Shown: one piece after another, positions 1-64,000 of the stretch | Layout: each line of letters opens with the position of its first letter | Numbering within the stretch: position 1 is the stretch's first letter | Assembly (NCBI GenBank): GCA_003290465.1 | Contig: CP030759.1 | Location: forward strand, 1-64,000 | Reading direction: 5' to 3' | Source of the DNA: Candidatus Sumerlaea chitinivorans | GTDB lineage: Bacteria; Sumerlaeota; Sumerlaeia; Sumerlaeales; Sumerlaeaceae | Length of the DNA: 64,000 nt | The notes under the pieces: model-generated | The model's database searches: none | What the model was told of the DNA's origin: nothing | The model's input: only the letters and a program-made list of their open reading frames with translations | Program-made: the position numbers and the translations under genes

Positions 1-739
1 AAAAAAAAAAAAAAAAAAAAACAATATTCTCGCCCCACACGTTTTCGGCGCGCTCTTGAAGAAAAAGTCGTGAACTTCACACACGGGTGCCCGTGTGGGG
101 GCAACCTACGGCTGAGTACATGCGGCCCCTACCTCCGACGAGATCCCTCATGCCTGCCCACCGTGTTCGCCAACGTCAAATCAGCACCGAGCTTATGTGT
201 CTCGCCGCGCATGCTACCCATCTGACTCACCTCGCATCGTCCTCGCGCATCCCTTTAACGAATTAGACGCGCAAAGTTCCCCCAAAGTTGACAGCCCATG
301 CCGAATACCTCCGTCAGCAATGTGGCATGACTGGCATGCCGTTAGATGGTTGTTTGGTGTGCTCGTGACGCATTTCGTTGCGCGTGTGAGAATCATTCGC
401 GCCTGCGCTTGCCGCTTACACGGAGCTGGCGATGCCATCGCATTGGCTCAAAGTGAGTTCGTTGAATAGCCTCAATTCCCTAAATGCGTCTTCTGAGCCG
501 AAAGTTCCGACCAAGCCGTCACGGTGGCCAAGTTAGGCATATAACGCGCGCGAACCCCGCAAAGCTTCATGTGCATTGGGTGCGTTAACGAAAGTCGATT
601 AGTGGGTTAAAGATTGGGTCAGCTGGCACGGAGAGGAGCAGTCGTCTCGCCTCACGCATCGTGTTTCCACTTCCCAGCTCCAACTACCCACCAAGCCATG
701 AGAGGACAACCTCTGGCTCCGGAGGTTGCTCATTCAGCG
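1..739. other. Non-coding stretch at window start
   Basis: No open frame here has a convincing start, ribosome binding site or recognisable protein; the two overlapping opposite-strand frames between 197 and 469 look like chance. The first 21 bases are all A. A perfect 8-bp inverted repeat with a 2-base centre lies at 80-97 (CACACGGG-TG-CCCGTGTG); it has no U tract and no assigned role. The right end holds the 3' flank of the minus-strand gene that ends at 740. I see no DnaA boxes, tRNA or rRNA. Confidence 0.6.
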
Positions 740-1294
740 TTACAGCGGCCGGGCGATGGGCGCGGGGCCTGAGTCGTCGCGGGGCGTGCGTTTCTCGGGT
801 TCAGTGTTCGTATTCTCAGGCCGATAGCGGCGCGGGTTGAGGATGAGCACGGTCTGCGAGGAGACAAAGTCGTTGGGATCGTAATCCACTTTCTGGGTCT
901 TGACCGATTCGGCAAGGGCGCGCGTCACCAAGCGCACTTGACCGCTCCCGGCAGGTCCTGCGGAGGCGCCGGCAGCAGGCGTAGCACCCGCGCGCGCCCG
1001 CTGCAAGGTTGCCGGAGCGCCCTGCTGGGGTCCGCGCCCCGGCTGTGCGGCTTGTTGTGGCTGCTGGCCGGGTTGCGCTGGGGTGGGACGATTCGCCTGC
1101 GCGGCCGGGGTAGCCTTTGTGTTCGCCTGCGGAGTGGGGCTTGCCTTCGCATTTGCGGGCGTGCTTTTTGCGGCTTTGCGTTTCTCGAAAATGTTGCCCA
1201 CGCCGCCAATCTCCGTCACTTGGGCTCGAACCGACCCTGCGGCACATGCAAGAGCCACCGCCACGCTAAGCCATACGAAACGTCGTTTGCGCAT
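740..1294 (-). CDS. Secreted Ala/Pro/Gln-rich protein of unknown function
   Basis: I do not recognise this 184-residue protein. The start at 1294 is chosen because AGGAG lies 7 bases upstream and it yields a clean Sec signal peptide (MRKRRF, then a hydrophobic core ending in SVRAQ). The frame stays open further upstream to 1405 without such support. After a short segment (VTEIGGVGNIFEKRKA), residues of roughly 35-130 are low complexity, dominated by Ala, Pro, Gln and Thr, and probably disordered. The C-terminal 50 residues are more ordinary, with QKVDYDPNDFVSSQTVLIL. It is likely periplasmic or surface exposed. It is divergent from hpt, with the shared promoter region at 1295-1516. Confidence 0.6.
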   Translation of the reverse strand: MRKRRFVWLSVAVALACAAGSVRAQVTEIGGVGNIFEKRKAAKSTPANAKASPTPQANTKATPAAQANRPTPAQPGQQPQQAAQPGRGPQQGAPATLQRARAGATPAAGASAGPAGSGQVRLVTRALAESVKTQKVDYDPNDFVSSQTVLILNPRRYRPENTNTEPEKRTPRDDSGPAPIARPL

Positions 1295-1516
1295 TTCCCA
1301 CTCTCCTATTCCTCGTGACCCATCAGATCTGACGGATTTCTTCCTCCGCGTGCAATTACGTTTTTTGTACTGAGCAAGATTAAGGCCAGTGCTCGCGAAA
1401 TGCATTCGGGATTGTCAGCACACGTCGCTACGCCGAAGAATTTTGTTGAACGCAGCCACTTGCTTTCGATCCCTTCAAGGGGTCAGTGAGTTTGCACGTG
1501 AAGGAGACCGTGAACC

Positions 1517-2089
1517 TTGAAGTTTCCATCCGATTCAGAAAACGAGCTTTTTCAGGATCTTGAGCGGGTGCTCTTTACTCGCGAACAGATTGCAGAGCGG
1601 GTGTTGGAATTAGGGCGCCAGATTTCCGAAGATTATCGCGGAAAGAATCTCGTGCTGATCAGCATTCTCAAGGGGGGAATCGTGTTTTTGGGTGACCTGA
1701 TGCGCGCAATCACGATCCCGCACAGTTTCGACCTGATTGGCGCGTCCAGCTACCGCGGAACGGTGTCGCGCGGCAAGGTGATCATTACCAAGGATGTCGA
1801 GTTGGATCTCCGCGGAAAGGACATTTTGGTGGTCGAGGACATTCTTGATACGGGCCATACTCTGAGCGTCGTGTGCGAGCTTCTACGGATTCAGAACCCG
1901 CAGAGCCTCGAGATTTGCTGCTTGCTGAATAAGCAACGCGTCCGCGACCGCGAACTTCGTCAACCGCTCAAGTACGTGGGGTTCGAAATCCCGGATGAAT
2001 TCGTGGTGGGGTACGGCCTCGATTACAACGAGCGGTACCGGAATCTGTCCTGCATTGGTGTCCTGAAGCCGGAGATCTACCGTGCGTAG
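1517..2089 (+). CDS. hpt: Hypoxanthine phosphoribosyltransferase
   Basis: This 190-residue type I phosphoribosyltransferase converts hypoxanthine or guanine plus PRPP to IMP or GMP in purine salvage (cytosol). The PRPP-binding signature VVEDILDTG is at residues 105-113, and a conserved LISILKGGIVFLGDL segment with the PPi-binding KGG lies near residue 50. The length matches bacterial Hpt (about 180). The start is TTG at 1517 preceded by AAGGAGA at 1501-1507; the nearby GTG at 1510 is out of frame. The stop overlaps the start of the downstream lipoprotein by 8 bases, so the two are probably co-transcribed. A second purine-salvage enzyme, purine nucleoside phosphorylase, lies at 32648. Confidence 0.92.
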   Translation: MKFPSDSENELFQDLERVLFTREQIAERVLELGRQISEDYRGKNLVLISILKGGIVFLGDLMRAITIPHSFDLIGASSYRGTVSRGKVIITKDVELDLRGKDILVVEDILDTGHTLSVVCELLRIQNPQSLEICCLLNKQRVRDRELRQPLKYVGFEIPDEFVVGYGLDYNERYRNLSCIGVLKPEIYRA

Positions 2090-2972
2090 CGTGCGCCGTC
2101 GGATAGGGGAGTGGGGACGTGTCGCTTCTGTCGCGCTCCTCGCCATTGTGGTGTTCAGCGCGGTGGGATGCCGTGGGCTTGGGCGATTTGCAGGGCGGGC
2201 AGACGAGCGCATGAGCTTTCAGTCGCCGCTGCCCCCTCTTGCGCAGCGGCATCTGAGTTTGACCCAGATTGCCCGCCACCTCACCACCCGCGCTCAGCAA
2301 GCCGACTCCGTGCGCCTGCAGGGCGAGCTCATTGTTGGCGCGGCGGGGCGGCGTAACCCTCGCCAGCGGTTCGATCTTCTTCTCTTTGCCAAACCGCCCG
2401 ACTTCGCGCGAGTTCGTGCGTTGCAGAATGGCGCAACGTTTTTCGATGTCCTATTGCGCGGCCAAAACCTCGAGGTGGCTCTTGTGCCCGAGCGCACTCT
2501 GTACCGTGGGTCGGTGGCCGAGCTGCGGCAGTATCCGCAGGTGCTGGGGGGTGTGGATGTCCGCGAACTCCTTGACTCGCTGTTTGTCGAATCCGCCCTT
2601 CTCCGCAAGCTGTGGCGGGGCGGCGAGCCCCTCTTCTACGCAAGTCGCGATCACTATGAGATTCGTTTCGCGCTTCCGCGTGGTGGCGAGGAGCGCTACC
2701 GGTTGCGGAAAGCCGATTTATTGGTGGATCGATATCAGCGTTTTGTCGGCAATCGGCGGGTGGCGGAGATCCGCTTCTGGCGCTATGAGCTCGTTGAGAG
2801 CAAGTACCTCATCCCCACACAGATCGCGCTCGAAGGGGCAAGCGGCGCCAGCGTTCTGCTAAGCGCCAATCAGGTCAGCGTAAATGAGCCCGTGACAGAT
2901 GCGTTGCGAGCCCCAATTCCCTCAGCGGACTTGCAGGTCAAATCCTTTGCCGAGGCAGCCCGCGAGTTCTGA
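2082..2972 (+). CDS. Lipoprotein with DUF4292/LolA-like fold
   Basis: This 296-residue protein has an N-terminal hydrophobic segment ending in a lipobox (SAVGC, Cys at about residue 30), so it should be a lipidated envelope protein. The middle, with stretches such as RLQGELIVGAA, FAKPPDFARVRAL and LRGQNLEVALVPERTLYRG, resembles the DUF4292 group, which is related to LolA/LolB lipoprotein carriers. A role in lipoprotein handling is an inference from that resemblance only. The start is GTG at 2082, inside the end of hpt; a later GTG near 2119 would shorten the signal peptide n-region. The gene converges on nanE. Confidence 0.7.
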   Translation: MRSVRRRIGEWGRVASVALLAIVVFSAVGCRGLGRFAGRADERMSFQSPLPPLAQRHLSLTQIARHLTTRAQQADSVRLQGELIVGAAGRRNPRQRFDLLLFAKPPDFARVRALQNGATFFDVLLRGQNLEVALVPERTLYRGSVAELRQYPQVLGGVDVRELLDSLFVESALLRKLWRGGEPLFYASRDHYEIRFALPRGGEERYRLRKADLLVDRYQRFVGNRRVAEIRFWRYELVESKYLIPTQIALEGASGASVLLSANQVSVNEPVTDALRAPIPSADLQVKSFAEAAREF

Positions 2973-3063
2973 GTAGCGCGGCACTGCGCGCGATAACGTG
3001 TGCCACGAACAGGAGCTGGGCCAGACTGTTTTGCTCTTGCCGATGCGTGGGTTCCACGTGGGC

Positions 3064-3756
3064 CTACTTGCCCACAATCGGCCGGATCCGCTCCACGAAG
3101 CGCTGAGTGATTTCCTGAGGCCGAGTGATGGCGCCCCCCACCACGACAGCGTAGGCACCCATCTCCAAGGCCCGCGCCACTTGATCCGGATAGTGATAGC
3201 GACCTTCCGCAATGACTGGGACGCGCACGTGAGCAAGGATTTCCGCGAGAAGCTCAAAATCCGGTCCCTCCGTTTTGCGTGAATAAGGTGTATAGCCCGC
3301 GAGCGTCGTGCTCACCGTGTCTGCGCCAAGGCGTTCCGCCTCGATGGCTTCCTCGAGGGTCGAGCAGTCCGCCATGACGGGCAAATCGAGCTCCTCGTGG
3401 ATTCGAGCGATAAGTTCTCGGAGAGTTTCGCCCTTGGGGCGCGGGCGCGACGTCGCATCGAGTGCAATCATGTCGCTCGCTGCACGCGCAATTTCCTGCG
3501 CCTCCTCAAACGTGGGGGTAATGTACACCTCGCTCCCCGGGTACTCCTTCTTGTAGATCCCGATAATGGGTAGTTGGACGGTGGCGCGGATGGCCCGGAT
3601 ATCAGCCGGCGTATTGGCCCGAATGCCCACGGCCCCGCTCATTTGCGCCGCGAGAGCCATCCGCGCCATGATCTCCGACCCGTGCAACGGCTCATTTTCT
3701 AATGCCTGACACGAGACAATCAACCCACGGGGGAAAATTTCCGTCACTTTCCGCAC
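3064..3756 (-). CDS. nanE: N-acetylmannosamine-6-phosphate 2-epimerase
   Basis: This 230-residue TIM-barrel enzyme interconverts ManNAc-6-P and GlcNAc-6-P in sialic acid/ManNAc catabolism. Family hallmarks are [16 protein letters not shown] near the N-terminus, [56 protein letters not shown] and [13 protein letters not shown] favour GTG at 3756: it has GGAAAGGG 8-9 bases upstream and gives the family's usual N-terminus, while the in-frame TTG at 3774 has no ribosome binding site. It lies about 100 bases downstream of the GH94 gene on the same strand and may be co-transcribed. No nanA or nanK is visible nearby, so the route feeding it is unclear. Confidence 0.9.
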
Positions 3757-3860
3757 GGTTCGCGCCCTTTCCAAACACTAAAATCCATTCGTTCGCTCGG
3801 CCAATCCGAAGTATCCACGCCGGCAATCGGCATCTTTTGCATCGTCTGCGCGTGGGCGGG

Positions 3861-6290
3861 TCAGCCCATAATCACTTCAACCTGCACCACGGGCCATTTT
3901 GCCCCACGGCGCGGCTGAGATTTCGGGGGCTCGACCGGAATCAGGTTACCGCTAATGCGGTTCCCATCCACCGTGATGCTCGCCACTCCCTTTTCGACGC
4001 CTTTCGGGTTCTTGACGTGGATTTCAAAAATCTTCCCGCGGAACCGGCGACGGATCCGGAATTCTTTCCATTTGCGCGGCACGCACGGATCGATGGTGAG
4101 GCCCTCGTAAGTAGGCCGCACCCCAAGGATGTAGTCGGTCACGTCGCGCAACATCCACGTCGAGCTGCCCGTCAGCCAAGAGTGGCTCGCCTGCCCAAAC
4201 GTTGGGTGATCGGGGCTCGTCACATACTCGCTGTAGACGTAGGGCTCCATCTCATAACGATCAATGTGGACGACCGGGTTCATGGGCAGGGCCTTGCGGT
4301 AGTATTCGTAGGCTTGGTCGCCGTGGCCCAGCAAGGCTTCCGCCAACACGGCCCAACTCACCGGATGATTGAACACCGCGCCATTCTCTTTCTTGCCGGG
4401 CACGCATCGGGTGGCGAGACCAATGTTGGGGTTGATGGTGCGGAACGGCGGATGAAGCAGCTTGGGGCCCTTCGGTGTGTCGAGGTATTTCTTAGCCGCG
4501 GCCATCGCTTTCAGCGCGCGCTCCTTCGGCGCCACTCCACTCATCACTGCCCACGTTTGGGTGTTGAGGTAGATTTTGCACTCGCGGTTTTTCTTTGAGC
4601 CAACGACCTCGCGAAGGTCGTTGGTGCCCACAATGTACCACTCGCCGTCCCAGCAGTACTTGTTGATCGCATCAGCTACCTTTTTGTACGCGGCTTCGTA
4701 GCGCCGAACGGCCGCTTTGTCGCCGATACGTTGCGCTAACTCGATGGTCTCCTTGAGCACATAACACAGGCACTGAGCGTTCCACACGCTCTCGCCTTTG
4801 CCCTTTCGCCCCATGTAGTCGAGTGTGTCGTTCCAATCGCCCGGACCAAATTTCGGCAGATTGCGCTCGGTGAGGTTTTTGAGCGTGTAATCGAGGCATC
4901 CGTAAATGTGCTCGAGCATGGTGGCTTCGCCGCCATCTATGTAGGGGGTTTTCACTTTCAGGAAATCGAAATCCCCGGTCTCTTTAATGTACATCGCGAC
5001 AGCCAGCGGAAGCCAGAGGGGGGTGTCGCTGTGGCCGGTACGTGTATAACCGCCACTCACCGGGTAGTAGCAATGCACGACGCTCCCATCGCGGAACTGG
5101 AAGGAACTCATTTCCGTGAGACGTTGGCGGACCCACTCGGGGCGGGTCATGAGCGGGCCAAACGTGTCCTGGCACGAATCGCGGAATCCGCGCCCAAACA
5201 GAAGCCCGCCGTGGTAATAGCCGGCATCGCGCGAAAAACGGAAAGTACAGGCGGTTTGCCATTGGTTCCAGACGTTGATCATGCGGTTGAGATCGGGGTC
5301 GGGCGTTTCCACCTGCACGCAGGAAACGTAGTCGCGCCAGTGGGCCACCATGCGTTCGAATGCTTCATCCGCGCGGCGCACGTCCAAGTACTTCTTGGCC
5401 AATCGTTCTGCATCGCGCTTGTAGCCAGCCCGCTTTTCCACGACGCCGAGCATCACCACAAATTCGCGTGTGGCACTGGGCCCCAATTCCAGCCGCATTT
5501 GGAGGGCGCCTACGGCGTCGCCCGCCGTGATCTCCGTGTTGCCAAGCTTACCGCGCTCCACGGCGATGGGGTTTTGTTCGCTTCTCCAACGCCCGATAAA
5601 CTCCGCTTTGCTCCCGTCGAAAGCCACCAGCGGCAGCGACGTCGCGAAGACGATGTAGCGATCGTAAGCCACGTTGCTCTGCTCCACCGTCGCGCTGCCA
5701 AAGGTGTTCCAGTAGCGCTTCGTGGCATAGAGAATCGAGCTCTTCTTATCGAGGAAGACCTCGTTAAAATGCTGGTCGTTCGGCTGGTTGACGAGGTCGT
5801 TGAGGGCGTTGCCCATGCAGAGCTCGACGTACGCGAAGAGATCGAGCGATTTCTTCGCACGTGTGGTGTTGCGTACGCTCACCCGCCAAAGTTCGCAATC
5901 GTCGTCCTCGGGGACAAATGTCCGGACCGAAACTTCCACGCCGTCGCGCCGGCCTGTAATCACCGTATAATTGAGGCCGTGGCGACACTCGTAATGCTCA
6001 AGTTCCCGCATGCAGGGCTGCCACGAAGGTGTCCAGTAGTCGCCCGATTTACGATCACGCACGTAGAGGTAATGTCCCGGCCGATCCACGGGCAGACAAT
6101 TGTAGCGGTGGCGTGTGATCCGATGAAGTCGCGGGGTTTTCCAGTAACTGTAGCCTCCTCCCACGTGGGAAATGAGACGGGTATAGCGCCCGTTAGACGT
6201 ATAATTGACCCAAGGTGCTGGCGTGTCGGGTCGGGTGATGATAAACTCGAAGTTGTCCTCAGAGAAGCGTCCGTACTTTGTGTAAGTCAT
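3861..6290 (-). CDS. GH94 family phosphorylase (cellobiose/chitobiose phosphorylase-like)
   Basis: This 809-residue protein has the length and layout of GH94 inverting phosphorylases, which split beta-linked disaccharides with phosphate. It has the family N-terminus (KYGRFSEDNFEFIITRPD, APWVNY, SHVGGGYSYW), a beta-sandwich domain, an (alpha/alpha)6 barrel and a C-terminal sheet (GVRPTYEGLTIDPCVP). The motif GDWND places the catalytic acid at Asp488, close to its position in cellobiose and chitobiose phosphorylases. No signal peptide is seen, so it should act in the cytosol on an imported disaccharide. Substrate cannot be fixed from sequence by eye; nanE next door hints at an N-acetylated amino sugar. 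The ATG at 6290 has GGAAA 9 bases upstream. Confidence 0.85.
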   Translation of the reverse strand: MTYTKYGRFSEDNFEFIITRPDTPAPWVNYTSNGRYTRLISHVGGGYSYWKTPRLHRITRHRYNCLPVDRPGHYLYVRDRKSGDYWTPSWQPCMRELEHYECRHGLNYTVITGRRDGVEVSVRTFVPEDDDCELWRVSVRNTTRAKKSLDLFAYVELCMGNALNDLVNQPNDQHFNEVFLDKKSSILYATKRYWNTFGSATVEQSNVAYDRYIVFATSLPLVAFDGSKAEFIGRWRSEQNPIAVERGKLGNTEITAGDAVGALQMRLELGPSATREFVVMLGVVEKRAGYKRDAERLAKKYLDVRRADEAFERMVAHWRDYVSCVQVETPDPDLNRMINVWNQWQTACTFRFSRDAGYYHGGLLFGRGFRDSCQDTFGPLMTRPEWVRQRLTEMSSFQFRDGSVVHCYYPVSGGYTRTGHSDTPLWLPLAVAMYIKETGDFDFLKVKTPYIDGGEATMLEHIYGCLDYTLKNLTERNLPKFGPGDWNDTLDYMGRKGKGESVWNAQCLCYVLKETIELAQRIGDKAAVRRYEAAYKKVADAINKYCWDGEWYIVGTNDLREVVGSKKNRECKIYLNTQTWAVMSGVAPKERALKAMAAAKKYLDTPKGPKLLHPPFRTINPNIGLATRCVPGKKENGAVFNHPVSWAVLAEALLGHGDQAYEYYRKALPMNPVVHIDRYEMEPYVYSEYVTSPDHPTFGQASHSWLTGSSTWMLRDVTDYILGVRPTYEGLTIDPCVPRKWKEFRIRRRFRGKIFEIHVKNPKGVEKGVASITVDGNRISGNLIPVEPPKSQPRRGAKWPVVQVEVIMG

Positions 6291-6449
6291 GACCGTATTT
6301 TTCCAATTCTAAAATTTTGCTCGTGAAATCAAAGAGCGCTTACCCCTTACGTCAATAGGAAAAATGCTCCGGTCCGTTGAAGGCAGGTGGCCCTCAGGAT
6401 TCGTCTGCTGCGGCGCGCGCCCCATCACAGTTTGGTCTGCCCGTCCTCT

Positions 6450-6474
6450 GCGGCCAGACGAGTGGTTTGGCCGC
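6450..6474 (-). terminator. Hairpin just after lpxD stop, no U tract
   Basis: A perfect 7-bp stem (GCGGCCA 6450-6456 with TGGCCGC 6468-6474) with an 11-base loop lies 18 bases past the lpxD stop codon. In the lpxD direction no T run follows. It may be a factor-assisted terminator or a 3'-end stabiliser; that is inference from position. Confidence 0.4.
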
Positions 6475-6491
6475 TACCAATTGGCATCCGC

Positions 6492-7529
6492 CTACTGAGC
6501 TGAAAGTTTTGCCTCCAGCTCAGCAATCCGCTTGCGCAGTTCCGCCACTTCTTCGGCGAGGTTGGGGAGTTTGCCCTCGACTGCCATAATTCGGGCGGCC
6601 TCACGAAAAGGACGTGCCGGGGCACCCAGCACTTTCGCGCCGTCGGGAAGATGATCTTTCACCCCGCTTCGCGCCATGACAACCACTCCCTTGCCGAGGA
6701 TGAGATTGTCAGCAATGCCAGCTTGGGCCGCCAAAATACTGCCGTCGCCCACAGAACTCGACCCAGCGATCCCAACCTGTGCCACAATCACGCAATTACT
6801 ACCGATCCGCACATTGTGAGCGATTTGAACCAAATTATCAATCTTCGTGCCGGCACCGATCCGTGTCTCGACGAAACTCGCGCGGTCGATCGTCGTGTTT
6901 GCACCGATCTCGACGTCGTCCTCAATGATGACCCGCCCGACTTGCGGGATCTTGACCCACCGCCCTTGAATGAACTCGAACTTGAAACCGTCTCCGCCTA
7001 AGACCGCGCCGCTCTGAATGATGACGCGATTGCCAATTTGCGTACCGTGTTCCACCACGACGTTCGGATGCAGATAGCAGTTTTCCCCGATGGTCACGTC
7101 CGGTCCGATCACGCATCCGGGGCCGATGACGGTATGATCACCAACCTTCACCCTTGGCCCGATCACAGCGAGCGGGCCAATCGTGACCCCATGACCCAAA
7201 GTGGCTTCCGGTGAGACAATCGCCGACGGGTGGACGCCTTCATAGTAAACTTCGGCACGCTCCGGATGAAAATGCAGAAGCAAGTATCTGACCCCCAGCC
7301 ATGGAAAGCGCAGGGGAATATATGCTTTGCCCTCAAGTTTCACGTTTTCGGGAACAATCACGGCGGAAGCTTGCGTTTCAGCCGCCGCCTTCAGGTACTT
7401 TGGGTTGACGAGGAAGCTCACCTCGCCGGGGCGTGCTGCCTCGAGGGTGGAGATCCCTTGGATTTCAAAATCTTCGGTGAGTCCTTCCACTTGGGAATTT
7501 AGAGCGAGCGCGAGTTCTGTGATCCGCAT
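6492..7529 (-). CDS. lpxD: UDP-3-O-acylglucosamine N-acyltransferase
   Basis: LpxD adds the second 3-hydroxyacyl chain to UDP-3-O-acyl-glucosamine in lipid A synthesis, which implies an LPS outer membrane. The 345-residue protein has the LpxD N-terminal uridine-binding domain ([21 protein letters not shown]), then a left-handed beta helix of hexapeptide repeats (about residues 100-300). The catalytic His is His238 in QIAHNVRIG, and the conserved [12 protein letters not shown] is present. A short coiled C-terminus ([17 protein letters not shown]) follows. The ATG at 7529 has AAGGA about 6 bases upstream and gives the family N-terminus; the frame extends 22 codons further without support. It is 90 bases downstream of ispG on the same strand, and no lpxA/fabZ neighbours are present. 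Confidence 0.93.
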
Positions 7530-7619
7530 GGCCGTCCTTGTGTTGAATGAGATTGCGCGAGTACGCAAACCCAACGGTTGTCGGTTTGCAACCACGAATC
7601 GCGAGCGGCGGTGGGCAGT

Positions 7620-8774
7620 CTAACGCGCGGACTTCTCCTCGGCAAGCTCGCGGATCAGTTGCACCATTCGGTCGGTCACTTCCGCGAATGGAACCTGCGA
7701 GGAGATCAGCTCACCTCGCCGATAGATGCGTGCCGCGGTGCCACTCGCCACGACTCCCAAGTCGGCTTCCGCTGCTTCCCCGGGCCCATTGACGTAGCAG
7801 CCCATCACCGAAACCTTCACTGGTGTGGCAATATCCGCGCAGCGCTCTTCGATCTCGCGTGCAATCCGGGTCGTATCGAATCCCTGATCTTCCCGTCCGC
7901 ATGTGGGACATGCCACCACCTCGACGCCGAATTGCCGGAGTCCTAAGGCTTGCAAAATTTTGAAGCCCGTGCGCACCTCTTCGATTTTCTCTTCCGTGCG
8001 GCGCGCGGCAATGGACACCCGAAGCGTATCGCCGATTCCATCCAGCAACAGCGCGCCAATGCCTATACTGGATTTGATGTTCGAGTTATCCTTTGTTCCT
8101 GCTTCGGTGACCCCAAGGTGTAGTGGGTAGTCACATTGGGCGCTGAGCTGACGGTACGCTTCAACCATCAGGGGGACGTTCGAACTCTTCACGCTGAGGA
8201 TCGTCCGCGTAAACCCGTAGGATTCGAGAATCTCCACATTGCGCAGAGCACTTTCGACCAGCGCTTCGGCAGGATACCCTTCTTCGGGGGGCATGAGGAT
8301 GTTATCCTTCACGTGCGCGCCGTACTTGAGGGCGATATCGCGTTCCAGCGACCCCTGATTGACGCCCACACGGATGGGCAACCCAAATTGATTTGCCCGC
8401 TGAATGACTGCGCGGACGTTTTCTTCGCTACCGATGTTGCCGGGGTTGATGCGGATTTTATCTACGTAGGGAGCTGCCTCGAGGGCAAGATGGTGGTTAT
8501 AGTGGATGTCCGCCACGAGAGGGATCCCTGCGCACCGCTTGCGGATTTCCGGCAAGGCGGCGGCCGCTTTTCGCGTATTCACCGTCAGGCGCACGATCTC
8601 GCAACCCGCTTCCCACAGCGCGCGAATCTGAGCAACTGTAGCCTCGATGTCGGAGGTCTCCGTGCTCGTCATGCTTTGGACGCGAATTGGGTTCGCCCCG
8701 CCGATAACGAACTGGCCCACGGCAACTTCGCGAGTGCGCCGGCGAGGTCGGAGGTAACGAGGTGTGGAGTTCAT
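7620..8774 (-). CDS. ispG: 4-hydroxy-3-methylbut-2-enyl diphosphate synthase
   Basis: IspG (GcpE) reductively converts methylerythritol cyclodiphosphate to HMBPP in the MEP isoprenoid pathway using a [4Fe-4S] cluster. The 384-residue protein starts with the typical RRTREVAVGQFVIGGANPIRVQ region, followed by a TIM barrel (VQSMTSTETSDIEAT, VADIHYNHHLALEA, KIRINPGNIG). The C-terminal ferredoxin-like half has cluster ligands Cys289, Cys292 (CPTCGRED) and Cys326 (GCYVNGPGEA). This is the compact bacterial form without the plant-type insert. The ATG at 8774 is the natural start. It lies upstream of lpxD and downstream of the radical SAM gene, with a 237-base leader at 8775-9011. Confidence 0.95.
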   Translation of the reverse strand: MNSTPRYLRPRRRTREVAVGQFVIGGANPIRVQSMTSTETSDIEATVAQIRALWEAGCEIVRLTVNTRKAAAALPEIRKRCAGIPLVADIHYNHHLALEAAPYVDKIRINPGNIGSEENVRAVIQRANQFGLPIRVGVNQGSLERDIALKYGAHVKDNILMPPEEGYPAEALVESALRNVEILESYGFTRTILSVKSSNVPLMVEAYRQLSAQCDYPLHLGVTEAGTKDNSNIKSSIGIGALLLDGIGDTLRVSIAARRTEEKIEEVRTGFKILQALGLRQFGVEVVACPTCGREDQGFDTTRIAREIEERCADIATPVKVSVMGCYVNGPGEAAEADLGVVASGTAARIYRRGELISSQVPFAEVTDRMVQLIRELAEEKSAR

Positions 8775-9011
8775 ACGAGTTGTCCCATCTCTGTCAGGGC
8801 TATATCTTCTTTCGCGACGTCATACCATGTTTTGCGGTCTGTGTTTTCTGTGACCATGAAAATTAAATGCGTAGCGAACGCGAGTTGCCCTGTTGCAGGC
8901 GCGCCCGCCGCCGCTCGGCCCGTTTTCCCACTTGCCCACGTCTCCGGCGCGGCCGCGTGGCGCAGTTACAGGGGGCCTTGGTCGTTCGGGAAATCGTAGC
9001 GCGGCTTCGGA

Positions 9012-10106
9012 TCACGTTGTTGAGCCCACTTCGACTGCAGGCACATAGGCACAGTCGGGCTCGGGGGCAAAGGGGTCGCCGTACACCGCATAGGCGCGGG
9101 CGCGGCTACCGCCGCAAATGGCGCGGTACTCACAGAAGCCGCACTTTCCTCCCAAGCGGTTGGGGTCGCGCAGGGCAACAAACAACTCCTGTTCCTGATA
9201 AGTCTTCACGGCAGATTGTTGCGGGAAGCGACCGCACTCGATGGGAAGAAAACCACTCGGATAGATTTCCCCCACGTGGCTCACGAACATAACCCCTCGG
9301 CCGTCATTCGTCCCGACGGGGGCGTGACGACTCATGCCGTAGAGTCGCTCGGGGGGCGCATCGGGCGCCAGCCCAAGCCGCTGCATGACATACCGGCGAT
9401 AATGGGGAGCCTCGGTGGTTTTTACCGCGTAAGGGCGCTCGCGCGAGGCGCGGTAAAGCTGCTCAAAGACCGTCTCGTATTCGTGGGGAGGGAGTCGGCG
9501 GGCGTGACGGCCTCGGCCCACGGGGACCAGGAAAAACACCGACCACATCTGGATGCCCAGCCCCGTAAGCATCTCGGCCATGGCCTCAAGTTCGGCCGCG
9601 GTCTCCGGGATCACCGTCGTATTGACTTGAACCGGCAGCCCCACGCTTACCGCCCACTCGATCATCTTTAGGCTAAAAGAGAAACTTCCATCGTAGCCAC
9701 GGAAACGATCGTGGGTTTCGGCGCGCGCCCCATCGAGGCTGACCGCAAATCCACAGGCGCCGGCGGCTCGCATTCCCGCAATTGCCTCGCGGCTCATCAG
9801 CGGTGTGGGCGAAGGGGTGATCGCGATTCGTAGACCTTTTGACACGCCATAGGAGATGAGTTCCTCTAAATCTGGGCGCTTCATCGGGTCGCCACCGGTC
9901 AGGACCACCATTGGGCGTTTTGGGAACTGAGCAAGATCATCGAGTAGCGCTTTGCTCTCGGCCGTTGTAAGTTGCTGCGGGTGAGGGTTCACAAATGCAC
10001 TGGCTCGGCAATGACGGCAGACCAAATCACATGCTCGCGTAACCTCATAGAACACGAGGAGTGGGCTGTGGCCGAAATCATCGCGTGAATACATGGGTGG
10101 CGCCAT
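9012..10106 (-). CDS. Radical SAM/SPASM domain protein
   Basis: This 364-residue protein has the radical SAM CX3CX2C motif at Cys26, Cys30 and Cys33 (TRACDLVCRHC), then VLTGGDPMKRPDLEEL and SLDGARAETHDRFRG. A C-terminal SPASM-type auxiliary cluster region is present (IECGRF, CGFCEYRAICGG, then a final Cys in DCAYVP). Overall it resembles the TIGR04053-like group of Ahb/NirJ-related proteins, some of which act in heme-type biosynthesis or peptide modification. The substrate is unknown. No small precursor peptide or heme gene is evident next to it, so I do not assign one. It is upstream of ispG on the same strand and divergent from the propeller gene. Confidence 0.85.
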   Translation of the reverse strand: MAPPMYSRDDFGHSPLLVFYEVTRACDLVCRHCRASAFVNPHPQQLTTAESKALLDDLAQFPKRPMVVLTGGDPMKRPDLEELISYGVSKGLRIAITPSPTPLMSREAIAGMRAAGACGFAVSLDGARAETHDRFRGYDGSFSFSLKMIEWAVSVGLPVQVNTTVIPETAAELEAMAEMLTGLGIQMWSVFFLVPVGRGRHARRLPPHEYETVFEQLYRASRERPYAVKTTEAPHYRRYVMQRLGLAPDAPPERLYGMSRHAPVGTNDGRGVMFVSHVGEIYPSGFLPIECGRFPQQSAVKTYQEQELFVALRDPNRLGGKCGFCEYRAICGGSRARAYAVYGDPFAPEPDCAYVPAVEVGSTT

Positions 10107-10298
10107 GAGGTCCCTGACCTATCGTCGTTCTTCGATGATCTGAAAAACCTAAGGAAGCGACTTCACGATTATTCACCACCGATGTCGGCCTCCTCGCTTA
10201 AACTTGACTTTCGACAAGGCGCCGCCTTCATTAAGGAAGAAAGGGCGTGGCTCTTTTCTTGCCGACGCGATGATTTTTCCAATCCGGGCGGTGCGACC

Positions 10299-11327
10299 GT
10301 GAGAGTTCGTCGAGTTTGCGCTCTCTTCTTAACAATCTTTCTTCTTGGGGCATCCATCACGCATGGAGCACCAGCATTCTTCGCGGTGAACGGCCAGCTC
10401 CTCAGGTTCGACGGCAACGTTGCCAAACGTGCCAGCGTGCGCAGCACTGCGCCGATGTCAGTACAGCGTGTGTGGGGCGCGTTCCGGGACGATACAGTGG
10501 TGGCAACGCTTGGTCCCTCGAGTGCCCAGAGTGCGTCAGAAGGCTTCCACGATGGGCAAGTTCCCGCAGGCGGCCAAGCGGTATTGCTCGATGCCGACGG
10601 GACGGTACGCAAGGTGCTCGCCGACGGTGTGCTTCGCGCTTTTCCTTCTCCCTCGACGGAATGTGTTGCGCTGGTCTTCGTGGATCGGTCACTTGCATTG
10701 TGGCGGGAGGAGGCCTTAACCACCCTATCTCTTCCCGGGAAGGTTAGCCACTTAGCGTGGTCTCCGGATTCCACGCGCATGGCTGTCGTTGTTTATCCGC
10801 CCGATTGGTCGGAAAACGCCGTCAACAATGCCCGCACGACAGCCGATTTCCTGCGACTCCAGCAGAGCAAAATTCTTTTGGTCGATGCGTTGTCGCATAA
10901 TGTGGTTGCCACGCTTGTTGACGACGGAGGGACGAACTACAATCCGTTCTTCTCGCCTGATGGGTCCGCCCTTTATTACATCCACCTCGACGTGATGCGC
11001 GATGACGGGGGACTCTTCCGGTTACAGCTAAATGCTCCGGAACCAGCTTCCCCGGTCCAGCTCACGCAGGTCGGGGAAGGAGAAGGCGGAGTTCCCATCG
11101 GGCGCGTTGGAACCTACCGTTGGCTGAAAGGTGGGCAAATCCTCGTGTTTGAGGCCGGAAAGCCTGATGGCAGCGGCGTCATCTGGCAGATGTCATGGAA
11201 TGGGACGCGTGCCGCGCCTCTGAGTGTCGGCCGATTCCCGCAACCCCTGGATGAGGCACGCATCGCTGTGCTGGGGGCGGACCAAACGCCAATGATTCTT
11301 TCGATTCGCGAGGACAACGGACGATGA
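10299..11327 (+). CDS. Secreted beta-propeller-like protein
   Basis: This 342-residue protein has a Sec signal peptide (VRVRRVCALFLTIFLLGAS ending near THGA) and TolB/WD40-like strand motifs such as LAWSPDSTRMAVVV and NPFFSPDGSALYYI. That suggests a periplasmic propeller, possibly with a binding role. The start is uncertain: GTG at 10299 gives a clean signal peptide, while ATG at 10182 adds 39 residues and has no ribosome binding site. Its stop overlaps the next start in an ATGA (11324-11327), so it is translationally coupled to the M23 endopeptidase. A wall- or surface-related role is inferred from that pairing. Confidence 0.6.
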   Translation: MRVRRVCALFLTIFLLGASITHGAPAFFAVNGQLLRFDGNVAKRASVRSTAPMSVQRVWGAFRDDTVVATLGPSSAQSASEGFHDGQVPAGGQAVLLDADGTVRKVLADGVLRAFPSPSTECVALVFVDRSLALWREEALTTLSLPGKVSHLAWSPDSTRMAVVVYPPDWSENAVNNARTTADFLRLQQSKILLVDALSHNVVATLVDDGGTNYNPFFSPDGSALYYIHLDVMRDDGGLFRLQLNAPEPASPVQLTQVGEGEGGVPIGRVGTYRWLKGGQILVFEAGKPDGSGVIWQMSWNGTRAAPLSVGRFPQPLDEARIAVLGADQTPMILSIREDNGR

Positions 11328-13339
11328 GACATTGGACGCGTCGCATCGGGTTCTTGCTGATTTACTTCGGGGTGGCGGGGAGCGGATTCTCGGCCCCAGC
11401 CTCCTCGCCCCCACCCATCGGTTGGCCGATGAGCAGCCCGAATTCATTTCCTATGACAGCAGCCTTTGATCTCGATTCAGCGGTTGGTGGTCGCGCAGAC
11501 TGGACGGGGTGGGTACTCGGTGAACCAACCGCCGGCTCGGGCCATGCTTACGATGAGCACTCTGGCACCGACTTTGGCATGGTAACTGGCACCAGCCTCT
11601 ATGCCGTCGCCAACGGTACAGTCTACGCGTTGCGCGAATCTGTGCCCAATGATGACCACTCGGATACAGGCAATTACCTCATCCTCAACCACCCGGGCAT
11701 CGCGGGGCGCGACTATCGAACGCGTTACTGGCACTTGGCCCAGAACGGCGTGATCCCAAGTAGTGGGGATTCTGTCACAAAAGGCCAACTTGTCGCCTAT
11801 AGCGATAACACGGGGAACTCCACCGGCCCACATCTGCACTTTGGGATCTCGCTGCTTCCGTCGGACAAGTTGACGTGCCCGTTCTACCATGGATGGTGGG
11901 AGAACGACGAGTTCTATTATGGCGACGGCTATCCCTGCCTCATCTATCTCACTGTCAACACCGGCCCGGCGAATGTTCGCGAGGGAAACTCGACGTCGTA
12001 TCCCATCATTACTCAAGTTCCGGCAGGGGCGCGTTTGGTGGCCACTCAGCGTAACTCATGGTATCGGGTGATGCTCCCAATGCCCCCGGCTGTGGCTCGC
12101 GAAAGCCGCACCCCCACGGGAGCTCTCGCGAGCGGATACACCGAAACTGGTACATGGGCCGACCTCGCCGATAAGTCCACCGTCGCTGATTCCGCGTCAG
12201 ACGCAAATCGCGTCACGCTCTCAGGCCTCGGAAGCCGTGCATCAGGTTTCACGACCGTAGGGGATTCCGGCGACGTCGCAACCTTTGCGTTCAATGCGCC
12301 AAATCAGCGTGGATACTATGACATCTACGCGACGTGGCCAGCGTCCGCAAATGCCGCGAATGTGACCTATCGCGTCACGGATTCAAATGGTGTCACGAGC
12401 GTGGTGGTCCAGCAGGTAGGGTTCTTTGGGTCGAGTGGGAACGGAACAAAAACCAACCCTTATCGCATCACCACAAATCCTTATGTGGCAAACCACACCA
12501 CCGTGGGTGCCCCCAGTGAATGGGCGAGCTACTCTCCCGCGGGCTCGGGAATTTCCGAAGGTGGGCCGGAGAATCTTTACCGCTTCGACCTCCTCACAAC
12601 CTCCACGGTTTTTGTGCAGGTGCAGCACTCTGGCTACCCAACCTTGGATGTGGACATCCACCTGCTGAGCGCCCCTTCAAATACTGCATGCTTGCAACGG
12701 GCCGACTGGTCCTTCACATCCTCTGAACTCGCGCCGGGTACGTATTATATATCGGTGGACACCTATCAAAACGCGAGCCGTGCCACGGCATACACCCTTA
12801 CCGTAAGATTCCAAGAAAGTACACCGTTCCCGAACTCTTGGGTGAAATTGGGGACGTTCTTCTACGATCGAAATGCGGCGGGGAGCGTCCAGATTCTTGA
12901 ATCCACGGTAACCGGGAAACTGGAGCCATCCGCGCCGGGGACTGTGGTCGCCGACGCAATCAAGATAGTTCCGCGGGTCTACCGGCGCACCGGGTGGATT
13001 AGCAACACGTTGGTAAGCCGAATTGATACGGGCGCGACGCCGGTCGGTTCCGTAGGTATTCGCGTAGACGCAACGACAAACTACGATTCGGATGCTTTGT
13101 CGGACTATGTAGAGGTTCCCATTTATGCATCGCCCTCGGGCACTACCTCGAATAGCTCGGCAATTGTCGGTAAGGCGGTGACGGGGCAGCGTTTCGTCTG
13201 CACAGGCCGTAATGGGGATTGGTACCGTGTGGAGTTAAGCCTTGGGACGGATTCGGTGCAGGGCTGGATCTTGGGAGATCACCTCTTTGGCTACCACCTG
13301 GATGCGGTGAGCTCGGTCGAGGACTGGAGCCTCTATTGA
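11324..13339 (+). CDS. Secreted M23-family metalloendopeptidase, multidomain
   Basis: This 671-residue protein has a signal peptide (to about residue 25) and a LytM/M23 domain. The domain has zinc ligands His79 and Asp83 in HSGTDFG and the HLHFG motif with His170 and His172. Such enzymes cut peptidoglycan cross-bridges or glycine-rich peptides. After it come an SH3-like segment (GPANVREGNSTSYPIITQV), a golvesin-like beta domain (GYYDIYATWP), a PPC-like domain (LYRFDLLTTSTVFVQVQHSG, TYYISVDTY), a second golvesin-like part (VVADAIKIVP) and a final SH3-like segment (GDWYRVELSL). The PPC-like part seems inserted into the golvesin-like domain. It is coupled by ATGA to the propeller protein upstream. 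Confidence 0.85.
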   Translation: MRHWTRRIGFLLIYFGVAGSGFSAPASSPPPIGWPMSSPNSFPMTAAFDLDSAVGGRADWTGWVLGEPTAGSGHAYDEHSGTDFGMVTGTSLYAVANGTVYALRESVPNDDHSDTGNYLILNHPGIAGRDYRTRYWHLAQNGVIPSSGDSVTKGQLVAYSDNTGNSTGPHLHFGISLLPSDKLTCPFYHGWWENDEFYYGDGYPCLIYLTVNTGPANVREGNSTSYPIITQVPAGARLVATQRNSWYRVMLPMPPAVARESRTPTGALASGYTETGTWADLADKSTVADSASDANRVTLSGLGSRASGFTTVGDSGDVATFAFNAPNQRGYYDIYATWPASANAANVTYRVTDSNGVTSVVVQQVGFFGSSGNGTKTNPYRITTNPYVANHTTVGAPSEWASYSPAGSGISEGGPENLYRFDLLTTSTVFVQVQHSGYPTLDVDIHLLSAPSNTACLQRADWSFTSSELAPGTYYISVDTYQNASRATAYTLTVRFQESTPFPNSWVKLGTFFYDRNAAGSVQILESTVTGKLEPSAPGTVVADAIKIVPRVYRRTGWISNTLVSRIDTGATPVGSVGIRVDATTNYDSDALSDYVEVPIYASPSGTTSNSSAIVGKAVTGQRFVCTGRNGDWYRVELSLGTDSVQGWILGDHLFGYHLDAVSSVEDWSLY

Positions 13340-13353
13340 ATCGCCCCGCGTAG

Positions 13354-13413
13354 GAACGCGCTTCAAGTTGAAGGCGAAAGCCCCACCTTATTAGGTTTCG
13401 GGGAAGCGCGTTC
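13354..13413 (+). terminator. Long hairpin after M23 gene, no U tract
   Basis: A perfect 11-bp stem, GAACGCGCTTC at 13354-13364 with GAAGCGCGTTC at 13403-13413, encloses 38 bases that can form a smaller inner hairpin (ACCT-tatt-AGGT and CCCC/GGGG pairing). It starts 14 bases past the stop codon of the M23 gene. No run of T follows, so it is not a textbook intrinsic terminator. The rest of 13414-13702 shows only the leader of the next gene. Confidence 0.5.
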
Positions 13414-13702
13414 TCGACGCACAAGACCAGATCAATTGTGCATATACGCACAAATAGTCGCTTTGTAGTTGCCTTTCGCACGCCTTTTCGCTCACAATTG
13501 TGGTTGTCGGGGTGTGTTTGGAGCCGAGGAAGAGTCTGAGGTTTCCCGCGATACATACACTATCAGGCGCGGGTAGATAGCTGCAAGGCCGAGTTGGTTT
13601 TTCGAAGAGCGGAGCATTTTGGGAGGCAGACCTCCCACGCGAGAAATCTCACCTTTATTCGTCTGTTCCGCACACGAATTGTGCGTGGAGGTCTGTGTCA
13701 TC

Positions 13703-16700
13703 ATGTCGCGGTTGGTCCCAAAACCACTCCAGGGGGAATGCGGGTGGAGAGCGATCGCAGGAGCGCTCCTCATTGTCGGTCTGGTAAGCGTAGCAAGAGT
13801 ATTTGCTGTCGGGAACACGCCAGTCAAACCGACGCTCTTCGCGATGCCAATGTACTTCGTGCCAAATGTGGGGCTTGCACAAGCCAAGGTGGATTACGTG
13901 GCGGAGGGTGCCGGGTATTGGGTCGGTCTGAATCATCGAGGTTTCCTATTGGCGCTTCGGCAAAGCCAGAGTGGACGTGGAGTGACAGGTCGTGGGCCTC
14001 TGGAGGATTGCCCTTCAGGGCGTGATCCGGTGGTTGTGAAGTTTGAGTTTGTTGGGGCGCGCGATACGGCCTGTGGGGAAGGGGAGGCAAAGCAGGCCGG
14101 GGTGGTGAATGTTTTTAAAGGCAACGACCCAAGCCGGTGGCGGCGAGGTTTGCCGACCTATGGTCGCATACGCTACCGCGGCGTGTATGCTGGGGTGGAT
14201 GTAGTCTACTATGGGAACGGCCGGCAGCTGGAGTGGGATCTGGAGGTCGCACCGGGAGTTGACGTTGGGCAGGTTCGGCTGCGTTGTGAGGTTCTCTCGT
14301 GGGGCGCACAGACAACGGGAACGCTACGGGGTAATGTCGCCGAAGATGGCTCGCTCGTGATAGAGATCAATGGCCAGCCGCTGCGGTTTGGAGCGCCCAC
14401 GGCGTATGACGTGGTAGGCACTTACCGGCGCCCTGTTGTGGCTCAGTTTCGCGTAGCGAATTTGGAGGCACAGGGCAGAGGCGCCGATGAGAATTTGCAA
14501 CATGGGGAAACAGCCGGCCCGCTCGAGTTCGGATTCGTAGCTCAAGGACACAACCCCGAATACCCCCTTGTCATTGACCCCGTCATCGATTATTCCACGT
14601 ACTTAGGAGGTCCACCCGAAGACTCGATCCGAGATATTGAGGTGGATGCCGACGGAAATGCCTACGTTTGCGGCTTCTCGTATGTGATCGGTTCCAGCGA
14701 TACGCAAGTCGTTGTCCACCAATTCCGATGGACAGGCGAGCACGTTACTACCGTGATTTTTGGGGGATCGGAATTCGACTATGCATACGGCATTGCCCTC
14801 CATCCGAAAGGCAATGTTATTGTGGTCGTGGGTGGAACGGACTCCGAGGATTTTCCTGTCGTCAATGCCTTTCAGGAGCGCCTCACTGGTGTTCATGATG
14901 GCTTTGTGTCTTGCTTTGACATAGAACTAAGTACACCTATCTTCTCCACATACTTTGGCGGTTCTGGCTCGGACACATTTTATGGCGTTGCGACAGACAC
15001 TCTTGGCAATGTGTTTGTGGTTGGAGAGACCTATTCAAATGATTTCCCGGTCATAGACCCTTATGCAGAAAGTTTCGGTGGCATTGTGGATGCAGTGCTC
15101 GTCAAATTTACGGAAGAAGGGGGCTGCGGCTACTCTACATACTTGGGAGGAAATAGCTTTGATTATGCCACAGCCGTTGCAGTGGATCAGTCGGGCAACC
15201 CGTGTGTGGGCGGGGGGACCCTTTCCAACGACTTTCCTGTAGAAACTCGATTTCAGACAACTAACCGGGGGGCATTTGATGGTTTCCTTTCTAAATTTGC
15301 CAACTCAGAATGTAAGCTCTTATTTTCAAGTTATCTTGGCGGATCAGGCTCGGATAGTATTTCTGCGGTGAGAGTAGCTTCAGACGATTCCGTCTTGGTC
15401 GCAGGATTAACAGGATCAAATGATTTCCCAGTTTCCACGTCCCTTTATAGCACCAAGCACGCTTCTATGGATGGATTTATTACGAAGTTTGATAAGTCGT
15501 TAGGATCTTTAACATTCTCCACTTATTTGGGTGGCGACGAATATGATGCAATTACTGGAGTGGATCTCGATCGTTTTAGTAATGTCTATGCGTGCGGTTA
15601 CACATCTTCGAGCAATTTCCCCACACTGTTTCCTGTGCAGAATTCACTGGGGGGAGGTTTTGATGCGTTTCTGACTGGATTACACTCATCTGGGGAACGG
15701 TTATGGTTTTCTACGTATGCTGGTGGTGAAAACGATGACTATGCATACGGGGTGGGAGTCTGGGATGTGAACTCAGGGGGTGTTCTAATTGTAGGTAAGA
15801 CGTTTTCGCCAGACTACCCGACTCGGAACGCTTACACGGGTTCCTACGGTGGCAATGGAGATGGATTTCTCACGTTCTTTGCAGACGATTGCAATTGTAA
15901 CGGGACGGGGGACTACCGGGATCTTTCTAATGGCGTCTCGCAAGACTGCAACTCAAACGGGATTCCTGACGAGTGTGACATTTATCCTAAGACTGGAGGG
16001 GTGATTTGGTCAGAGGATTTTGAGTCTGGCCAGGACAACTGGTATTTATCTGGCCTCTGGCACTTGGAGGTAGGCCACGTGTGCCTCAGCGAGGACGGTT
16101 CACTGACAACCGTAACACGGGCAGCCTATAATAGTGAAACATTCTGTGATTACAACGTCGGAATGACTTATGGCGTCCTTGAGTTAACAACAGAAGTTTT
16201 GGTGCCTGCGTCTGGGGGACTTTTGCGATGGTCTAATTGGGCTGAAAGTGAGAGTATTCCATTTACTACTGAGTGGTGGACAGAAGTATTGGTTGTTAAT
16301 TCCAGTGTTTGGCAACAGGTATTCGAACAGAGTGCAGCTGTCCAGCCACGCTGGGAGGAAGTAGTTGTCGACTTGAGTGCATTTGCCGGTCAAAGAATTC
16401 GCATTCGGTTTGTGTTTGATTCATGGTATACCGATGGGTATTATCGCGGCTGGTATGTCGATGATATTAGAATTAGCGAGATTATTGAGAGTGCCGTAAG
16501 CTTGGACTGTAATAGCAACGAAATTCCAGATGAGTGTGATCTATCCTCCGGCAGATCGCTGGATTGTAACGCAAATAGTGTTCCTGATGAATGCGATATA
16601 GGGAATAATACCAGTTCTGATTGCAATTGGAATAGTGTGCCCGACGAATGTGAACCTGATTGCAATCAGAATGGTGTGCCAGATGAGTGCGACATCTGGT

Positions 16701-18745
16701 ATTGCACATCAATTGACTGCAATGGTAATTCTTATCCTGATGAGTGTGATATAACAAGTGGTGTTGTTTTAGATTACAACGACAACGGCGTACCCGACGA
16801 ATGTGATATCGCCAGTGGTGCAGGAGGCGACTGTAATGGAAATGCAGTATTAGATGAATACGATATCCTAACCTCAGCGTCCGAGGATTGCAATGGGAAT
16901 AAGATCCCGGATGAATGTGAGATGTTTTCGTACACTTCGGACTCACCACACCTATCACCATGGTGGAATGACCAATCACAGACCTGGACCATCATGTTCG
17001 TGCCAGAGGCGGAAACGACGGTGGTTGTCTCCATATCAACCAATATGGATTCGTCATGGTGGCCCACAGAGCAAGTACGTGTGTACGTAAATGATACTTT
17101 TATTAAGAAGGTGCCTTTTGTTTACGGGGGTGAGTATTGTGGTATAAGTAAAGCTGTATTGTATATTGCTCCGGAGACCTTTAATACTCTAATTACAGCA
17201 GCTGGAGGACATGCCGCGTTCCGCCTTGAGGCCGTTAATATATTTGCGGACGAATGTTATCCTCGGTTCGTAGCGGTAGAGATTAGCTATCTTTCCTCAG
17301 AAGTTACCGGTGATATAAACGCGAACGGGGTTTTGGACGAGTGTGAATTTTTGTTCTTGGTGAGAGACGGCTTCGATCCAGAGCTTGGAGGGGACTCGGG
17401 TTGGCGGCCGTTTGGTTTTGAGCAGGTTGGTTTGGGGGATCAGTACTACGACACGACGGAGACGGCGCTTGTGGGTCGGGTTTGGGCGACGGAGGGGCCG
17501 CGGTTCCGTTTTGCGGGCCACGTGAGTTTGCCGGATCTGTGGCTGCCATACTCGGCGGTGGGTTCGGATCATTACGTTCGTGGGAAGTTTTACGTGTATG
17601 CGAAGGGGATCACGGATTGGGGGACGATGACGGAGGGGAGCGATTGGCGGACGACTGGGGCGATGCCCAACGTTCGTCTGCGGCTGTCGCACCGCTACGC
17701 GCAGAATTCAATGCTTGAGATCTTTAACCACGTGAGTGGGGACCCCGGAGCGTCGGATGCGGTGGGAGCGGATATCCGTCCGTCGTCGGATCCAGCGAAT
17801 CCGTCGCTTTACCGAGTGGACTTTGATCCTGTGGACACGCCGTACTTGGTTGCGAATGGTGTGACGGAGGGGATCTGGGCGGCGTACGAGGCGTACTCGG
17901 TGGATGCTCAGGATCAGGGTTTGGTGGGTCTGGCGGAGGTTCAGCTTGGAGTCTATCCGACCTCGCTGTTGCCGGACACGGTTGCGCCGGTGAAGGTGTA
18001 TGCGCCGAGTGCGTCGGATGCTGGGACGTTGGGAGTAGTGTCGCCGACGGACGTCCAGCTTGAGACGCGCCACTTGATGACGGAGCCGGGTGTGGTTCCG
18101 CCGCTGGATCCGTCGGCGCCGCAGCCGCAACACGGGCAAGGGCCGGGAGGCATCACGCTGAGCACGGTGGGCGTGCCAGCGGACCGGTTGGCGATTGCGG
18201 TGCGGGAGTTTGACGCGGGTTCGGACCTGACGCAGCGGGTGCGCGTGGAGCCGAATACGCTCTACAAGATTCGCTTCCATGTCACATCAGCGAATGCAGC
18301 GGTTGTTCAGCCGCAGATGCGGTGTCGAGCGCGGACGTGTCGGTTCCTGTGGAGCCAAAAGTTTGAGGTCGGAGGCGCATGGAATGCGGGGCCTGAATCG
18401 AACACGGATGCGCAACAGGCGCTGCCGGGCGTTGGATGCCAGAACCCCGATCGCGCGCCGAGCGAAACGGTGGGTGGCTGGTACACGCTTCTGATGCACT
18501 CGCCGCTCAATGCGGACATTCGGCCGGAGTATGCATCGGGGACGCCACTTGAGGTGCGGATGCCTGGGCTGACGTCGGAGCCGGGTCCGGGGGTAAACGC
18601 GGCGTCGCTGCGCGACCTGCGGGTGGGCTTCGACGTGCTCGACACGCTCTCGGGCAGCGCGCTCAATTACCTTGAAGAGGGCGAATTCACCCTCGACCGC
18701 ATCGAAATCCGCGCCTACCCGATGCCCCCCGATGGCGGAATGTGA
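13703..18745 (+). CDS. Giant secreted SBBP propeller protein with Ca-type repeats
   Basis: This 1680-residue secreted protein starts at ATG 13703, with GGAGGT ten bases upstream and a signal peptide (AIAGALLIVGLVSVARVFA). In order it has a DUF7948-like N-terminal region (about 45-285); seven SBBP-type repeats (about 295-720; (Y/F)STYLGG, then DGNxYVxG and NDFPV), predicting a seven-bladed propeller; a MAM/immune-inhibitor-A-like sandwich (about 770-930); an array of DCNxNxxPDECD repeats (about 933-1074); a beta domain; one more such repeat (about 1206); and a Gly/Pro-rich beta C-terminus (1216-1680). Base usage changes inside the gene: the middle is AT-richer and the last 1.4 kb is rich in G-ending codons. 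It is probably a cell-surface or adhesion protein; the exact function is unknown. Confidence 0.85.
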   Translation: MSRLVPKPLQGECGWRAIAGALLIVGLVSVARVFAVGNTPVKPTLFAMPMYFVPNVGLAQAKVDYVAEGAGYWVGLNHRGFLLALRQSQSGRGVTGRGPLEDCPSGRDPVVVKFEFVGARDTACGEGEAKQAGVVNVFKGNDPSRWRRGLPTYGRIRYRGVYAGVDVVYYGNGRQLEWDLEVAPGVDVGQVRLRCEVLSWGAQTTGTLRGNVAEDGSLVIEINGQPLRFGAPTAYDVVGTYRRPVVAQFRVANLEAQGRGADENLQHGETAGPLEFGFVAQGHNPEYPLVIDPVIDYSTYLGGPPEDSIRDIEVDADGNAYVCGFSYVIGSSDTQVVVHQFRWTGEHVTTVIFGGSEFDYAYGIALHPKGNVIVVVGGTDSEDFPVVNAFQERLTGVHDGFVSCFDIELSTPIFSTYFGGSGSDTFYGVATDTLGNVFVVGETYSNDFPVIDPYAESFGGIVDAVLVKFTEEGGCGYSTYLGGNSFDYATAVAVDQSGNPCVGGGTLSNDFPVETRFQTTNRGAFDGFLSKFANSECKLLFSSYLGGSGSDSISAVRVASDDSVLVAGLTGSNDFPVSTSLYSTKHASMDGFITKFDKSLGSLTFSTYLGGDEYDAITGVDLDRFSNVYACGYTSSSNFPTLFPVQNSLGGGFDAFLTGLHSSGERLWFSTYAGGENDDYAYGVGVWDVNSGGVLIVGKTFSPDYPTRNAYTGSYGGNGDGFLTFFADDCNCNGTGDYRDLSNGVSQDCNSNGIPDECDIYPKTGGVIWSEDFESGQDNWYLSGLWHLEVGHVCLSEDGSLTTVTRAAYNSETFCDYNVGMTYGVLELTTEVLVPASGGLLRWSNWAESESIPFTTEWWTEVLVVNSSVWQQVFEQSAAVQPRWEEVVVDLSAFAGQRIRIRFVFDSWYTDGYYRGWYVDDIRISEIIESAVSLDCNSNEIPDECDLSSGRSLDCNANSVPDECDIGNNTSSDCNWNSVPDECEPDCNQNGVPDECDIWYCTSIDCNGNSYPDECDITSGVVLDYNDNGVPDECDIASGAGGDCNGNAVLDEYDILTSASEDCNGNKIPDECEMFSYTSDSPHLSPWWNDQSQTWTIMFVPEAETTVVVSISTNMDSSWWPTEQVRVYVNDTFIKKVPFVYGGEYCGISKAVLYIAPETFNTLITAAGGHAAFRLEAVNIFADECYPRFVAVEISYLSSEVTGDINANGVLDECEFLFLVRDGFDPELGGDSGWRPFGFEQVGLGDQYYDTTETALVGRVWATEGPRFRFAGHVSLPDLWLPYSAVGSDHYVRGKFYVYAKGITDWGTMTEGSDWRTTGAMPNVRLRLSHRYAQNSMLEIFNHVSGDPGASDAVGADIRPSSDPANPSLYRVDFDPVDTPYLVANGVTEGIWAAYEAYSVDAQDQGLVGLAEVQLGVYPTSLLPDTVAPVKVYAPSASDAGTLGVVSPTDVQLETRHLMTEPGVVPPLDPSAPQPQHGQGPGGITLSTVGVPADRLAIAVREFDAGSDLTQRVRVEPNTLYKIRFHVTSANAAVVQPQMRCRARTCRFLWSQKFEVGGAWNAGPESNTDAQQALPGVGCQNPDRAPSETVGGWYTLLMHSPLNADIRPEYASGTPLEVRMPGLTSEPGPGVNAASLRDLRVGFDVLDTLSGSALNYLEEGEFTLDRIEIRAYPMPPDGGM
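16498..16925 (+). repeat. Tandem DCNxNxxPDECD-coding repeats
   Basis: About eight in-frame copies of a 36-60 base unit encode DCNxN(G/S)xPDECDI followed by a short variable linker. A further copy precedes the array at about 15939-15975 and another follows at about 17320-17345. Regular Asp/Asn spacing resembles dockerin- or thrombospondin-3-like calcium loops. One copy has lost its first Cys (LDYNDNGVPDECDI) and one reads VLDEYDI, so the cysteines are not all retained. Confidence 0.85.
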
Positions 18746-19053
18746 GAGGTGAGTGAAGCCAACGCCAAGAACCTTAGCAGAATGTGGGGCGCGAAGCGTG
18801 GGTGCGGGAGATCATGCAGCTGTCTTGCGAGACTACCTCTACCACACACCGCCTCCAGTCGGAAGCAGGAGACTTCCGAGCTGACATGTTGGTCAGATAA
18901 GGATCGTCTCGCTTCGAAGAGAAAAACCGCAGTGAGGGAAGAAGCACCCACCAAAGGGGTTGCTGCGCCGGCCTCTATTAAGCCAAACAAACTATTCCGG
19001 ATCGGGATCGTCGCCCGTTGCTAATTAGTACTCGCTAAACGTGAGGCCGCATT
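18746..19053. other. Intergenic region between convergent genes
   Basis: About 300 bases between the giant surface protein and a minus-strand oxidoreductase. A frame from 18749 stays open but is Cys/Arg-rich, lacks a ribosome binding site and looks like chance. A weak 6-bp hairpin (CGGAAG/CTTCCG, near 18858-18876) is the only structure I see; there is no U tract. Confidence 0.5.
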
Positions 19054-20130
19054 TTACTTCACCCCCGCAGGTGTGGGAGTAAGCAGCACCTCTTTTCCCT
19101 CTTCGCTTGATGCATACACTGCATCAATGATCCGCTGCACATTCAGGCATTCTTCGGGCTGGACGAGAGGTTGCGCCTCGCCGCGCAGGCAAGCCACCCA
19201 ATGACGGATCTCCTCCACATGGGGCCGGACCTCTGGAAATCCTGAGGCGGAGAGGTCGAGCATGGCTTCTTCTTGGAAGGAATGGATGCGAACGCCGGCT
19301 TGTGGCCCAAACGGGAGCAGGGTGGCACCTCCGCGGTCGCCAAGGAGCACCTGCGCGAAGTTGTCGTTGTCGCCAATGTGGGCGGCCCAGCTCGCCTCAA
19401 GGACCAAAGTTGCCCCGTTTGCCAGCCGGACAAATCCAGCGGCGAAGTCTTCGACGTCAAACTCCTCGCGCTTGTACTCTCCCCATGGGCTGTAATAGTC
19501 GGGGCGGTCGCCAAATATCCGGTAGGTCTTTCCGCTGACTGCGGTAGCTATTGGGCTTCCCATCAGCCAAAGGATAGTGTCGAGGGTGTGCACGCCGATA
19601 TCGATGAGTGGCCCGCCGCCCGATTTTGCGCGAATGTGGAATTGCCCCCACCCGGGGATCCCGCGCCGGCGCAGGGCATTTGAGCGAGCAAAATAGATCT
19701 GGCCGAGCGCTCCCTCCTCGATGCGGCGCTTGAGGAAGCGGATGTGCGGCATGAAGCGAAAATGGTGGCCAATTGTCAGGATCTTGCCGGTTTCGCGTGC
19801 CGTGCGCACCATGAGTTCCGCTTCCGACGCATTCATGGCAATGGGTTTTTCGCACAGAACGTGGAGGCCGGCCTTGAGAGCGGCAACAGTCGGCTCGCAG
19901 TGCGCATAGTTCGGCGTGCAAACGGACACGGCATCGAGCTTCTCGCTCTCCAGCATTTTCCGGTAATCGTCATAGGCGTTCTCGATCCCGTGGTCGCGCG
20001 CGAAAGTCTTTGCACGAGACAGGGAAATATCCGAACACGCCACCACTCGCACGCCATCGCATGCAGTGTAGCCGCGCATGTGTTCGCCAGCAATTCCGCC
20101 ACAGCCAATAATTCCAATTCTCAGCGTCAT
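19054..20130 (-). CDS. Gfo/Idh/MocA family oxidoreductase
   Basis: This 358-residue NAD(P)-dependent sugar or inositol dehydrogenase-like protein has an N-terminal Rossmann fold (RIGIIGCGGIAGEH), the family signature CEKPIA around residue 92, and a C-terminal alpha/beta domain with GGGPLIDIGVHTLD containing the expected Asp/His catalytic pair. No signal peptide is present, so it is cytosolic. Members of the family oxidise many sugars or act in N-acetylated sugar metabolism, and the substrate cannot be read here. ATG at 20130 gives the family N-terminus. It lies downstream of rdgB on the same strand, separated by 127 bases. Confidence 0.9.
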   Translation of the reverse strand: MTLRIGIIGCGGIAGEHMRGYTACDGVRVVACSDISLSRAKTFARDHGIENAYDDYRKMLESEKLDAVSVCTPNYAHCEPTVAALKAGLHVLCEKPIAMNASEAELMVRTARETGKILTIGHHFRFMPHIRFLKRRIEEGALGQIYFARSNALRRRGIPGWGQFHIRAKSGGGPLIDIGVHTLDTILWLMGSPIATAVSGKTYRIFGDRPDYYSPWGEYKREEFDVEDFAAGFVRLANGATLVLEASWAAHIGDNDNFAQVLLGDRGGATLLPFGPQAGVRIHSFQEEAMLDLSASGFPEVRPHVEEIRHWVACLRGEAQPLVQPEECLNVQRIIDAVYASSEEGKEVLLTPTPAGVK

Positions 20131-20257
20131 AGTTAGTGCTCCAACCTATAGCTTGGGTCATTCGAAGGCGCGACCTTCACGTCCAACACGCGAGCCGACA
20201 AAGCGCATGCGCCCGATGCAAGGGAAATTTCGGATGAGGCTTGAAAGCACGCGTACT

Positions 20258-20866
20258 CTACAGCGTCATCCGAAAATACTCTGTCACCGCTGGCAGCAGC
20301 TTTGCGATCGCTTGCGCGCGATGACTCAGCGTGTTTTTTATTTCTGGGGGCACCTCGGCAAGGTGGCACCCCAGTGCTTCCACGTAGAATATGGGATCGT
20401 AGCCAAACCCGAATGTTCCCTTTGCTTCCAAGGCAATATAGCCTTCAAGGATACCTGTGGTAAGCGTGTGGATATGAACTTCAGGGTTCGGGACAGCGAA
20501 GGCCGCCGCACAGATGAAACGAGCGCTTCGCTGTGGCCAGTCAGTCCCCTCCATCTCGCGGAGAAGCTTGGCGATCCGCTCTGCATCCGACGGGGCATAG
20601 CGCGACGAATGGACGCCGGGGCGGCCCCCCAGTGCATCCACCACAAGTCCCGAGTCGTCAGCTATTGTGGGAAGACCGGAGAGCCTGCAGTAATGCAGCG
20701 CCTTTGCAATGGCGTTCGCCTCAAAAGTTGCACCGTCCTCTTCGGCGACCGCAAGGTCGGGAAGATCCTTCAGTGAGCGGAGCTGCACGTTGGTAACTGA
20801 CTCAAGCAGTTTCTCAAGCTCGTGGACTTTGCCCTGATTCGTAGTCGCTACTAATAGTTCTTTCAC
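20258..20866 (-). CDS. rdgB: XTP/dITP pyrophosphatase (HAM1/RdgB)
   Basis: This 202-residue enzyme hydrolyses dITP, XTP and similar non-canonical purine nucleotides, keeping them out of DNA and RNA. Hallmarks are LLVATTNQGKVHELEKLL at the N-terminus, EDGATFEANAIAKA, ADDSGLVVDALGGRPGVHSSRYA, and the C-terminal GTFGFGYDPIF and SHRAQA. Start choice: GTG at 20866 puts the nucleotide-binding TNQGK at the family position with a weak AGGCG upstream; an in-frame GTG at 20911 adds 15 poorly conserved residues. The gene is divergent from the lipoprotein that starts at 20973. Confidence 0.93.
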   Translation of the reverse strand: MKELLVATTNQGKVHELEKLLESVTNVQLRSLKDLPDLAVAEEDGATFEANAIAKALHYCRLSGLPTIADDSGLVVDALGGRPGVHSSRYAPSDAERIAKLLREMEGTDWPQRSARFICAAAFAVPNPEVHIHTLTTGILEGYIALEAKGTFGFGYDPIFYVEALGCHLAEVPPEIKNTLSHRAQAIAKLLPAVTEYFRMTL

Positions 20867-20972
20867 ACGTCGACGCCTAAAGTTGGGTTGATTCTGGCAA
20901 GTACTCGCCACTAGATTGCACGTTCAGGCAACCATGAAAACACCAGTGGATTTGAAAGGTGGGGTTGAGCCA

Positions 20973-22964
20973 ATGCGTCTGCGCAAATGCAGTGGGAGCG
21001 GGTGGGTTCTTGCGGTGGTGATCGTTTTGCATTGTGTTCTTGTCGGATGCGAAACGCGGCCTTCTGCGCCTCCGAACGGTAACCCGCCTTCGCTCGCCTC
21101 AAGTGGGGCCTATCTCACCGGCCAAGTGCTTTTGGCAAACGTCCCCGCCGGAGGCCACCTCGGCATCCTTGTTTACTTGGCGGGCACTTCCTTCAATGCC
21201 CACACGGACGAAAACGGGAAATTCACGATATCGAATGTCCCGGCGGGCGAGTACACTGTTGTAGCGGAATATCCGGGCTACAAAAAAGTGACCATCGAAC
21301 GCGTTTCGCTCAACCCCCAGCAACACACACGTGAGCGCCCATACGAGACGCGCATGACCATTTTGGAGCGAGTAGACAGTCCTCTCACCACCGCCACTGC
21401 CCAGCGGAAGGAGCCGCTCTTGGGTTCGCTGCGCGGCGAGGTCACTGTGCTGGGCGCCCGCTCAAATGAAGGTGTGGTCGTGCGTCTTGAGGATACCCCT
21501 CTGGTCACCATCACGGATGAGCTTGGCATTTACCGCTTCTTGAACGTGGAGCATGGTGCCTACCGTCTGATCATCGAGAAACCGGGGTATCGTCGCGCTA
21601 CCATCAATGTGGTGGTGATTGGGGGAGAGGAAACAAAAGCCGACGCGGTGGTGCTCGAGCCGGTTGGACGCGAGCAGGAGGCAGAGGAGGCGGCCGAGCC
21701 GCTCTCGCGCGAGTCGCTGCAAGGCGATAGGAAAATCGTCGGAGTGGTGCGGATTTTTGACGCTCAAGGTCAGGAGCGCAAAGATTATGAACGCGTGACG
21801 CTTGCCCTCGACAATTCGGACTACATCGTCACTCCCGACGAGCAAGGGCGTTTTGAGTTCAGCCGACTTCCCGCCGGACTCTACACCGTTTTGGCAACGT
21901 TGGAAGGGGGAGCGCCGTTGCCCTTTGTTGCGGACTTGCGCGAGAAGAAAGTTGCGGACCTGCGTATCGCTCTCACTCCCCCGGCGCTTCAAGCGCAGAC
22001 GCCCGGAGTCGTCAAAGGCAAAGTAGTGGTGCTGGGCGACGACGATCAACCCCTCGAGAATGCGGAAGGGGTCAAAGTCGGCATTGGTGGAACCCAGCTC
22101 ATTGCAATGACTGCACCCGATGGTTCTTTTAAAATCGAGCAGGTTCCGCCCGGTACCTACACCATCGTGGCCACGCGCGAGGGTTACGAGCCCGCTCGGC
22201 AAGAGGGAGTGGATGTTCAGCCCGGTCAAACCGTAGACATCGGAGAACTCACCATAGAACCGAAACGCGATTATCCTCGCGTGGTGGCCACAGATCCACC
22301 TGACGGCACAAAGGATGTGACGGTGGGATTTGAGCTGCCGATCAAGATTCGCTTTTCGAAGACCATGGATGCAGACTCGGTGCGCAAAGCGATTCGCATC
22401 GAACCGGAGGCGAACTACCGCCTCGCCATCGGAGCGGGCAGCCACCCCGAAGCCGCCGACCACGTTGCAGTGGTGGTGTTGAACAACGATGACGAGAACC
22501 GGCCAATCAGGTACAACACACGCTACGTTGTTGTCGTGGGAAGGGAAGCTGCCGATGCTTCGGGGCTTCGCATGCGCCAGGAATATCGGTTTTCCTTCGT
22601 CACCGGAGCTCCCGGGATTTTCAAAACCCGACCCGCAGACGGCGAGATGAATGCGCCCAACCTGCCCATCGTGGTGTTCTTCAACACGAAAATACAGCCG
22701 GAATCTTTCAATCTGAACACAGTTCGGTTCCGGCCGCGGCTTGACGTAGATCCACAGTTTATTTTCGACACCGATGCGCGGACGGGATGGACGATTGTTC
22801 GCATTCTCGCCCGACTCGAACCCGAGAGGACCTATACCGTCACGATTGGCCGCGGGGTGCGTAGCGCAACAAATCAACCGCTTTCCAATACGCCCTACAC
22901 ATGGCGGTTCCGCATCCAAGCACCACCGCAGGTCGTGCCCGTCGAGCCCCCAGTGGTCCGCTAA
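20973..22964 (+). CDS. Lipoprotein with carboxypeptidase-regulatory-like and Ig-like domains
   Basis: This 663-residue lipoprotein has its lipobox (VLVGC) at about residue 28. At least four carboxypeptidase-regulatory-like (transthyretin-fold) domains follow, each with a pattern like DENGKFTISNVPAGEYTVVA, DELGIYRFLNVEHGAYRLI, DEQGRFEFSRLPAGLYTVLA and DGSFKIEQVPPGTYTIVA. Two Big_5/Ig-like domains close the protein (DPPDGTKDVTVGFELPIKIRF; RPADGEMNAPNLPIVVFF). Such proteins usually scaffold or bind at the surface; no enzyme motif is seen. ATG at 20973 is chosen because a basic n-region (MRLRK) follows it and AAAGGTGG sits upstream. It converges with the hydrogenase operon end. Confidence 0.8.
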   Translation: MRLRKCSGSGWVLAVVIVLHCVLVGCETRPSAPPNGNPPSLASSGAYLTGQVLLANVPAGGHLGILVYLAGTSFNAHTDENGKFTISNVPAGEYTVVAEYPGYKKVTIERVSLNPQQHTRERPYETRMTILERVDSPLTTATAQRKEPLLGSLRGEVTVLGARSNEGVVVRLEDTPLVTITDELGIYRFLNVEHGAYRLIIEKPGYRRATINVVVIGGEETKADAVVLEPVGREQEAEEAAEPLSRESLQGDRKIVGVVRIFDAQGQERKDYERVTLALDNSDYIVTPDEQGRFEFSRLPAGLYTVLATLEGGAPLPFVADLREKKVADLRIALTPPALQAQTPGVVKGKVVVLGDDDQPLENAEGVKVGIGGTQLIAMTAPDGSFKIEQVPPGTYTIVATREGYEPARQEGVDVQPGQTVDIGELTIEPKRDYPRVVATDPPDGTKDVTVGFELPIKIRFSKTMDADSVRKAIRIEPEANYRLAIGAGSHPEAADHVAVVVLNNDDENRPIRYNTRYVVVVGREAADASGLRMRQEYRFSFVTGAPGIFKTRPADGEMNAPNLPIVVFFNTKIQPESFNLNTVRFRPRLDVDPQFIFDTDARTGWTIVRILARLEPERTYTVTIGRGVRSATNQPLSNTPYTWRFRIQAPPQVVPVEPPVVR

Positions 22965-22988
22965 GGGGACTTCTCGCAAGAACTGCTG

Positions 22989-23522
22989 TTACGCTTCCTT
23001 TGCCGAGGTGAGCAATTCTTGAAGGCGACGTTCTGCCTCGGCGACGAATCTGGGAAACGCCGCCGCCGTGGCAGGGGTCAGCCCCTCGCGCACAGTGAAA
23101 GGATCCTCAACCTCAAGTGCCAAAATCACGATTTGGCGAGGAAAATCCAAGTGCATCCGGCGCGCCAGATCGAGTACCTCTGGCAATCCCGCGTAATGCG
23201 GTGAGGGGGCGCGTACCACAGCAAAATCCTCCGGCGCAAATTCGAGAACCGTGCCGACAGGATGTTTCCCCGTCACTGTGGCATCGAGAATGAGGGCAGC
23301 GTCGTAGCCTTCTAACAGTTCGAGAAGCGCTAAACCGGCTTCCCCCGTCTCGATGATCTCGGCACGGTCCCCATAACGCTCCCGCAGCGCACGGGCAGCG
23401 AAGAGGCCGACTCCGTCGTCGCACAGGATATCATTCCCGAGCGCCAGCACCACAACCCGTTTTGCCCTCGCCTCAGGTGCTGGATGCGCATAAGGGGCCG
23501 TGTGGGCTGCGGTGAAGTCCAT
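22989..23522 (-). CDS. NiFe hydrogenase maturation protease
   Basis: This 177-residue endopeptidase of the HyaD/HycI/FrcD group should trim the C-terminus of the large subunit MvhA after NiFe insertion. Hallmarks are VLALGNDILCDDGVG near the N-terminus, a nickel-sensing acidic residue in that loop, LILDATVTGKHPVGTV, and a His near PSPHYAGLPE. ATG at 23522 has AAAGGGG 6 bases upstream; a GTG at 23540 would overlap the mvhA stop. It is the last gene of the hydrogenase operon. Its likely substrate tail is the last 25 residues of MvhA. No hypA-F genes are in the window. Confidence 0.9.
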   Translation of the reverse strand: MDFTAAHTAPYAHPAPEARAKRVVVLALGNDILCDDGVGLFAARALRERYGDRAEIIETGEAGLALLELLEGYDAALILDATVTGKHPVGTVLEFAPEDFAVVRAPSPHYAGLPEVLDLARRMHLDFPRQIVILALEVEDPFTVREGLTPATAAAFPRFVAEAERRLQELLTSAKEA

Positions 23523-23536
23523 CGCGTGCCCCTTTC

Positions 23537-25060
23537 TCACCGCCGAATCTCACGCACGACATTACCCCGCTGATCGCGGATACGTGCAATCAGCGGCATC
23601 TGGCCCGGCAGCGAATGCGTGGCGCACGCATGGCACGGGTCGTAGGCGCGAAACGCCATTTCGACCTTATTGAGCAGGCCGTCGTCTACCTGCCCACCCC
23701 GAATGAGGGATTTAGCGGCCTTCTCGACGCTCATGGCCATCCGTGCCGAATTGTTTTGGGTTGCCACAATCAAGTTGACCTTCGTAAGCACGCCACGTTC
23801 GTCCGTCTCGTAGTGGTGGATGAGCGTTCCCCGCGGCGCTTCCACGACACCAATGCCAACGGAAGGCACCTCGGTGGGCAAACGACGGATTTCCGTGCTG
23901 GTGATCTCTGGATCATTGATGAGCTCGTTCATCCGCTCCGCGGCGTACACCATTTCGATGACGCGAGCCCAGTGATTCGCAAGGGTGTGGTGGACCGGAT
24001 AGCCGAGCGTGGCGAAATACTCCTCACGCGCTTTCTGTGCTTCGGGCGTAGCCATGCGTTCGGATGCATTGAGCCGCGCGAGGGGTGCCACAGAATAGAT
24101 CCCGCTGTCAGGCCCATCCACAAAGCCTTTCCATCCGATGGGCCGAAGGTAGCAGAACTTCACGTAGCTCCATGGCTCGACGTGTTCAGCCACATAGTCG
24201 AGGTACTTCTGCACCGGGAATTTGGCAACTTCTTTGCCCTCGGGGCTCACTACTCGGATGAGGCCGTCGTAGAAATTCGGGCAATTGTTGGCATCGACGA
24301 GCCCCATGTAATGGGTGCGATGCGTGTAGGCGTCGCTCGTGATGAGCTTCACGTATTCGTCGTTCTTCAGGACAATATCCCGGAAGATCTGAAGGGTGAA
24401 GAGCGCGAAGTCGAGAGCGTCGCGGCAGAGTTCTTGAAATTGGGGTAGATCCTCTTTGGCGATCCCTTTCGACACGCCGCCGGGCAAACCGAAAACCGGA
24501 TGGATGACCTTACCGCCCAAGTAAGCGATAAACTCGCGCAAGCGCCGGCGTGTGGAAATCACTCGTTTCCCAACTTCAAGCCCGGCTTTCTCAACCACGC
24601 CGAGAACGTTACGCATTGAAGCAGGAGCATCAGGACCAACGATAAAGTCCGGCCCGCCAAGAATGAAAACGTGGAGCGCGTGGTCCTCGAGCATGAATGT
24701 ATTGTAGATCAGCTCGCGTAGCTTTTTCGCGGGGCTCGGCGGATCCACTTTATAGAGGTCGTCGAGTGCTTTGGTTGCAGCCATGTGGTGAGCTGTGGGG
24801 CAGACGCCGCAGATGCGACTGGTGATTTGGGGCATATCTTCCGCGGGACGCCCAAGGCTAAAGACCTCGAATCCGCGCAATTCCGGCACTTGAAAGTAGG
24901 CACGCTCGACGTCGCCCTTATCGTCGAGGAAAATATCAATTTTCCCATGTCCTTCCAGACGCGTGATGGGATCTACTGTGATGCGCCGTCGAGCTCCCAC
25001 ATAGGCAGCATTTGCACGGGCACTTCCCTCACGAAAAGCTTCCTGAATCGGTTTTTCCAT
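23537..25060 (-). CDS. mvhA: NiFe hydrogenase large subunit, MvhA type
   Basis: This 507-residue catalytic subunit of a cytosolic group 3 (MvhA-like) hydrogenase oxidises or evolves H2. The Ni-Fe ligand motifs are intact: Cys84 and Cys87 in SRICGVCPTAH and Cys476 and Cys479 in DPCHACATH. A cleavable C-terminal extension of 25 residues follows His482. The early motif DPITRLEGHGKI is also present. No twin-arginine signal is seen on either subunit, which supports a cytosolic enzyme. AAAGGAG lies just before ATG 25060. In the MvhADG-HdrABC complex, electrons from this site pass through MvhG and MvhD to HdrA. Confidence 0.95.
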   Translation of the reverse strand: MEKPIQEAFREGSARANAAYVGARRRITVDPITRLEGHGKIDIFLDDKGDVERAYFQVPELRGFEVFSLGRPAEDMPQITSRICGVCPTAHHMAATKALDDLYKVDPPSPAKKLRELIYNTFMLEDHALHVFILGGPDFIVGPDAPASMRNVLGVVEKAGLEVGKRVISTRRRLREFIAYLGGKVIHPVFGLPGGVSKGIAKEDLPQFQELCRDALDFALFTLQIFRDIVLKNDEYVKLITSDAYTHRTHYMGLVDANNCPNFYDGLIRVVSPEGKEVAKFPVQKYLDYVAEHVEPWSYVKFCYLRPIGWKGFVDGPDSGIYSVAPLARLNASERMATPEAQKAREEYFATLGYPVHHTLANHWARVIEMVYAAERMNELINDPEITSTEIRRLPTEVPSVGIGVVEAPRGTLIHHYETDERGVLTKVNLIVATQNNSARMAMSVEKAAKSLIRGGQVDDGLLNKVEMAFRAYDPCHACATHSLPGQMPLIARIRDQRGNVVREIRR

Positions 25061-25081
25061 CGCTGCTCTCCTTTTACATCC

Positions 25082-26053
25082 TTACTTAAGGTCTGCGCGA
25101 CGCCGCAGAAGCGAGCGTGCAAGACCATAGCGGTAGAACGTCCCAACGGGATCGGGGATCGTTTGAAGGATCTTTTCGATTTCCTGTTCGTCCTCTGCTT
25201 CGAGGTTTGCGCAAAGTGACGAGAGAATCTTGGCCCCTTGATCCTTGACCCGGGAAGGCGGACCATAGCAGCCCGTGCAGGGCATATTGCCGGTGATACA
25301 CGCGGCGCCACATCCTCCACGTGTTGCAGGTCCCATGCAGATGACTCCCTGCGCAAGGAAGCACTGCGTGGGATCGAGGACAACCTGATGGGGGCGTTTG
25401 AATTCTGTAAAGCTCAGTTCTGTTGGTTTGGATTCTTTGCGTGGGCACTCCTCGCACAGTGCCACATCGGGGGCGAGAACACTCCCGCGGGGAGGGAGAT
25501 TCCCACTGAGTAAGGCTTGGACCGCTTGCGCCAGAAGTTTCGGCGAAGGCGCGCAGCCGGGTAGGTAATAGTCCACTTCAATCACCTGATCCAAAGCGCG
25601 CACCACATTGCGGAATTCCGGTAAGGTTACCGTGTGGCCGTTGTCTTTGAACACAGTCGTGGGGCGGGTGCGCTGTTCATTCACCACCGACGGCGCCTTC
25701 TCATAGGCATATTCCAGAATCTGCTCGCGCGGGAACAAGTTCGCCAGCGCCGGTATTCCGCCCAGATGGGCACACGAGCCGTAGGCAATAATGTACTGGC
25801 TCTTGCGCCGTAGAAGATGAGCAATCTCCTCTTGTTCGGAAGTGCGGATAGCCCCATTGATCATCGTCGCCACGATGGATTTGTCGGGCATAGCCTCGAC
25901 ATCTTTCACTTTGAAATCCATCGCTACGGGCCAGAACACGATATCCACGGCGGCGACCACGTCGAGGATACTCTCAGCCAGATCCACGACCGACTCCTCG
26001 CAGCCGCCGCACGATGCGCACCAATAGAATGCGATTTTGGGCTTCTCAGGCAT
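25082..26053 (-). CDS. mvhG: NiFe hydrogenase small subunit, MvhG type
   Basis: This 323-residue small subunit carries the FeS relay next to the NiFe site. The proximal cluster ligands begin with CASCGGCEE (Cys12, Cys15, Cys18), then GSCAHLGGIP and YLPGCAPSP. Further Cys occur in CEECPRKES, CFLAQGVICMGP, RGGCGAACI and MPCTGCYGP, enough for the three clusters typical of MvhG. There is no signal peptide. Its start overlaps the mvhD stop by 8 bases and its stop precedes mvhA by 21 bases, so expression is tightly coupled. Confidence 0.94.
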   Translation of the reverse strand: MPEKPKIAFYWCASCGGCEESVVDLAESILDVVAAVDIVFWPVAMDFKVKDVEAMPDKSIVATMINGAIRTSEQEEIAHLLRRKSQYIIAYGSCAHLGGIPALANLFPREQILEYAYEKAPSVVNEQRTRPTTVFKDNGHTVTLPEFRNVVRALDQVIEVDYYLPGCAPSPKLLAQAVQALLSGNLPPRGSVLAPDVALCEECPRKESKPTELSFTEFKRPHQVVLDPTQCFLAQGVICMGPATRGGCGAACITGNMPCTGCYGPPSRVKDQGAKILSSLCANLEAEDEQEIEKILQTIPDPVGTFYRYGLARSLLRRRADLK

Positions 26054-26546
26054 GGCTCATTGCCTCCTCCTGCTGTTGGGCTGCGGCGACGTGCTCGCGC
26101 AACTCCGCAACCTCCTTATCCCATTCCACAAAGCGTTTCGGTAGGTTGAGAGGCCCCAAGGCGCGAACCTGCTCCACCATTTCGTTGACCACATTTTTCA
26201 GCCGTTCGCCCTCAGAGGCTGAAATCCACTCGAGGCGCAGCCGCTCCGGCTCGATACCCATGTCCCGAACGACACGTTTCAGGAGCTTGAAGCGCCGTAA
26301 GCACTTGTAGTTGCCACTGATATAGTGACAGTCGCCGGGGTGACAGCCACCGATGAGGACCCCGTCTGCTCCCCGCGCGAATGCCTCCAGCACAAACTGC
26401 GGGTCAATCCGGCCGCTACACATGACGCGGATCGTGCGAAGGTTTGGCGCGTACTTCAGGCGGGAGACACCTGCTAGATCTGCTGCGGTGTACGTACACC
26501 AGTTGCAAAAGAAACCGATAATTCTCGGTTCAAATTTCTCAGACAT
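26046..26546 (-). CDS. mvhD: Hydrogenase FeS subunit MvhD
   Basis: This 166-residue MvhD (delta) subunit holds a [2Fe-2S] cluster and joins the hydrogenase to HdrA. Cysteines lie in GFFCNWCTYTAADLAG, RVMCSGRID and GGCHPGDCHYISGNYKC, as in the family. It is a separate gene here; in many bacteria and archaea MvhD is fused to HdrA. The first 8 bases overlap the end of hdrA, and its 3' end overlaps mvhG. Confidence 0.93.
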   Translation of the reverse strand: MSEKFEPRIIGFFCNWCTYTAADLAGVSRLKYAPNLRTIRVMCSGRIDPQFVLEAFARGADGVLIGGCHPGDCHYISGNYKCLRRFKLLKRVVRDMGIEPERLRLEWISASEGERLKNVVNEMVEQVRALGPLNLPKRFVEWDKEVAELREHVAAAQQQEEAMSHA

Positions 26547-28533
26547 AGCTCAGCACCTCATCAATTTCGCTAAAGATTTGAGCATCCTCAAAGAGGTTCT
26601 GCGTGATCGAACCGGACGGACATGACGCCACGCAGGTGCCGCATCCGGAGCACAGCGCCTCGTTGATCTCCGCTTTGCCTGTGGCTTCGTTGAAGGAAAT
26701 GGCGTGATACGGGCACAGTGGGATGCATGACTTGCAACCGCTGCAATGGTCGGCGTTGATGTAGGCCGTGTTCGGCTCCATCTCGACGTAGCCTTTGTCG
26801 AGGAGCGCCATGGCTTGCGCGGCGGCGGCCCCAGCCTGTGCCACCGTGTCGGGAATATCTTTCGGCCCTTGACAGCAGCCTGCGATGAAGACTCCCGCCG
26901 TTGCCGTCTCCACCGGGGCAAGCTTTGGGTGCTTCTCGAGGAAGAATCCTTCTTTGGAGCATGAGATGTTGAACATCCGCCGAATCTCGTCTGCTCCTTC
27001 CGCCGGCTCGAGTCCCACGGACAGTACGACCATGTCCACGGGAATGCGTCGCACGTACGCAGAGAGGGTGTCCTCGACGCGGATCACCAGCTTGCCCTCC
27101 TCTTCCGGAGTCATGGTCCAGTCGGTGACCTCAGCCGCCCGGCCACGGATCATCTGAATGCCCTCGTCGAGGAGCTTTTCGTAGAATTCGTCGTAACCTT
27201 TTCCCGGGCAGCGCATATCAATGTAGAACTGGTAAACGTCTGCGCCGGTGTGTTCGCGCAAGAGATGGGCGAGCTTCAGCGAATACATGCAGCAGACGCG
27301 CGAACACCAGCGGTTTGTTTTCTTGTCGCGTGAGCCGACGCAGTGGATAATGCCGATGGACTTGGGCTTGCGCCCGTCTCGACACACGATCTCGCCACCG
27401 GTCGGCCCGGAGGAATTGACGAGTCGCTCCACCTCAAGCGACGTGTAAACATTCGGGTAAATGCCATAGCCATAGAGAGGGAGCCGCGTGGCGTCGAAGG
27501 TCTTGAATCCGGTCGCAATGATGACCGCACCGACCTCGATTTCCTCAATGCGTTCGGTCTGGTTGAAATCGACGGCCTTGCGGTCGCAGACCGTCTCGCA
27601 TGGCGCCTTGCACTTGCCTGTGCGGAATTTCAAGCAGGTCTCGGGATCAATCGTCACCACGGGCGGTACGGCCTGCGGGAAGGGCATGTAGATGGGTTTG
27701 CGTTTGCCGAGCCCTTCGTTGAACTCGTCTTCAAACTTGGGTTCCTTAAAGACGCATGCGCTCACGCAGTCCATGCATCCAACACAGAGTTCTTCGTCAA
27801 TGTAGCGGGGTTTGCGTCGCACCTTGACTTTGAACTTCCCGATATGCCCCGCGACTTCCGTGACCTCGGAGTACGTCCACAGAGTGATGTTGGGGTGCTC
27901 GCGGACTTCGCTCATTTTGGGGGTCAAAATACACGCAGCGCAGTCGAGGGTTGGGAAGGTCTTATCGTACTTGGCCATGTGGCCGCCGATCGAAGGCTCG
28001 CGCTCCACGAGATATACCCGCTTGCCACTTTTCGCAAGATCGAGGGCGGCGGTAATGCCGGCGATGCCCCCTCCGACGACCAGCACGCTCTGGTTGACCG
28101 CGAGGCGCTTGCGTTCCAGTGGCTTATGGTGCACCACACGAGCTACGGCAGCACGGACCTGATCTTTCGCTTTTTCGGTTGCCGCTACGGGATCCGTGTG
28201 GACCCACGAGCCGTGCTCGCGGATATTCACCATTTGGAAATAGTAGGGATTGATGCCGGCGCGCTCCATGGCTCCTCGGAAGGTTGCTTCGTGGAGGTTG
28301 GGTGAACACGCCGCAACCACGATCCGGTTCAACTGATGCTCGGCGATATCCGAAATGATAAGCTCTTGGCCGGGGTCCGAGCACATGTATTTGTAAGTGC
28401 GGGCGATGGCCACGTTCGGCAGCTTGCCAGCTGCTTCGGCTACCGCCTTGACGTCAATCGTGCCAGCAATGTTGACGCCGCAATGGCAGATGTAGACCCC
28501 GATTCGAATCTCTGTACCGTTTCCTTGCGTCAT
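26539..28533 (-). CDS. hdrA: Heterodisulfide reductase subunit A (HdrA)
   Basis: This 664-residue HdrA is the FAD-containing subunit that bifurcates electrons in MvhADG-HdrABC complexes. An N-terminal Cys pair (VYICHCGVNIAGTI) is followed by a Rossmann FAD motif (VVGGGIAGITAALDLAKSGK, about residues 150-170) and the HdrA-typical CAACILTPKM. A first ferredoxin pair follows (CVGCMDCVSACVF near 250; KCKAPCETVCDRKA), and a second pair near the C-terminus (CSGCKSCIPLCP; CSGCGTCVASCP). ATG at 28533 has AGGAG 7 bases upstream; a GTG two codons earlier is too close to that site. The length equals the single, non-fused HdrA form. Confidence 0.95.
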   Translation of the reverse strand: MTQGNGTEIRIGVYICHCGVNIAGTIDVKAVAEAAGKLPNVAIARTYKYMCSDPGQELIISDIAEHQLNRIVVAACSPNLHEATFRGAMERAGINPYYFQMVNIREHGSWVHTDPVAATEKAKDQVRAAVARVVHHKPLERKRLAVNQSVLVVGGGIAGITAALDLAKSGKRVYLVEREPSIGGHMAKYDKTFPTLDCAACILTPKMSEVREHPNITLWTYSEVTEVAGHIGKFKVKVRRKPRYIDEELCVGCMDCVSACVFKEPKFEDEFNEGLGKRKPIYMPFPQAVPPVVTIDPETCLKFRTGKCKAPCETVCDRKAVDFNQTERIEEIEVGAVIIATGFKTFDATRLPLYGYGIYPNVYTSLEVERLVNSSGPTGGEIVCRDGRKPKSIGIIHCVGSRDKKTNRWCSRVCCMYSLKLAHLLREHTGADVYQFYIDMRCPGKGYDEFYEKLLDEGIQMIRGRAAEVTDWTMTPEEEGKLVIRVEDTLSAYVRRIPVDMVVLSVGLEPAEGADEIRRMFNISCSKEGFFLEKHPKLAPVETATAGVFIAGCCQGPKDIPDTVAQAGAAAAQAMALLDKGYVEMEPNTAYINADHCSGCKSCIPLCPYHAISFNEATGKAEINEALCSGCGTCVASCPSGSITQNLFEDAQIFSEIDEVLSYV

Positions 28534-28549
28534 TTCCACTCTCCTTCCC

Positions 28550-29440
28550 TCAAGCTCCCACGCCGACTGCAGCCATCTGCTGACGCAGCGGACTACGGTC
28601 CCACGTCAGATTGCGGTGCAAGCCGAGCGTGTTCGGGTCGATGCCAAACGCCAGTCCCATCATTTGCGTGTAGTAAAGGCAGGTGATGCCGACGTCCTCT
28701 TTGAACCGTGAAATAATGTCGTGCTGATAAGAATCGAGGTTGAAGTGGCACAGTGGGCAAACGCTCACGATCACGTTTGCTCCCTGCCGCTTGGCTTCCC
28801 GAAGAATTGCGAAAACGAGGCGTTGAGCGACCTGAGGAAGTGTCCCCATCTGGCTACCGCCGCAACACCGGGTTTTTAGGGGGAAGTGCACCGGTTCCGC
28901 CCCAAGCGCTTCGCAGAGCTTGTCAATGGTCTCCGGAAAGTGATACTGGTCGAAATCCTTGTAGGGTCGGACCGTCTGGCAGCCGTAGTAGGCGGCCACC
29001 TTCACCCCTTTCAGTGGATGCTGCACATGCTTGCGGATGGTGTCGAGCCCAACGTCATTCACAAGAATGTCGAGCATGTGGCGAACGCGCACGGTGCCTT
29101 TGTACTGAAGCCCCGTGCGTTTGAGGGATTCTTTTACGCGATTGCCCACCGCGGGATACTCTTCGATGTAGTGCTTGGTTTTGTTGAGCACGAGGTAGCA
29201 TCCACTGCACGGGGTCGTCATCTGCGTCGCCCCTTGCTTTTCTGCTAGCGCGATATTGCGGGCAGCGAGAGCCAAAGCGTTGTGTTCGTCCACGGACATG
29301 TACGCTGTCGCACCGCAGCAGTTCCAGTCCTCGATTTCTTCAAGCTCTACACCCAGTTCCCGCACGATGGCCTGAGTGCTTTCTTCGCAGGCACGGCCAG
29401 TGCCCAACACCGAACAACCGGGGAAATAACCAAACTTCAT
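28550..29440 (-). CDS. hdrB: Heterodisulfide reductase subunit B (HdrB)
   Basis: This 296-residue catalytic subunit reduces disulfides at noncubane [4Fe-4S] clusters held by two CCG domains. In domain 1, Cys9 (FPGCS), Cys41-Cys42 (NCCGAT) and Cys78/Cys81 (TPCSGC) fit CX31-39CCGX35-38CXXC. Domain 2 repeats it with YYGCQTV, RCCGGS and CPLCH. The ATG at 29440 has AAAGGAGGT nine bases upstream and overlaps the hdrC stop in an ATGA. In methanogens the substrate is CoM-S-S-CoB; in bacteria it is generally unknown. Confidence 0.95.
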   Translation of the reverse strand: MKFGYFPGCSVLGTGRACEESTQAIVRELGVELEEIEDWNCCGATAYMSVDEHNALALAARNIALAEKQGATQMTTPCSGCYLVLNKTKHYIEEYPAVGNRVKESLKRTGLQYKGTVRVRHMLDILVNDVGLDTIRKHVQHPLKGVKVAAYYGCQTVRPYKDFDQYHFPETIDKLCEALGAEPVHFPLKTRCCGGSQMGTLPQVAQRLVFAILREAKRQGANVIVSVCPLCHFNLDSYQHDIISRFKEDVGITCLYYTQMMGLAFGIDPNTLGLHRNLTWDRSPLRQQMAAVGVGA

Positions 29441-30039
29441 TTTGTGGCGACCTCCTTTCGGCCGTTGCCATTGCCTTGGTATTCCATAATTTCGCGGATG
29501 CGCTGTGGGTCTTTCACCGCGTCAGGACGCAGCGAGAAGCGGCCGCGACGAATGAGCTCGATGCCAAGCCGCGCCATTTTTAGCATCTCCAGTGGATTCG
29601 TGAGTAGGTTCAGACGCGTAACCAAGTGGATCTCGTTGACGCGGCCGCGTGCCCGCACCATCTTGTAGAACTCGTTCGCGAGGACCACCATGCGGAAACG
29701 TCTGGGATAAGCCTTCTCGCGGATCGCCATCTGCTTGAGCGCGTACATGATGTCCGTGACCTTGATCTCGCGCGGACACTCGACCGTACAGGCGTAGCAC
29801 GACGAGCATAGCCAGATGGTGTTCGAGGCCATGACCTCCTTTTTGAAGCCGTAGCGGACAAGGTTCATGACGCGCCGCGGTGTCATGTCCATGTAGATAC
29901 TCATGGGACAGACACCCGAGCATGTTCCGCACTGAATGCAGCTGTCGAGTTTTTCGCAGCCGGGAATGCTTTTGATGGCAGCTGGAAAACTCGGGTCGCA
30001 ATCCGCCTGATATTTGATGTGCCGAGTTGTTACATCCAT
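29437..30039 (-). CDS. hdrC: Heterodisulfide reductase subunit C (HdrC)
   Basis: This 200-residue electron-transfer subunit has two [4Fe-4S] sets: Cys34, Cys37, Cys40 and Cys44 in CIQCGTCSGVCP, and Cys78, Cys81, Cys84 and Cys88 in CSSCYACTVECP. It hands electrons from HdrA to HdrB. ATG 30039 is 7 bases past the regulator stop, with AAGGGG immediately upstream and a stronger GGAGG further away; the longer open frame back to 30177 lacks support. The stop overlaps hdrB by an ATGA. Confidence 0.94.
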   Translation of the reverse strand: MDVTTRHIKYQADCDPSFPAAIKSIPGCEKLDSCIQCGTCSGVCPMSIYMDMTPRRVMNLVRYGFKKEVMASNTIWLCSSCYACTVECPREIKVTDIMYALKQMAIREKAYPRRFRMVVLANEFYKMVRARGRVNEIHLVTRLNLLTNPLEMLKMARLGIELIRRGRFSLRPDAVKDPQRIREIMEYQGNGNGRKEVATK

Positions 30040-30046
30040 AGCCCCT

Positions 30047-30580
30047 TCACTCGGTCCTCCTTTCACGCAGCTTGAGAATCGTCTTTGCGGCATCGTTCGT
30101 GGGGGAGCGTGGCGTGTTTGGGGATTTGGGCGACGCCGCAGAAGGGATATATTTTCCCGCGCGTGCCGCGGCCACACAGTGGAGTCCGTTCGCGTCCAGG
30201 AGTGTGGCCCGGCTTAGCCCGGTTCGCACCAATTCGATCGTCTTGCTCCAAAAGCGGTTGAGCGGGCAGGCGCGAGGGTCGTTGCAGACTCGTAAGCCAA
30301 GCAGGCACGGCGCCGAGAACGGTCGTCCCGACACCGCTTCCGCGACTTCGATCAACCGAATCTCCGAGGCAGGGCGTGCGAGGCAAACCCCTCCGCGATA
30401 ACCACGTTGAGTGGTAACGAACCCCAGCAAACGGAGACGGTGGACGAGCTTGGCCAGATAAGGACGAGGAATCCCCGAAGCCGCGGCGAGCTCGTGGACT
30501 CGCCGGGGCTCACCGCCCGGTCCGTTGAGCAATCCGAGGGTTAGGATCGCGTACGCCGTGGTTTGATTCAGAGCCAGCAC
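30047..30580 (-). CDS. Rrf2 family transcriptional regulator
   Basis: This 177-residue winged-helix regulator is the first gene of the hydrogenase-Hdr operon. The Rrf2/IscR DNA-binding part is clear (TTAYAILTLGLL, LAAASGIPRPYLAKLVHRLR, GYRGGVCLARP). Three cysteines at 92, 99 and 105 sit where IscR binds its [2Fe-2S] cluster, so redox or FeS sensing is likely. The last 40 residues (AASPKSPNTPRSPTND) are Pro/Ser-rich and atypical. Since it leads the operon with a 7-base gap to hdrC, it probably regulates its own operon and perhaps the divergent dehydrogenase. Confidence 0.9.
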   Translation of the reverse strand: MLALNQTTAYAILTLGLLNGPGGEPRRVHELAAASGIPRPYLAKLVHRLRLLGFVTTQRGYRGGVCLARPASEIRLIEVAEAVSGRPFSAPCLLGLRVCNDPRACPLNRFWSKTIELVRTGLSRATLLDANGLHCVAAARAGKYIPSAASPKSPNTPRSPTNDAAKTILKLRERRTE

Positions 30581-30616
30581 CCTGTGAGCTCTCCCATGGC
30601 AGAGATGATGCCACTT

Positions 30617-30630
30617 TGTGAAATATCACA
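30617..30630. promoter_or_regulatory. Palindrome TGTGA-N4-TCACA near Rrf2 start
   Basis: TGTGA (30617-30621) and TCACA (30626-30630) flank four bases (AATA), 36 bases upstream of the Rrf2 start codon. The spacing equals that of FNR/DNR-type sites and is shorter than the N6 of E. coli CRP. It could bind a CRP/FNR-family regulator or Rrf2 itself; arms of only 5 bp make this tentative. Confidence 0.35.
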
Positions 30631-30759
30631 CAATCTGCTTAAATACCAGGAGGTCAACAAGAAAAACGACTTGCATGTCTATTTGTATAGATAATTGAAA
30701 CACAATAGGTTGCGTTATGGTACGCATTTGGAAGGAATGTTAAAAAGACGAATTTCTGA

Positions 30760-30780
30760 GCGAAAATTCACAAATTTCGC
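30760..30780. promoter_or_regulatory. Imperfect 21-bp palindrome in divergent spacer
   Basis: GCGAAAATT-CAC-AAATTTCGC has 8 of 9 matching arm positions. It lies near the middle of the spacer, 180 bases from the Rrf2 start and 165 from the dehydrogenase start. An overlapping second repeat, GAATTT-N8-AAATTC, begins at about 30750. It is a plausible operator controlling both directions; the binding protein is not known. Confidence 0.35.
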
Positions 30781-30944
30781 ACTATTTTTCTCGATTCTCG
30801 CCATCTCTCAAACCTGAGAGCATGTGCCAACCCCCCTGCTTCCTCCTGAAAGCCGAACCTCCATAATTGGCTTGCGTCGCCTCGGCGAACCAACCTACCT
30901 TCGGTTGATTGCTAATCACTGCGTTGGACACGAAGGAGGATGTG

Positions 30945-31952
30945 ATGACAGTCCGAGCTTATGCAGCGATGGCCGCAGGCCGTCCTCTGGAACCCTATAC
31001 CTATGAGCGCCCATCCAGCTTAGGGCCGTTCGATGTCGAACTCGAGGTCGAATGTTGCGGGATTTGCCACAGCGACATCCATTTGATTGATAACGACTGG
31101 AAAGTAAGCACCTACCCTCTGATCCCCGGCCACGAAGTGGTGGGAACGGTTGCTCGAATGGGGGCCGAGGTGAAACACCTAACGATTGGGCAACGCGTTG
31201 GATTAGGCTGGCAGTGCGGCTCGTGCATGGCCTGTGAATGGTGTGAGCGGGGCGAAGAACCCTGCTGCGATGCCCACCAAGCCACGTGCGTTGGTCATCC
31301 GGGCGGCTACGCTGAGTACGTCGTGGCCGATAGCCGCTTTGTGTTCCCGATTCCGGACACTTTGCCTTCGGAGGCAGCGGCTCCCCTGATGTGTGGAGGG
31401 ATCACAGTCTACACACCCCTTGCCCGGTTTACGCGGCCAGCGCAACGGGTGGGAGTGATCGGCATCGGCGGACTCGGGCATTTGGCGCTCCAATTCGCGC
31501 GCGCCATGGGGTGCGAGGTCACAGCTTTCTCCACGTCCCCTTCCAAGGAAGCGGAAGCGAAAAGGCTCGGCGCCCATGAGTTTGTTGTCTCGACCGATAG
31601 CCAAGCGATGGCCAAACGTGCAGGCTATTTTGATCTTCTCATCTCCACGGTGAGTGCGGATCTCGATTGGCCGCAGTGGCTGAAGTTGGTCCGAAAATTG
31701 GGGCGGCTGCAAATCGTAGGCGCGTCGCCGGGCAACATTTCGGTGCCGGTCAGCATGCTGATTGGCGGCCAGAAAAGCATCGGCGCCACCATCATTGGCA
31801 ATCGAGCTACCATTCGCGAAATGTTGGAATTTGCGGCTCGCCACGGAGTGCGGGCACAGGCAGAGGTCATGCCCCTTGACCGCGTCAATGACGCCATTGC
31901 GCGGGTTCGGGCGAATGAAGCACGCTACCGCATGGTCCTCAAAGTGCGCTGA
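30945..31952 (+). CDS. Zinc-dependent alcohol dehydrogenase
   Basis: This 335-residue medium-chain NAD(P)-dependent alcohol dehydrogenase resembles the YahK/cinnamyl alcohol dehydrogenase branch. The catalytic zinc site is CGICHSDIH with GHEVVGTV, and a structural zinc loop with several Cys follows (CGSCMACEWCERGEEPCCD). The Rossmann motif is GIGGLGHLALQFARAMG. ATG 30945 is chosen because AAGGAGGA lies directly upstream. It interconverts an alcohol and aldehyde; the substrate is not readable. A strong double hairpin follows its stop codon. Confidence 0.9.
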   Translation: MTVRAYAAMAAGRPLEPYTYERPSSLGPFDVELEVECCGICHSDIHLIDNDWKVSTYPLIPGHEVVGTVARMGAEVKHLTIGQRVGLGWQCGSCMACEWCERGEEPCCDAHQATCVGHPGGYAEYVVADSRFVFPIPDTLPSEAAAPLMCGGITVYTPLARFTRPAQRVGVIGIGGLGHLALQFARAMGCEVTAFSTSPSKEAEAKRLGAHEFVVSTDSQAMAKRAGYFDLLISTVSADLDWPQWLKLVRKLGRLQIVGASPGNISVPVSMLIGGQKSIGATIIGNRATIREMLEFAARHGVRAQAEVMPLDRVNDAIARVRANEARYRMVLKVR

Positions 31953-31966
31953 AACTCGTTCCAGGT

Positions 31967-32023
31967 GAGAGTGCCATATGAAGCCGACGCAGCAAGTTGT
32001 GTTGCGTCGGCTTGCGCACTCTC
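31967..32023 (+). terminator. Two-tier hairpin after alcohol dehydrogenase
   Basis: The outer stem GAGAGTGC (31967-31974) pairs with GCACTCTC (32016-32023). The inner stem AAGCCGACGCA (31981-31991) pairs with TGCGTCGGCTT (32003-32013) around an 11-base loop. Nineteen perfect base pairs start 14 bases past the stop codon. No U tract follows (TTGACAG), so termination is probable but not of the canonical type. The rest of the 196-base gap to the EIIA gene shows nothing else. Confidence 0.6.
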
Positions 32024-32148
32024 TTGACAGTGATGTGAAAAGCCCTCACGGGCAAGGGAAGCAAGTGAACAAATCGAAGGATGAATTTTTTTGCGCCGCG
32101 GTGCGTTCATGATCCGGCATCGACGCCGGGCGAAAGGGCAAGAGTGCT

Positions 32149-32631
32149 ATGGTTGATTTCTCGAAAATGATCGATGAGTCGCGGATTGTGGATCTCAAGG
32201 CCACCACTAAAGAAGAGGCGTTGCGGGAACTGGTGGACGTGCTGGCGACTTCTCCGAATGTGACCGACAAGGACGAGCTTCTGAAAGCGATTTTCGAACG
32301 CGAGAAAGTGATCTCGACGGGGGTGGGGATTGAAGTGGCGCTTCCCCACGTCAAGATCCCAAGCGTAAAAGATTTCGTTATTGCGATCGGTCGCTCCCAC
32401 AAAGGGATCGATTTTGATTCGCTCGACGACAAGCCCGTATACATCATCGTAATGATCGGTGCCAACGACAAGCAGGCGGGCGACTTTTTGAAAGTCCTCG
32501 CGCAGCTGGTCCTGAAACTGAAGAACAAAAATTTCCGCAAAGCGGTGATGTTCGCAAAGTCACCCAAGCGGATTCGCGAGCTCTTCATCTCCAATGAAAG
32601 CCTGCCGGAGTCTGAGTCAGACGAGGGATAA
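32149..32631 (+). CDS. PTS EIIA domain protein, PtsN/fructose type
   Basis: This 160-residue single-domain EIIA of the fructose/mannitol/nitrogen family has its phospho-accepting His at residue 67 (GIEVALPHVK), with the standard EREKVISTGVG before it. Stand-alone EIIA proteins are usually regulatory in a PtsP-NPr-PtsN relay, controlling potassium, nitrogen or stress responses rather than transporting sugar. No EI, HPr, EIIB or EIIC gene lies in the window, which fits a regulatory role. The phosphorylase gene follows 16 bases after its stop. Confidence 0.85.
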   Translation: MVDFSKMIDESRIVDLKATTKEEALRELVDVLATSPNVTDKDELLKAIFEREKVISTGVGIEVALPHVKIPSVKDFVIAIGRSHKGIDFDSLDDKPVYIIVMIGANDKQAGDFLKVLAQLVLKLKNKNFRKAVMFAKSPKRIRELFISNESLPESESDEG

Positions 32632-32647
32632 CAGAAGACAACTCACG

Positions 32648-33520
32648 ATGATGCAGAATCGTTCGAATCAGCGTCACGATACGGTGACCCCAGAATACGA
32701 ACAGCAGGTCAAAGAACTGAGCGCTGCCCTGTGCGAACGATTTTCTGGCGAAGCCCGAGTGCTTGTCGTGGCGGGAAGTGGCTTGGGAGGCTTCGTCCGT
32801 AGTGTTCAGGTCGTGCAGTCTGCGCCTTATGCGGAACTGCCACACGTCGGCGCCTCGACCGTGGCTGGCCATGCTGGAACGTTGGTCTACGGTATGGTCA
32901 ATGACACACCCCTGTTTCTCATGAACGGTCGCCGTCACCTTTACGAAGGGATTTCTCCCCAAACTTCGACCCTTCTGTTACGTGCGTTGTTGGTTGCGAA
33001 GCCGATCCGTGTGGTGGTGCTCTCGAACGCCGCGGGGGGACTGAATCGTTGTTTTCAGGTCGGCGACCTGATGCTAATCAGCGACCACATCAACTGGATG
33101 TTCCGCAATCCGTTGCGCGGGAGAAACGTGGAAGCGTGGGGGCCGCGTTTTCCAGATTGTAGCGAGATCTATTCCGCGCGTCTTCGCGCTCTCGCCCGCG
33201 AACTTGCTCTGGAGATTGGCATCAACCTGCGCGAAGGTGTCTATCTGGGAGGCTTGGGACCCAGTTACGAGACACGTGCCGAAGTCCAAATGCTTCGCGG
33301 GGTATTTGCTGCGGACGCAGTCGGGATGAGCACTGTGCATGAGGCATTGATTGCGCGGCACATGGATCGCGAAGTGCTTGGCATTTCCTTTATTTCGAAT
33401 TTGCTTACCGAACCTGCCGTGACGACGCACGAAGAAGTGATGGAAAACGCCCGGCTCGTGGAGGACAAATTCTCTCGTCTGCTCAACGCTTTGGTCCCGA
33501 AACTTGCCGCGGAAGCGTGA
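32648..33520 (+). CDS. Purine nucleoside phosphorylase
   Basis: This 290-residue trimeric-type (PNP family 2) enzyme splits purine nucleosides with phosphate in salvage. Visible motifs are VVAGSGLGGF (phosphate site), the HAG in STVAGHAGTLVYG, MNGRRHLYEG, SNAAGGLN, LGGLGPSYETRAEVQ and VGMSTVHEALIARH. The start is uncertain: ATG at 32648 gives the expected length, but no clear ribosome binding site is seen (GAGGGA is 20 bases upstream). The frame extends upstream into the EIIA gene. Probable partners are hpt at 1517 and the nucleoside-type permease at 56545. Confidence 0.9.
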   Translation: MMQNRSNQRHDTVTPEYEQQVKELSAALCERFSGEARVLVVAGSGLGGFVRSVQVVQSAPYAELPHVGASTVAGHAGTLVYGMVNDTPLFLMNGRRHLYEGISPQTSTLLLRALLVAKPIRVVVLSNAAGGLNRCFQVGDLMLISDHINWMFRNPLRGRNVEAWGPRFPDCSEIYSARLRALARELALEIGINLREGVYLGGLGPSYETRAEVQMLRGVFAADAVGMSTVHEALIARHMDREVLGISFISNLLTEPAVTTHEEVMENARLVEDKFSRLLNALVPKLAAEA

Positions 33521-33556
33521 ATTTTCTCTACCCAATGGTGCTACATAACGCGCGAA

Positions 33557-33605
33557 CCTTGAGCGCGGAGTGGCGAGGTCCCTTGGCGCACGACTGGGCT
33601 CAAGG
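33557..33605 (+). promoter_or_regulatory. Structured leader of rpsO
   Basis: CCTTGAGC (33557-33564) pairs perfectly with GCTCAAGG (33598-33605), enclosing a GC-rich 33-base segment that can form further short helices. This sits just before the rpsO ribosome binding site (AAAGGGA near 33620) and is followed by ATTTTT. S15 represses its own translation in several phyla through leader junction structures, so an autoregulatory fold is possible. It could equally be a terminator for the phosphorylase gene. This is inference from position and pairing. Confidence 0.4.
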
Positions 33606-33634
33606 CGATTTTTCATGACGAAAGGGAACGTCCT

Positions 33635-33904
33635 ATGAGCATTACGGCAGAGCGCAAGAAGCAGCTCATTGCTGAGTTCGGCCGGCATCCGAATGATACC
33701 GGCTCGCCAGAAGTGCAGATCGCAATTCTGACGGAACGGATTCAGAATCTCACTGAGCACTTCAAGACACACACGAAGGACCATCATTCGCGGCGCGGTC
33801 TTCTCATGCTGGTGGGTCAGCGGCGCCGACTGCTCAACTATCTGCGCGAGCTCGACATTGAGCGCTACCGTACGCTGATTGAGCGGTTAGGACTCCGCAA
33901 GTAA
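33635..33904 (+). CDS. rpsO: 30S ribosomal protein S15
   Basis: This 89-residue S15 binds the central domain of 16S rRNA early in 30S assembly. The sequence follows the family throughout: [54 protein letters not shown] and [15 protein letters not shown] at 33635 with AAAGGGA upstream. The rpsO-pnp order is the common bacterial one, but here a strong terminator separates the pair. Confidence 0.97.
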
Positions 33905-34013
33905 GAAGCCGGAAATCAAGCGGAAGAGTCACGAAAAGTATCGCAAGACGCCGCTTTCAGTGGCTGCATTTTGGGGCGCAGCCCGTGTGAGGGCTTGATG
34001 AAAAGTAAACGTT

Positions 34014-34051
34014 GCGGCGGGTTTTTTGCTGGCCCGCCGCATCATTTTTTG
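34014..34051 (+). terminator. Rho-independent terminator between rpsO and pnp
   Basis: GCGGCGGG (34014-34021) pairs with CCCGCCGC (34033-34040), 8 bp and GC only, followed within five bases by a T6 run (34045-34050). This is a textbook intrinsic terminator for rpsO and implies that pnp has its own promoter. Confidence 0.85.
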
Positions 34052-34100
34052 TTAGCAAGTGTAGAACATAACGAGGAACCGGTGGCACGGAGGGAGGGAT

Positions 34101-34121
34101 GTCCCGCCGAATGTGCGGGAC
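34101..34121 (+). promoter_or_regulatory. Hairpin in pnp leader
   Basis: GTCCCGC (34101-34107) pairs with GCGGGAC (34115-34121) around seven bases, in the 225-base stretch between the terminator and the pnp start. The pnp mRNA of enterobacteria is autoregulated through an RNase III-cut leader hairpin; a similar role here is only a suggestion. No U tract follows. Confidence 0.3.
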
Positions 34122-34276
34122 GGGTTCGGGCTTTTAAGCTTCGGCGGAAAGCAGGCGCGAAACTTCTGCCGAAACGTAAAATCCCGACAGAATCCCTTCT
34201 TCCCAAGCCTCTCCGGTCCCCCAACATATTTTGATTCCAACGCTATTGCTTTGGCTTGGAAGAAAGGATCACGAAA

Positions 34277-36694
34277 GTGACAGAAGCAAACTCAACCATC
34301 GCGACCTCGGTCGCAGAAGTGTCTGTTCCATTTGGACCGGACAAACTCATTCTTAGCACGGGAAAACTCGCGAAGCAGGCTAACGGAAGTGTATTGGCAA
34401 CCGTTGGCGGGACGGTGGTGCTTGCCACGGTGGTTATGGCTCCGCCACGCCCCGAGCCACTCGACTTTTTCCCTCTCACGGTGGATTACCGCGAAAAATT
34501 GTACGCGGCAGGACGAATCCCCGGCGGATACTTTAAGCGCGAAGGGCGCCCGACGGAGCCTGAGATTCTACGGGCGCGCCTGATCGACCGGCCAATTCGC
34601 CCCCTGTTCCCCGACGGCTTCACCCAAGAGGTGCAAGTCTACGTCAACGTGTTATCGTTTGATGGGCAAAACAATGCCGACGTGGTAGGTTTGTGTGCAG
34701 CGTCAGCAGCCCTGCTGATTTCCGATATTCCTTTCGAGAAAGCCGTCGGCGGTGTGCGTGTCGGGTTCGACGGGAAGTCCTACATCCTCAATCCCACGTA
34801 CGAGCAGATGAAAACTTCGCTCCTCGACTTAGTCGTCGCTGGCACCGCGAATGCCGTGACGATGGTCGAAAGTGGTGCCAAAATGCTGAGCGAAGAGCAA
34901 ATGCTCGAGGCGTTGCGCTTCGGCCATGCTGCCATTCAGAAGATCTGCGAGGTGCAGGATGCTCTGCGGGCGGCCGTCGGGAAAGAGAAGGTTGCCTACA
35001 CGAAGCCGGAGCGCAACCCCACGCTGGAAGAAAAGATCCGCCAGCTTTCGCAGCCCAAATTCGCAAAGATCGCGGAGATCTACGAGAAGAAAGAACGCAA
35101 CGAGGCGCTGGAAGAGGCGCGCGACGAGATCATCGATGCCCTGAGCGACGAATACCCCGAAGTCAAAGAGCTGATGAAAAGTGTCTTCGAGGATGAGTAT
35201 TCGCAGGCCATGCGCCGTCGCATCCTCGAAAGCGGGATTCGTGCGGATGGGCGCGGTCTGAAGGATATCCGACCCATTTCGATCGAAGTTGGCATCTTAC
35301 CGCGCGCCCATGGCAGCGCTCTCTTCACGCGTGGCCAGACCCAATCGCTGGGCGTGCTGACGCTCGGTACAGGCGAGGATGCGCAGGAAACCGACTACCT
35401 CGACGACACAAGCGAGCACTTCTTCTACCTACACTACAATTTCCCCTCGTTTAGCGTGGGAGAAGTGCGGCCAGTTCGTGGGCCGGGCCGACGCGAGATT
35501 GGGCACGGCCATTTGGCCCAGCGCGCAATCGCGCCCGTCATCCCAGACCGTGACAAGTTCCCATACACGATTCGACTCGTCAGCGAGATCCTTGAGTCGA
35601 ATGGTTCCTCCTCCATGGCAAGTGTGTGCAGCGGGATCCTTGCGCTGATGGACGGCGGCGTGCCGATCAGCGAGCCAGTCGCGGGCATCGCCATGGGCCT
35701 CATTAAGGAAGGCGACCGCTATGCGGTCCTGAGCGACATCATGGGGCTGGAGGACCACCTCGGAGACATGGATTTCAAAGTCGCGGGGACGCGCGACGGA
35801 ATCACGGCCCTTCAAATGGACATCAAGATCGAGGGCGTGACATTCGACATCATGGAAAAAGCGCTCGCTCAGGCGAAAGAAGGGCGCCAGTACATTCTTG
35901 AAAAGATGTTGGAAGCAATTCCTGCCCCACGGCCTGAGCTCAAGCCGCACGCCCCCCGAATCGAAATGATCACCATCAATCCCGAAAAGATCCGCGACGT
36001 GATTGGCGCCGGTGGAAAAATCATTAAAGAGATTGTGGCCACGACGGGCGCCAAGATTGACATCAATGACGATGGTCGGATTTTCATCGCCAGCGCGGAC
36101 CAAGAGGCCATGCAAAAGGCGATCAACTGGATCCGCGAGCTCACGGCCGAAGCGGAGTTGGGTCAGCTCTACACTGGGAAGGTCACCCGCATCGAGGATT
36201 TCGGCGCTTTCGTTGAGATTCTGCCGGGCAAAGACGGGCTGGTGCACATCAGTGAGCTCGAGCCGCGGCGCGTGGAGCGCGTAGAGGATGTCTGCAAGCT
36301 CGGCGATCAGATGCTGGTCAAAGTAATCGGTATTGACGAAAAAGGGAAAATCCGCCTGTCGCGTAAGCAAGCGCTCTATCCTGAGAGCGGCAAGGCCTCG
36401 GAGAGTAGTGCGAAAAAGCCAGAGCGTGGGTCTGGAAGCGAGCGCCCTCGAGCGCAAGGCCATGGGGAGCAGCGATCTGGGCGTTCTGGGATGACGCATC
36501 ATTCCGAGCGCCGGGGAGAAAAATCCCACGGCCACGGCGGAGGTCACAGTGGTGGCGGTCACCATGGAGGACGCGAGACTCGACACACTTCTTCTCAGTC
36601 GCATCCCCCAAAGCGATCCGAGGAGAAAAGCGAGTCGTCGGTTCAAGAAAAGCCGTGGACTCAGGAGATCAAGGACGAGCTCCACGAGCACTGA
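34277..36694 (+). CDS. pnp: Polynucleotide phosphorylase
   Basis: This 805-residue 3'-5' phosphorolytic exoribonuclease is central to RNA decay. Two RNase PH-like domains ([58 protein letters not shown]) flank an all-alpha linker. A KH domain ([20 protein letters not shown]) and an S1 domain ([18 protein letters not shown]) follow. After S1 an unusual tail of about 105 residues is rich in Ser, Lys, Gly and His, with [19 protein letters not shown] at 34277 has AAAGGA 8 bases upstream; a TTG seven codons earlier lacks such a site. Confidence 0.96.
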
Positions 36695-36769
36695 ACGCTG
36701 AGTGACCCCCCTGTCAATCGGACGGGCGGCGAAACCAAGAAAGGCGCCGATCTGGCAGACCGTAATTCT

Positions 36770-36802
36770 TAAGCCGTGCTGACCGTGGGTTGGCACGGCT
36801 TA
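36770..36802 (+). terminator. Hairpin after pnp, no U tract
   Basis: TAAGCCGTGC (36770-36779) pairs perfectly with GCACGGCTTA (36793-36802), a 10-bp stem with a 13-base loop, 76 bases past the pnp stop. No T run follows in either direction. The remainder of 36803-37168 holds a lone TTGACA (36887) without a matching -10 box, and nothing else I can name. Confidence 0.45.
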
Positions 36803-37168
36803 GCTGTTCGTTGAGCCGGCTCGGCCTTCCACCAAATGGAAAATGTTCCACAACCAGCCGCTGTTCATCCCCTTTGTAAAAAATACTTGACAAGACGTTT
36901 TCCTCTTGCATGTCGCCCGACTCATTCCGGAAGCTTCACGGTAGATAAGCTGGAGGTAGACTGGTTAAGGGGCGAGGGAGCCCCTCAGGCACGAGTGAAC
37001 GTCATGCTGGGTGTGAATGTCGATCGAGTCTTCCTTGGTGCATTGTGGGAGTGATTGGGCGGATCTTGTGAAGTTGGCGAGCGCGAAGGGGGTGCGCGGA
37101 CGACAGGGTATGTGCGCGCGATAGGCGATGAACGGCAGGCCAACGGTTGCAAGGAAAGGAGTCAGGGG

Positions 37169-37768
37169 ATGATCAAGCGGTGCTTCGAATGCAATGCGCC
37201 GCTGGCGCAGTCCGGGTTGATTGTGGCGATGGAACAACGGGAGCATTTCGCCATCACTCGCCACACGGAGGGGTGCAATCGTTGTGCGCAAAACCTACTT
37301 GAGTTCCTGCGCAAGTCGGGATCCTCCAGCCGCTATTGGAATCAGTGCGTAGATTGTGCGTTCTGCGGAGGGAAACTCCCCATAGTGCGTCTCCGCTTTC
37401 AAATTAAGGATGTCGCAAGCCGCCATTTAGCGATTTGCGAGAAGTGCTACAATGCGATGCGCGACCAGCTCATTCTGGATTTCCCGAACTTTGTGATGTT
37501 TGTGGAGTTGGAATGGAAAACACGGGGCATGAAAAATCAGGCGCGGACTCCATGGCCAAACGGCACCTATGTGCGCGTCCGACCTACGGCCTCTCGCTAC
37601 GCAGGTGAAGTGGGTAAAATTGCTGGGTTCCGATGCCTCGTCCAGCCGTGGTTCGGTTACGATGTCGTGTTCTCAAACGGCAAGCGGCACTTCTTTCACG
37701 AACGTGACCTCGAGATTGTCAGCACCCCCGGCTATTTGGAAAAGCGGAACCTTGAACAAGCGGGTTGA
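37169..37768 (+). CDS. Zinc-ribbon protein with SH3-like C-terminus
   Basis: I do not recognise this 199-residue protein. ATG at 37169 has AAGGAAAGGAG shortly upstream; an open frame back to 37055 lacks support. The N-terminal half has paired cysteines that fit zinc ribbons (RCFECNAPL with GCNRCAQN; CVDCAFCGGKLP with ICEKCYNA). The C-terminal part (PNGTYVRVRPTASRYAGEVG, then VVFSNGKRHFFHERDLEIV) looks like an SH3/KOW-type beta barrel. Together they suggest a nucleic-acid or ribosome-associated protein, an inference from fold style. It is convergent with the membrane protein gene at 37794. Confidence 0.6.
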   Translation: MIKRCFECNAPLAQSGLIVAMEQREHFAITRHTEGCNRCAQNLLEFLRKSGSSSRYWNQCVDCAFCGGKLPIVRLRFQIKDVASRHLAICEKCYNAMRDQLILDFPNFVMFVELEWKTRGMKNQARTPWPNGTYVRVRPTASRYAGEVGKIAGFRCLVQPWFGYDVVFSNGKRHFFHERDLEIVSTPGYLEKRNLEQAG

Positions 37769-37793
37769 GTTGCTACCTGGCTTGGAATAGAAG

Positions 37794-39677
37794 TCAGCGT
37801 GCCCGCATCTGCTCGACGAGTTGTTTGGCGAGCGGGCACTGCGGATCCCGCTCGAAAGCTTTGGCAAGGTAACGAGAAACCGCATCCTGTTCACCGGTCC
37901 GCCAGGCAGCCCAAGCCGCAAGCGCGTAACTGTACGCACATCCGTTGGAAATCTCCACGACGCGGCGAAGTTCCGTAAGGGCGGCCGCTTGTGTCTGTGG
38001 ATCCTCAACGGCCTGTAAGAATTTTTGCAGTTGATATGGCGAGGCGTAGCGAATCTCTTGAGCGCGCTGCTCTTCACTCATCGCGCTCCGTTTCACGAAA
38101 ATTGCACTATCGTCGTCGTAGAACATGAGCGCCCATTCAGGATGCTGGCTGAGTCGGTTGACCAAATGCACTGGATCTCCAAACGCATCGCGCGCCTCGA
38201 TCGCAAACGTATTGATGCCGTAGCGGGCACAGACTTGCTCAATGGTTAAGCGGTTTTCCTCAGCAGCCAAGTAATCCAACCAAGTTTGCGGAGCATAGAC
38301 GTCCAGCCGCCCATCAAGAAAGACCTTTAGGCGTGGGCCGAGGAAATACATGAAATATCCGCCGAACCCGTAGCTATTGAAAAGCTGTTCCGGGGGGCGA
38401 AAGCGCTCAAGAAACTCGGTGGCGGCGCACGGTAGCATGCGGGCGTTGAGCGCGGCCACGGGCCATCCTTCGCCCGCTTCCAGCACTCCTTTCACTTGGA
38501 GGGAGCAGATGAAAATCGTTGCGGCCACGACAAGCGCCGGCACTTTGGCGCCCCACGTTCGAAGCCGGGCCTCGAGGCTTGGCAAATAGGGAAGGAGGAG
38601 AACGGGCAGGGCCGCCGCGCATAATCCTGCTTGGCGTCGCTGCCAGAGAGCAAATAGCACCAGAAATAGCGCAGCAACCACGTGCCAGTCACGGGCAGAT
38701 TGTTTGTCCGTTTGCCGTCCCCGCCACATGAGGTAGGTCCCCAATGCCACAAGCGCTCCAAATCCCACATAAGCAGCCATTGGGAGGTTGAATCCGGGGA
38801 GGTAGACCATGGGCATCCACTCGAAGATGAGCATACGCACGCCTGGGATGGCGCGAATTTTTGCAGCTAATGCGAGGACGCGGACACCGTATGGATTTGC
38901 GATCCATGCGAGAAAACTCAGGAAAATGCCGCTCAGCCAAACATATCGTGCTGGCGTTGAGTACGCCCACCAAGCCCGCCAGCGGAAGAGAGCTGCGATT
39001 GCAATCAGAATGAGCCCAGCCAGAAAGCCCGCGTGGAGATTCGCCCAGAGCAGCATGACGCACGGCAAGGCAAGTCCCGCGAGAACCGCGCGGCGTGGCG
39101 AGCTCGCTGCATAGTCCCCGACCAACAGGAGCAGAGCTACCGCCGGCGTAAAGAAGATGCTCCAGAGGTCGGGGCGCGGATTGAAGCGAAGGTAGGCAGC
39201 AAGCGCTGCGGCGATCAGCACTAAAATCATTGTGTGGCCACTTCGAGCGCGTCGAACCCCAAGAAGATAAATCCCGACCCAGCAAACCGCGAGCACCGTA
39301 AACACCATTCCCACTAAGCCAGCAGGGCCGAAGCGACTAAAGAGCAGGTGCATGAGCACTGAGGCCAGCCAACCCGAAGAAATCCACTCGCGCCCCACTG
39401 CGGTGTGCGAAAAAAGATCCGTTTTCGGTATCTGGCCGTGCTCAACAACGTAGCGTCCCAAAGCCATGTGAAACCAGCAGTCGGGGTCGGCGATAGGGCG
39501 GATGGTCAAGAACCACAGGATGGCCAGTAAAGCCACGGGATACAGCCCCCAAGAAACCCAACTGCTCAGCGTTTGTGCGGAGGCCCACCCCGCGCGACTT
39601 GGTGCTGGCGAATCCCCGCGCGCTGGTGAGGCGTTCCCCGACGATTTCGGCGTGTGCTGGCGTTGGCTACGCCGCAT
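37794..39677 (-). CDS. Polytopic membrane protein, GT-C glycosyltransferase-like
   Basis: This 627-residue protein has a short cytoplasmic N-terminus and about ten hydrophobic segments. A soluble C-terminal region of some 200 residues contains helical, TPR-like repeats (CAYSYALAAWAAWRTGEQDAVSRY, quoted in part: AAWAAWRTGEQDAV). The first extracytoplasmic loop (ADPDCWFHMALGRYV) carries acidic and His residues, as in GT-C lipid-linked glycosyltransferases. The donor and acceptor are unknown. Its first 11 bases overlap the 3' end of the SAM hydrolase-like gene, so they share a transcript. Gene order suggests an envelope glycan or glycoprotein role, which is inference. Confidence 0.55.
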   Translation of the reverse strand: MRRSQRQHTPKSSGNASPARGDSPAPSRAGWASAQTLSSWVSWGLYPVALLAILWFLTIRPIADPDCWFHMALGRYVVEHGQIPKTDLFSHTAVGREWISSGWLASVLMHLLFSRFGPAGLVGMVFTVLAVCWVGIYLLGVRRARSGHTMILVLIAAALAAYLRFNPRPDLWSIFFTPAVALLLLVGDYAASSPRRAVLAGLALPCVMLLWANLHAGFLAGLILIAIAALFRWRAWWAYSTPARYVWLSGIFLSFLAWIANPYGVRVLALAAKIRAIPGVRMLIFEWMPMVYLPGFNLPMAAYVGFGALVALGTYLMWRGRQTDKQSARDWHVVAALFLVLFALWQRRQAGLCAAALPVLLLPYLPSLEARLRTWGAKVPALVVAATIFICSLQVKGVLEAGEGWPVAALNARMLPCAATEFLERFRPPEQLFNSYGFGGYFMYFLGPRLKVFLDGRLDVYAPQTWLDYLAAEENRLTIEQVCARYGINTFAIEARDAFGDPVHLVNRLSQHPEWALMFYDDDSAIFVKRSAMSEEQRAQEIRYASPYQLQKFLQAVEDPQTQAAALTELRRVVEISNGCAYSYALAAWAAWRTGEQDAVSRYLAKAFERDPQCPLAKQLVEQMRAR

Positions 39678-40575
39678 ACTCGCCCACTTTCTTGACGGTG
39701 ACTTTGTCCAGCGGACGAAGTTCCATTAAGCTTCGTGCGTTGCCAAGGTTGATGCCGATCTCCAAGGTTCCCATAGAACCCCAGTACGCCAGTGGTTCGC
39801 CGGGCTTGACGTCAGCAAAAGTCTTGTGAATGCGCGGGAGGGTATACTTTCCCACGTAGATTGCGACGGCGGGTTCGCTTTGGGTTGCTTTGCGGCTCTT
39901 TTCTTTCTTCGGCGAACAGAAACTTTCGTTAAAGAGTTCGCGCGTGATGTTGGTGATGGCGTTGCCGAAACGATCGAAGTAAATGATGTTTCCTTCGATA
40001 AAGCCCCGGTCGTAGGATGCGGCGACTTGGGCAAGTCGAAAGCATTCGGTTTTCTGTGGGGCAATTGTTTTCCAATCCACGCCGCAAGCGAGATGAGCCG
40101 CCACTGGCGCAAAAATGTCGCGCCCGTGGAAGGTGCTGCTGACTTCGGGCAGGAAGTACTTAGAATTAGAAATCAGCCTACACTCGAATTTCTTGGCCGA
40201 TTGCATCACCAGTCCAAGCAGGCCGTTGTTGGGGGCGATGAAAAACTTTCCGTCCGCGCAGGCGATGATAGGCTCGCGCGTCGTTCCCACTCCAGGGTCC
40301 ACCACCGAAACAAAAATGGTGCCCTCCGGGAAATATCGCTGAGACGTATTAAGAATTAGCGCTGCCTCCGCAACCGCATGCGGAGAAATGCCATGAGTGA
40401 GGTCAAGGATCTCGCACTCCGGGCAAATGGATTTCATGACGCCTTTCATTGCGGCGACATACCAACCATCCCATCCAAAATCCGTGAGAAGAGCGATCAA
40501 GGGATGTTGATGCGAGCGCACGCCTTGAGCACCTGTTTTTGAGCTTGTTGCTTTTTTTTGTGATTTCGCTGCCAT
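39667..40575 (-). CDS. SAM hydrolase/chlorinase-fluorinase (DUF62) family protein
   Basis: This 302-residue protein belongs to the DUF62 family, which splits S-adenosylmethionine with water (giving adenosine and methionine) or, in rare members, with halide. Motifs are ALLTDFGWDGWYV, LDLTHGISPHAVAEAALIL, VSVVDPGVGTTREPI, FIAPNNGLLGLV, FHGRDIFAPVAAHLACG and DRFGNAITNI. Typical hydrolases share the Asp-Arg-His triad; halogenases differ near the substrate pocket, which I cannot settle by eye. An N-terminal basic tail (AAKSQKKATSSKTG) precedes the core. It overlaps the membrane protein gene downstream by 11 bases. Confidence 0.85.
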   Translation of the reverse strand: MAAKSQKKATSSKTGAQGVRSHQHPLIALLTDFGWDGWYVAAMKGVMKSICPECEILDLTHGISPHAVAEAALILNTSQRYFPEGTIFVSVVDPGVGTTREPIIACADGKFFIAPNNGLLGLVMQSAKKFECRLISNSKYFLPEVSSTFHGRDIFAPVAAHLACGVDWKTIAPQKTECFRLAQVAASYDRGFIEGNIIYFDRFGNAITNITRELFNESFCSPKKEKSRKATQSEPAVAIYVGKYTLPRIHKTFADVKPGEPLAYWGSMGTLEIGINLGNARSLMELRPLDKVTVKKVGEYAA

Positions 40576-40657
40576 AAGCCTTCCTCACACGTTTGATGTC
40601 AAACTACCCGCTGTCGTTTCGAAGGCGCAAGGACCACTCGACAGGGCTCCCGCATAT

Positions 40658-42787
40658 CTACAACACAGGCTCACTCGTCGCCGTGTCGGTTGGGAAGGAA
40701 CGATCCGTTCTCCTCGTTTCGGGTACAGTAGAGGGGATCTCTCGTAGTGCAGGGTCCCTTGCGACCGGAGGAGTCGTTCGCTTGTCGTCGGCGGTCGCTG
40801 CGGTTGTGGGTTCATCGCCCTTGACTGCGGGAGAGATTGCCAAGGTTTGAGTCGCGGTGGAACTCGTTCCATTCCCGAGAGTGTGTGTCGTTGTGTCGGT
40901 ACGGGATTGGGAAGGCGCTGGGCTTGGAGTTTTTTCGGGGCGCCGCGGCGGTTTGGTGAGCGCGTCGCCCGCGAACACCTGAATGCGTGGCACACCTTGT
41001 GCGCTAAAAGTGCGGAGGGGCTCCGCCCCGTAGTGAAGCGCCCGTTCAAGATTTCCAAAAAACCCTTGGCGCACCTGCAGAATGTAATAATCAAACGGTT
41101 CCGTGGCCGCGGCATACACACCCTCCGAGGACAACAGCCCCCAGCCTTGCAAGTTCTGGAAAGCTAATTCATTGAGCGCCAGCGGCTTGAATTTGGTACC
41201 CGGCTTAGTCAGCGAGTTGAGGTATTCGATCACTTCCTCATTCACGGCCTCTCCCCAGTACGAGGTTTCGAAGCCACGCTCATACGCGCCTTTGGGGCCG
41301 CCAACCAGCAAGTTGAAGTAGTTGAGTTCATTGGGGTGAACCCACCGAATCGTTGCAACGCCAACACCCACACAAATGAAAAATAACAACGCAGCCAGTG
41401 GTCGAATCCAGCGCCGAAGCATGGCCGGAACCCAAGTCCTGCGAGCGATGCCTTCGACGAACCACTCGTAGCCACCGCCAGCCAAGAGTGCAAGAAAGGC
41501 GAAAGCCCCAAAAAAGAGTCGTTCGCCGTCGTACTTAGGCGCCTTCGGCATACTACACACGGCGATAAAAGCCCCCGCCATGAGAAAGAAAAACATTGGC
41601 ACCGATCGGGATTTGCAATGAGCCCATGCGCTGGCGATTCCGAGGATCGCAAGGGCAAGTATCCACGGCGGAGTACCGATGGCGGTGATCACAAGAGGGT
41701 AATGCCAAGGAGCCGGCGGTCCGTAAATGTAGCCCCATTTTTGCCCCATGTAGAAGACGGCTGTACTCTGGTGAGTCGCGTAAAAGCGCAAGTACTCCGA
41801 AAAATTACCCAACGGATCGTACCACAGCCACGGCCACAGAAGCCACGCGAAGATCGGGGCAATAAAGAGCATGAAAAATGCATTCGTCGCATAGTCGCGG
41901 CGATGGTAGATCTGCCCCCATAAAAACGCCGGCAAGGGAAGTAAAAGCGCGGTGACTTTGGTGTTCACGGCCAGTGCGAAGGCGAGTGCGCACCATACTG
42001 CCATAAACGGACGTTTGACCCCAGCAAGGTAAGCCCACGTAAAAAGGATGAGCGTCAAAGCAAACAACGTTTCCGACGCCGCAATATGAGCATGGCCGAA
42101 TACACGAGGCATGAGTCCGTAGCAAAGCGCGGCAACCAACCCGCCCATGCGGCCGAACGCACGAGCGCCGATCAAGTAGATCAACGCGACCGTCAGTGCA
42201 AATGCTCCAGCGATAGGTAAGCGCATCGCCTGCATTTCTGGGATGCCGTAACCGCTTAGCGCTGTCATGGCCAGTCCAATGACGGCCTTGGGGATCGGAG
42301 CCACTTCTGGATGTAAGGGGTCATCGCCGGTCGCGACTACTCCCCAAGCATGGGTGATGGCGCTTTCCTCAAGAAGTGAGCGGTCGCCACGGAGTAAATC
42401 CCATACCCACGTTCCTGCCGCAGCAGCCGGGCGAAGATAGAGAGCTTCATCCCACGAGTGCCCAAAGCCGCGGTAGGTAGTCACGACAGCGAAGAATGCG
42501 ACGACGCCGAGGATGAGAGCCGCGAGAAAATCCAGCAAGCGGACTCGCCGACTGAAGTATGGGTCCCACTTTTCGTCTTCTGCCCGCCGGCTGGGCGGAG
42601 GAGGGGGAGATGGGGGTTCCTCGGGTGTTGGCCTCTCCGCCGCGTTAAGTCCCACGATACGCAGCCGTGCCACCGGCTGGGAGTCAGGCGGAGGAGTGGG
42701 GCGAGGCTCGGTGCGCGACTGAGGATTCTTTTCGTCTGGCGGTGTTTCAGAATCAGCTCTCTGCGGCTTCCGTTTGCGCGGACTCAT
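40658..42787 (-). CDS. PMT/GT39-like membrane glycosyltransferase
   Basis: This 709-residue protein has a Pro-rich cytoplasmic N-terminus (about 75 residues), then about 11-12 membrane segments, then a Thr/Pro-rich C-terminal tail. The first extracytoplasmic loop has the acidic pair typical of GT-C enzymes (GHSWDEALYLRP). The segments after it (GAFALTVALIYLIGARAFG) resemble protein O-mannosyl or ArnT-type transferases. The donor would be a polyprenyl-linked sugar. Target unknown. The gene starts with an ATGA overlap on the recJ stop, so recJ and this gene form one unit; the SAM hydrolase-like gene follows after an 82-base gap. Confidence 0.65.
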   Translation of the reverse strand: MSPRKRKPQRADSETPPDEKNPQSRTEPRPTPPPDSQPVARLRIVGLNAAERPTPEEPPSPPPPPSRRAEDEKWDPYFSRRVRLLDFLAALILGVVAFFAVVTTYRGFGHSWDEALYLRPAAAAGTWVWDLLRGDRSLLEESAITHAWGVVATGDDPLHPEVAPIPKAVIGLAMTALSGYGIPEMQAMRLPIAGAFALTVALIYLIGARAFGRMGGLVAALCYGLMPRVFGHAHIAASETLFALTLILFTWAYLAGVKRPFMAVWCALAFALAVNTKVTALLLPLPAFLWGQIYHRRDYATNAFFMLFIAPIFAWLLWPWLWYDPLGNFSEYLRFYATHQSTAVFYMGQKWGYIYGPPAPWHYPLVITAIGTPPWILALAILGIASAWAHCKSRSVPMFFFLMAGAFIAVCSMPKAPKYDGERLFFGAFAFLALLAGGGYEWFVEGIARRTWVPAMLRRWIRPLAALLFFICVGVGVATIRWVHPNELNYFNLLVGGPKGAYERGFETSYWGEAVNEEVIEYLNSLTKPGTKFKPLALNELAFQNLQGWGLLSSEGVYAAATEPFDYYILQVRQGFFGNLERALHYGAEPLRTFSAQGVPRIQVFAGDALTKPPRRPEKTPSPAPSQSRTDTTTHTLGNGTSSTATQTLAISPAVKGDEPTTAATADDKRTTPPVARDPALREIPSTVPETRRTDRSFPTDTATSEPVL

Positions 42788-44553
42788 ACATCTTCTCCCG
42801 GAAAGTGGATGTCTCGCACTTCAAGTTGAATTCTCGTTTCGCCCCGGAATGTGTTCAGCGTTGGGGTAAACGCCACGTCTATGCCTTCGCGACCTTTTGC
42901 CACAAGCTCTTGGTAGCGGTAGCTTTGCTGGAAGGCGATGGCCTCGAACCGGTGGCCGTTACTTGTGAGGTGAAAAGCGAGATGGGAATCCCCGCGAATT
43001 ATTGGATTGCCTTGGAGCCTCATGTTACGCAGGAGAAGCACGGGCCGGGGATTTTCGGGACCAAATGGTTCAAGACGCTGGAGATAGGCCATAAGCTCGT
43101 CAGTGATATCGGAGGGGGCCACCTCCGTATCGATCGTCAAGGTTGGGACAAGTTCCCGTTCTGCCAGCTGTTCCTCGGCAATGGCGTGAAATGCTTCCTT
43201 AAATCTTGGGATGTTGTCGGGCGACAATTCGAGTCCGGCTGCATGGGGATGCCCGCCATATTCGCAAAGGTGTTCCTCGCAGCCTTGGAGGGCGTAAAAA
43301 ATGTTAAAATCCTCGATGCTGCGCGCAGACCCACGAGCCATGTCGCCTTTCTTCGAGATTACAATCGCGGGACGATGCCATTGCTCCACAAGCTTGGAAG
43401 CGACAATGCCAAGAACTCCAAGGTGCCAATCTGGGCCGTCCACTACAATGGCATAAGTTTGATCCCCAACTTTTTCCAGTTCGAGCTGACGGAGTGATTG
43501 TTGCAGGATCTGCTGCTCGAGGGTTTTTCGCTGCGAATTGCACCGCTCAAGCTTTTCGGCAAGCCGCTTTGCTTCTGTTTCTTCGGTTGTCAGAAAGAGC
43601 TCAACGCAGACGTTTGCGTTATCCACGCGGCCCGCAGCATTGAGCCGGGGTGCGATGCGGTAACCCACGTCGTGTGCCGAGATGCGGTCCCCACTTATCT
43701 GCGCTGCTTGTTGTAACGCTTTCAGTCCCACACTGTCAGTCTGTGCGAGCTGAGCAAGGCCATGAGAGACGAGGATCCTGTTTTCGCCGATCAATGGGAC
43801 GACGTCGGCGACTGTTCCGATCGCTACTAAATCGAGCAGAGATTTTAGAAACTCCTTCGCCTTAGGCGCCGGAACGTTGCAAACCTTGAGCAGCGCATGC
43901 GCAACCTTGAACGCGACCCCGACACCGCTGAGACATTTATTGGGGTAGGAGCAATCGCGTCGGTTCGGATTCACGATGGCCAAAGCATCAGGAAGAATGG
44001 AGGGCGGCTGGTGGTGGTCGGTGATGATCACTGCGAGCCTACGCTCATTTGCAAATTTTACTTCATCCACTGCACCGATTCCTGTGTCCACCGTGATCAG
44101 GAGTTTCCCACCCTCATCGGCAAACTTGCGGATGGTTGAGGTATTGAGGCCATAGCCGTCTTTGAGGCGATGGGGGATATGGTACTCGATCTTCGCCTCG
44201 AGAAGTCGTAGCGTCCGTAACAGAATTGCGGTTGCTGTGGTCCCATCGGCATCGTAGTCGCCAAAAATAAGGATCCCTTCTCCTTTGCGGATCGCCTGCC
44301 GGATCCTCCACGCCGCCTTCTCAATGTCCTGAAGTCCCAGAGGGTCATGAAGGTCGCGAAGCCGGGGATACAAAATTCCTTCGATGCAAGGGGTGGCAAG
44401 CAGCTTGGGGCGTCCCGCCAAAATACGAGACACGGCTGGGGGCAAACCCTGCTCTGCGACTAACGATTCAGCAAGTGCAGGATCCACCTGCCGGAAGCGC
44501 CAGCGATAAGAATTTGATCGCTCTTCGGGTTTCACGTGGCTATTGTGCTTCAT
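42784..44553 (-). CDS. recJ: Single-stranded-DNA-specific exonuclease RecJ
   Basis: This 589-residue 5'-3' ssDNA exonuclease acts in RecF-pathway recombination and repair. DHH-family motifs are in order: IFGDYDADGTTATAILL (motif I), LITVDTGIGA, IITDHHQPP (the DHH motif), VNPNRRDCSYPNKCLSGVGVAFK, then the DHHA1 domain with EYGGHPHAAGLELS. A C-terminal OB-type region ends the protein. ATG at 44553 is chosen as it starts a typical N-terminus; an in-frame TTG at 44604 has no ribosome binding site. The 3' end overlaps the GT39-like gene by an ATGA. Confidence 0.95.
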   Translation of the reverse strand: MKHNSHVKPEERSNSYRWRFRQVDPALAESLVAEQGLPPAVSRILAGRPKLLATPCIEGILYPRLRDLHDPLGLQDIEKAAWRIRQAIRKGEGILIFGDYDADGTTATAILLRTLRLLEAKIEYHIPHRLKDGYGLNTSTIRKFADEGGKLLITVDTGIGAVDEVKFANERRLAVIITDHHQPPSILPDALAIVNPNRRDCSYPNKCLSGVGVAFKVAHALLKVCNVPAPKAKEFLKSLLDLVAIGTVADVVPLIGENRILVSHGLAQLAQTDSVGLKALQQAAQISGDRISAHDVGYRIAPRLNAAGRVDNANVCVELFLTTEETEAKRLAEKLERCNSQRKTLEQQILQQSLRQLELEKVGDQTYAIVVDGPDWHLGVLGIVASKLVEQWHRPAIVISKKGDMARGSARSIEDFNIFYALQGCEEHLCEYGGHPHAAGLELSPDNIPRFKEAFHAIAEEQLAERELVPTLTIDTEVAPSDITDELMAYLQRLEPFGPENPRPVLLLRNMRLQGNPIIRGDSHLAFHLTSNGHRFEAIAFQQSYRYQELVAKGREGIDVAFTPTLNTFRGETRIQLEVRDIHFPGEDV

Positions 44554-44632
44554 CAACGATTCGCCGAACCACCCTTGTGTCTGGCCTGATGATCTACAAC
44601 CCAAAAAGTATCGTCAAGGTTGCATCCCCTTG

Positions 44633-45376
44633 TCACGTCTGAAACCCAAGAGCGGATCCGCCATCCACAGGAAGAAAGGCTCCGGTTATGAAATCGCCCG
44701 AAACAATGAGATATTCCACAGCAGCAGCAATATCCTCCGGTGAGCCGATGCGCTGCAAGGGAGTGCGTCGTACAATCGCTGAACGCACCGTTTCTGGAAA
44801 ATCCTCTGCAAACAGGACGGTCCCCGGGGCGATGGTGTTCACCTGCACGTGAGGCGCAAACTCCAGCGCCAACACCGAGGTCAAGGCCGCAAGCCCAGCT
44901 TTCGAAACAAGATAAGCGGCATAATTGCGGTAGGGACGATGGACTGCGGTGTCCGCGATGTTAATAATTTTGCCTCTTTGTTGCTCAACCATTGCCTGCC
45001 CGAAGTGGCGGCAAAGTAGAAAGGGTGCACGCAAATTGACGGCCAACACCCGATCCCACGTCGTTGCATCGAGTTCAGCCAGCGGTGTGGGAAAGAACAC
45101 GGAGGCATTGTTTACTAATACGTCAATTGATGCTCCTGTCTGATGGATCGCCTCGACGAGCGATTGGACGCCTTCCGTGGTGGCAAGGTCAGCCTGAAAA
45201 CATTCTGCTATGCCCCCCTGCTCCCGAATTTGCCCCACAAGTTCGCGAGCCTCTGGTTCCGACGTGTGATAATGAATGAAGACGCGGGCGCCTTTCGAGA
45301 CAAGTCGCTTAACGATGGCGCGCCCCACCCGCTTTGCGCCACCAGTCACCAAGACGTTTTTCCCTTTCAGTTCCAT
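44633..45376 (-). CDS. SDR family oxidoreductase, pteridine reductase/FabG-like
   Basis: This 247-residue short-chain dehydrogenase has the cofactor motif TGGAKRVGRAI, where TGGAxRxG and the basic residue after it favour NADPH, as in pteridine reductases (FolM/PTR1). NNASVFF, the catalytic Ser/Tyr/Lys region (IADTAVHRPYRNYAAYLVSK) and the C-terminal PVDGGSALGFQT follow. A Thr or Asp replaces the usual Ser at IINIADT, so the exact catalytic triad deserves a check. ATG at 45376 gives the standard N-terminus (MELKGKNVLVTGG). It lies 79 bases upstream of recJ on the same strand. Confidence 0.85.
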   Translation of the reverse strand: MELKGKNVLVTGGAKRVGRAIVKRLVSKGARVFIHYHTSEPEARELVGQIREQGGIAECFQADLATTEGVQSLVEAIHQTGASIDVLVNNASVFFPTPLAELDATTWDRVLAVNLRAPFLLCRHFGQAMVEQQRGKIINIADTAVHRPYRNYAAYLVSKAGLAALTSVLALEFAPHVQVNTIAPGTVLFAEDFPETVRSAIVRRTPLQRIGSPEDIAAAVEYLIVSGDFITGAFLPVDGGSALGFQT

Positions 45377-45663
45377 ATGCTCAGACCCATATCCCAAGGC
45401 TTAGGGAGGGAGCAAAATGAAAAGTTCGCCCATTTGTGCCACTGGAGATCTCGTTGAATCATGGGCGCCTCTCGGTTGGAACTGTGTAGTTTGAGCTTGC
45501 TCGAAGGCCCTCGGAGTGCCCGCTGCGCACCTTGACCGCGAGGGGAGCTACAAGGAACTTCCGTCCAATCTTCAAGGCCTAAGTATTTTACGCGTTTCCT
45601 CTTCGCTACTGGAAGGCGTTTTTGAATTGCACAGCCCATCCCCAATACATAGCCGGTTACTCA

Positions 45664-46272
45664 ATGGTGAATCGCGATCAACCCAAACCAGCTGTTTTTC
45701 TCGACCGTGACGGAACGATTTGTGAGGAAGTCGGTTATCTGGATCATCCCGACAAGCTCAAACTCATTCCGGGTTCGGCGGAGGCGATCCGCAATCTGCG
45801 AGAAGCTGGGTTTTGGGTTTTCGTGACGACCAATCAATCGGGGGTTGCGCGCGGCTATTTCGCCGAGTCGGTGGTCCACCTCGTCCATTCACGTCTGGAT
45901 ACATTATTGGCAGAAGCTGGGGCTCGTGTGGATGCGTACTTTTATTGCCCACATCATCCGAAGGCAGTGTTGGAAGAATACAGGCGGGAATGCCGCTGTC
46001 GCAAACCCAACATCGGGATGATCGAGCAAGCCGTCGCGCAGTTCCCAGTCGAATTAGATCGTTCGTTTACGGTTGGAGATAAACTCAGTGATTGCGAATT
46101 TGGCCGCAATGCTGGTTTAACCCCAGTTTTAGTTCGGACAGGTTACGGCAGAGAGGAAGAAGCCAGACTGAGCGCTGGGCAGGCTGGTTGCCGCCCCGCG
46201 CTTGTGGCGGACGACCTTGCTCAGGCAGTTGCATGGATCCTTAGCCATCCGTTGGCTATGCCGAAGACGTAA
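45664..46272 (+). CDS. gmhB: Heptose 1,7-bisphosphate 7-phosphatase
   Basis: This 202-residue HAD-family phosphatase removes the 7-phosphate from D-glycero-D-manno-heptose 1,7-bisphosphate in ADP-heptose synthesis. It has the nucleophile motif FLDRDGTI, VFVTTNQSGVARG, the GmhB zinc loop (CPHHP, ending CRCRKPN) and VGDKLSDCEFGRNAG. The start is uncertain: ATG 45664 gives the family N-terminus but lacks a good ribosome binding site, while TTG 45622 has GGAAGG five bases upstream and adds 14 residues. It is followed by hldE-C and a heptosyltransferase, a heptose operon. Confidence 0.9.
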   Translation: MVNRDQPKPAVFLDRDGTICEEVGYLDHPDKLKLIPGSAEAIRNLREAGFWVFVTTNQSGVARGYFAESVVHLVHSRLDTLLAEAGARVDAYFYCPHHPKAVLEEYRRECRCRKPNIGMIEQAVAQFPVELDRSFTVGDKLSDCEFGRNAGLTPVLVRTGYGREEEARLSAGQAGCRPALVADDLAQAVAWILSHPLAMPKT

Positions 46273-46305
46273 TGAATAAGCGCACGACTATCGAAGGAGG
46301 TCAGC

Positions 46306-46821
46306 GTGCAGATTCGAAAGCTGGTTACCTTAGAGGAAGCATGCCGAATCCGCGAGCAGCTTCGCAAGGAAGGTAAGCGGGTTGTTTTTGTGAATGGTTG
46401 CTTTGATGTGCTTCATGGCGGCCACATCTCGTACCTTGCGGATGCGCGCGCCCAAGGGGACGTTATGTTTGCTGCTGTGAACTCGGATAAGAGCGAACGC
46501 GCTCTGAAAGGTCCTTCGCGGCCCATTTACACGCAAGAAGAGCGCCTTGAGATCCTCGACGCGATTCGGTACATTGACTACCTCATCCTCTTTGACGATT
46601 TGACTGTGGAGCCACTTTTGCGAGCCCTGCGTCCGGACGTGCACGCAAAAGGCACGGATTATACGAAAGACAATGTTCCCGAACGCGCGATCGCTATCGA
46701 GCTTGGGTTTGAAACCTACATTGCGGGAGCCCCAAAAGAAAACTCGTCGCGTGATGTCATTTCCACTGTCGTCGAGCGCTTCGGCGGGCTCGAGTCGGAT
46801 AAGCTTCCCGCGGACCGATGA
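46306..46821 (+). CDS. Heptose 1-phosphate adenylyltransferase
   Basis: This 171-residue nucleotidyltransferase (RfaE2/HldE C-terminal type) makes ADP-D-glycero-D-manno-heptose from the 1-phosphate. The HxGH-type motif is NGCFDVLHGGHISYLADAR, followed by AAVNSDKSERALKGPSRP and KGTDYTKDNVPER. The kinase half of HldE is absent from this gene. GTG 46306 has AAGGAGGT four bases upstream, a strong site. It sits between gmhB and a GT9 transferase, which confirms the heptose role. Confidence 0.93.
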   Translation: MQIRKLVTLEEACRIREQLRKEGKRVVFVNGCFDVLHGGHISYLADARAQGDVMFAAVNSDKSERALKGPSRPIYTQEERLEILDAIRYIDYLILFDDLTVEPLLRALRPDVHAKGTDYTKDNVPERAIAIELGFETYIAGAPKENSSRDVISTVVERFGGLESDKLPADR

Positions 46822-46838
46822 GTCCAGACGAGGATTCC

Positions 46839-47888
46839 ATGAGCAAGCCGCGCATTCTCATTGTGAAGCTTAGCGCGGTAGGCGATGTGGTGCATACACT
46901 TCCTGCTCTGAGGGCCCTACGTCGGGCGTTTCCGGAGGCTTGGATTGGTTGGGCGGTCCATGCTGGCCCTGCGTCGTTGCTTCGAGGCCACCCTGATCTC
47001 AACGAGTGCGTGGTCATTCCCAGAAGGCTTGAATGGCGAAGGTTACGGTCCGAGTTCCGGGCACTCCGCGATGAACTTCGAGGACAAGCCGGAAGCTGGG
47101 ACGTGGCGCTTGATTTTCAAGGGCTCACAAAGAGTGGCCTTGTGGCATGGCTGAGCGGGGCAAAGCGTAGGATCGGGTTTGCGGGCGAAGCATGCCGCGA
47201 ACTCAATGCTCTTTTCACGAACGAGCGCGTACGCCCCGTGGCGCGTGCCGTGATCCACATGAATCTGGAGTTACTACGCCCCCTTGGCGTGGAAACGGAC
47301 GTTGCCGAGGCTCGTTTCGTCTGGGACGCGTCGGATGAAGAGTACATTGCGTCATGGGCGCGGCGCGAGGGAGCGGCCGCCGAACGCTATTTTGTGTTGG
47401 ATCCCTTCGCGGGTTGGGTTACAAAGGTGTGGCGGCCTGAGCGGTGGGTGAGTGTGGCGCGAGCGGTGGGGCAAACCTACGGGCTTCGAACACTGGTCTT
47501 TTATGGGCCGCATGAGCGCCAAGAGGCAGAAGCTCTGGTATCGGAGATGTGTAAAGCTGGCGTGGCAGCAATGTTAGCTCCAGAAACCACCCTCCGCCAA
47601 TTCGTTGTTCTCGTTCGGCAACATGCAGCGCTGTTTGCTGGGGGGGATACCGGCCCCATGCATATTGCCGCGGCGCTTGGCATTCCGACGGTGGCGCTCT
47701 TTGGAGCCTCAGATTCGCATAGAAATGCACCCGTCTTTTCTAATGCACGCTTTCTGGTGGTGCAGGACTTCTCTCAACCGTGCGCCGGCACGTTCGACCG
47801 AAAATGCCGATTTCATGCCCCGGGACATTGCTTGGACAGCATTACCGTCGAGCAGGTGCTTGACGCGATTGGGCGCCTCTTGCATTAG
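46839..47888 (+). CDS. Glycosyltransferase family 9 (heptosyltransferase-like)
   Basis: This 349-residue GT9 (GT-B fold) enzyme likely transfers heptose from ADP-heptose to the LPS inner core. It has the family N-terminus MSKPRILIVKLSAVGDVVHTL, then DVALDFQGLTKSG, DPFAGWVTKVWRPERW and FAGGDTGPMHIAAALGIPTVALFG. The start is taken at 46839, with GAGGA just upstream; ATG 46818 overlaps the previous stop. WaaC- or WaaF-type cannot be decided by eye. No other LPS core genes follow; the rpmE leader does. Confidence 0.9.
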   Translation: MSKPRILIVKLSAVGDVVHTLPALRALRRAFPEAWIGWAVHAGPASLLRGHPDLNECVVIPRRLEWRRLRSEFRALRDELRGQAGSWDVALDFQGLTKSGLVAWLSGAKRRIGFAGEACRELNALFTNERVRPVARAVIHMNLELLRPLGVETDVAEARFVWDASDEEYIASWARREGAAAERYFVLDPFAGWVTKVWRPERWVSVARAVGQTYGLRTLVFYGPHERQEAEALVSEMCKAGVAAMLAPETTLRQFVVLVRQHAALFAGGDTGPMHIAAALGIPTVALFGASDSHRNAPVFSNARFLVVQDFSQPCAGTFDRKCRFHAPGHCLDSITVEQVLDAIGRLLH

Positions 47889-47976
47889 ATCGTGAGAGTC
47901 GGAAGAGCGGGACTGAGAAATTGCTTTGAATCGAATGGGCGGTTTGTGGGTATAGCCAACGGCGCTACATGATGGT

Positions 47977-48016
47977 GGGGTCGTACAAGCTATTTAACAT
48001 GCTTATCGCCGACCCC
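47977..48016 (+). promoter_or_regulatory. Candidate L31 leader hairpin before rpmE
   Basis: GGGGTCG (47977-47983) pairs with CGACCCC (48010-48016), and an inner AAGC (47987-47990) pairs with GCTT (48001-48004). The 3' arm ends one base before the ribosome binding site AAGGAG (48018-48023). Several phyla have known L31 leader motifs where the protein represses its own mRNA; this fold would fit that role. It is 88 bases downstream of the GT9 gene, so read-through is also possible. Confidence 0.5.
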
Positions 48017-48033
48017 CAAGGAGATGAAGTAAG

Positions 48034-48249
48034 ATGAGAAAAGGCATTCATCCTGACTACGGATTCGCCACGGTCAGCTGCGCGTGTGGGGCGACGTTCC
48101 GGACGCGTTCGACGCGTGCAGAGTACCGGCTTGAGATTTGCTCGAACTGCCATCCTTTCTTCACTGGGCAACAGAAATTTGTGGACACCGCAGGACGTGT
48201 TGAAAAATTCCGTCAGCGGTACCAGAAAAAGGCCTCAAGCGAGGAATAG
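48034..48249 (+). CDS. rpmE: 50S ribosomal protein L31
   Basis: This 71-residue zinc-binding form of L31 (type C+) bridges the subunits in the 50S central protuberance region. The cysteines are Cys16, Cys18, Cys36 and Cys39 ([29 protein letters not shown]). ATG 48034 has AAGGAG ten bases upstream. It is followed by a terminator and preceded by a hairpin adjoining its ribosome binding site. The zinc form is often swapped for the non-zinc paralogue on zinc limitation. Confidence 0.96.
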
Positions 48250-48272
48250 TAGTCGTCAATCAGCTAAAAGAG

Positions 48273-48306
48273 GAGCGGACACCGTGGTGTCCGCTCGCGT
48301 TGTTTT
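48273..48306 (+). terminator. Rho-independent terminator after rpmE
   Basis: GAGCGGACAC (48273-48282) pairs with GTGTCCGCTC (48287-48296), a perfect 10-bp stem with a 4-base loop, followed within six bases by TGTTTTT. It is a canonical intrinsic terminator. Confidence 0.85.
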
Positions 48307-48612
48307 TCACTCGCTAAAGTTTTCAAGAAAGACCTTCTTGAGTTCCTCTTCCTGCTGTCCAACTCCCCCAGTCACAATTGTCAAATGAACGCTTATCAGC
48401 GTGCGGGCCCAGTTCCCTCTATTACCCGAGGGCTTTGTTTTTGCGCCATTAAATGGGATTGAGTGCCCAACCGTCGCCCGACCATTACTCCCTTCCCTCG
48501 CATCAAAAACAATGCACTGAAGTTCCCAGTCCTGTTTTTTAGTGGCGAATTGGCAAAAAGATTGCTCTAACTCAACTGCGGCTCCAGAGGTGATTGGAAA
48601 GGATGACGAACC
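48307..48612. other. Gene-free spacer
   Basis: About 300 bases between the rpmE terminator and the next gene. I see no hairpin, gene, promoter box or repeat that I can support. It presumably carries the promoter of the 48613 gene. Confidence 0.5.
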
Positions 48613-49692
48613 ATGAAAGCGCTCGACAAATTCGACGCAGTGCGCGCGCGATCGTCACTTCGTAGTCTGTTTCTCATTGTAGCCTGTTGGATGGCCATTT
48701 GTGCAGTTCACGGACAAGAGCCCACCACCGCGGCTTTGGAGCAGAGCAAACAGCGGCTTACAACGAAGGATCCAGCGACTGCACAAAAATCTGACACCGT
48801 GAGCACCGATCCGCTCGCCGAACTCTCCGGAGTTGGGGGGCAATGGATCGTGCCGCCCGGTACGGAGATGGCCACACGGCCAGCCCAAGCTTTGGAATCA
48901 ACACCTCGTGCGACGCAAGCTTCAGTTACTTCACCCCCTGAAGCTTCTCCAGTATCTTCCGAATCCGAGCCCGAGAGTGCCAAGCCGCCGAAAAAAAGCG
49001 AATCGCAACCTGCGCTCTCTGAGGCCAAGACGGTTCCCCTTCCCCGAAAGCAGACGACACTCGTCGGCACAATAGAGGAAATTGAGTCGGCCAAAGGTCG
49101 TGTTGGGAAGGAGCTGATTCTTGCGACCGAAGACGGATTGGCGACGGTCATTGTCCCGCCAACGACAGCCAAGGAATTGCCGTCTGTGGGTACGAAGATA
49201 CGCATCAAAGGCACTGTCGAGACCGAGGACCCGCTTCAGGTTTATGCCACGAACTTGGAGGTTTTACCAAAGAAGGGGAAAACCGAGAGCACGCGGGACT
49301 CGGAAATGGTGGAAGAGGAGGAAAAGCCGGCTCGGTCTGAGGAAGATCGCACAGGCGTGGGTGAAGGCCAACTGCGTATTGTCGTGGTTGGGACGATCAA
49401 ATCGGCACGTCCCGCTAAGGACGGACGTGATTTGGAAATCACCTTGGCGACCAAGCAGTACGGGCAGGTGCGCGTGTTGATTTCACCTAACGTTGTGCAA
49501 CGCGTGCCGGCGGTGGGGAGCGAAATCCGGGTGCGCGGAGCCATTGAGCGCCAGCGCGACCCGATGATCATCCGTGCCTTCGATGTGGATACTCTCCGTC
49601 GACGCTCCGAGGCTACGCCGGTAGAGAATCCCGTTTTCGCAGAATGTCCACCGATTGTAGTTCCAGTTCCTGTGTTTGTCGCTGTCTGGTAG
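48613..49692 (+). CDS. Secreted protein with two OB-fold-like domains
   Basis: I do not recognise this 359-residue protein. It has a probable signal peptide (SLFLIVACWMAICAVHGQ), a low-complexity Ser/Pro/Glu-rich linker (about residues 85-145), and two similar beta-rich domains. The first (about 150-220) runs from LVGTIEEIESAKG to TKIRIKGTVETEDPLQ; the second (about 250-340) runs from VVVGTIKSARPAKD to SEIRVRGAIERQRDP. The repeats look like OB-fold or 'bacterial OB' domains. An acidic linker separates them. It is probably periplasmic. The pentapeptide gene follows 30 bases later. Confidence 0.6.
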   Translation: MKALDKFDAVRARSSLRSLFLIVACWMAICAVHGQEPTTAALEQSKQRLTTKDPATAQKSDTVSTDPLAELSGVGGQWIVPPGTEMATRPAQALESTPRATQASVTSPPEASPVSSESEPESAKPPKKSESQPALSEAKTVPLPRKQTTLVGTIEEIESAKGRVGKELILATEDGLATVIVPPTTAKELPSVGTKIRIKGTVETEDPLQVYATNLEVLPKKGKTESTRDSEMVEEEEKPARSEEDRTGVGEGQLRIVVVGTIKSARPAKDGRDLEITLATKQYGQVRVLISPNVVQRVPAVGSEIRVRGAIERQRDPMIIRAFDVDTLRRRSEATPVENPVFAECPPIVVPVPVFVAVW

Positions 49693-49722
49693 AAAAACAT
49701 TCGCGAAAGTTCGAGACGTTCG

Positions 49723-50349
49723 ATGAGGTACCTCACAGAGTCGCTGCGTTTAGAAAGTCTTCCGCCATTCCGCAAGTGCACAGTTGAGGAGTGCGAGAAT
49801 CCGCGGGTACTGGATTCACAGTTCTGTGCCCACCATTTTGGGGATCAGACACTCCTTCGGAATCGCGTGGCGGAACTTGCTCGTGTGCCAAACGGGCTTG
49901 TGGGTGTCTGCCTTGCGGGAGCAGATCTTAAAGGCATGTCGCTCGAAGGAGCTGACATCTCGTATTCGGATCTTACGGGCGCCGATTTGACGGACGCACA
50001 ACTTAGCCGCGCCAAGCTCTCGCATGTTCTTGCTGAGAGCGCGCGACTCGATCGTGCGGATTTGTCCCACGCGATCCTCGATTTTGCGTGTCTGGGCTTG
50101 GCCTCGTGTCGCGGAACGTCCTTCGAGGACGCCGTGGCAGAGAACGCTAACTTTATTGGGGCAGTGCTGGTGGGCGCGAATTTCGTCCGGGCTCGGTTAT
50201 TCTATGCACGGTTTGGTCGTGCGGACTGCACGGGTGCGGTGTTTCGAAATGCTGACATCGAACGTACCATCTTTCGCCAGACTCGCCTCATCGAAGCCGA
50301 TTTCGGCGGGGCGACGGGCCGTGCCGTCTTTGATAACGTGATCCGCTGA
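49723..50349 (+). CDS. Pentapeptide repeat protein with N-terminal Cys motif
   Basis: This 208-residue protein has about 20 A(D/N)LxX-type pentapeptide units (LAGADLKGMSLEGADISYSD, then LTGADLTDAQ and similar), which fold as a right-handed quadrilateral beta helix. The N-terminus (CTVEECENPRVLDSQFCAHH) has three Cys and two His, resembling a small zinc-binding module. Pentapeptide proteins range from DNA-gyrase mimics to structural scaffolds; no more specific call is possible. It is co-directional with the OB-like gene (30-base gap) and converges on the sigma54 activator. Confidence 0.8.
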   Translation: MRYLTESLRLESLPPFRKCTVEECENPRVLDSQFCAHHFGDQTLLRNRVAELARVPNGLVGVCLAGADLKGMSLEGADISYSDLTGADLTDAQLSRAKLSHVLAESARLDRADLSHAILDFACLGLASCRGTSFEDAVAENANFIGAVLVGANFVRARLFYARFGRADCTGAVFRNADIERTIFRQTRLIEADFGGATGRAVFDNVIR

Positions 50350-50425
50350 TAATGCTCACAAGATCAGACTGGTACTGGAGCACGCAGAACGCACGCTCCC
50401 CGTGGCTGGTTGGACATTGAAAGTA

Positions 50426-52399
50426 TCAGATACTAGTAGCGCCACCGTGTTCGCGTTTCAGGGCGTATTCGTGGATCTTTGCGCGCAGAGTGTTGCGGTG
50501 AATTCCCAAGATCTCCGCGGCTTTGGCCTGATTCCAACCGCAGGCGTTTAACACGTGATGAATGTACTCCCGCTCAATTTCGTGTAAGGGGCGAAGGCGT
50601 GCCTGGGACACTTGTTGAGCAAGGGAAGGAGCCCTTTCCAAATTGGGCAGGTGGTCTTTTTTCGCAAGATGCTCAAAATCAGAAGCCGTGAGAATCGGGT
50701 GATCGGCCAGTATGACAGCACGCTCGATGATGTTTGCCAGCTCGCGGATATTGCCGGGCCACGTATAGCGCTGGAGAATTGCAATTGCTTGGTCGTCAAT
50801 ACCCAGAATTTTCTTTCCGAAGCGGCGGGCGCACTCTAACGCAAAGTGTTCAGCAAGCGGGGCAATGTCCTCGGCACGGTGACGCAAGGGGGGCAATACA
50901 AAGCGAATCACATTTAGCCGATACCAAAGATCCTCACGGAAACGTCCCTCGCGCACGGCGCTCTCAAGGTCCGTGTTGGTGGCGGCAATCACCCGGACGT
51001 CTGCTTCAATGGCGCGTGTTCCACCAACACGGTAAAAAGCCTTTTCCTGCAGGAAACGCAAAAGCTTGGGCTGCAGGGAAAGGTCCAATGAACCTACTTC
51101 GTCGAGGAACAAGGTTCCTCCATGGGCAGCTTCGATTTTTCCAATGGTGGTGCGGGCGGCACCGGTAAAGGCGCCACGCTCGTAACCGAATAGCTCACTC
51201 TCGAACAAGTTTGAGGGAATCGCTGCACAATTCAGAGCGATGAATGGGCCACTTCGCCGCCTGCTGGCGTCGTGAATCGCCCGCGCCAAAATCTCCTTCC
51301 CTGTGCCGCTTTCGCCAGTAATGAGGACAGTGGCATCGGTGGCGGCGACGCGTCTGGCTTCATCGAAGATTTTCTGAACAGTTGGATTGCGCGAGGGAAC
51401 AATCCGATGACCAGAACTGTCCGGCGGGATTTGATCAAGCCAATCCACAAGTTGTGCGGCGTGAAATACCCCCGCACTCATTTTCGCCAGAGCATGAAAC
51501 AACGCCAAATCACGGAGCGAATACGCGTCCAATTGTTCCCGTTCAAGGACGAGAATGGCAAGGACGGCATTGTTATGCATCACCGGCGCACACATCGTGG
51601 TAAGGCAAGCTTCGCCTGTGGGGACAAATGCATCTGAGTTCTCGGATGAATGGCGATTCCACAGTTTTTCCAGCGTCTCGGAAAGTTGAGAATTTCGCTC
51701 GCTAATGAGCGTGGGGCGCTTCTCTTCAAAGCTGCTCGCGAGGGCTGTGCGGTTCACAGGGGTGAGTTTCCCTTCTGGCAACGCGACAACGGGTCGCAGT
51801 TTCTTCGTATAGGCATCGCGAACAAAGATGCTTCCAAAGTCAGCGTGAAAAAGCCTCATGAGGTGAGTGAGCAGGCGCAGCGCCATTTCGCCCGTCCGCT
51901 CGGGTGGGGACGCAAAGATGTCTGCGATTTGCGTGACAAACTCCACCAAATCCCGTTCCCGCCCCGAGAGCGTCTCACGGACCTCTGGCGACATGCTGAG
52001 CTCGCGGGTGACTTCTTGCGTCGGATAAAGTACGACACTTGTATTCGAGAAACGGGCGTTTTCGAGGACGAGATCCGGGTTGAAGGCAAGGAGGGTATTG
52101 CCAACCAGAATCTCGTCGTTTTTCAAAAGCACCTTTTGAGTCACGCGTTGGCCATTGACGATGAGTCCGTTTCGTGAGCCTCGGTCGTAGATAATGTAGG
52201 CTAACCTTGAGCGAACAATTTCCGCATGCAAACGCGAGACGCCGGGGTCGGGGATCTGGATTTCATTCTCTTCTCCCCGCCCGATACGTGTGCATTCGCC
52301 AAGTTCATAGGACATGCCGAGATTCGGGCCCTTAAGCACCACCAAGCGACCCGGAGCCAATCCGTTCGCTTGACTCTCTGGATTCAAATAGTCTTTCAT
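50426..52399 (-). CDS. FHA-GAF-sigma54 activator
   Basis: This 657-residue transcription activator has an FHA domain (about residues 20-105; [20 protein letters not shown]), which binds phosphothreonine, then a GAF-like sensor (about 150-310). An AAA+ domain follows with [14 protein letters not shown] (Walker A), the sigma54-contacting [11 protein letters not shown], and [10 protein letters not shown] (Walker B). A Fis-type HTH ends the protein ([20 protein letters not shown]). It should open sigma54 promoters in response to kinase signals read through the FHA domain and a ligand bound by GAF. ATG 52399 is used; upstream codons to 52462 overlap the divergent gene. Confidence 0.93.
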
Positions 52400-52422
52400 C
52401 GTCGTCACATCTTTTATAGTGG

Positions 52423-53676
52423 GTGAAACGAATGGGCAAGAAAGTGTTTTTGCAAATTGCAAGTGGTCTTCTTATTCTTGTGGGTTTGTGGGGCTGCGCA
52501 GAACAGAAGCAGGCGTCGCAGGTTGATAATCCGCAGGTGGCGGAAGAAAAGAAAGCCGAGCCAATCGTATTGGCTGTGGCCGGGCCCTTTACAGGCGACA
52601 GCTCAGAGTTCGGTGTTCAAATCAAAATGGCAGTGGAGCTTGCTGCGGAAGAGCTCAACAAAGCTGGCGGAGTCAACGGCCGTCCCATCCAACTGCAACT
52701 GGAAGACGATGCTGGGAATCCCGCCGACGCCCAGAATGTGGCAACAAAGATCGCCAGCAATCCGAAAGTTGTGGCCGTAATAGGTCACTTCAATAGCTCA
52801 TGTTCCTTGGCTGCCAAAGGCGCTTACACCGAGGCGAAGCTGGTGATGTTCTCACCAGCGTCCACCAACGTGAACGTAACGCGTGGCAGTGACTACGTGT
52901 TCCGCAACATCTTTACAGACGATTTTCAGGGGCAATGTCTTGCCCGCTATGCCGGGGAAGTGCTTGGCCTCAAGAAAGTGGCTATCCTCTTTGACAATGA
53001 TGACTACGGTACCGGTTTGAAGGAGAGCTTCAAAGCCAAAGCCGCACAGCTGGGCATGACGATCGTGAGCGAAACAGCTTACGGCAAGGACGCGAACGAT
53101 TTCCGATCCCAACTCACGACCATTCAATCCTCTCAACCCGAGATCATTCTCGTTGCTGGCTTGTACAAGCATGCGGCCGTGATCGCGAAGCAAGCGCGTG
53201 AGCTCGGTATCCCAACCCAGTTCCTTGGGGGCGATGGAGTATTCTCGGATCGTTATATCCAGCTCGCTGGGCAAGCAGCGGAAGGAACTTACGTTTCTTG
53301 CCCATTCCTGTTTGAGCTTGGTGGAGAGCGCGCAAAGAAGTTCGCGGAGTCCTTCCGTGCAAAGTACAATCGCGAACCCGACGCGTGGGCTGCGCTCAGC
53401 TATGATGCGTTCCAGATGATTGTCACGGCTATGCGCGAGAAAGGCGTGAGCCGCGAAGGGATTTTCCAGTACCTGAAAGGCATCAATTCAGCGGCGACTG
53501 CCTACGACGGTTTGACAGGCAAAATCTTCTTTGACGAAGAAGGCGACTGCCGAAAGCCTGTCCAAGTGGCAATTGTAAAGAATGGTCGCTTCGTAGCGGC
53601 TGAAAAGCAGCTTCCGCTGGAAGATGAGACTAAGGTCCCCCAGCCAGCAGCAAGTGCAAGTGAGACGACTCGCTGA
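52423..53676 (+). CDS. LivJ-like ABC transporter substrate-binding lipoprotein
   Basis: This 417-residue periplasmic-binding protein of the branched-chain amino acid type has a lipobox (LVGLWGC) after a hydrophobic segment, then [20 protein letters not shown]-like N-terminal lobe sequence ([10 protein letters not shown]), [28 protein letters not shown] and [14 protein letters not shown]. No permease or ATPase gene is adjacent, so its partners must lie elsewhere, or it may be a sensor subunit. Start is GTG 52423 or ATG 52432; both lie just 23-32 bases from the divergent activator's start. Confidence 0.85.
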
Positions 53677-53738
53677 GTGGGGTCGCCTCTTTGAGACTCC
53701 CTACCGCTGATTAAGACAGTAGCTAAGAAAGAGAAGAG

Positions 53739-54353
53739 ATGGGATTTATTGCGGGATCCGTAACCTATCGGAAGTTTCGGGTGATGGATGAGCTACCGAA
53801 AAACTTCCGTGAAAGACTTCAGCAGGGATTGCAGCGATATGCCTTTCGGGAAATTGACCCGAAGAAAAATCCCGAGAGTAGCATTGGATGGGTCAATCCT
53901 CTCGACCCCCTCGACACGGACCTTTCCCTCGAAAAACTCCTCTTTGGGAGTTTTGTCGTGTTGGGCGTGAGAGTGGATCGCAAAAGCATTCCCGCAGCAC
54001 TGCTGAAGGCACGCGTGTCACAAGGACTCCGTGAAGCGATGCGCGAGCGGCGCGTGCGGAAACTCTCGCGCGAGGAAGTCTATGCAGTGCGGCAGACGGT
54101 GCGTGAAACCATGCTGGCTGCCGTGCCGCCAACCACAGCGCTCTACGAGGCCGTTTGGAATTACGAGAAGGGTGAGGTTTACCTCTCCACCCATTCAAGT
54201 CGCTTTGGCGTAGAGTTTATGGATCTGTTTGAAGTAACGACAGGGCTTGCGCTCGAAGAGGTGACGTTGCTGTCACGCGCTGAGGAAATCATCGAATCCG
54301 AGGGGCTTTCCGGGGACGTCACGCTTCTCGACGAGGCACGCTTCGGCAGATAG
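53739..54353 (+). CDS. Short RdgC-like protein
   Basis: This 204-residue protein resembles recombination-associated protein RdgC, a DNA-binding ring protein. The resemblance is in the order of segments: IGWVNPLDPLD, FVVLGVRVDRKSIPAALLK, LSREEVYAVRQTVRETML, VPPTTALYEAVWNYEKGEVY and STHSSRFGVEFMDLFEVT. It is about 100 residues shorter than E. coli RdgC (303), lacking the C-terminal part. It could instead be an independent family with the same fold. Role in replication or recombination is inferred by similarity only. It is downstream of the binding-protein gene by 62 bases. Confidence 0.55.
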   Translation: MGFIAGSVTYRKFRVMDELPKNFRERLQQGLQRYAFREIDPKKNPESSIGWVNPLDPLDTDLSLEKLLFGSFVVLGVRVDRKSIPAALLKARVSQGLREAMRERRVRKLSREEVYAVRQTVRETMLAAVPPTTALYEAVWNYEKGEVYLSTHSSRFGVEFMDLFEVTTGLALEEVTLLSRAEEIIESEGLSGDVTLLDEARFGR

Positions 54354-54377
54354 AAAAACGACAAAGACAAGAAGGGC

Positions 54378-54452
54378 TGGTGAGCGTGGAAGGAATCGAA
54401 CCTTCGACCAACGGATTAAAAGTCCGCTGCTCTACCGCTGAGCTACACGCCC
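54378..54452 (-). tRNA. tRNA-Lys (TTT)
   Basis: This is a 75-base tRNA read on the minus strand. It has a 7-bp acceptor stem (GGGCGTG with CACGCTC), D arm GCTCAGCGGTAGAGC, anticodon stem-loop GCGGA-CTTTTAA-TCCGT and T arm GAAGG-TTCGATT-CCTTC. The anticodon is TTT, so lysine. The discriminator is A and CCA is encoded in the DNA. No U-tract terminator hairpin follows; a T-rich stretch does. Confidence 0.97.
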
Positions 54453-54529
54453 ACCTTCGGCAAGGCCGCTTGCGCGGGATGCGGCCCTGTCAAATCTTCG
54501 CCAACTGCGCTTACAAATAAGCGCTTTCC

Positions 54530-55297
54530 CTATTCGAGCGGCTGCACGAGTTGGAGTACCTGCTCGTGGAGGAGGCCGTTTGTGGAGATCGCACAACGGC
54601 TATAAATCGTCGCTTTGCCACTGTAGTCCGTGAAACGCCCCCCCGCCTCTTCGACGATAATCTTGACGGCGGCCATGTCCCAGATCTCGACGATTGGATC
54701 CACCATGACGTCGGCTCGCCCCGTGGCCACCAACACATGCCCGTAGCAGTCGCCCCACGTGCGGACCATCTGAGCTTGTGCACTAAGCCGCTCCCACGCC
54801 TTTCCTTTCCCGTAGCGATAATTGTTCGCCACGTCGGTGGTAAGAAGTAAGCTTTGCTCAAGTCTGTCCGTAGTGCTCACGTGTGCGGGTTTCCCATTCC
54901 ACCAGCAGCCGCAGCCACGCTGTGCCACCACCAAGTCTCCCAGTGCGGGGATGTTCACAGCGCCGGCGATGATCTCGCCTTCCGACTCAACACCGATAAG
55001 CACCCCATAGAGAGGAACTCCACGAACGAAAGATCGCGTCCCGTCAAGCGGGTCAAGGATCCACCGCCGACGTTTTCCTGCATCCGTGTTCCCGCCGAAT
55101 TCTTCTCCCAGAATCTCATCGTCTGGGAATCGCCGCAGAATCTCTCGCCGCAAGTATTCCTCCGCTTCGCGGTCCGCAATGGTCACGGGCGACTCGTCGG
55201 CCTTGCGGTCAACGTGGAGGTCCGATTGGAAATACTTCAGGGTGATGTCGCCCGCCCCTTTTGCGATCTCTGTTAAGAAGGGAATCAGGTCCTCCAT
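54530..55297 (-). CDS. Inositol monophosphatase family phosphatase, HisN type
   Basis: This 255-residue Mg-dependent phosphatase has the IMPase metal motifs GEEFGG (about residue 65), DPLDGT (with ILDP before it) and IVEIWDMAAVKIIVEEAGG. The signature TWGDCYGHVLVATGRADVMV is typical of HisN-type histidinol-phosphatases, which run the penultimate step of histidine synthesis. Substrate could still be inositol phosphate or another small phosphoester. It is downstream of dapA on the same strand (66-base gap), consistent with amino-acid metabolism. Confidence 0.85.
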   Translation of the reverse strand: MEDLIPFLTEIAKGAGDITLKYFQSDLHVDRKADESPVTIADREAEEYLRREILRRFPDDEILGEEFGGNTDAGKRRRWILDPLDGTRSFVRGVPLYGVLIGVESEGEIIAGAVNIPALGDLVVAQRGCGCWWNGKPAHVSTTDRLEQSLLLTTDVANNYRYGKGKAWERLSAQAQMVRTWGDCYGHVLVATGRADVMVDPIVEIWDMAAVKIIVEEAGGRFTDYSGKATIYSRCAISTNGLLHEQVLQLVQPLE

Positions 55298-55363
55298 GGT
55301 TTGCTCCTCGTTGAGAGTGGCAAGCGGCAGCCTCTTAGCTCAGTCCCTGCTTTGGGTTTTATC

Positions 55364-56248
55364 TTAGGATGCAGCACCTTCAAGCAGTCCCAGGCGCTGC
55401 AATTCAGCCCGCAGTCGGGGAGCTGCCTTCTCGGAAATATGAGTCAGCGGCAATCGGATTTCCGGTGAAATCATACCCATCATTGCAAGCGCAGCTTTGA
55501 CGGGGATTGGGTTTGTTTCGGCGAAGAGGGCTTCGACGAGTGGGAACGTCTGATAGTGAAGCTCGCGCGCCCGAGTCCAATCGCCTTGGGCCGCGGCTTC
55601 GACGAGCTCAGCGCAATGGCGAGGCGCAACGTTCGCCAAAACGCTAATCACACCTTCTGCCCCAAGGGCCATCAGCGGGAGCGTCATATTGTCGTTCCCG
55701 GAGAGAATTGTGATGTCGCAAAGGAGCCGTAGCTGCGACACGTAGTCCGTGGAGCCACTCGCTTCTTTGATCGCAACGATGTTTGGATGCTGCGCGAGGC
55801 GTGCTACCGTCTCAGGGGCAAGGTTTACTGCTGTGCGAGACGGAACATTGTAAAGCACCAGCGGCAAGTCCACCGCCTCCGCAACGGACATGTAATGTGC
55901 GTAAAGACCTTCCTGAGTGGGACGATTATAGTAGGGGGTGATGAGCAGAGCCGCATCCGCTCCCCATTCCTTGGCAAACTTTGTCAGTGAAATGGCCTCG
56001 GAGGTGGAGTTCGACCCAGTCCCCGCAATGACCGGCACGCGCTTGCGCACAAATTTGATGGTAAGCGCGATGACTTCGTGATGCTCGTCGTGCGACAGTG
56101 TGGCGGACTCGCCAGTCGTCCCGCACGGTACAATGGCACTTGTGCCGTTCTGGATTTGGTACTCAATCAATCGTTCCAATGCGCCAGCATCGATTGCGCC
56201 ATTCCGGAACGGCGTGACAATTGCACACATGGACCCAGTAAGCTTCAT
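55364..56248 (-). CDS. dapA: 4-hydroxy-tetrahydrodipicolinate synthase
   Basis: This 294-residue TIM-barrel lyase condenses pyruvate and aspartate semialdehyde, the first committed step of lysine and meso-diaminopimelate synthesis. The Schiff-base lysine is Lys161 (IVAIKEASG), the catalytic Tyr is Tyr133 (VLYNVPSRTAVNL), and VPCGTTGESATL is present near residue 40. The length is standard. ATG 56248 begins the family N-terminus. A LacI/PurR-like palindrome is 39 bases upstream of its start. HisN-type phosphatase follows. Confidence 0.95.
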   Translation of the reverse strand: MKLTGSMCAIVTPFRNGAIDAGALERLIEYQIQNGTSAIVPCGTTGESATLSHDEHHEVIALTIKFVRKRVPVIAGTGSNSTSEAISLTKFAKEWGADAALLITPYYNRPTQEGLYAHYMSVAEAVDLPLVLYNVPSRTAVNLAPETVARLAQHPNIVAIKEASGSTDYVSQLRLLCDITILSGNDNMTLPLMALGAEGVISVLANVAPRHCAELVEAAAQGDWTRARELHYQTFPLVEALFAETNPIPVKAALAMMGMISPEIRLPLTHISEKAAPRLRAELQRLGLLEGAAS

Positions 56249-56286
56249 TGTGACACCTCATGGAGTTTCTAATCATGGTGGCAAAA

Positions 56287-56304
56287 TGCACAAACGCTTG
56301 TGCA
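56287..56304. promoter_or_regulatory. LacI/PurR-like palindrome upstream of dapA
   Basis: TGCACAA-ACGC-TTGTGCA is an 18-bp inverted repeat with perfect 7-bp arms centred on CG. The core AAxCGxTT matches LacI-family operators such as PurR and CcpA sites. It lies 39 bases upstream of the dapA start and 241 bases upstream of the permease start, in the spacer between the divergent genes. No LacI-family gene is in the window. The rest of 56249-56544 shows no other element I can support. Confidence 0.5.
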
Positions 56305-56544
56305 CACCCAGCCCAGCAGTCACTTCGCTTTGGCTAAAGTGCATGTTGCAGGCGTACCATAAAGATGCAAGGTTGATTCGCTCGCTTTGCTCGGTGAGCG
56401 TTATCACGATCTTCCAGCCGCACGCCAGTGCCGTCGTCGCAGGTGAATTCCGCGCTTGCGCATCATGGGATTCTCGACAAATCGTATCCACTCGAAGCGC
56501 GCATACGTGACGAGCAAGTAAAGGTACGAATTGGGACGCCAACA

Positions 56545-57546
56545 ATGATGAATTTGCCAGCTGTTGGAGTGAGTGCAATCCGAATCACCATGCCTTACGC
56601 TGCGGGTGCCTTAGGGGGAACGCTGAGTGAGCGTGGCGGCGTGGTAAATATCGCCCTGGAAGGCATCATGCTGGGAAGCGCTTTTGCCTATGCCACGGGC
56701 AGTTGGTGGATGGCGCGCTACCTCGGTGCTTCGGACGCGGCAACGGTTGCTGTTGTGGCCCCTCTGTTTGGTTTGGGGCTTGCGATTCTCACCGGTTTCG
56801 CCCTCTCGCTGCTCCATGCCATAGCATGCGTAACATTCAAAGCGGACAATATCATTTCTGGCCTTGCGATTAACATTCTCTCGCTCGGTGCAACGAACTT
56901 CTTGCTCAAGCGGATCTTCGGATCGGCGTCAAACTCCGAGCAGTGCCCAAGCTTCCGAAGCTGGCAAGTTTTAGCTCCAGATTCCGCTTGGGCAGTATTG
57001 AACCCCCTGTTTCATCCGCTCATTTTGCTGACGCTGCTGGCTTTCGTGGGCGCATGGTTTCTGCTTTATCGCACGCGCTTTGGGCTAAGGCTTCGAGCCG
57101 TAGGGGAAAATCCCGCAGCGGCCGACTCGCTTGGTGTGTCCGTGGCGTTCTATCGTTATTGTGGGGTCCTACTTGGCGGAGTCGCCGCAAGTTTGGGCGG
57201 GGTTTGGCTCGCCTCGGACCAAGGGCTTTTCTCCTCGGGTATGACCAATGGCAGAGGCTACACGGCGCTTGCTGCGATGATATTGGGGAAATGGACTCCC
57301 GGTGGAGCAGCTGCAGCTTGCCTCATTTTTGGCACTGCCGAGGCTTTCCAAAACCAATTACAGGTGCTCCATCAAGGCAGTAGCGCACAGGCGACTGGCT
57401 GGCTTGCTCAGCTTGCCTCAGGAATTCCCACTCAAGCCATCCAAGCGTTGCCCTATGTGCTTACGATCCTCGTGCTGGCGGGATTCGTAGGACGAGCAAC
57501 CCCACCTGCTGCCGACGGCGTCCCCTACGAAAAAGAAAGCGAGTAA
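56545..57546 (+). CDS. ABC transporter permease, nucleoside/simple-sugar type
   Basis: This 333-residue polytopic inner-membrane protein has the BPD_transp_2 permease signature typical of nucleoside or sugar importers: ALGGTLSERGGVVNIALEGIM near the N-terminus, then HAIACVTFKADNIISGLAIN and RAVGENPAAADSLGVSV. About nine hydrophobic segments are visible. ATG at 56545 matches the family start. The companion permease, ATPase and BmpA-like binding protein are not adjacent, so it is an orphan here. The family and the purine-salvage genes in the window suggest nucleoside import, which is inference. Confidence 0.85.
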   Translation: MMNLPAVGVSAIRITMPYAAGALGGTLSERGGVVNIALEGIMLGSAFAYATGSWWMARYLGASDAATVAVVAPLFGLGLAILTGFALSLLHAIACVTFKADNIISGLAINILSLGATNFLLKRIFGSASNSEQCPSFRSWQVLAPDSAWAVLNPLFHPLILLTLLAFVGAWFLLYRTRFGLRLRAVGENPAAADSLGVSVAFYRYCGVLLGGVAASLGGVWLASDQGLFSSGMTNGRGYTALAAMILGKWTPGGAAAACLIFGTAEAFQNQLQVLHQGSSAQATGWLAQLASGIPTQAIQALPYVLTILVLAGFVGRATPPAADGVPYEKESE

Positions 57547-57594
57547 ACGCGCGATGAGCGACGCGCTACAGAATCTCAACACAGGAGCGCACGT

Positions 57595-58176
57595 GTGACG
57601 ACCTCAACGCTGTTCCTTCTCGTGGGAAGTCTGCTGTGCGCTGGCGGATGGTTGATCCTGTGGCTCGGAAGTCGGCTGCTCGGGATTGGGGTCGGGATTG
57701 CGGTCGGTTTTGTTTTTGGAATGCTGTTCGGCCTGATTCTCGATATGTCGGGAGCCACGCTTCATCTGGTGGCTTTTGCGTGTGCTGCCCTCGGCGGGTT
57801 TGGTGGAGTTTTCCTGATCCGCGCTGTCTCCGCCTGGTTGTTCTCTCTCGTGGGGTTTCTCTTTGGGCTACTCATTGCGCGTGTGGGATATCAGATTTAT
57901 GCTGAGCTGTCGGGACTCTCTCCCGAGCTGAGTGTGTCCGCAGCCGTGGCGATTGTCCTCGTGGCAGTCGGCGTCGCGTTGCTGACGCTGTGGCTCAGGA
58001 AATATGTGCTGATTCTTGCCACGAGTTTCATGGGAGCGACCTTTCTTTGTGCAGGTGTTGCTCAGCTTCATGACTGGCTACCTTGGTCTTTTCTGGGGCT
58101 CTTTGTGGGGTCTTTGTTTTGGCAAAGTGCTCTCTCGCGTGCTGCGCGCCCACGCAAAAAGGAAAAAAGTCCTTAG
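57595..58176 (+). CDS. DUF4203-like membrane protein
   Basis: This 193-residue protein consists of about six or seven hydrophobic segments with Gly-rich GxxxG-type packing (GSRLLGIGVGIAVGFVFGML, FALGGFGG-like stretches) and a short basic C-terminal tail (RAARPRKKEKSP). It resembles DUF4203/TMEM198-type proteins. No function is known. GTG 57595 has AGGAG seven bases upstream. It follows the permease by 48 bases. Confidence 0.7.
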   Translation: MTTSTLFLLVGSLLCAGGWLILWLGSRLLGIGVGIAVGFVFGMLFGLILDMSGATLHLVAFACAALGGFGGVFLIRAVSAWLFSLVGFLFGLLIARVGYQIYAELSGLSPELSVSAAVAIVLVAVGVALLTLWLRKYVLILATSFMGATFLCAGVAQLHDWLPWSFLGLFVGSLFWQSALSRAARPRKKEKSP

Positions 58177-58371
58177 GATGGCGACGCAAAGCGAATTCTC
58201 GGCCAACGGAGCAAACATTGCCTGAGTGATGTGCGAAAGTTCCCATAATGCGGCTCCATGTATGCGGCCCATATTACAAAGCGAGTGGACTTTGACCAAT
58301 GCATCAGTGAGCTGTGCTGAGGCTGCGCAGCGCCTGAATGAAGAGCCCTCGGACACCGTATAGTGTGGCGT

Positions 58372-58402
58372 CGTTTGTGGATCCCAGACGGGGCCACAAA
58401 CG
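58372..58402 (+). promoter_or_regulatory. Hairpin in rplA leader
   Basis: CGTTTGTGG (58372-58380) pairs perfectly with CCACAAACG (58394-58402) around 13 bases, about 85 bases upstream of rplA. L1 binds its own mRNA in bacteria, usually in the rplK-rplA leader; this could be a relocated target. A repeat of CGTGGG (58402 and about 58434) follows. The rest of the 58177-58487 spacer holds nothing else I can support. Confidence 0.35.
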
Positions 58403-58487
58403 CGTGGGAGGCTGCGAGGCTTAGCGCCCCAAACGTGGGACGTAGCCGTCAGCAGCAGCCGATAACGACCACAAAGGAGAATCGATC

Positions 58488-59192
58488 ATGCCAAAACATG
58501 GCAAAAAATATCGTGCTGCGCTTGAGCAGTACGACCCGACCAAGACCTACTCACTTCCCGAGGCGGTAGAGATCCTCAAGAAGATCGCCTACGCGAAGTT
58601 CAACGAGACCGTCAATCTGGATCTCAAGTTGGGTGTAGACCCACGTCACGCCGATCAGCAGGTTCGCGGAACCGTCACACTTCCCCACGGAACAGGCAAG
58701 CAAGTGCGCGTTGCCGTCTTTGCGAAAGGCGAAAAAGCGGCAGAGGCGGAAGCCGCCGGCGCTGAGATTGTGGGAGCCGAAGATCTGGTGGCGAAAGTGG
58801 CCGGTGGTTTTGTAGATTTTGACGCCGCTATCGCAACCCCGGATATGATGCGTGAAGTCGGTAAACTGGGAAAAATCCTCGGCCCGCGTGGACTCATGCC
58901 CAACCCCAAAACTGGAACGGTGACGATGGACGTTGCGAAGGCCGTTCAGGAAATCAAGGCCGGTAAAGTGGAGTTCCGCGTGGACAAAACCGGAAACGTT
59001 CACGTTCCAGTGGGCAAGATTCAGTTCACGAAAGAGCAACTTGTGGAGAACGCACAGGCGGTGCTCGAAGCGATTGCGCGGGCGAAACCTGCGGCTGCCA
59101 AAGGAACCTACATGCGCAGCATTACGCTCAGCGGCACGATGACCCCTGGCATCAAAGTGGCGTGGTCACCCACCGCAGTGGCGAAGGCATAA
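58488..59192 (+). CDS. rplA: 50S ribosomal protein L1
   Basis: This 234-residue L1 is of standard length, binding 23S rRNA at the stalk and helping release of deacylated tRNA. Signature segments are [55 protein letters not shown] and [21 protein letters not shown] 58488 has AAAGGAG nine bases upstream. It is alone here: rplK is not upstream and rplJ/rplL are not downstream, and a terminator follows directly. In most bacteria it lies in rplKAJL. Confidence 0.97.
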
Positions 59193-59224
59193 ACGAGACC
59201 TTATCTTTATTGGAGTCTTCCGAT

Positions 59225-59273
59225 CGGCCGGATTCAGCTTCAGTTGGGTCCGGCCGTTTTGATTTTATCTTTT
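59225..59273 (+). terminator. Rho-independent terminator after rplA
   Basis: CGGCCGGA (59225-59232) pairs with TCCGGCCG (59249-59256), then TTTTGATTTT. It is a canonical intrinsic terminator 33 bases past the rplA stop, confirming that rplA is monocistronic. Confidence 0.85.
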
Positions 59274-59343
59274 TCCCAAAAGACTTTTCGGTATCCACTT
59301 CGAATAGTTGCAGTCCCGCTCGGCGATTTGGCATTTCGGTGAT

Positions 59344-60483
59344 ATGTCGCACGGCATAAATGCATCCCGCTGTCTCTGCGTGGGCCACGCGCTGAAGGAA
59401 ACGCTAAGCGCCTCCGAAGTACGTGACCTCCTCGTCAGCGTGTGCGAAGAGGCCGGATGCGTGGTCACGGGCCGGCTATGCGTTAGCGACGGTGGAGATG
59501 GGTTTCTTGAGGCATGGCGAACGCTCGATTCCCAAGCTCGGCTTGTCCAACTTTCCGCCCCTGATGCCCGCGGACGCCCCATCGCCACCTATTACCTGAT
59601 GAATGAGGCCGCACAATATGCCGTCGTCGAGAGTGCGCAAATCATCGGGTTGCAGCGCATTGCGCCTCCAGACCGCGCGATCCTTCGTTCCTCCTCCGCT
59701 GGAATTGCAGACGTGTTGGCTGATGCGTTGAACCGAGGAGCCAAGGTCGTATATGTCGGTGTGGGCGGTACAGCCACGTGTGATGGTGGTTATGGTTTTC
59801 TTGGGCGCCTTGCGCAAATTTTGAGGCTTGTTCTTGAGCGGCCTTGGGAAGAACTTACTGCCCATGCGTTGCCCGTTGCGAAACTTCCCGTGGGTGACCT
59901 CCGCGCTCGGCTTTCCGGCATTCGACTTGTGGGCTGTCTGGATGTGGAGAATCCGTTATGTGGCCCCAACGGCGCAGCGCACCAATTCGCTCCTCAGAAA
60001 GGTGCAACTGCTGAGGAGGTGGAGTGGCTCGATGCGGCCATTGCTCGTTGGGCCGCGGACATCGAGGCGAGTCTGGGCGAGGCCTTGCAAGATCGTCCGG
60101 GGGCGGGCGCGGGCGGTGGACTTGGCTTTGCCCTCATGACACTGGGAGCGGAAATCCGAGCCGGAGCAGGCGTTTTTCTCGAGCATGCCACGTTCAAGGA
60201 TGCGCTTGCAGCGTCCGATCTCGTTCTCACAGCCGAGGGGAAATTCGATCACACGAGCTTACGTGGGAAAGCACCATGGCGTGTTGCCCTTGCAGCACGC
60301 GAGATTGGCAAAGCCGCAGTGATCCTCTGTGCCCGCAGTGATCACGATGCAATGGAAGAGGCGCGCCAGCAGGGCGTGACAGTGGTGCCCTTCGCTCAGG
60401 ATCTTGCATTCGAGGAAGCTTGCGTGCGAACGCCGGAACTCATCCGTGAAGCTCTCATATCCCTTCTTAATTCTGTAAGGTAG
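59344..60483 (+). CDS. Glycerate kinase, GlxK type
   Basis: This 379-residue enzyme of the GlxK/GarK type phosphorylates glycerate, linking glycolate/serine-type pathways to glycolysis. It has SDGGDGFLEAW, YVGVGGTATCDGGYGFL, GCLDVENPLCGPNGAAHQFAPQKGA (quoted in part: DVENPLCGPNGA), GAGGGLGFALMTLGAEI and VLTAEGKFDHTSLRGK. The usual N-terminal APDSFKGSLSA reads GHALKETLSA here, an atypical version of the motif. ATG 59344 has only GGTGA upstream; an in-frame codon 12 residues earlier lacks support. No partner genes are adjacent. Confidence 0.85.
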   Translation: MSHGINASRCLCVGHALKETLSASEVRDLLVSVCEEAGCVVTGRLCVSDGGDGFLEAWRTLDSQARLVQLSAPDARGRPIATYYLMNEAAQYAVVESAQIIGLQRIAPPDRAILRSSSAGIADVLADALNRGAKVVYVGVGGTATCDGGYGFLGRLAQILRLVLERPWEELTAHALPVAKLPVGDLRARLSGIRLVGCLDVENPLCGPNGAAHQFAPQKGATAEEVEWLDAAIARWAADIEASLGEALQDRPGAGAGGGLGFALMTLGAEIRAGAGVFLEHATFKDALAASDLVLTAEGKFDHTSLRGKAPWRVALAAREIGKAAVILCARSDHDAMEEARQQGVTVVPFAQDLAFEEACVRTPELIREALISLLNSVR

Positions 60484-60557
60484 TTTTTCCGAGTTCTTGA
60501 CTCACCCACAGGCACACTCGACGACGGCAACGGGTGGCTGCGCTTGATGCCATAGTC

Positions 60558-60612
60558 TTGTCACATTTTTGACGCGACCTTGTCACAAGCTCGTCACGAA
60601 CGTGTCACGTGC
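60558..60612 (+). promoter_or_regulatory. Five-copy Pho box before pstS
   Basis: Five consecutive 11-bp units begin at 60558: TTGTCACATTT, TTGACGCGACC, TTGTCACAAGC, TCGTCACGAAC and GTGTCACGTGC. The GTCAC core recurs at 60560, 60582, 60593 and 60604, with a degenerate copy in phase at 60571. The 11-bp spacing and core match PhoB Pho boxes. TATTCT at 60633-60638 may be the -10, 20 bases past the last unit. Phosphate starvation control of the pst operon is expected. Confidence 0.85.
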
Positions 60613-60725
60613 TTTGCCCGCCGGATTTTCACTATTCTAAAAGTGGAGAAGTGCGATGTCTCCCCTCGCGCACGAGGGAGTGGCACTTGGTCAGAAGTGA
60701 CAGGTACGGAAAGGATCCTTTGGTG

Positions 60726-61724
60726 ATGATTAAGTGCGTTGTTCTTACCGCCATAGCTGTGTTGAGCTTTGGGCTGGGGGGCGTCACGACGTTGTCAGCC
60801 CAGCCGCTCAGAGTTACGATTGATGGATCGAGCACCGTCTACCCCATCACCGAAGCGGTTGCCGAGGAGTTCCAAAAGGCGAAGAGTGGGAACATCCATG
60901 TCACGGTTGGAATCAGTGGCACAGGAGGGGGATTTAAAAAATTCCTGAGGGGCGAGACGGATATCTGCAACGCTTCGCGCCCCATCCTTCAGCAAGAGTT
61001 TGATGCTGCCAAAAAAGCGGGAATTGAATTCATTGAGCTGCCAATCGCTTTCGATGCGCTTTCTGTGGTGGTGAATCCTGAGAACACGTGGGCGGACACC
61101 CTAACCACGGCCGAGCTCAGGCTCATGTGGGAACCCGCTGCGGAGAAAAAGATTACTAACTGGAAACAGGTTCGGCCGACCTTTCCGGATGCACCCCTCA
61201 CCCTGTACGGTCCGGGGGCAGATAGTGGAACTTTCGATTATTTCACAGAAGTCATCGTTGGCAAAGCGAAAGCAAGCCGGGGTGACTATATGCCCAGCGA
61301 AGACGATAACGTGCTCGTGCAGGGGATCACCAAGGACAAGAATGCGCTCGGCTACTTTGGATTCGCTTACTTCCTTGAAAACAAGGATAAGCTGAAACTC
61401 GTCGCAATCGATGCAGGCAAGGGGCCCGTCAAACCTTCCGAAGAGACCGTGATGAAGGGCTCGTACAGCCCACTGTCGCGTCCCCTTTTTATCTATGTGA
61501 ATGTGAAATCCCTCGATAGGCCAGAAGTGCGCGAATTTGTCGAGTTCTACCTCACTCACGTGGGCAAGCTCGCGAAGGAAGTGGGCTACATTCCGCTACC
61601 CGCAGACTCCTACGAAAAAGCCAAGAAGCGTCTCACAGGGCGAGAGAGCGGCACCGCTTTTCTCGGCCATTCAGAAGCTGGCATGCATGTGGATGAGATG
61701 TTCGCCCGACAACTTCATCGCTAA
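60726..61724 (+). CDS. pstS: Phosphate ABC transporter substrate-binding protein
   Basis: This 332-residue periplasmic protein binds phosphate and delivers it to PstCAB. It has a Sec signal peptide ([21 protein letters not shown]), the phosphate site [38 protein letters not shown], and [18 protein letters not shown] 60726 (GTG 60723) has AAAGGA upstream; the frame extends 39 codons further without a signal peptide. The Pho box lies about 115 bases upstream. It is the first gene of pstSCA(B). Confidence 0.94.
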
Positions 61725-61751
61725 GTCTTGGGGACACGAAGGCGTATCCGA

Positions 61752-62714
61752 ATGACAACACACGCTGACACGCCAATTAGCCTACAGTTTAAATCGGATC
61801 CAAAAGCGCTTGCACTTGAAACGCGACGGGCGATTCGGAGGGCAAAGCTCGCCGATCGGCTGATTGAGGTGCTGCTCGCGTGCGCGGCCGCGGTGAGTGT
61901 GCTTGTGACGGCTGGGATTGTATTCGTTCTGCTTCGTGAGGCGGCCACCTTTTTCTCCCATGTGTCGATCGTGGAATTCCTGACAAGCACGGACTGGACC
62001 CCTCTCTTTGCAAACCCAAAGTACGGGATCCTGCCGTTGATCACAGCGACGGCAATCACAAGTGCCATTGCGCTTGCCGTGGCGATGCCCCTCGGATTGG
62101 TGATTGCGATTTATCTGAGCGAATTCGCGTCAGCGCGCATTCGCGAACTCCTCAAGCCAACCCTCGAGCTTCTCTCTGCTGTCCCCACCGTCGTTTTCGG
62201 CTACTTTGCGCTCTTACTCGTCACCCCGCTTCTCCAGCGCTTCATTCCAAACGTGGCGGGCTTCAACATGCTGAGTGCGGGTCTCACCATGGGGCTCATG
62301 ATTGTGCCCTACATTAGCTCTCTGAGTGAGGACGCGATGCACGCAGTGCCCATGCTTTTGCGTGAAGGGTCGTATGCACTTGGGGCCAATCGCCTTACGA
62401 CTGCAATCCGCGTGGTGATTCCTGCGGCTCTTTCGGGCATAGGCGCCGCATGTGTGCTCGCGGTGTCGCGCGCCATCGGCGAGACGATGATTGTGGCCAT
62501 CGCGGCGGGTATGCAACCGCGGTTTATTCTCGATCCGCGCGAGGGCGCTGCCACACTGACCGCTTTCATTGTTCAAGTCTGCTTAGGCGATGCCCCTTTC
62601 GGAAGCATTGCCTACCAGAGTATTTTTGCCGCAGGGCTCACACTCTTCCTGCTGAACCTCGGCTTCAATGCAATCGCTCACTATCTCCGACAGAAGTACC
62701 GTGAGGCATATTGA
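61752..62714 (+). CDS. pstC: Phosphate ABC transporter permease PstC
   Basis: This 320-residue inner-membrane permease has six core hydrophobic segments and the EAA-type loop ALGANRLTTAIRVVIPAALSG that contacts the ATPase. Other family parts are LGLVIAIYLSEFAS, LSAVPTVVFGYFAL and AVSRAIGETMIVAIAAGMQP. ATG 61752 has GAAGGCG eight bases upstream. The 8-codon longer frame from 61728 lacks such a site. It ends one base before pstA. Confidence 0.94.
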   Translation: MTTHADTPISLQFKSDPKALALETRRAIRRAKLADRLIEVLLACAAAVSVLVTAGIVFVLLREAATFFSHVSIVEFLTSTDWTPLFANPKYGILPLITATAITSAIALAVAMPLGLVIAIYLSEFASARIRELLKPTLELLSAVPTVVFGYFALLLVTPLLQRFIPNVAGFNMLSAGLTMGLMIVPYISSLSEDAMHAVPMLLREGSYALGANRLTTAIRVVIPAALSGIGAACVLAVSRAIGETMIVAIAAGMQPRFILDPREGAATLTAFIVQVCLGDAPFGSIAYQSIFAAGLTLFLLNLGFNAIAHYLRQKYREAY

Positions 62715-62715
62715 G

Positions 62716-63624
62716 ATGGACAATGTGCGTGGACGCGTCGCACGACGCAGACAAATTGATCGAGCATTTTCCGTAATGGGGGCGGTCTGTACGTGCGTTG
62801 GACTTCTGACGATCGCGATTCTTCTTGGTGCATTGGCGTGGCAGGGACTTGGCAGGATCACGTGGCAATTCCTGACCTCGTTCCCCTCGCGTTTCCCAGC
62901 TAAAGCGGGAATTCTCTCCGCACTTGTTGGGACGGCGCTGGTTACACTCGTTACCGTGATCGTTACAATACCAGTTGGCGTCGCCACTGCGATCTACCTT
63001 GATGAATTTGCACCGCGAAGTCGGTTGGCGAGTTTCATCGAACTGAACATCGCCAACCTCGCCGGCGTACCCAGCATCGTCTATGGTCTACTCGCTCTCG
63101 GGCTGTTCGTCTATCGCATGAAATTAGGCCATAGTATTGCTGCTGCTGGTCTCACTCTTGGTTTGCTTGTGCTTCCGATCGTGATTGTGGCAAGCCGCGA
63201 AGCTCTGCGTTCCATCCCGCAAGATATCCGGGAAGCCTCCTTTGCGCAGGGGGCGACGCGGTGGCAGACCGTGCGGCACCACCTTCTTCCCTATTCGCTC
63301 AGCGGGATTGCAACAGGGGTGATCATCGCAATTTCACGGGCCATGGGCGAGACCGCTCCTCTTGTTACGGTGGGAGCACTCACGTTCATCGCCTTCTTGC
63401 CCCCCTCGCCTTTGATGGACACGCCACCTTTTGTAAATTTTGCGTGGCTTGAGTCACCCTTCACGGTGCTACCGATCCAGGTCTTCAACTGGATCTCCCG
63501 TCCGCAAAAAGAATTTCACGAGTTAGCCGCCGCTGCAGCCCTTCTTCTGATTTTAGCTACGTTACTCATGAATAGTTTGGCGATTTGGCTACGTCGGCGG
63601 GCGCGCCGCCGCACGTCGTGGTAA
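62716..63624 (+). CDS. pstA: Phosphate ABC transporter permease PstA
   Basis: This 302-residue second permease has the family features SALVGTALVTLVTVIVTIPV, IYLDEFAPRSRLASFIE, LAGVPSIVYGLLALGLF, SFAQGATRWQTVRHHLLPYS (coupling loop) and ISRAMGETAPLVTVGAL. ATG 62716 immediately follows the pstC stop; GTGAGG lies about eight bases upstream. A basic tail (RRRARRRTSW) ends it. pstB follows after 15 bases. Confidence 0.94.
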   Translation: MDNVRGRVARRRQIDRAFSVMGAVCTCVGLLTIAILLGALAWQGLGRITWQFLTSFPSRFPAKAGILSALVGTALVTLVTVIVTIPVGVATAIYLDEFAPRSRLASFIELNIANLAGVPSIVYGLLALGLFVYRMKLGHSIAAAGLTLGLLVLPIVIVASREALRSIPQDIREASFAQGATRWQTVRHHLLPYSLSGIATGVIIAISRAMGETAPLVTVGALTFIAFLPPSPLMDTPPFVNFAWLESPFTVLPIQVFNWISRPQKEFHELAAAAALLLILATLLMNSLAIWLRRRARRRTSW

Positions 63625-63639
63625 GGAGGTATGGAAGAC

Positions 63640-64000
63640 ATGATCGCAACGCTTTGGCAAACCGCGGTGCTGGAGGAACCACAAAATTCCATGGTCATTG
63701 AAATGGAGCCATTAAACTCACAAACTGACGAAGTGCCTGCTGAGGACGCTGCTCCTAAGGCGATGGTCCGCAATCTGAATTTTTGGTATGGCTCCCACCA
63801 AATCTTGAAGAACATCAACGCCACTTTCTACGAGCGGCGCGTGACGGCTTTGGTTGGTCCATCGGGGTGCGGCAAAACCACGCTACTACGCTGCTTCAAT
63901 CGCATGCATGACCTGTACGAAGGCAACCGCTACGAAGGCGAGATCCTGCTGCAACCAGACGGGATCAACATTGTGGCCCCGAGCACGGATCCAATTGAGA
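63640..64000 (+). CDS. pstB: Phosphate ABC transporter ATPase PstB (cut by window end)
   Basis: The ATP-binding subunit of the phosphate importer, running off the window with 120 codons visible. The Walker A motif is [20 protein letters not shown] ([10 protein letters not shown]), preceded by [23 protein letters not shown] sits directly before ATG 63631, so ATG 63640, nine bases downstream, is the more likely start. About 40 extra N-terminal residues ([19 protein letters not shown] and on) precede the core. Signature and Walker B lie beyond the window. Confidence 0.93.

Follow-up and report, generated by a model that had tools for sequence, protein, structure and literature searches.

The Pho box is the textbook phosphate-starvation operator, and structures of the regulator PhoB with DNA and sigma-70 exist. 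A passage of PMC4415409 defines the Pho box by direct repeat units of 11 nt, the number of which is variable. For E. coli, a passage of PMC1906773 gives the rule that Pho boxes lie 10 bp upstream of the -10 element, and published structural models are said, in part of PMC10294691, to support a strict distance from the Pho box to the core promoter. We scored the repeat units of the window strictly, as matches to the heptamer TTGTCAC at exact 11-bp steps. By the same scoring the pstS promoter of E. coli MG1655 counts as five in-phase units (7, 7, 5, 7 and 6 matches), the fifth overlapping its -10 element. The E. coli ugpB promoter holds seven (6, 7, 6, 5, 5, 4 and 6), some of them degenerate, and phoB scores 6, 7 and 5.

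Here we describe a similar array in Candidatus Sumerlaea chitinivorans (genome G000, a single 3.29-Mb contig). The window, meaning the whole stretch of 64,000 nucleotides that was analysed, corresponds to G000:C1:1-64000. In it, a glycerate kinase gene (59308-60483) is followed by 242 bp without an assigned gene and then by pstS, pstC, pstA and pstB; pstS, pstC, pstA and the full-length pstB all exceed their NCBIfam cut-offs. The array (60558-60612) is located inside this 242-bp gap (Table 1). We infer that the repeats constitute a multi-unit Pho box that would be bound by a PhoB-like regulator and activate pstSCAB under phosphate shortage. We give this reading a probability of about 0.87, because the array scores highly, pstSCAB lies downstream, relatives carry arrays as well, the genome encodes a PhoB/PhoR-like pair and the array is like that of E. 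coli. The operator would thereby be extended to a phylum known in our searches almost only from metagenome assemblies. Among the literature matches listed for Sumerlaea or Sumerlaeota with Pho terms, none is plainly on the Pho regulon of the phylum, and the word Sumerlaeota is absent from all matches listed for that name.

Table 1. Coordinates of the repeat units, the candidate -10 element and the pst genes in the window
Feature	Sequence or product	Position	Strand	Remarks
Possible weak sixth unit	ATGCCATAGTC	60547..60557	+	ambiguous; ATGCCAT, 5/7 by a looser consensus
Pho unit 1	TTGTCACATTT	60558..60568	+	heptamer TTGTCAC, 7/7
Pho unit 2, degenerate	TTGACGCGACC	60569..60579	+	heptamer TTGACGC, 5/7
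Pho unit 3	TTGTCACAAGC	60580..60590	+	heptamer TTGTCAC, 7/7
Pho unit 4	TCGTCACGAAC	60591..60601	+	heptamer TCGTCAC, 6/7
Pho unit 5	GTGTCACGTGC	60602..60612	+	heptamer GTGTCAC, 6/7
Possible -10	TATTCT	60633..60638	+	predicted; 24 nt after the unit 5 heptamer, 20 nt after the last 11-bp unit
pstS	phosphate-binding protein	60726..61724	+	TIGR02136, 306 bits, cut-off 207; start codon as chosen
pstC	permease	61752..62714	+	TIGR02138, 255 bits, cut-off 196
pstA	permease	62668..63624	+	TIGR00974, 275 bits, cut-off 193
pstB, 5' part in window		63631..64000	+	full gene G000:C1:63631-64506; TIGR00972, 364 bits, cut-off 343

The Pho repeats at this position are confirmed. Direct repeats of a CTGTCAT-like heptamer, here approximately (C/T)TGTCA(C/T), recur every 11 bp; all units are strong except the degenerate unit 2. 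The earlier note had described five in-phase 11-bp units, one of them degenerate, and this description holds. The array sums to 31/35; among 40 dinucleotide shuffles of the entire window, both strands included, the highest sum is 24. A motif-free measure, the self-match at lag 11, reaches its window maximum at 60549 (33/55; none of these 40 shuffles exceeds 31), although this test is weak, lag 12 scoring 34/54 elsewhere in the window (57678). Adjoining sequence may hold additional units. The ambiguous unit at 60547 has a score, 5/7, that is reached at about 3 % of window positions, and a further ambiguous unit at 60613 matches 4/7.

The array precedes a phosphate-uptake gene not only in the window but also at orthologous promoters. 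A PstS match was found in 25 of the 40 genomes of the phylum, our own included, and the nearest pstS loci among named genomes belong to a Candidatus Sumerlaeota (73 % identity) and a Sumerlaeaceae MAG (68 %). Within the family, four of eight genomes (G000, G029, G030 and G034) carry either the PstS of the window itself or one with more than 60 % identity to it. Upstream of the orthologous pstS, G029 (locus L002) and G030 (L003) each carry four units in phase (7, 7, 6 and 7 matches), and G034 (L085) has two units only (7 and 6). The last strong unit reads GTGTCACGTGC in the window, CTGTCACGTGC in L002 and CTGTCACGTGA in L003, and the stretch TGTCACGTG of window unit 5 is common to the last units of both relatives. 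In five pstS loci from less closely related members of the class (L086-L090), the 330 nt upstream show no clear array by eye. Since relatives carry four, four and two units and these distant loci no clear array, the Pho array belongs to the family, with a unit number that varies within it.

A 30-position sequence model built from the arrays of the window, L002 and L003 was run over the 40 phylum genomes. Its best matches are its own three source arrays (E 1.5e-5, 7.3e-5 and 1.5e-4), which holds by construction, so that the test says no more than that the phylum contains nothing equally similar; the next match stands at 0.035, and no further strong array was found in the 40 genomes. Inspection of 8 of the 15 matches at E 0.03-1 revealed boxes of two or three units at three places, namely at G029 phoB, before an Alginate_exp gene in G030 and before a G000 gene that we take to resemble carB, the others being unclear. 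Deriving a Pho regulon from a genome-wide two-unit pattern was rejected as too noisy: with up to two mismatches, G000 yields 259 matches, barely more than the background of 198 for the reversed control. One such match, G000:C1:471703, was discarded as it appears by eye to be rather a TGTGA-N6-TCACA palindrome, presumably a CRP-like motif.

The best PhoB match in G000 (G000:C1:1369649-1370395) scores 224 bits, below the curated cut-off of 296, and the gene directly after it encodes a kinase scoring 262 bits as PnpS (cut-off 400) and 245 as PhoR (cut-off 334). With scores below the cut-offs, the two are putatively assigned as a PhoB/PhoR-like pair by rank and adjacency. Translations compared by eye show that E. 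coli PhoB residues R193, H198, R201, R203, T217 and R219, which we take to be DNA-contact residues, are identical in the G000 protein. Orthologs of the PhoB-like protein are present at E <1e-40 in all eight family genomes, and the recognition segment is nearly identical in the seven that were read (L198 is absent from this comparison). Pho-like boxes are also seen upstream of phoB itself. Those of G000 (two units; L148, about 3521-3542) and G029 (three units; L178, 1490-1522) are on the opposite strand; G034, G033 and, in weak form, G035 (L193, L194 and L197) have them on the same strand. At the E. coli phoB promoter, antisense-strand half-sites mediate auto-repression according to a passage of PMC6194859.

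As a side observation, G000 has no stand-alone PhoU. Its sole PhoU-family match, at 36.6 bits a weak one (cut-off 130), belongs to a Na/Pi-cotransporter that contains a PhoU domain (Pfam Na_Pi_cotrans and PhoU; L186, 2029-4260). One weak match each is found in G029, G030 and G034, which have the same pstS, and in G035; a full PhoU is present in G031 and G033, and a PhoU match is listed for all but one of 14 controls, the exception being B. subtilis. In G034 (L189, near 4376) and G033 (L191, near 3938), a two-unit Pho-like box on the minus strand lies close to where the Na/Pi-cotransporter-PhoU gene starts, and in both a common GTTGACGA follows the last heptamer at a distance of about 12-13 nt. 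Around the corresponding genes of G000, G029 and G030, the two best-scoring places on the strands scanned do not include such boxes.

In the mechanism that we propose for the pstS array, PhoR would phosphorylate the PhoB-like regulator, whose winged-helix domains would each occupy one 11-bp unit, in head-to-tail order along one face of the DNA. The promoter-proximal protomers would then assist RNA polymerase at a weak promoter, the -10 element of which is probably TATTCT at 60633. Extra units would provide higher occupancy and cooperativity, and a graded binding of PhoB across the units is plausible by analogy with published multi-unit sites.

The one odd feature of the array is its distance to the candidate -10 element downstream, about 14 bases more than usual. 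An element some 20 bases past the last unit, further than usual, had already been pointed out from the sequence, and our comparison agrees: measured from the last strong heptamer, TATTTT of E. coli pstS begins at 10 nt and TATTCT of the window at 24 nt. As controls we used 78 of 80 surveyed pstS loci, omitting the two labelled Sumerlaeota; the 25 whose array scored 4.4 or more were kept and the other 53 dropped. In 21 of the 25, a TAnnnT starts exactly 10 nt past the last strong heptamer, one locus has a second TAnnnT at 20, and L017, L031, L045 and L051 have none at 4-30 nt. The control set is narrow because 20 of the 25 are betaproteobacterial by our sorting of the labels; 18 of these 20 show the offset of 10, as do three of the five other rows. 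At looser thresholds the 10-nt peak persists (29/56 and 34/74) and is joined by another at 21 nt (8/56 and 10/74), a class that we read as control loci with a degenerate last unit.

None of the four Sumerlaeaceae pstS promoters has a TAnnnT at 10 nt, and the window thus departs from the E. coli spacing rule. The offset is 24 in the window and, for TATGGT, 24 in L085 and 18 in L003; the weaker TATCAG at 23 is all that L002 offers. In the window, 0.57 % of positions carry a TAnnnT, and two of four promoters would share one offset by chance with a probability of about 0.005 over 27 offsets, a rough estimate that assumes an independence which relatives do not have. Part of the shift could reflect a degenerate last unit, as in the 21-nt class; none of the family offsets equals 21. 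Taking the 60613 unit as a bound, degenerate sixth unit that restores the E. coli geometry was rejected as a poor fit, the -10 then being at 13 nt and not 10. A general 24-nt rule for the Pho-like boxes of the family was likewise rejected, since offsets differ among them: TAnnnT lies at 13 in L176 (or TATAAC at 25), at 14 in L177 and at 39 in L189, with none within 4-39 nt in L191 and none within 4-44 nt at the phoB boxes L193, L194 and L197. Because these other boxes share no offset, the shifted geometry of the Sumerlaeaceae pstS promoters, drawn from four predicted -10 elements, is put forward only as possible. The -10 spacing is a rule of promoter geometry and not a part of the operator; being outside the operator definition, it leaves the array classed as a Pho box.

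A promoter scan of the + strand from 60440 to 60760 found no sigma-70-type promoter at the threshold used. With a 17-nt spacer from the -10 at 60633, the -35 slot would occupy 60610-60615 (TGCTTT), just below the last heptamer, whereas the E. coli slot overlaps the last heptamer. We tentatively suggest, while considering it rather unlikely, that the Sumerlaeaceae array ends just above the -35 rather than taking its place, as the E. coli array does, with the -10 about 23-24 nt past the last heptamer in three of four promoters. The contact between PhoB and RNA polymerase would then be displaced upstream by roughly one and a third helical turns, which would make for another geometry of activation by PhoB. 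The strict spacing between Pho box and core promoter would apparently be broken in these promoters. If this is true and start sites agree, they would constitute a natural test of RNA polymerase recruitment by PhoB-type regulators.

PhoB can act as activator or repressor according to site position (a passage of PMC10294691), and repeats bound by PhoB might mainly repress transcription or block RNA polymerase, the true promoter then lying upstream of or within them. By eye, TTGACG in unit 2 is like a -35 hexamer, but the position 17 nt past it holds CGTCAC and no -10-like hexamer; together with the empty + strand scan and the comparable E. coli pstS array, which ends 10 nt before its -10, this makes a repressive role very improbable. 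Marginally less probable still is an array owned by another regulator of the OmpR/PhoB family with 11-bp repeats, whether ArcA-like or the CopR-like one of G000. ArcA sites likewise comprise two to five repeats at 11-bp spacing in a passage of PMC3798270, and G000 does have a second OmpR/PhoB-type regulator (G000:C1:1424111). This regulator, however, ranks highest as a heavy-metal CopR-type, the downstream gene set is pstSCAB and the heptamer fits the Pho consensus. We regard chance repeats without function as the least credible explanation: single two-unit matches are common in G000, but the array outscores all of the shuffles and arrays stand at the same place in three relatives. A multi-unit Pho box serving pstSCAB is the reading that we prefer.

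The Pho-box reading of the earlier note stands as regards the in-phase array before pstSCAB, its occurrence in relatives and the distant -10, and is not supported where it took five units as a departure from E. coli, in which pstS itself has five and ugpB seven. The window array and that of E. coli pstS are alike in their heptamer (TGTCAC-like and TGTCAT-like, respectively), their 11-bp phase, their one degenerate unit and their location upstream of pstS. Most best arrays at the 80 pstS loci surveyed have two to four units, and five is the high end of the range, not another kind. PhoP direct repeat units of Streptomyces, in a passage of PMC7866108, also form several in-phase 11-bp units, some degenerate, with a different consensus (GTTCACC). 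The triple repeats of cyanobacterial SphR are in-phase 11-bp units too, again with a different consensus (CTTAACCT; a passage of PMC1906773). Three to five direct repeats, mainly at 11-bp spacing, make up the majority of ArcA sites and are suggested to set a concentration-sensitive occupancy (a passage of PMC3798270); these differ from the window array in regulator and regulon. The window array is an ordinary multi-unit Pho box, a new instance of a familiar operator type.
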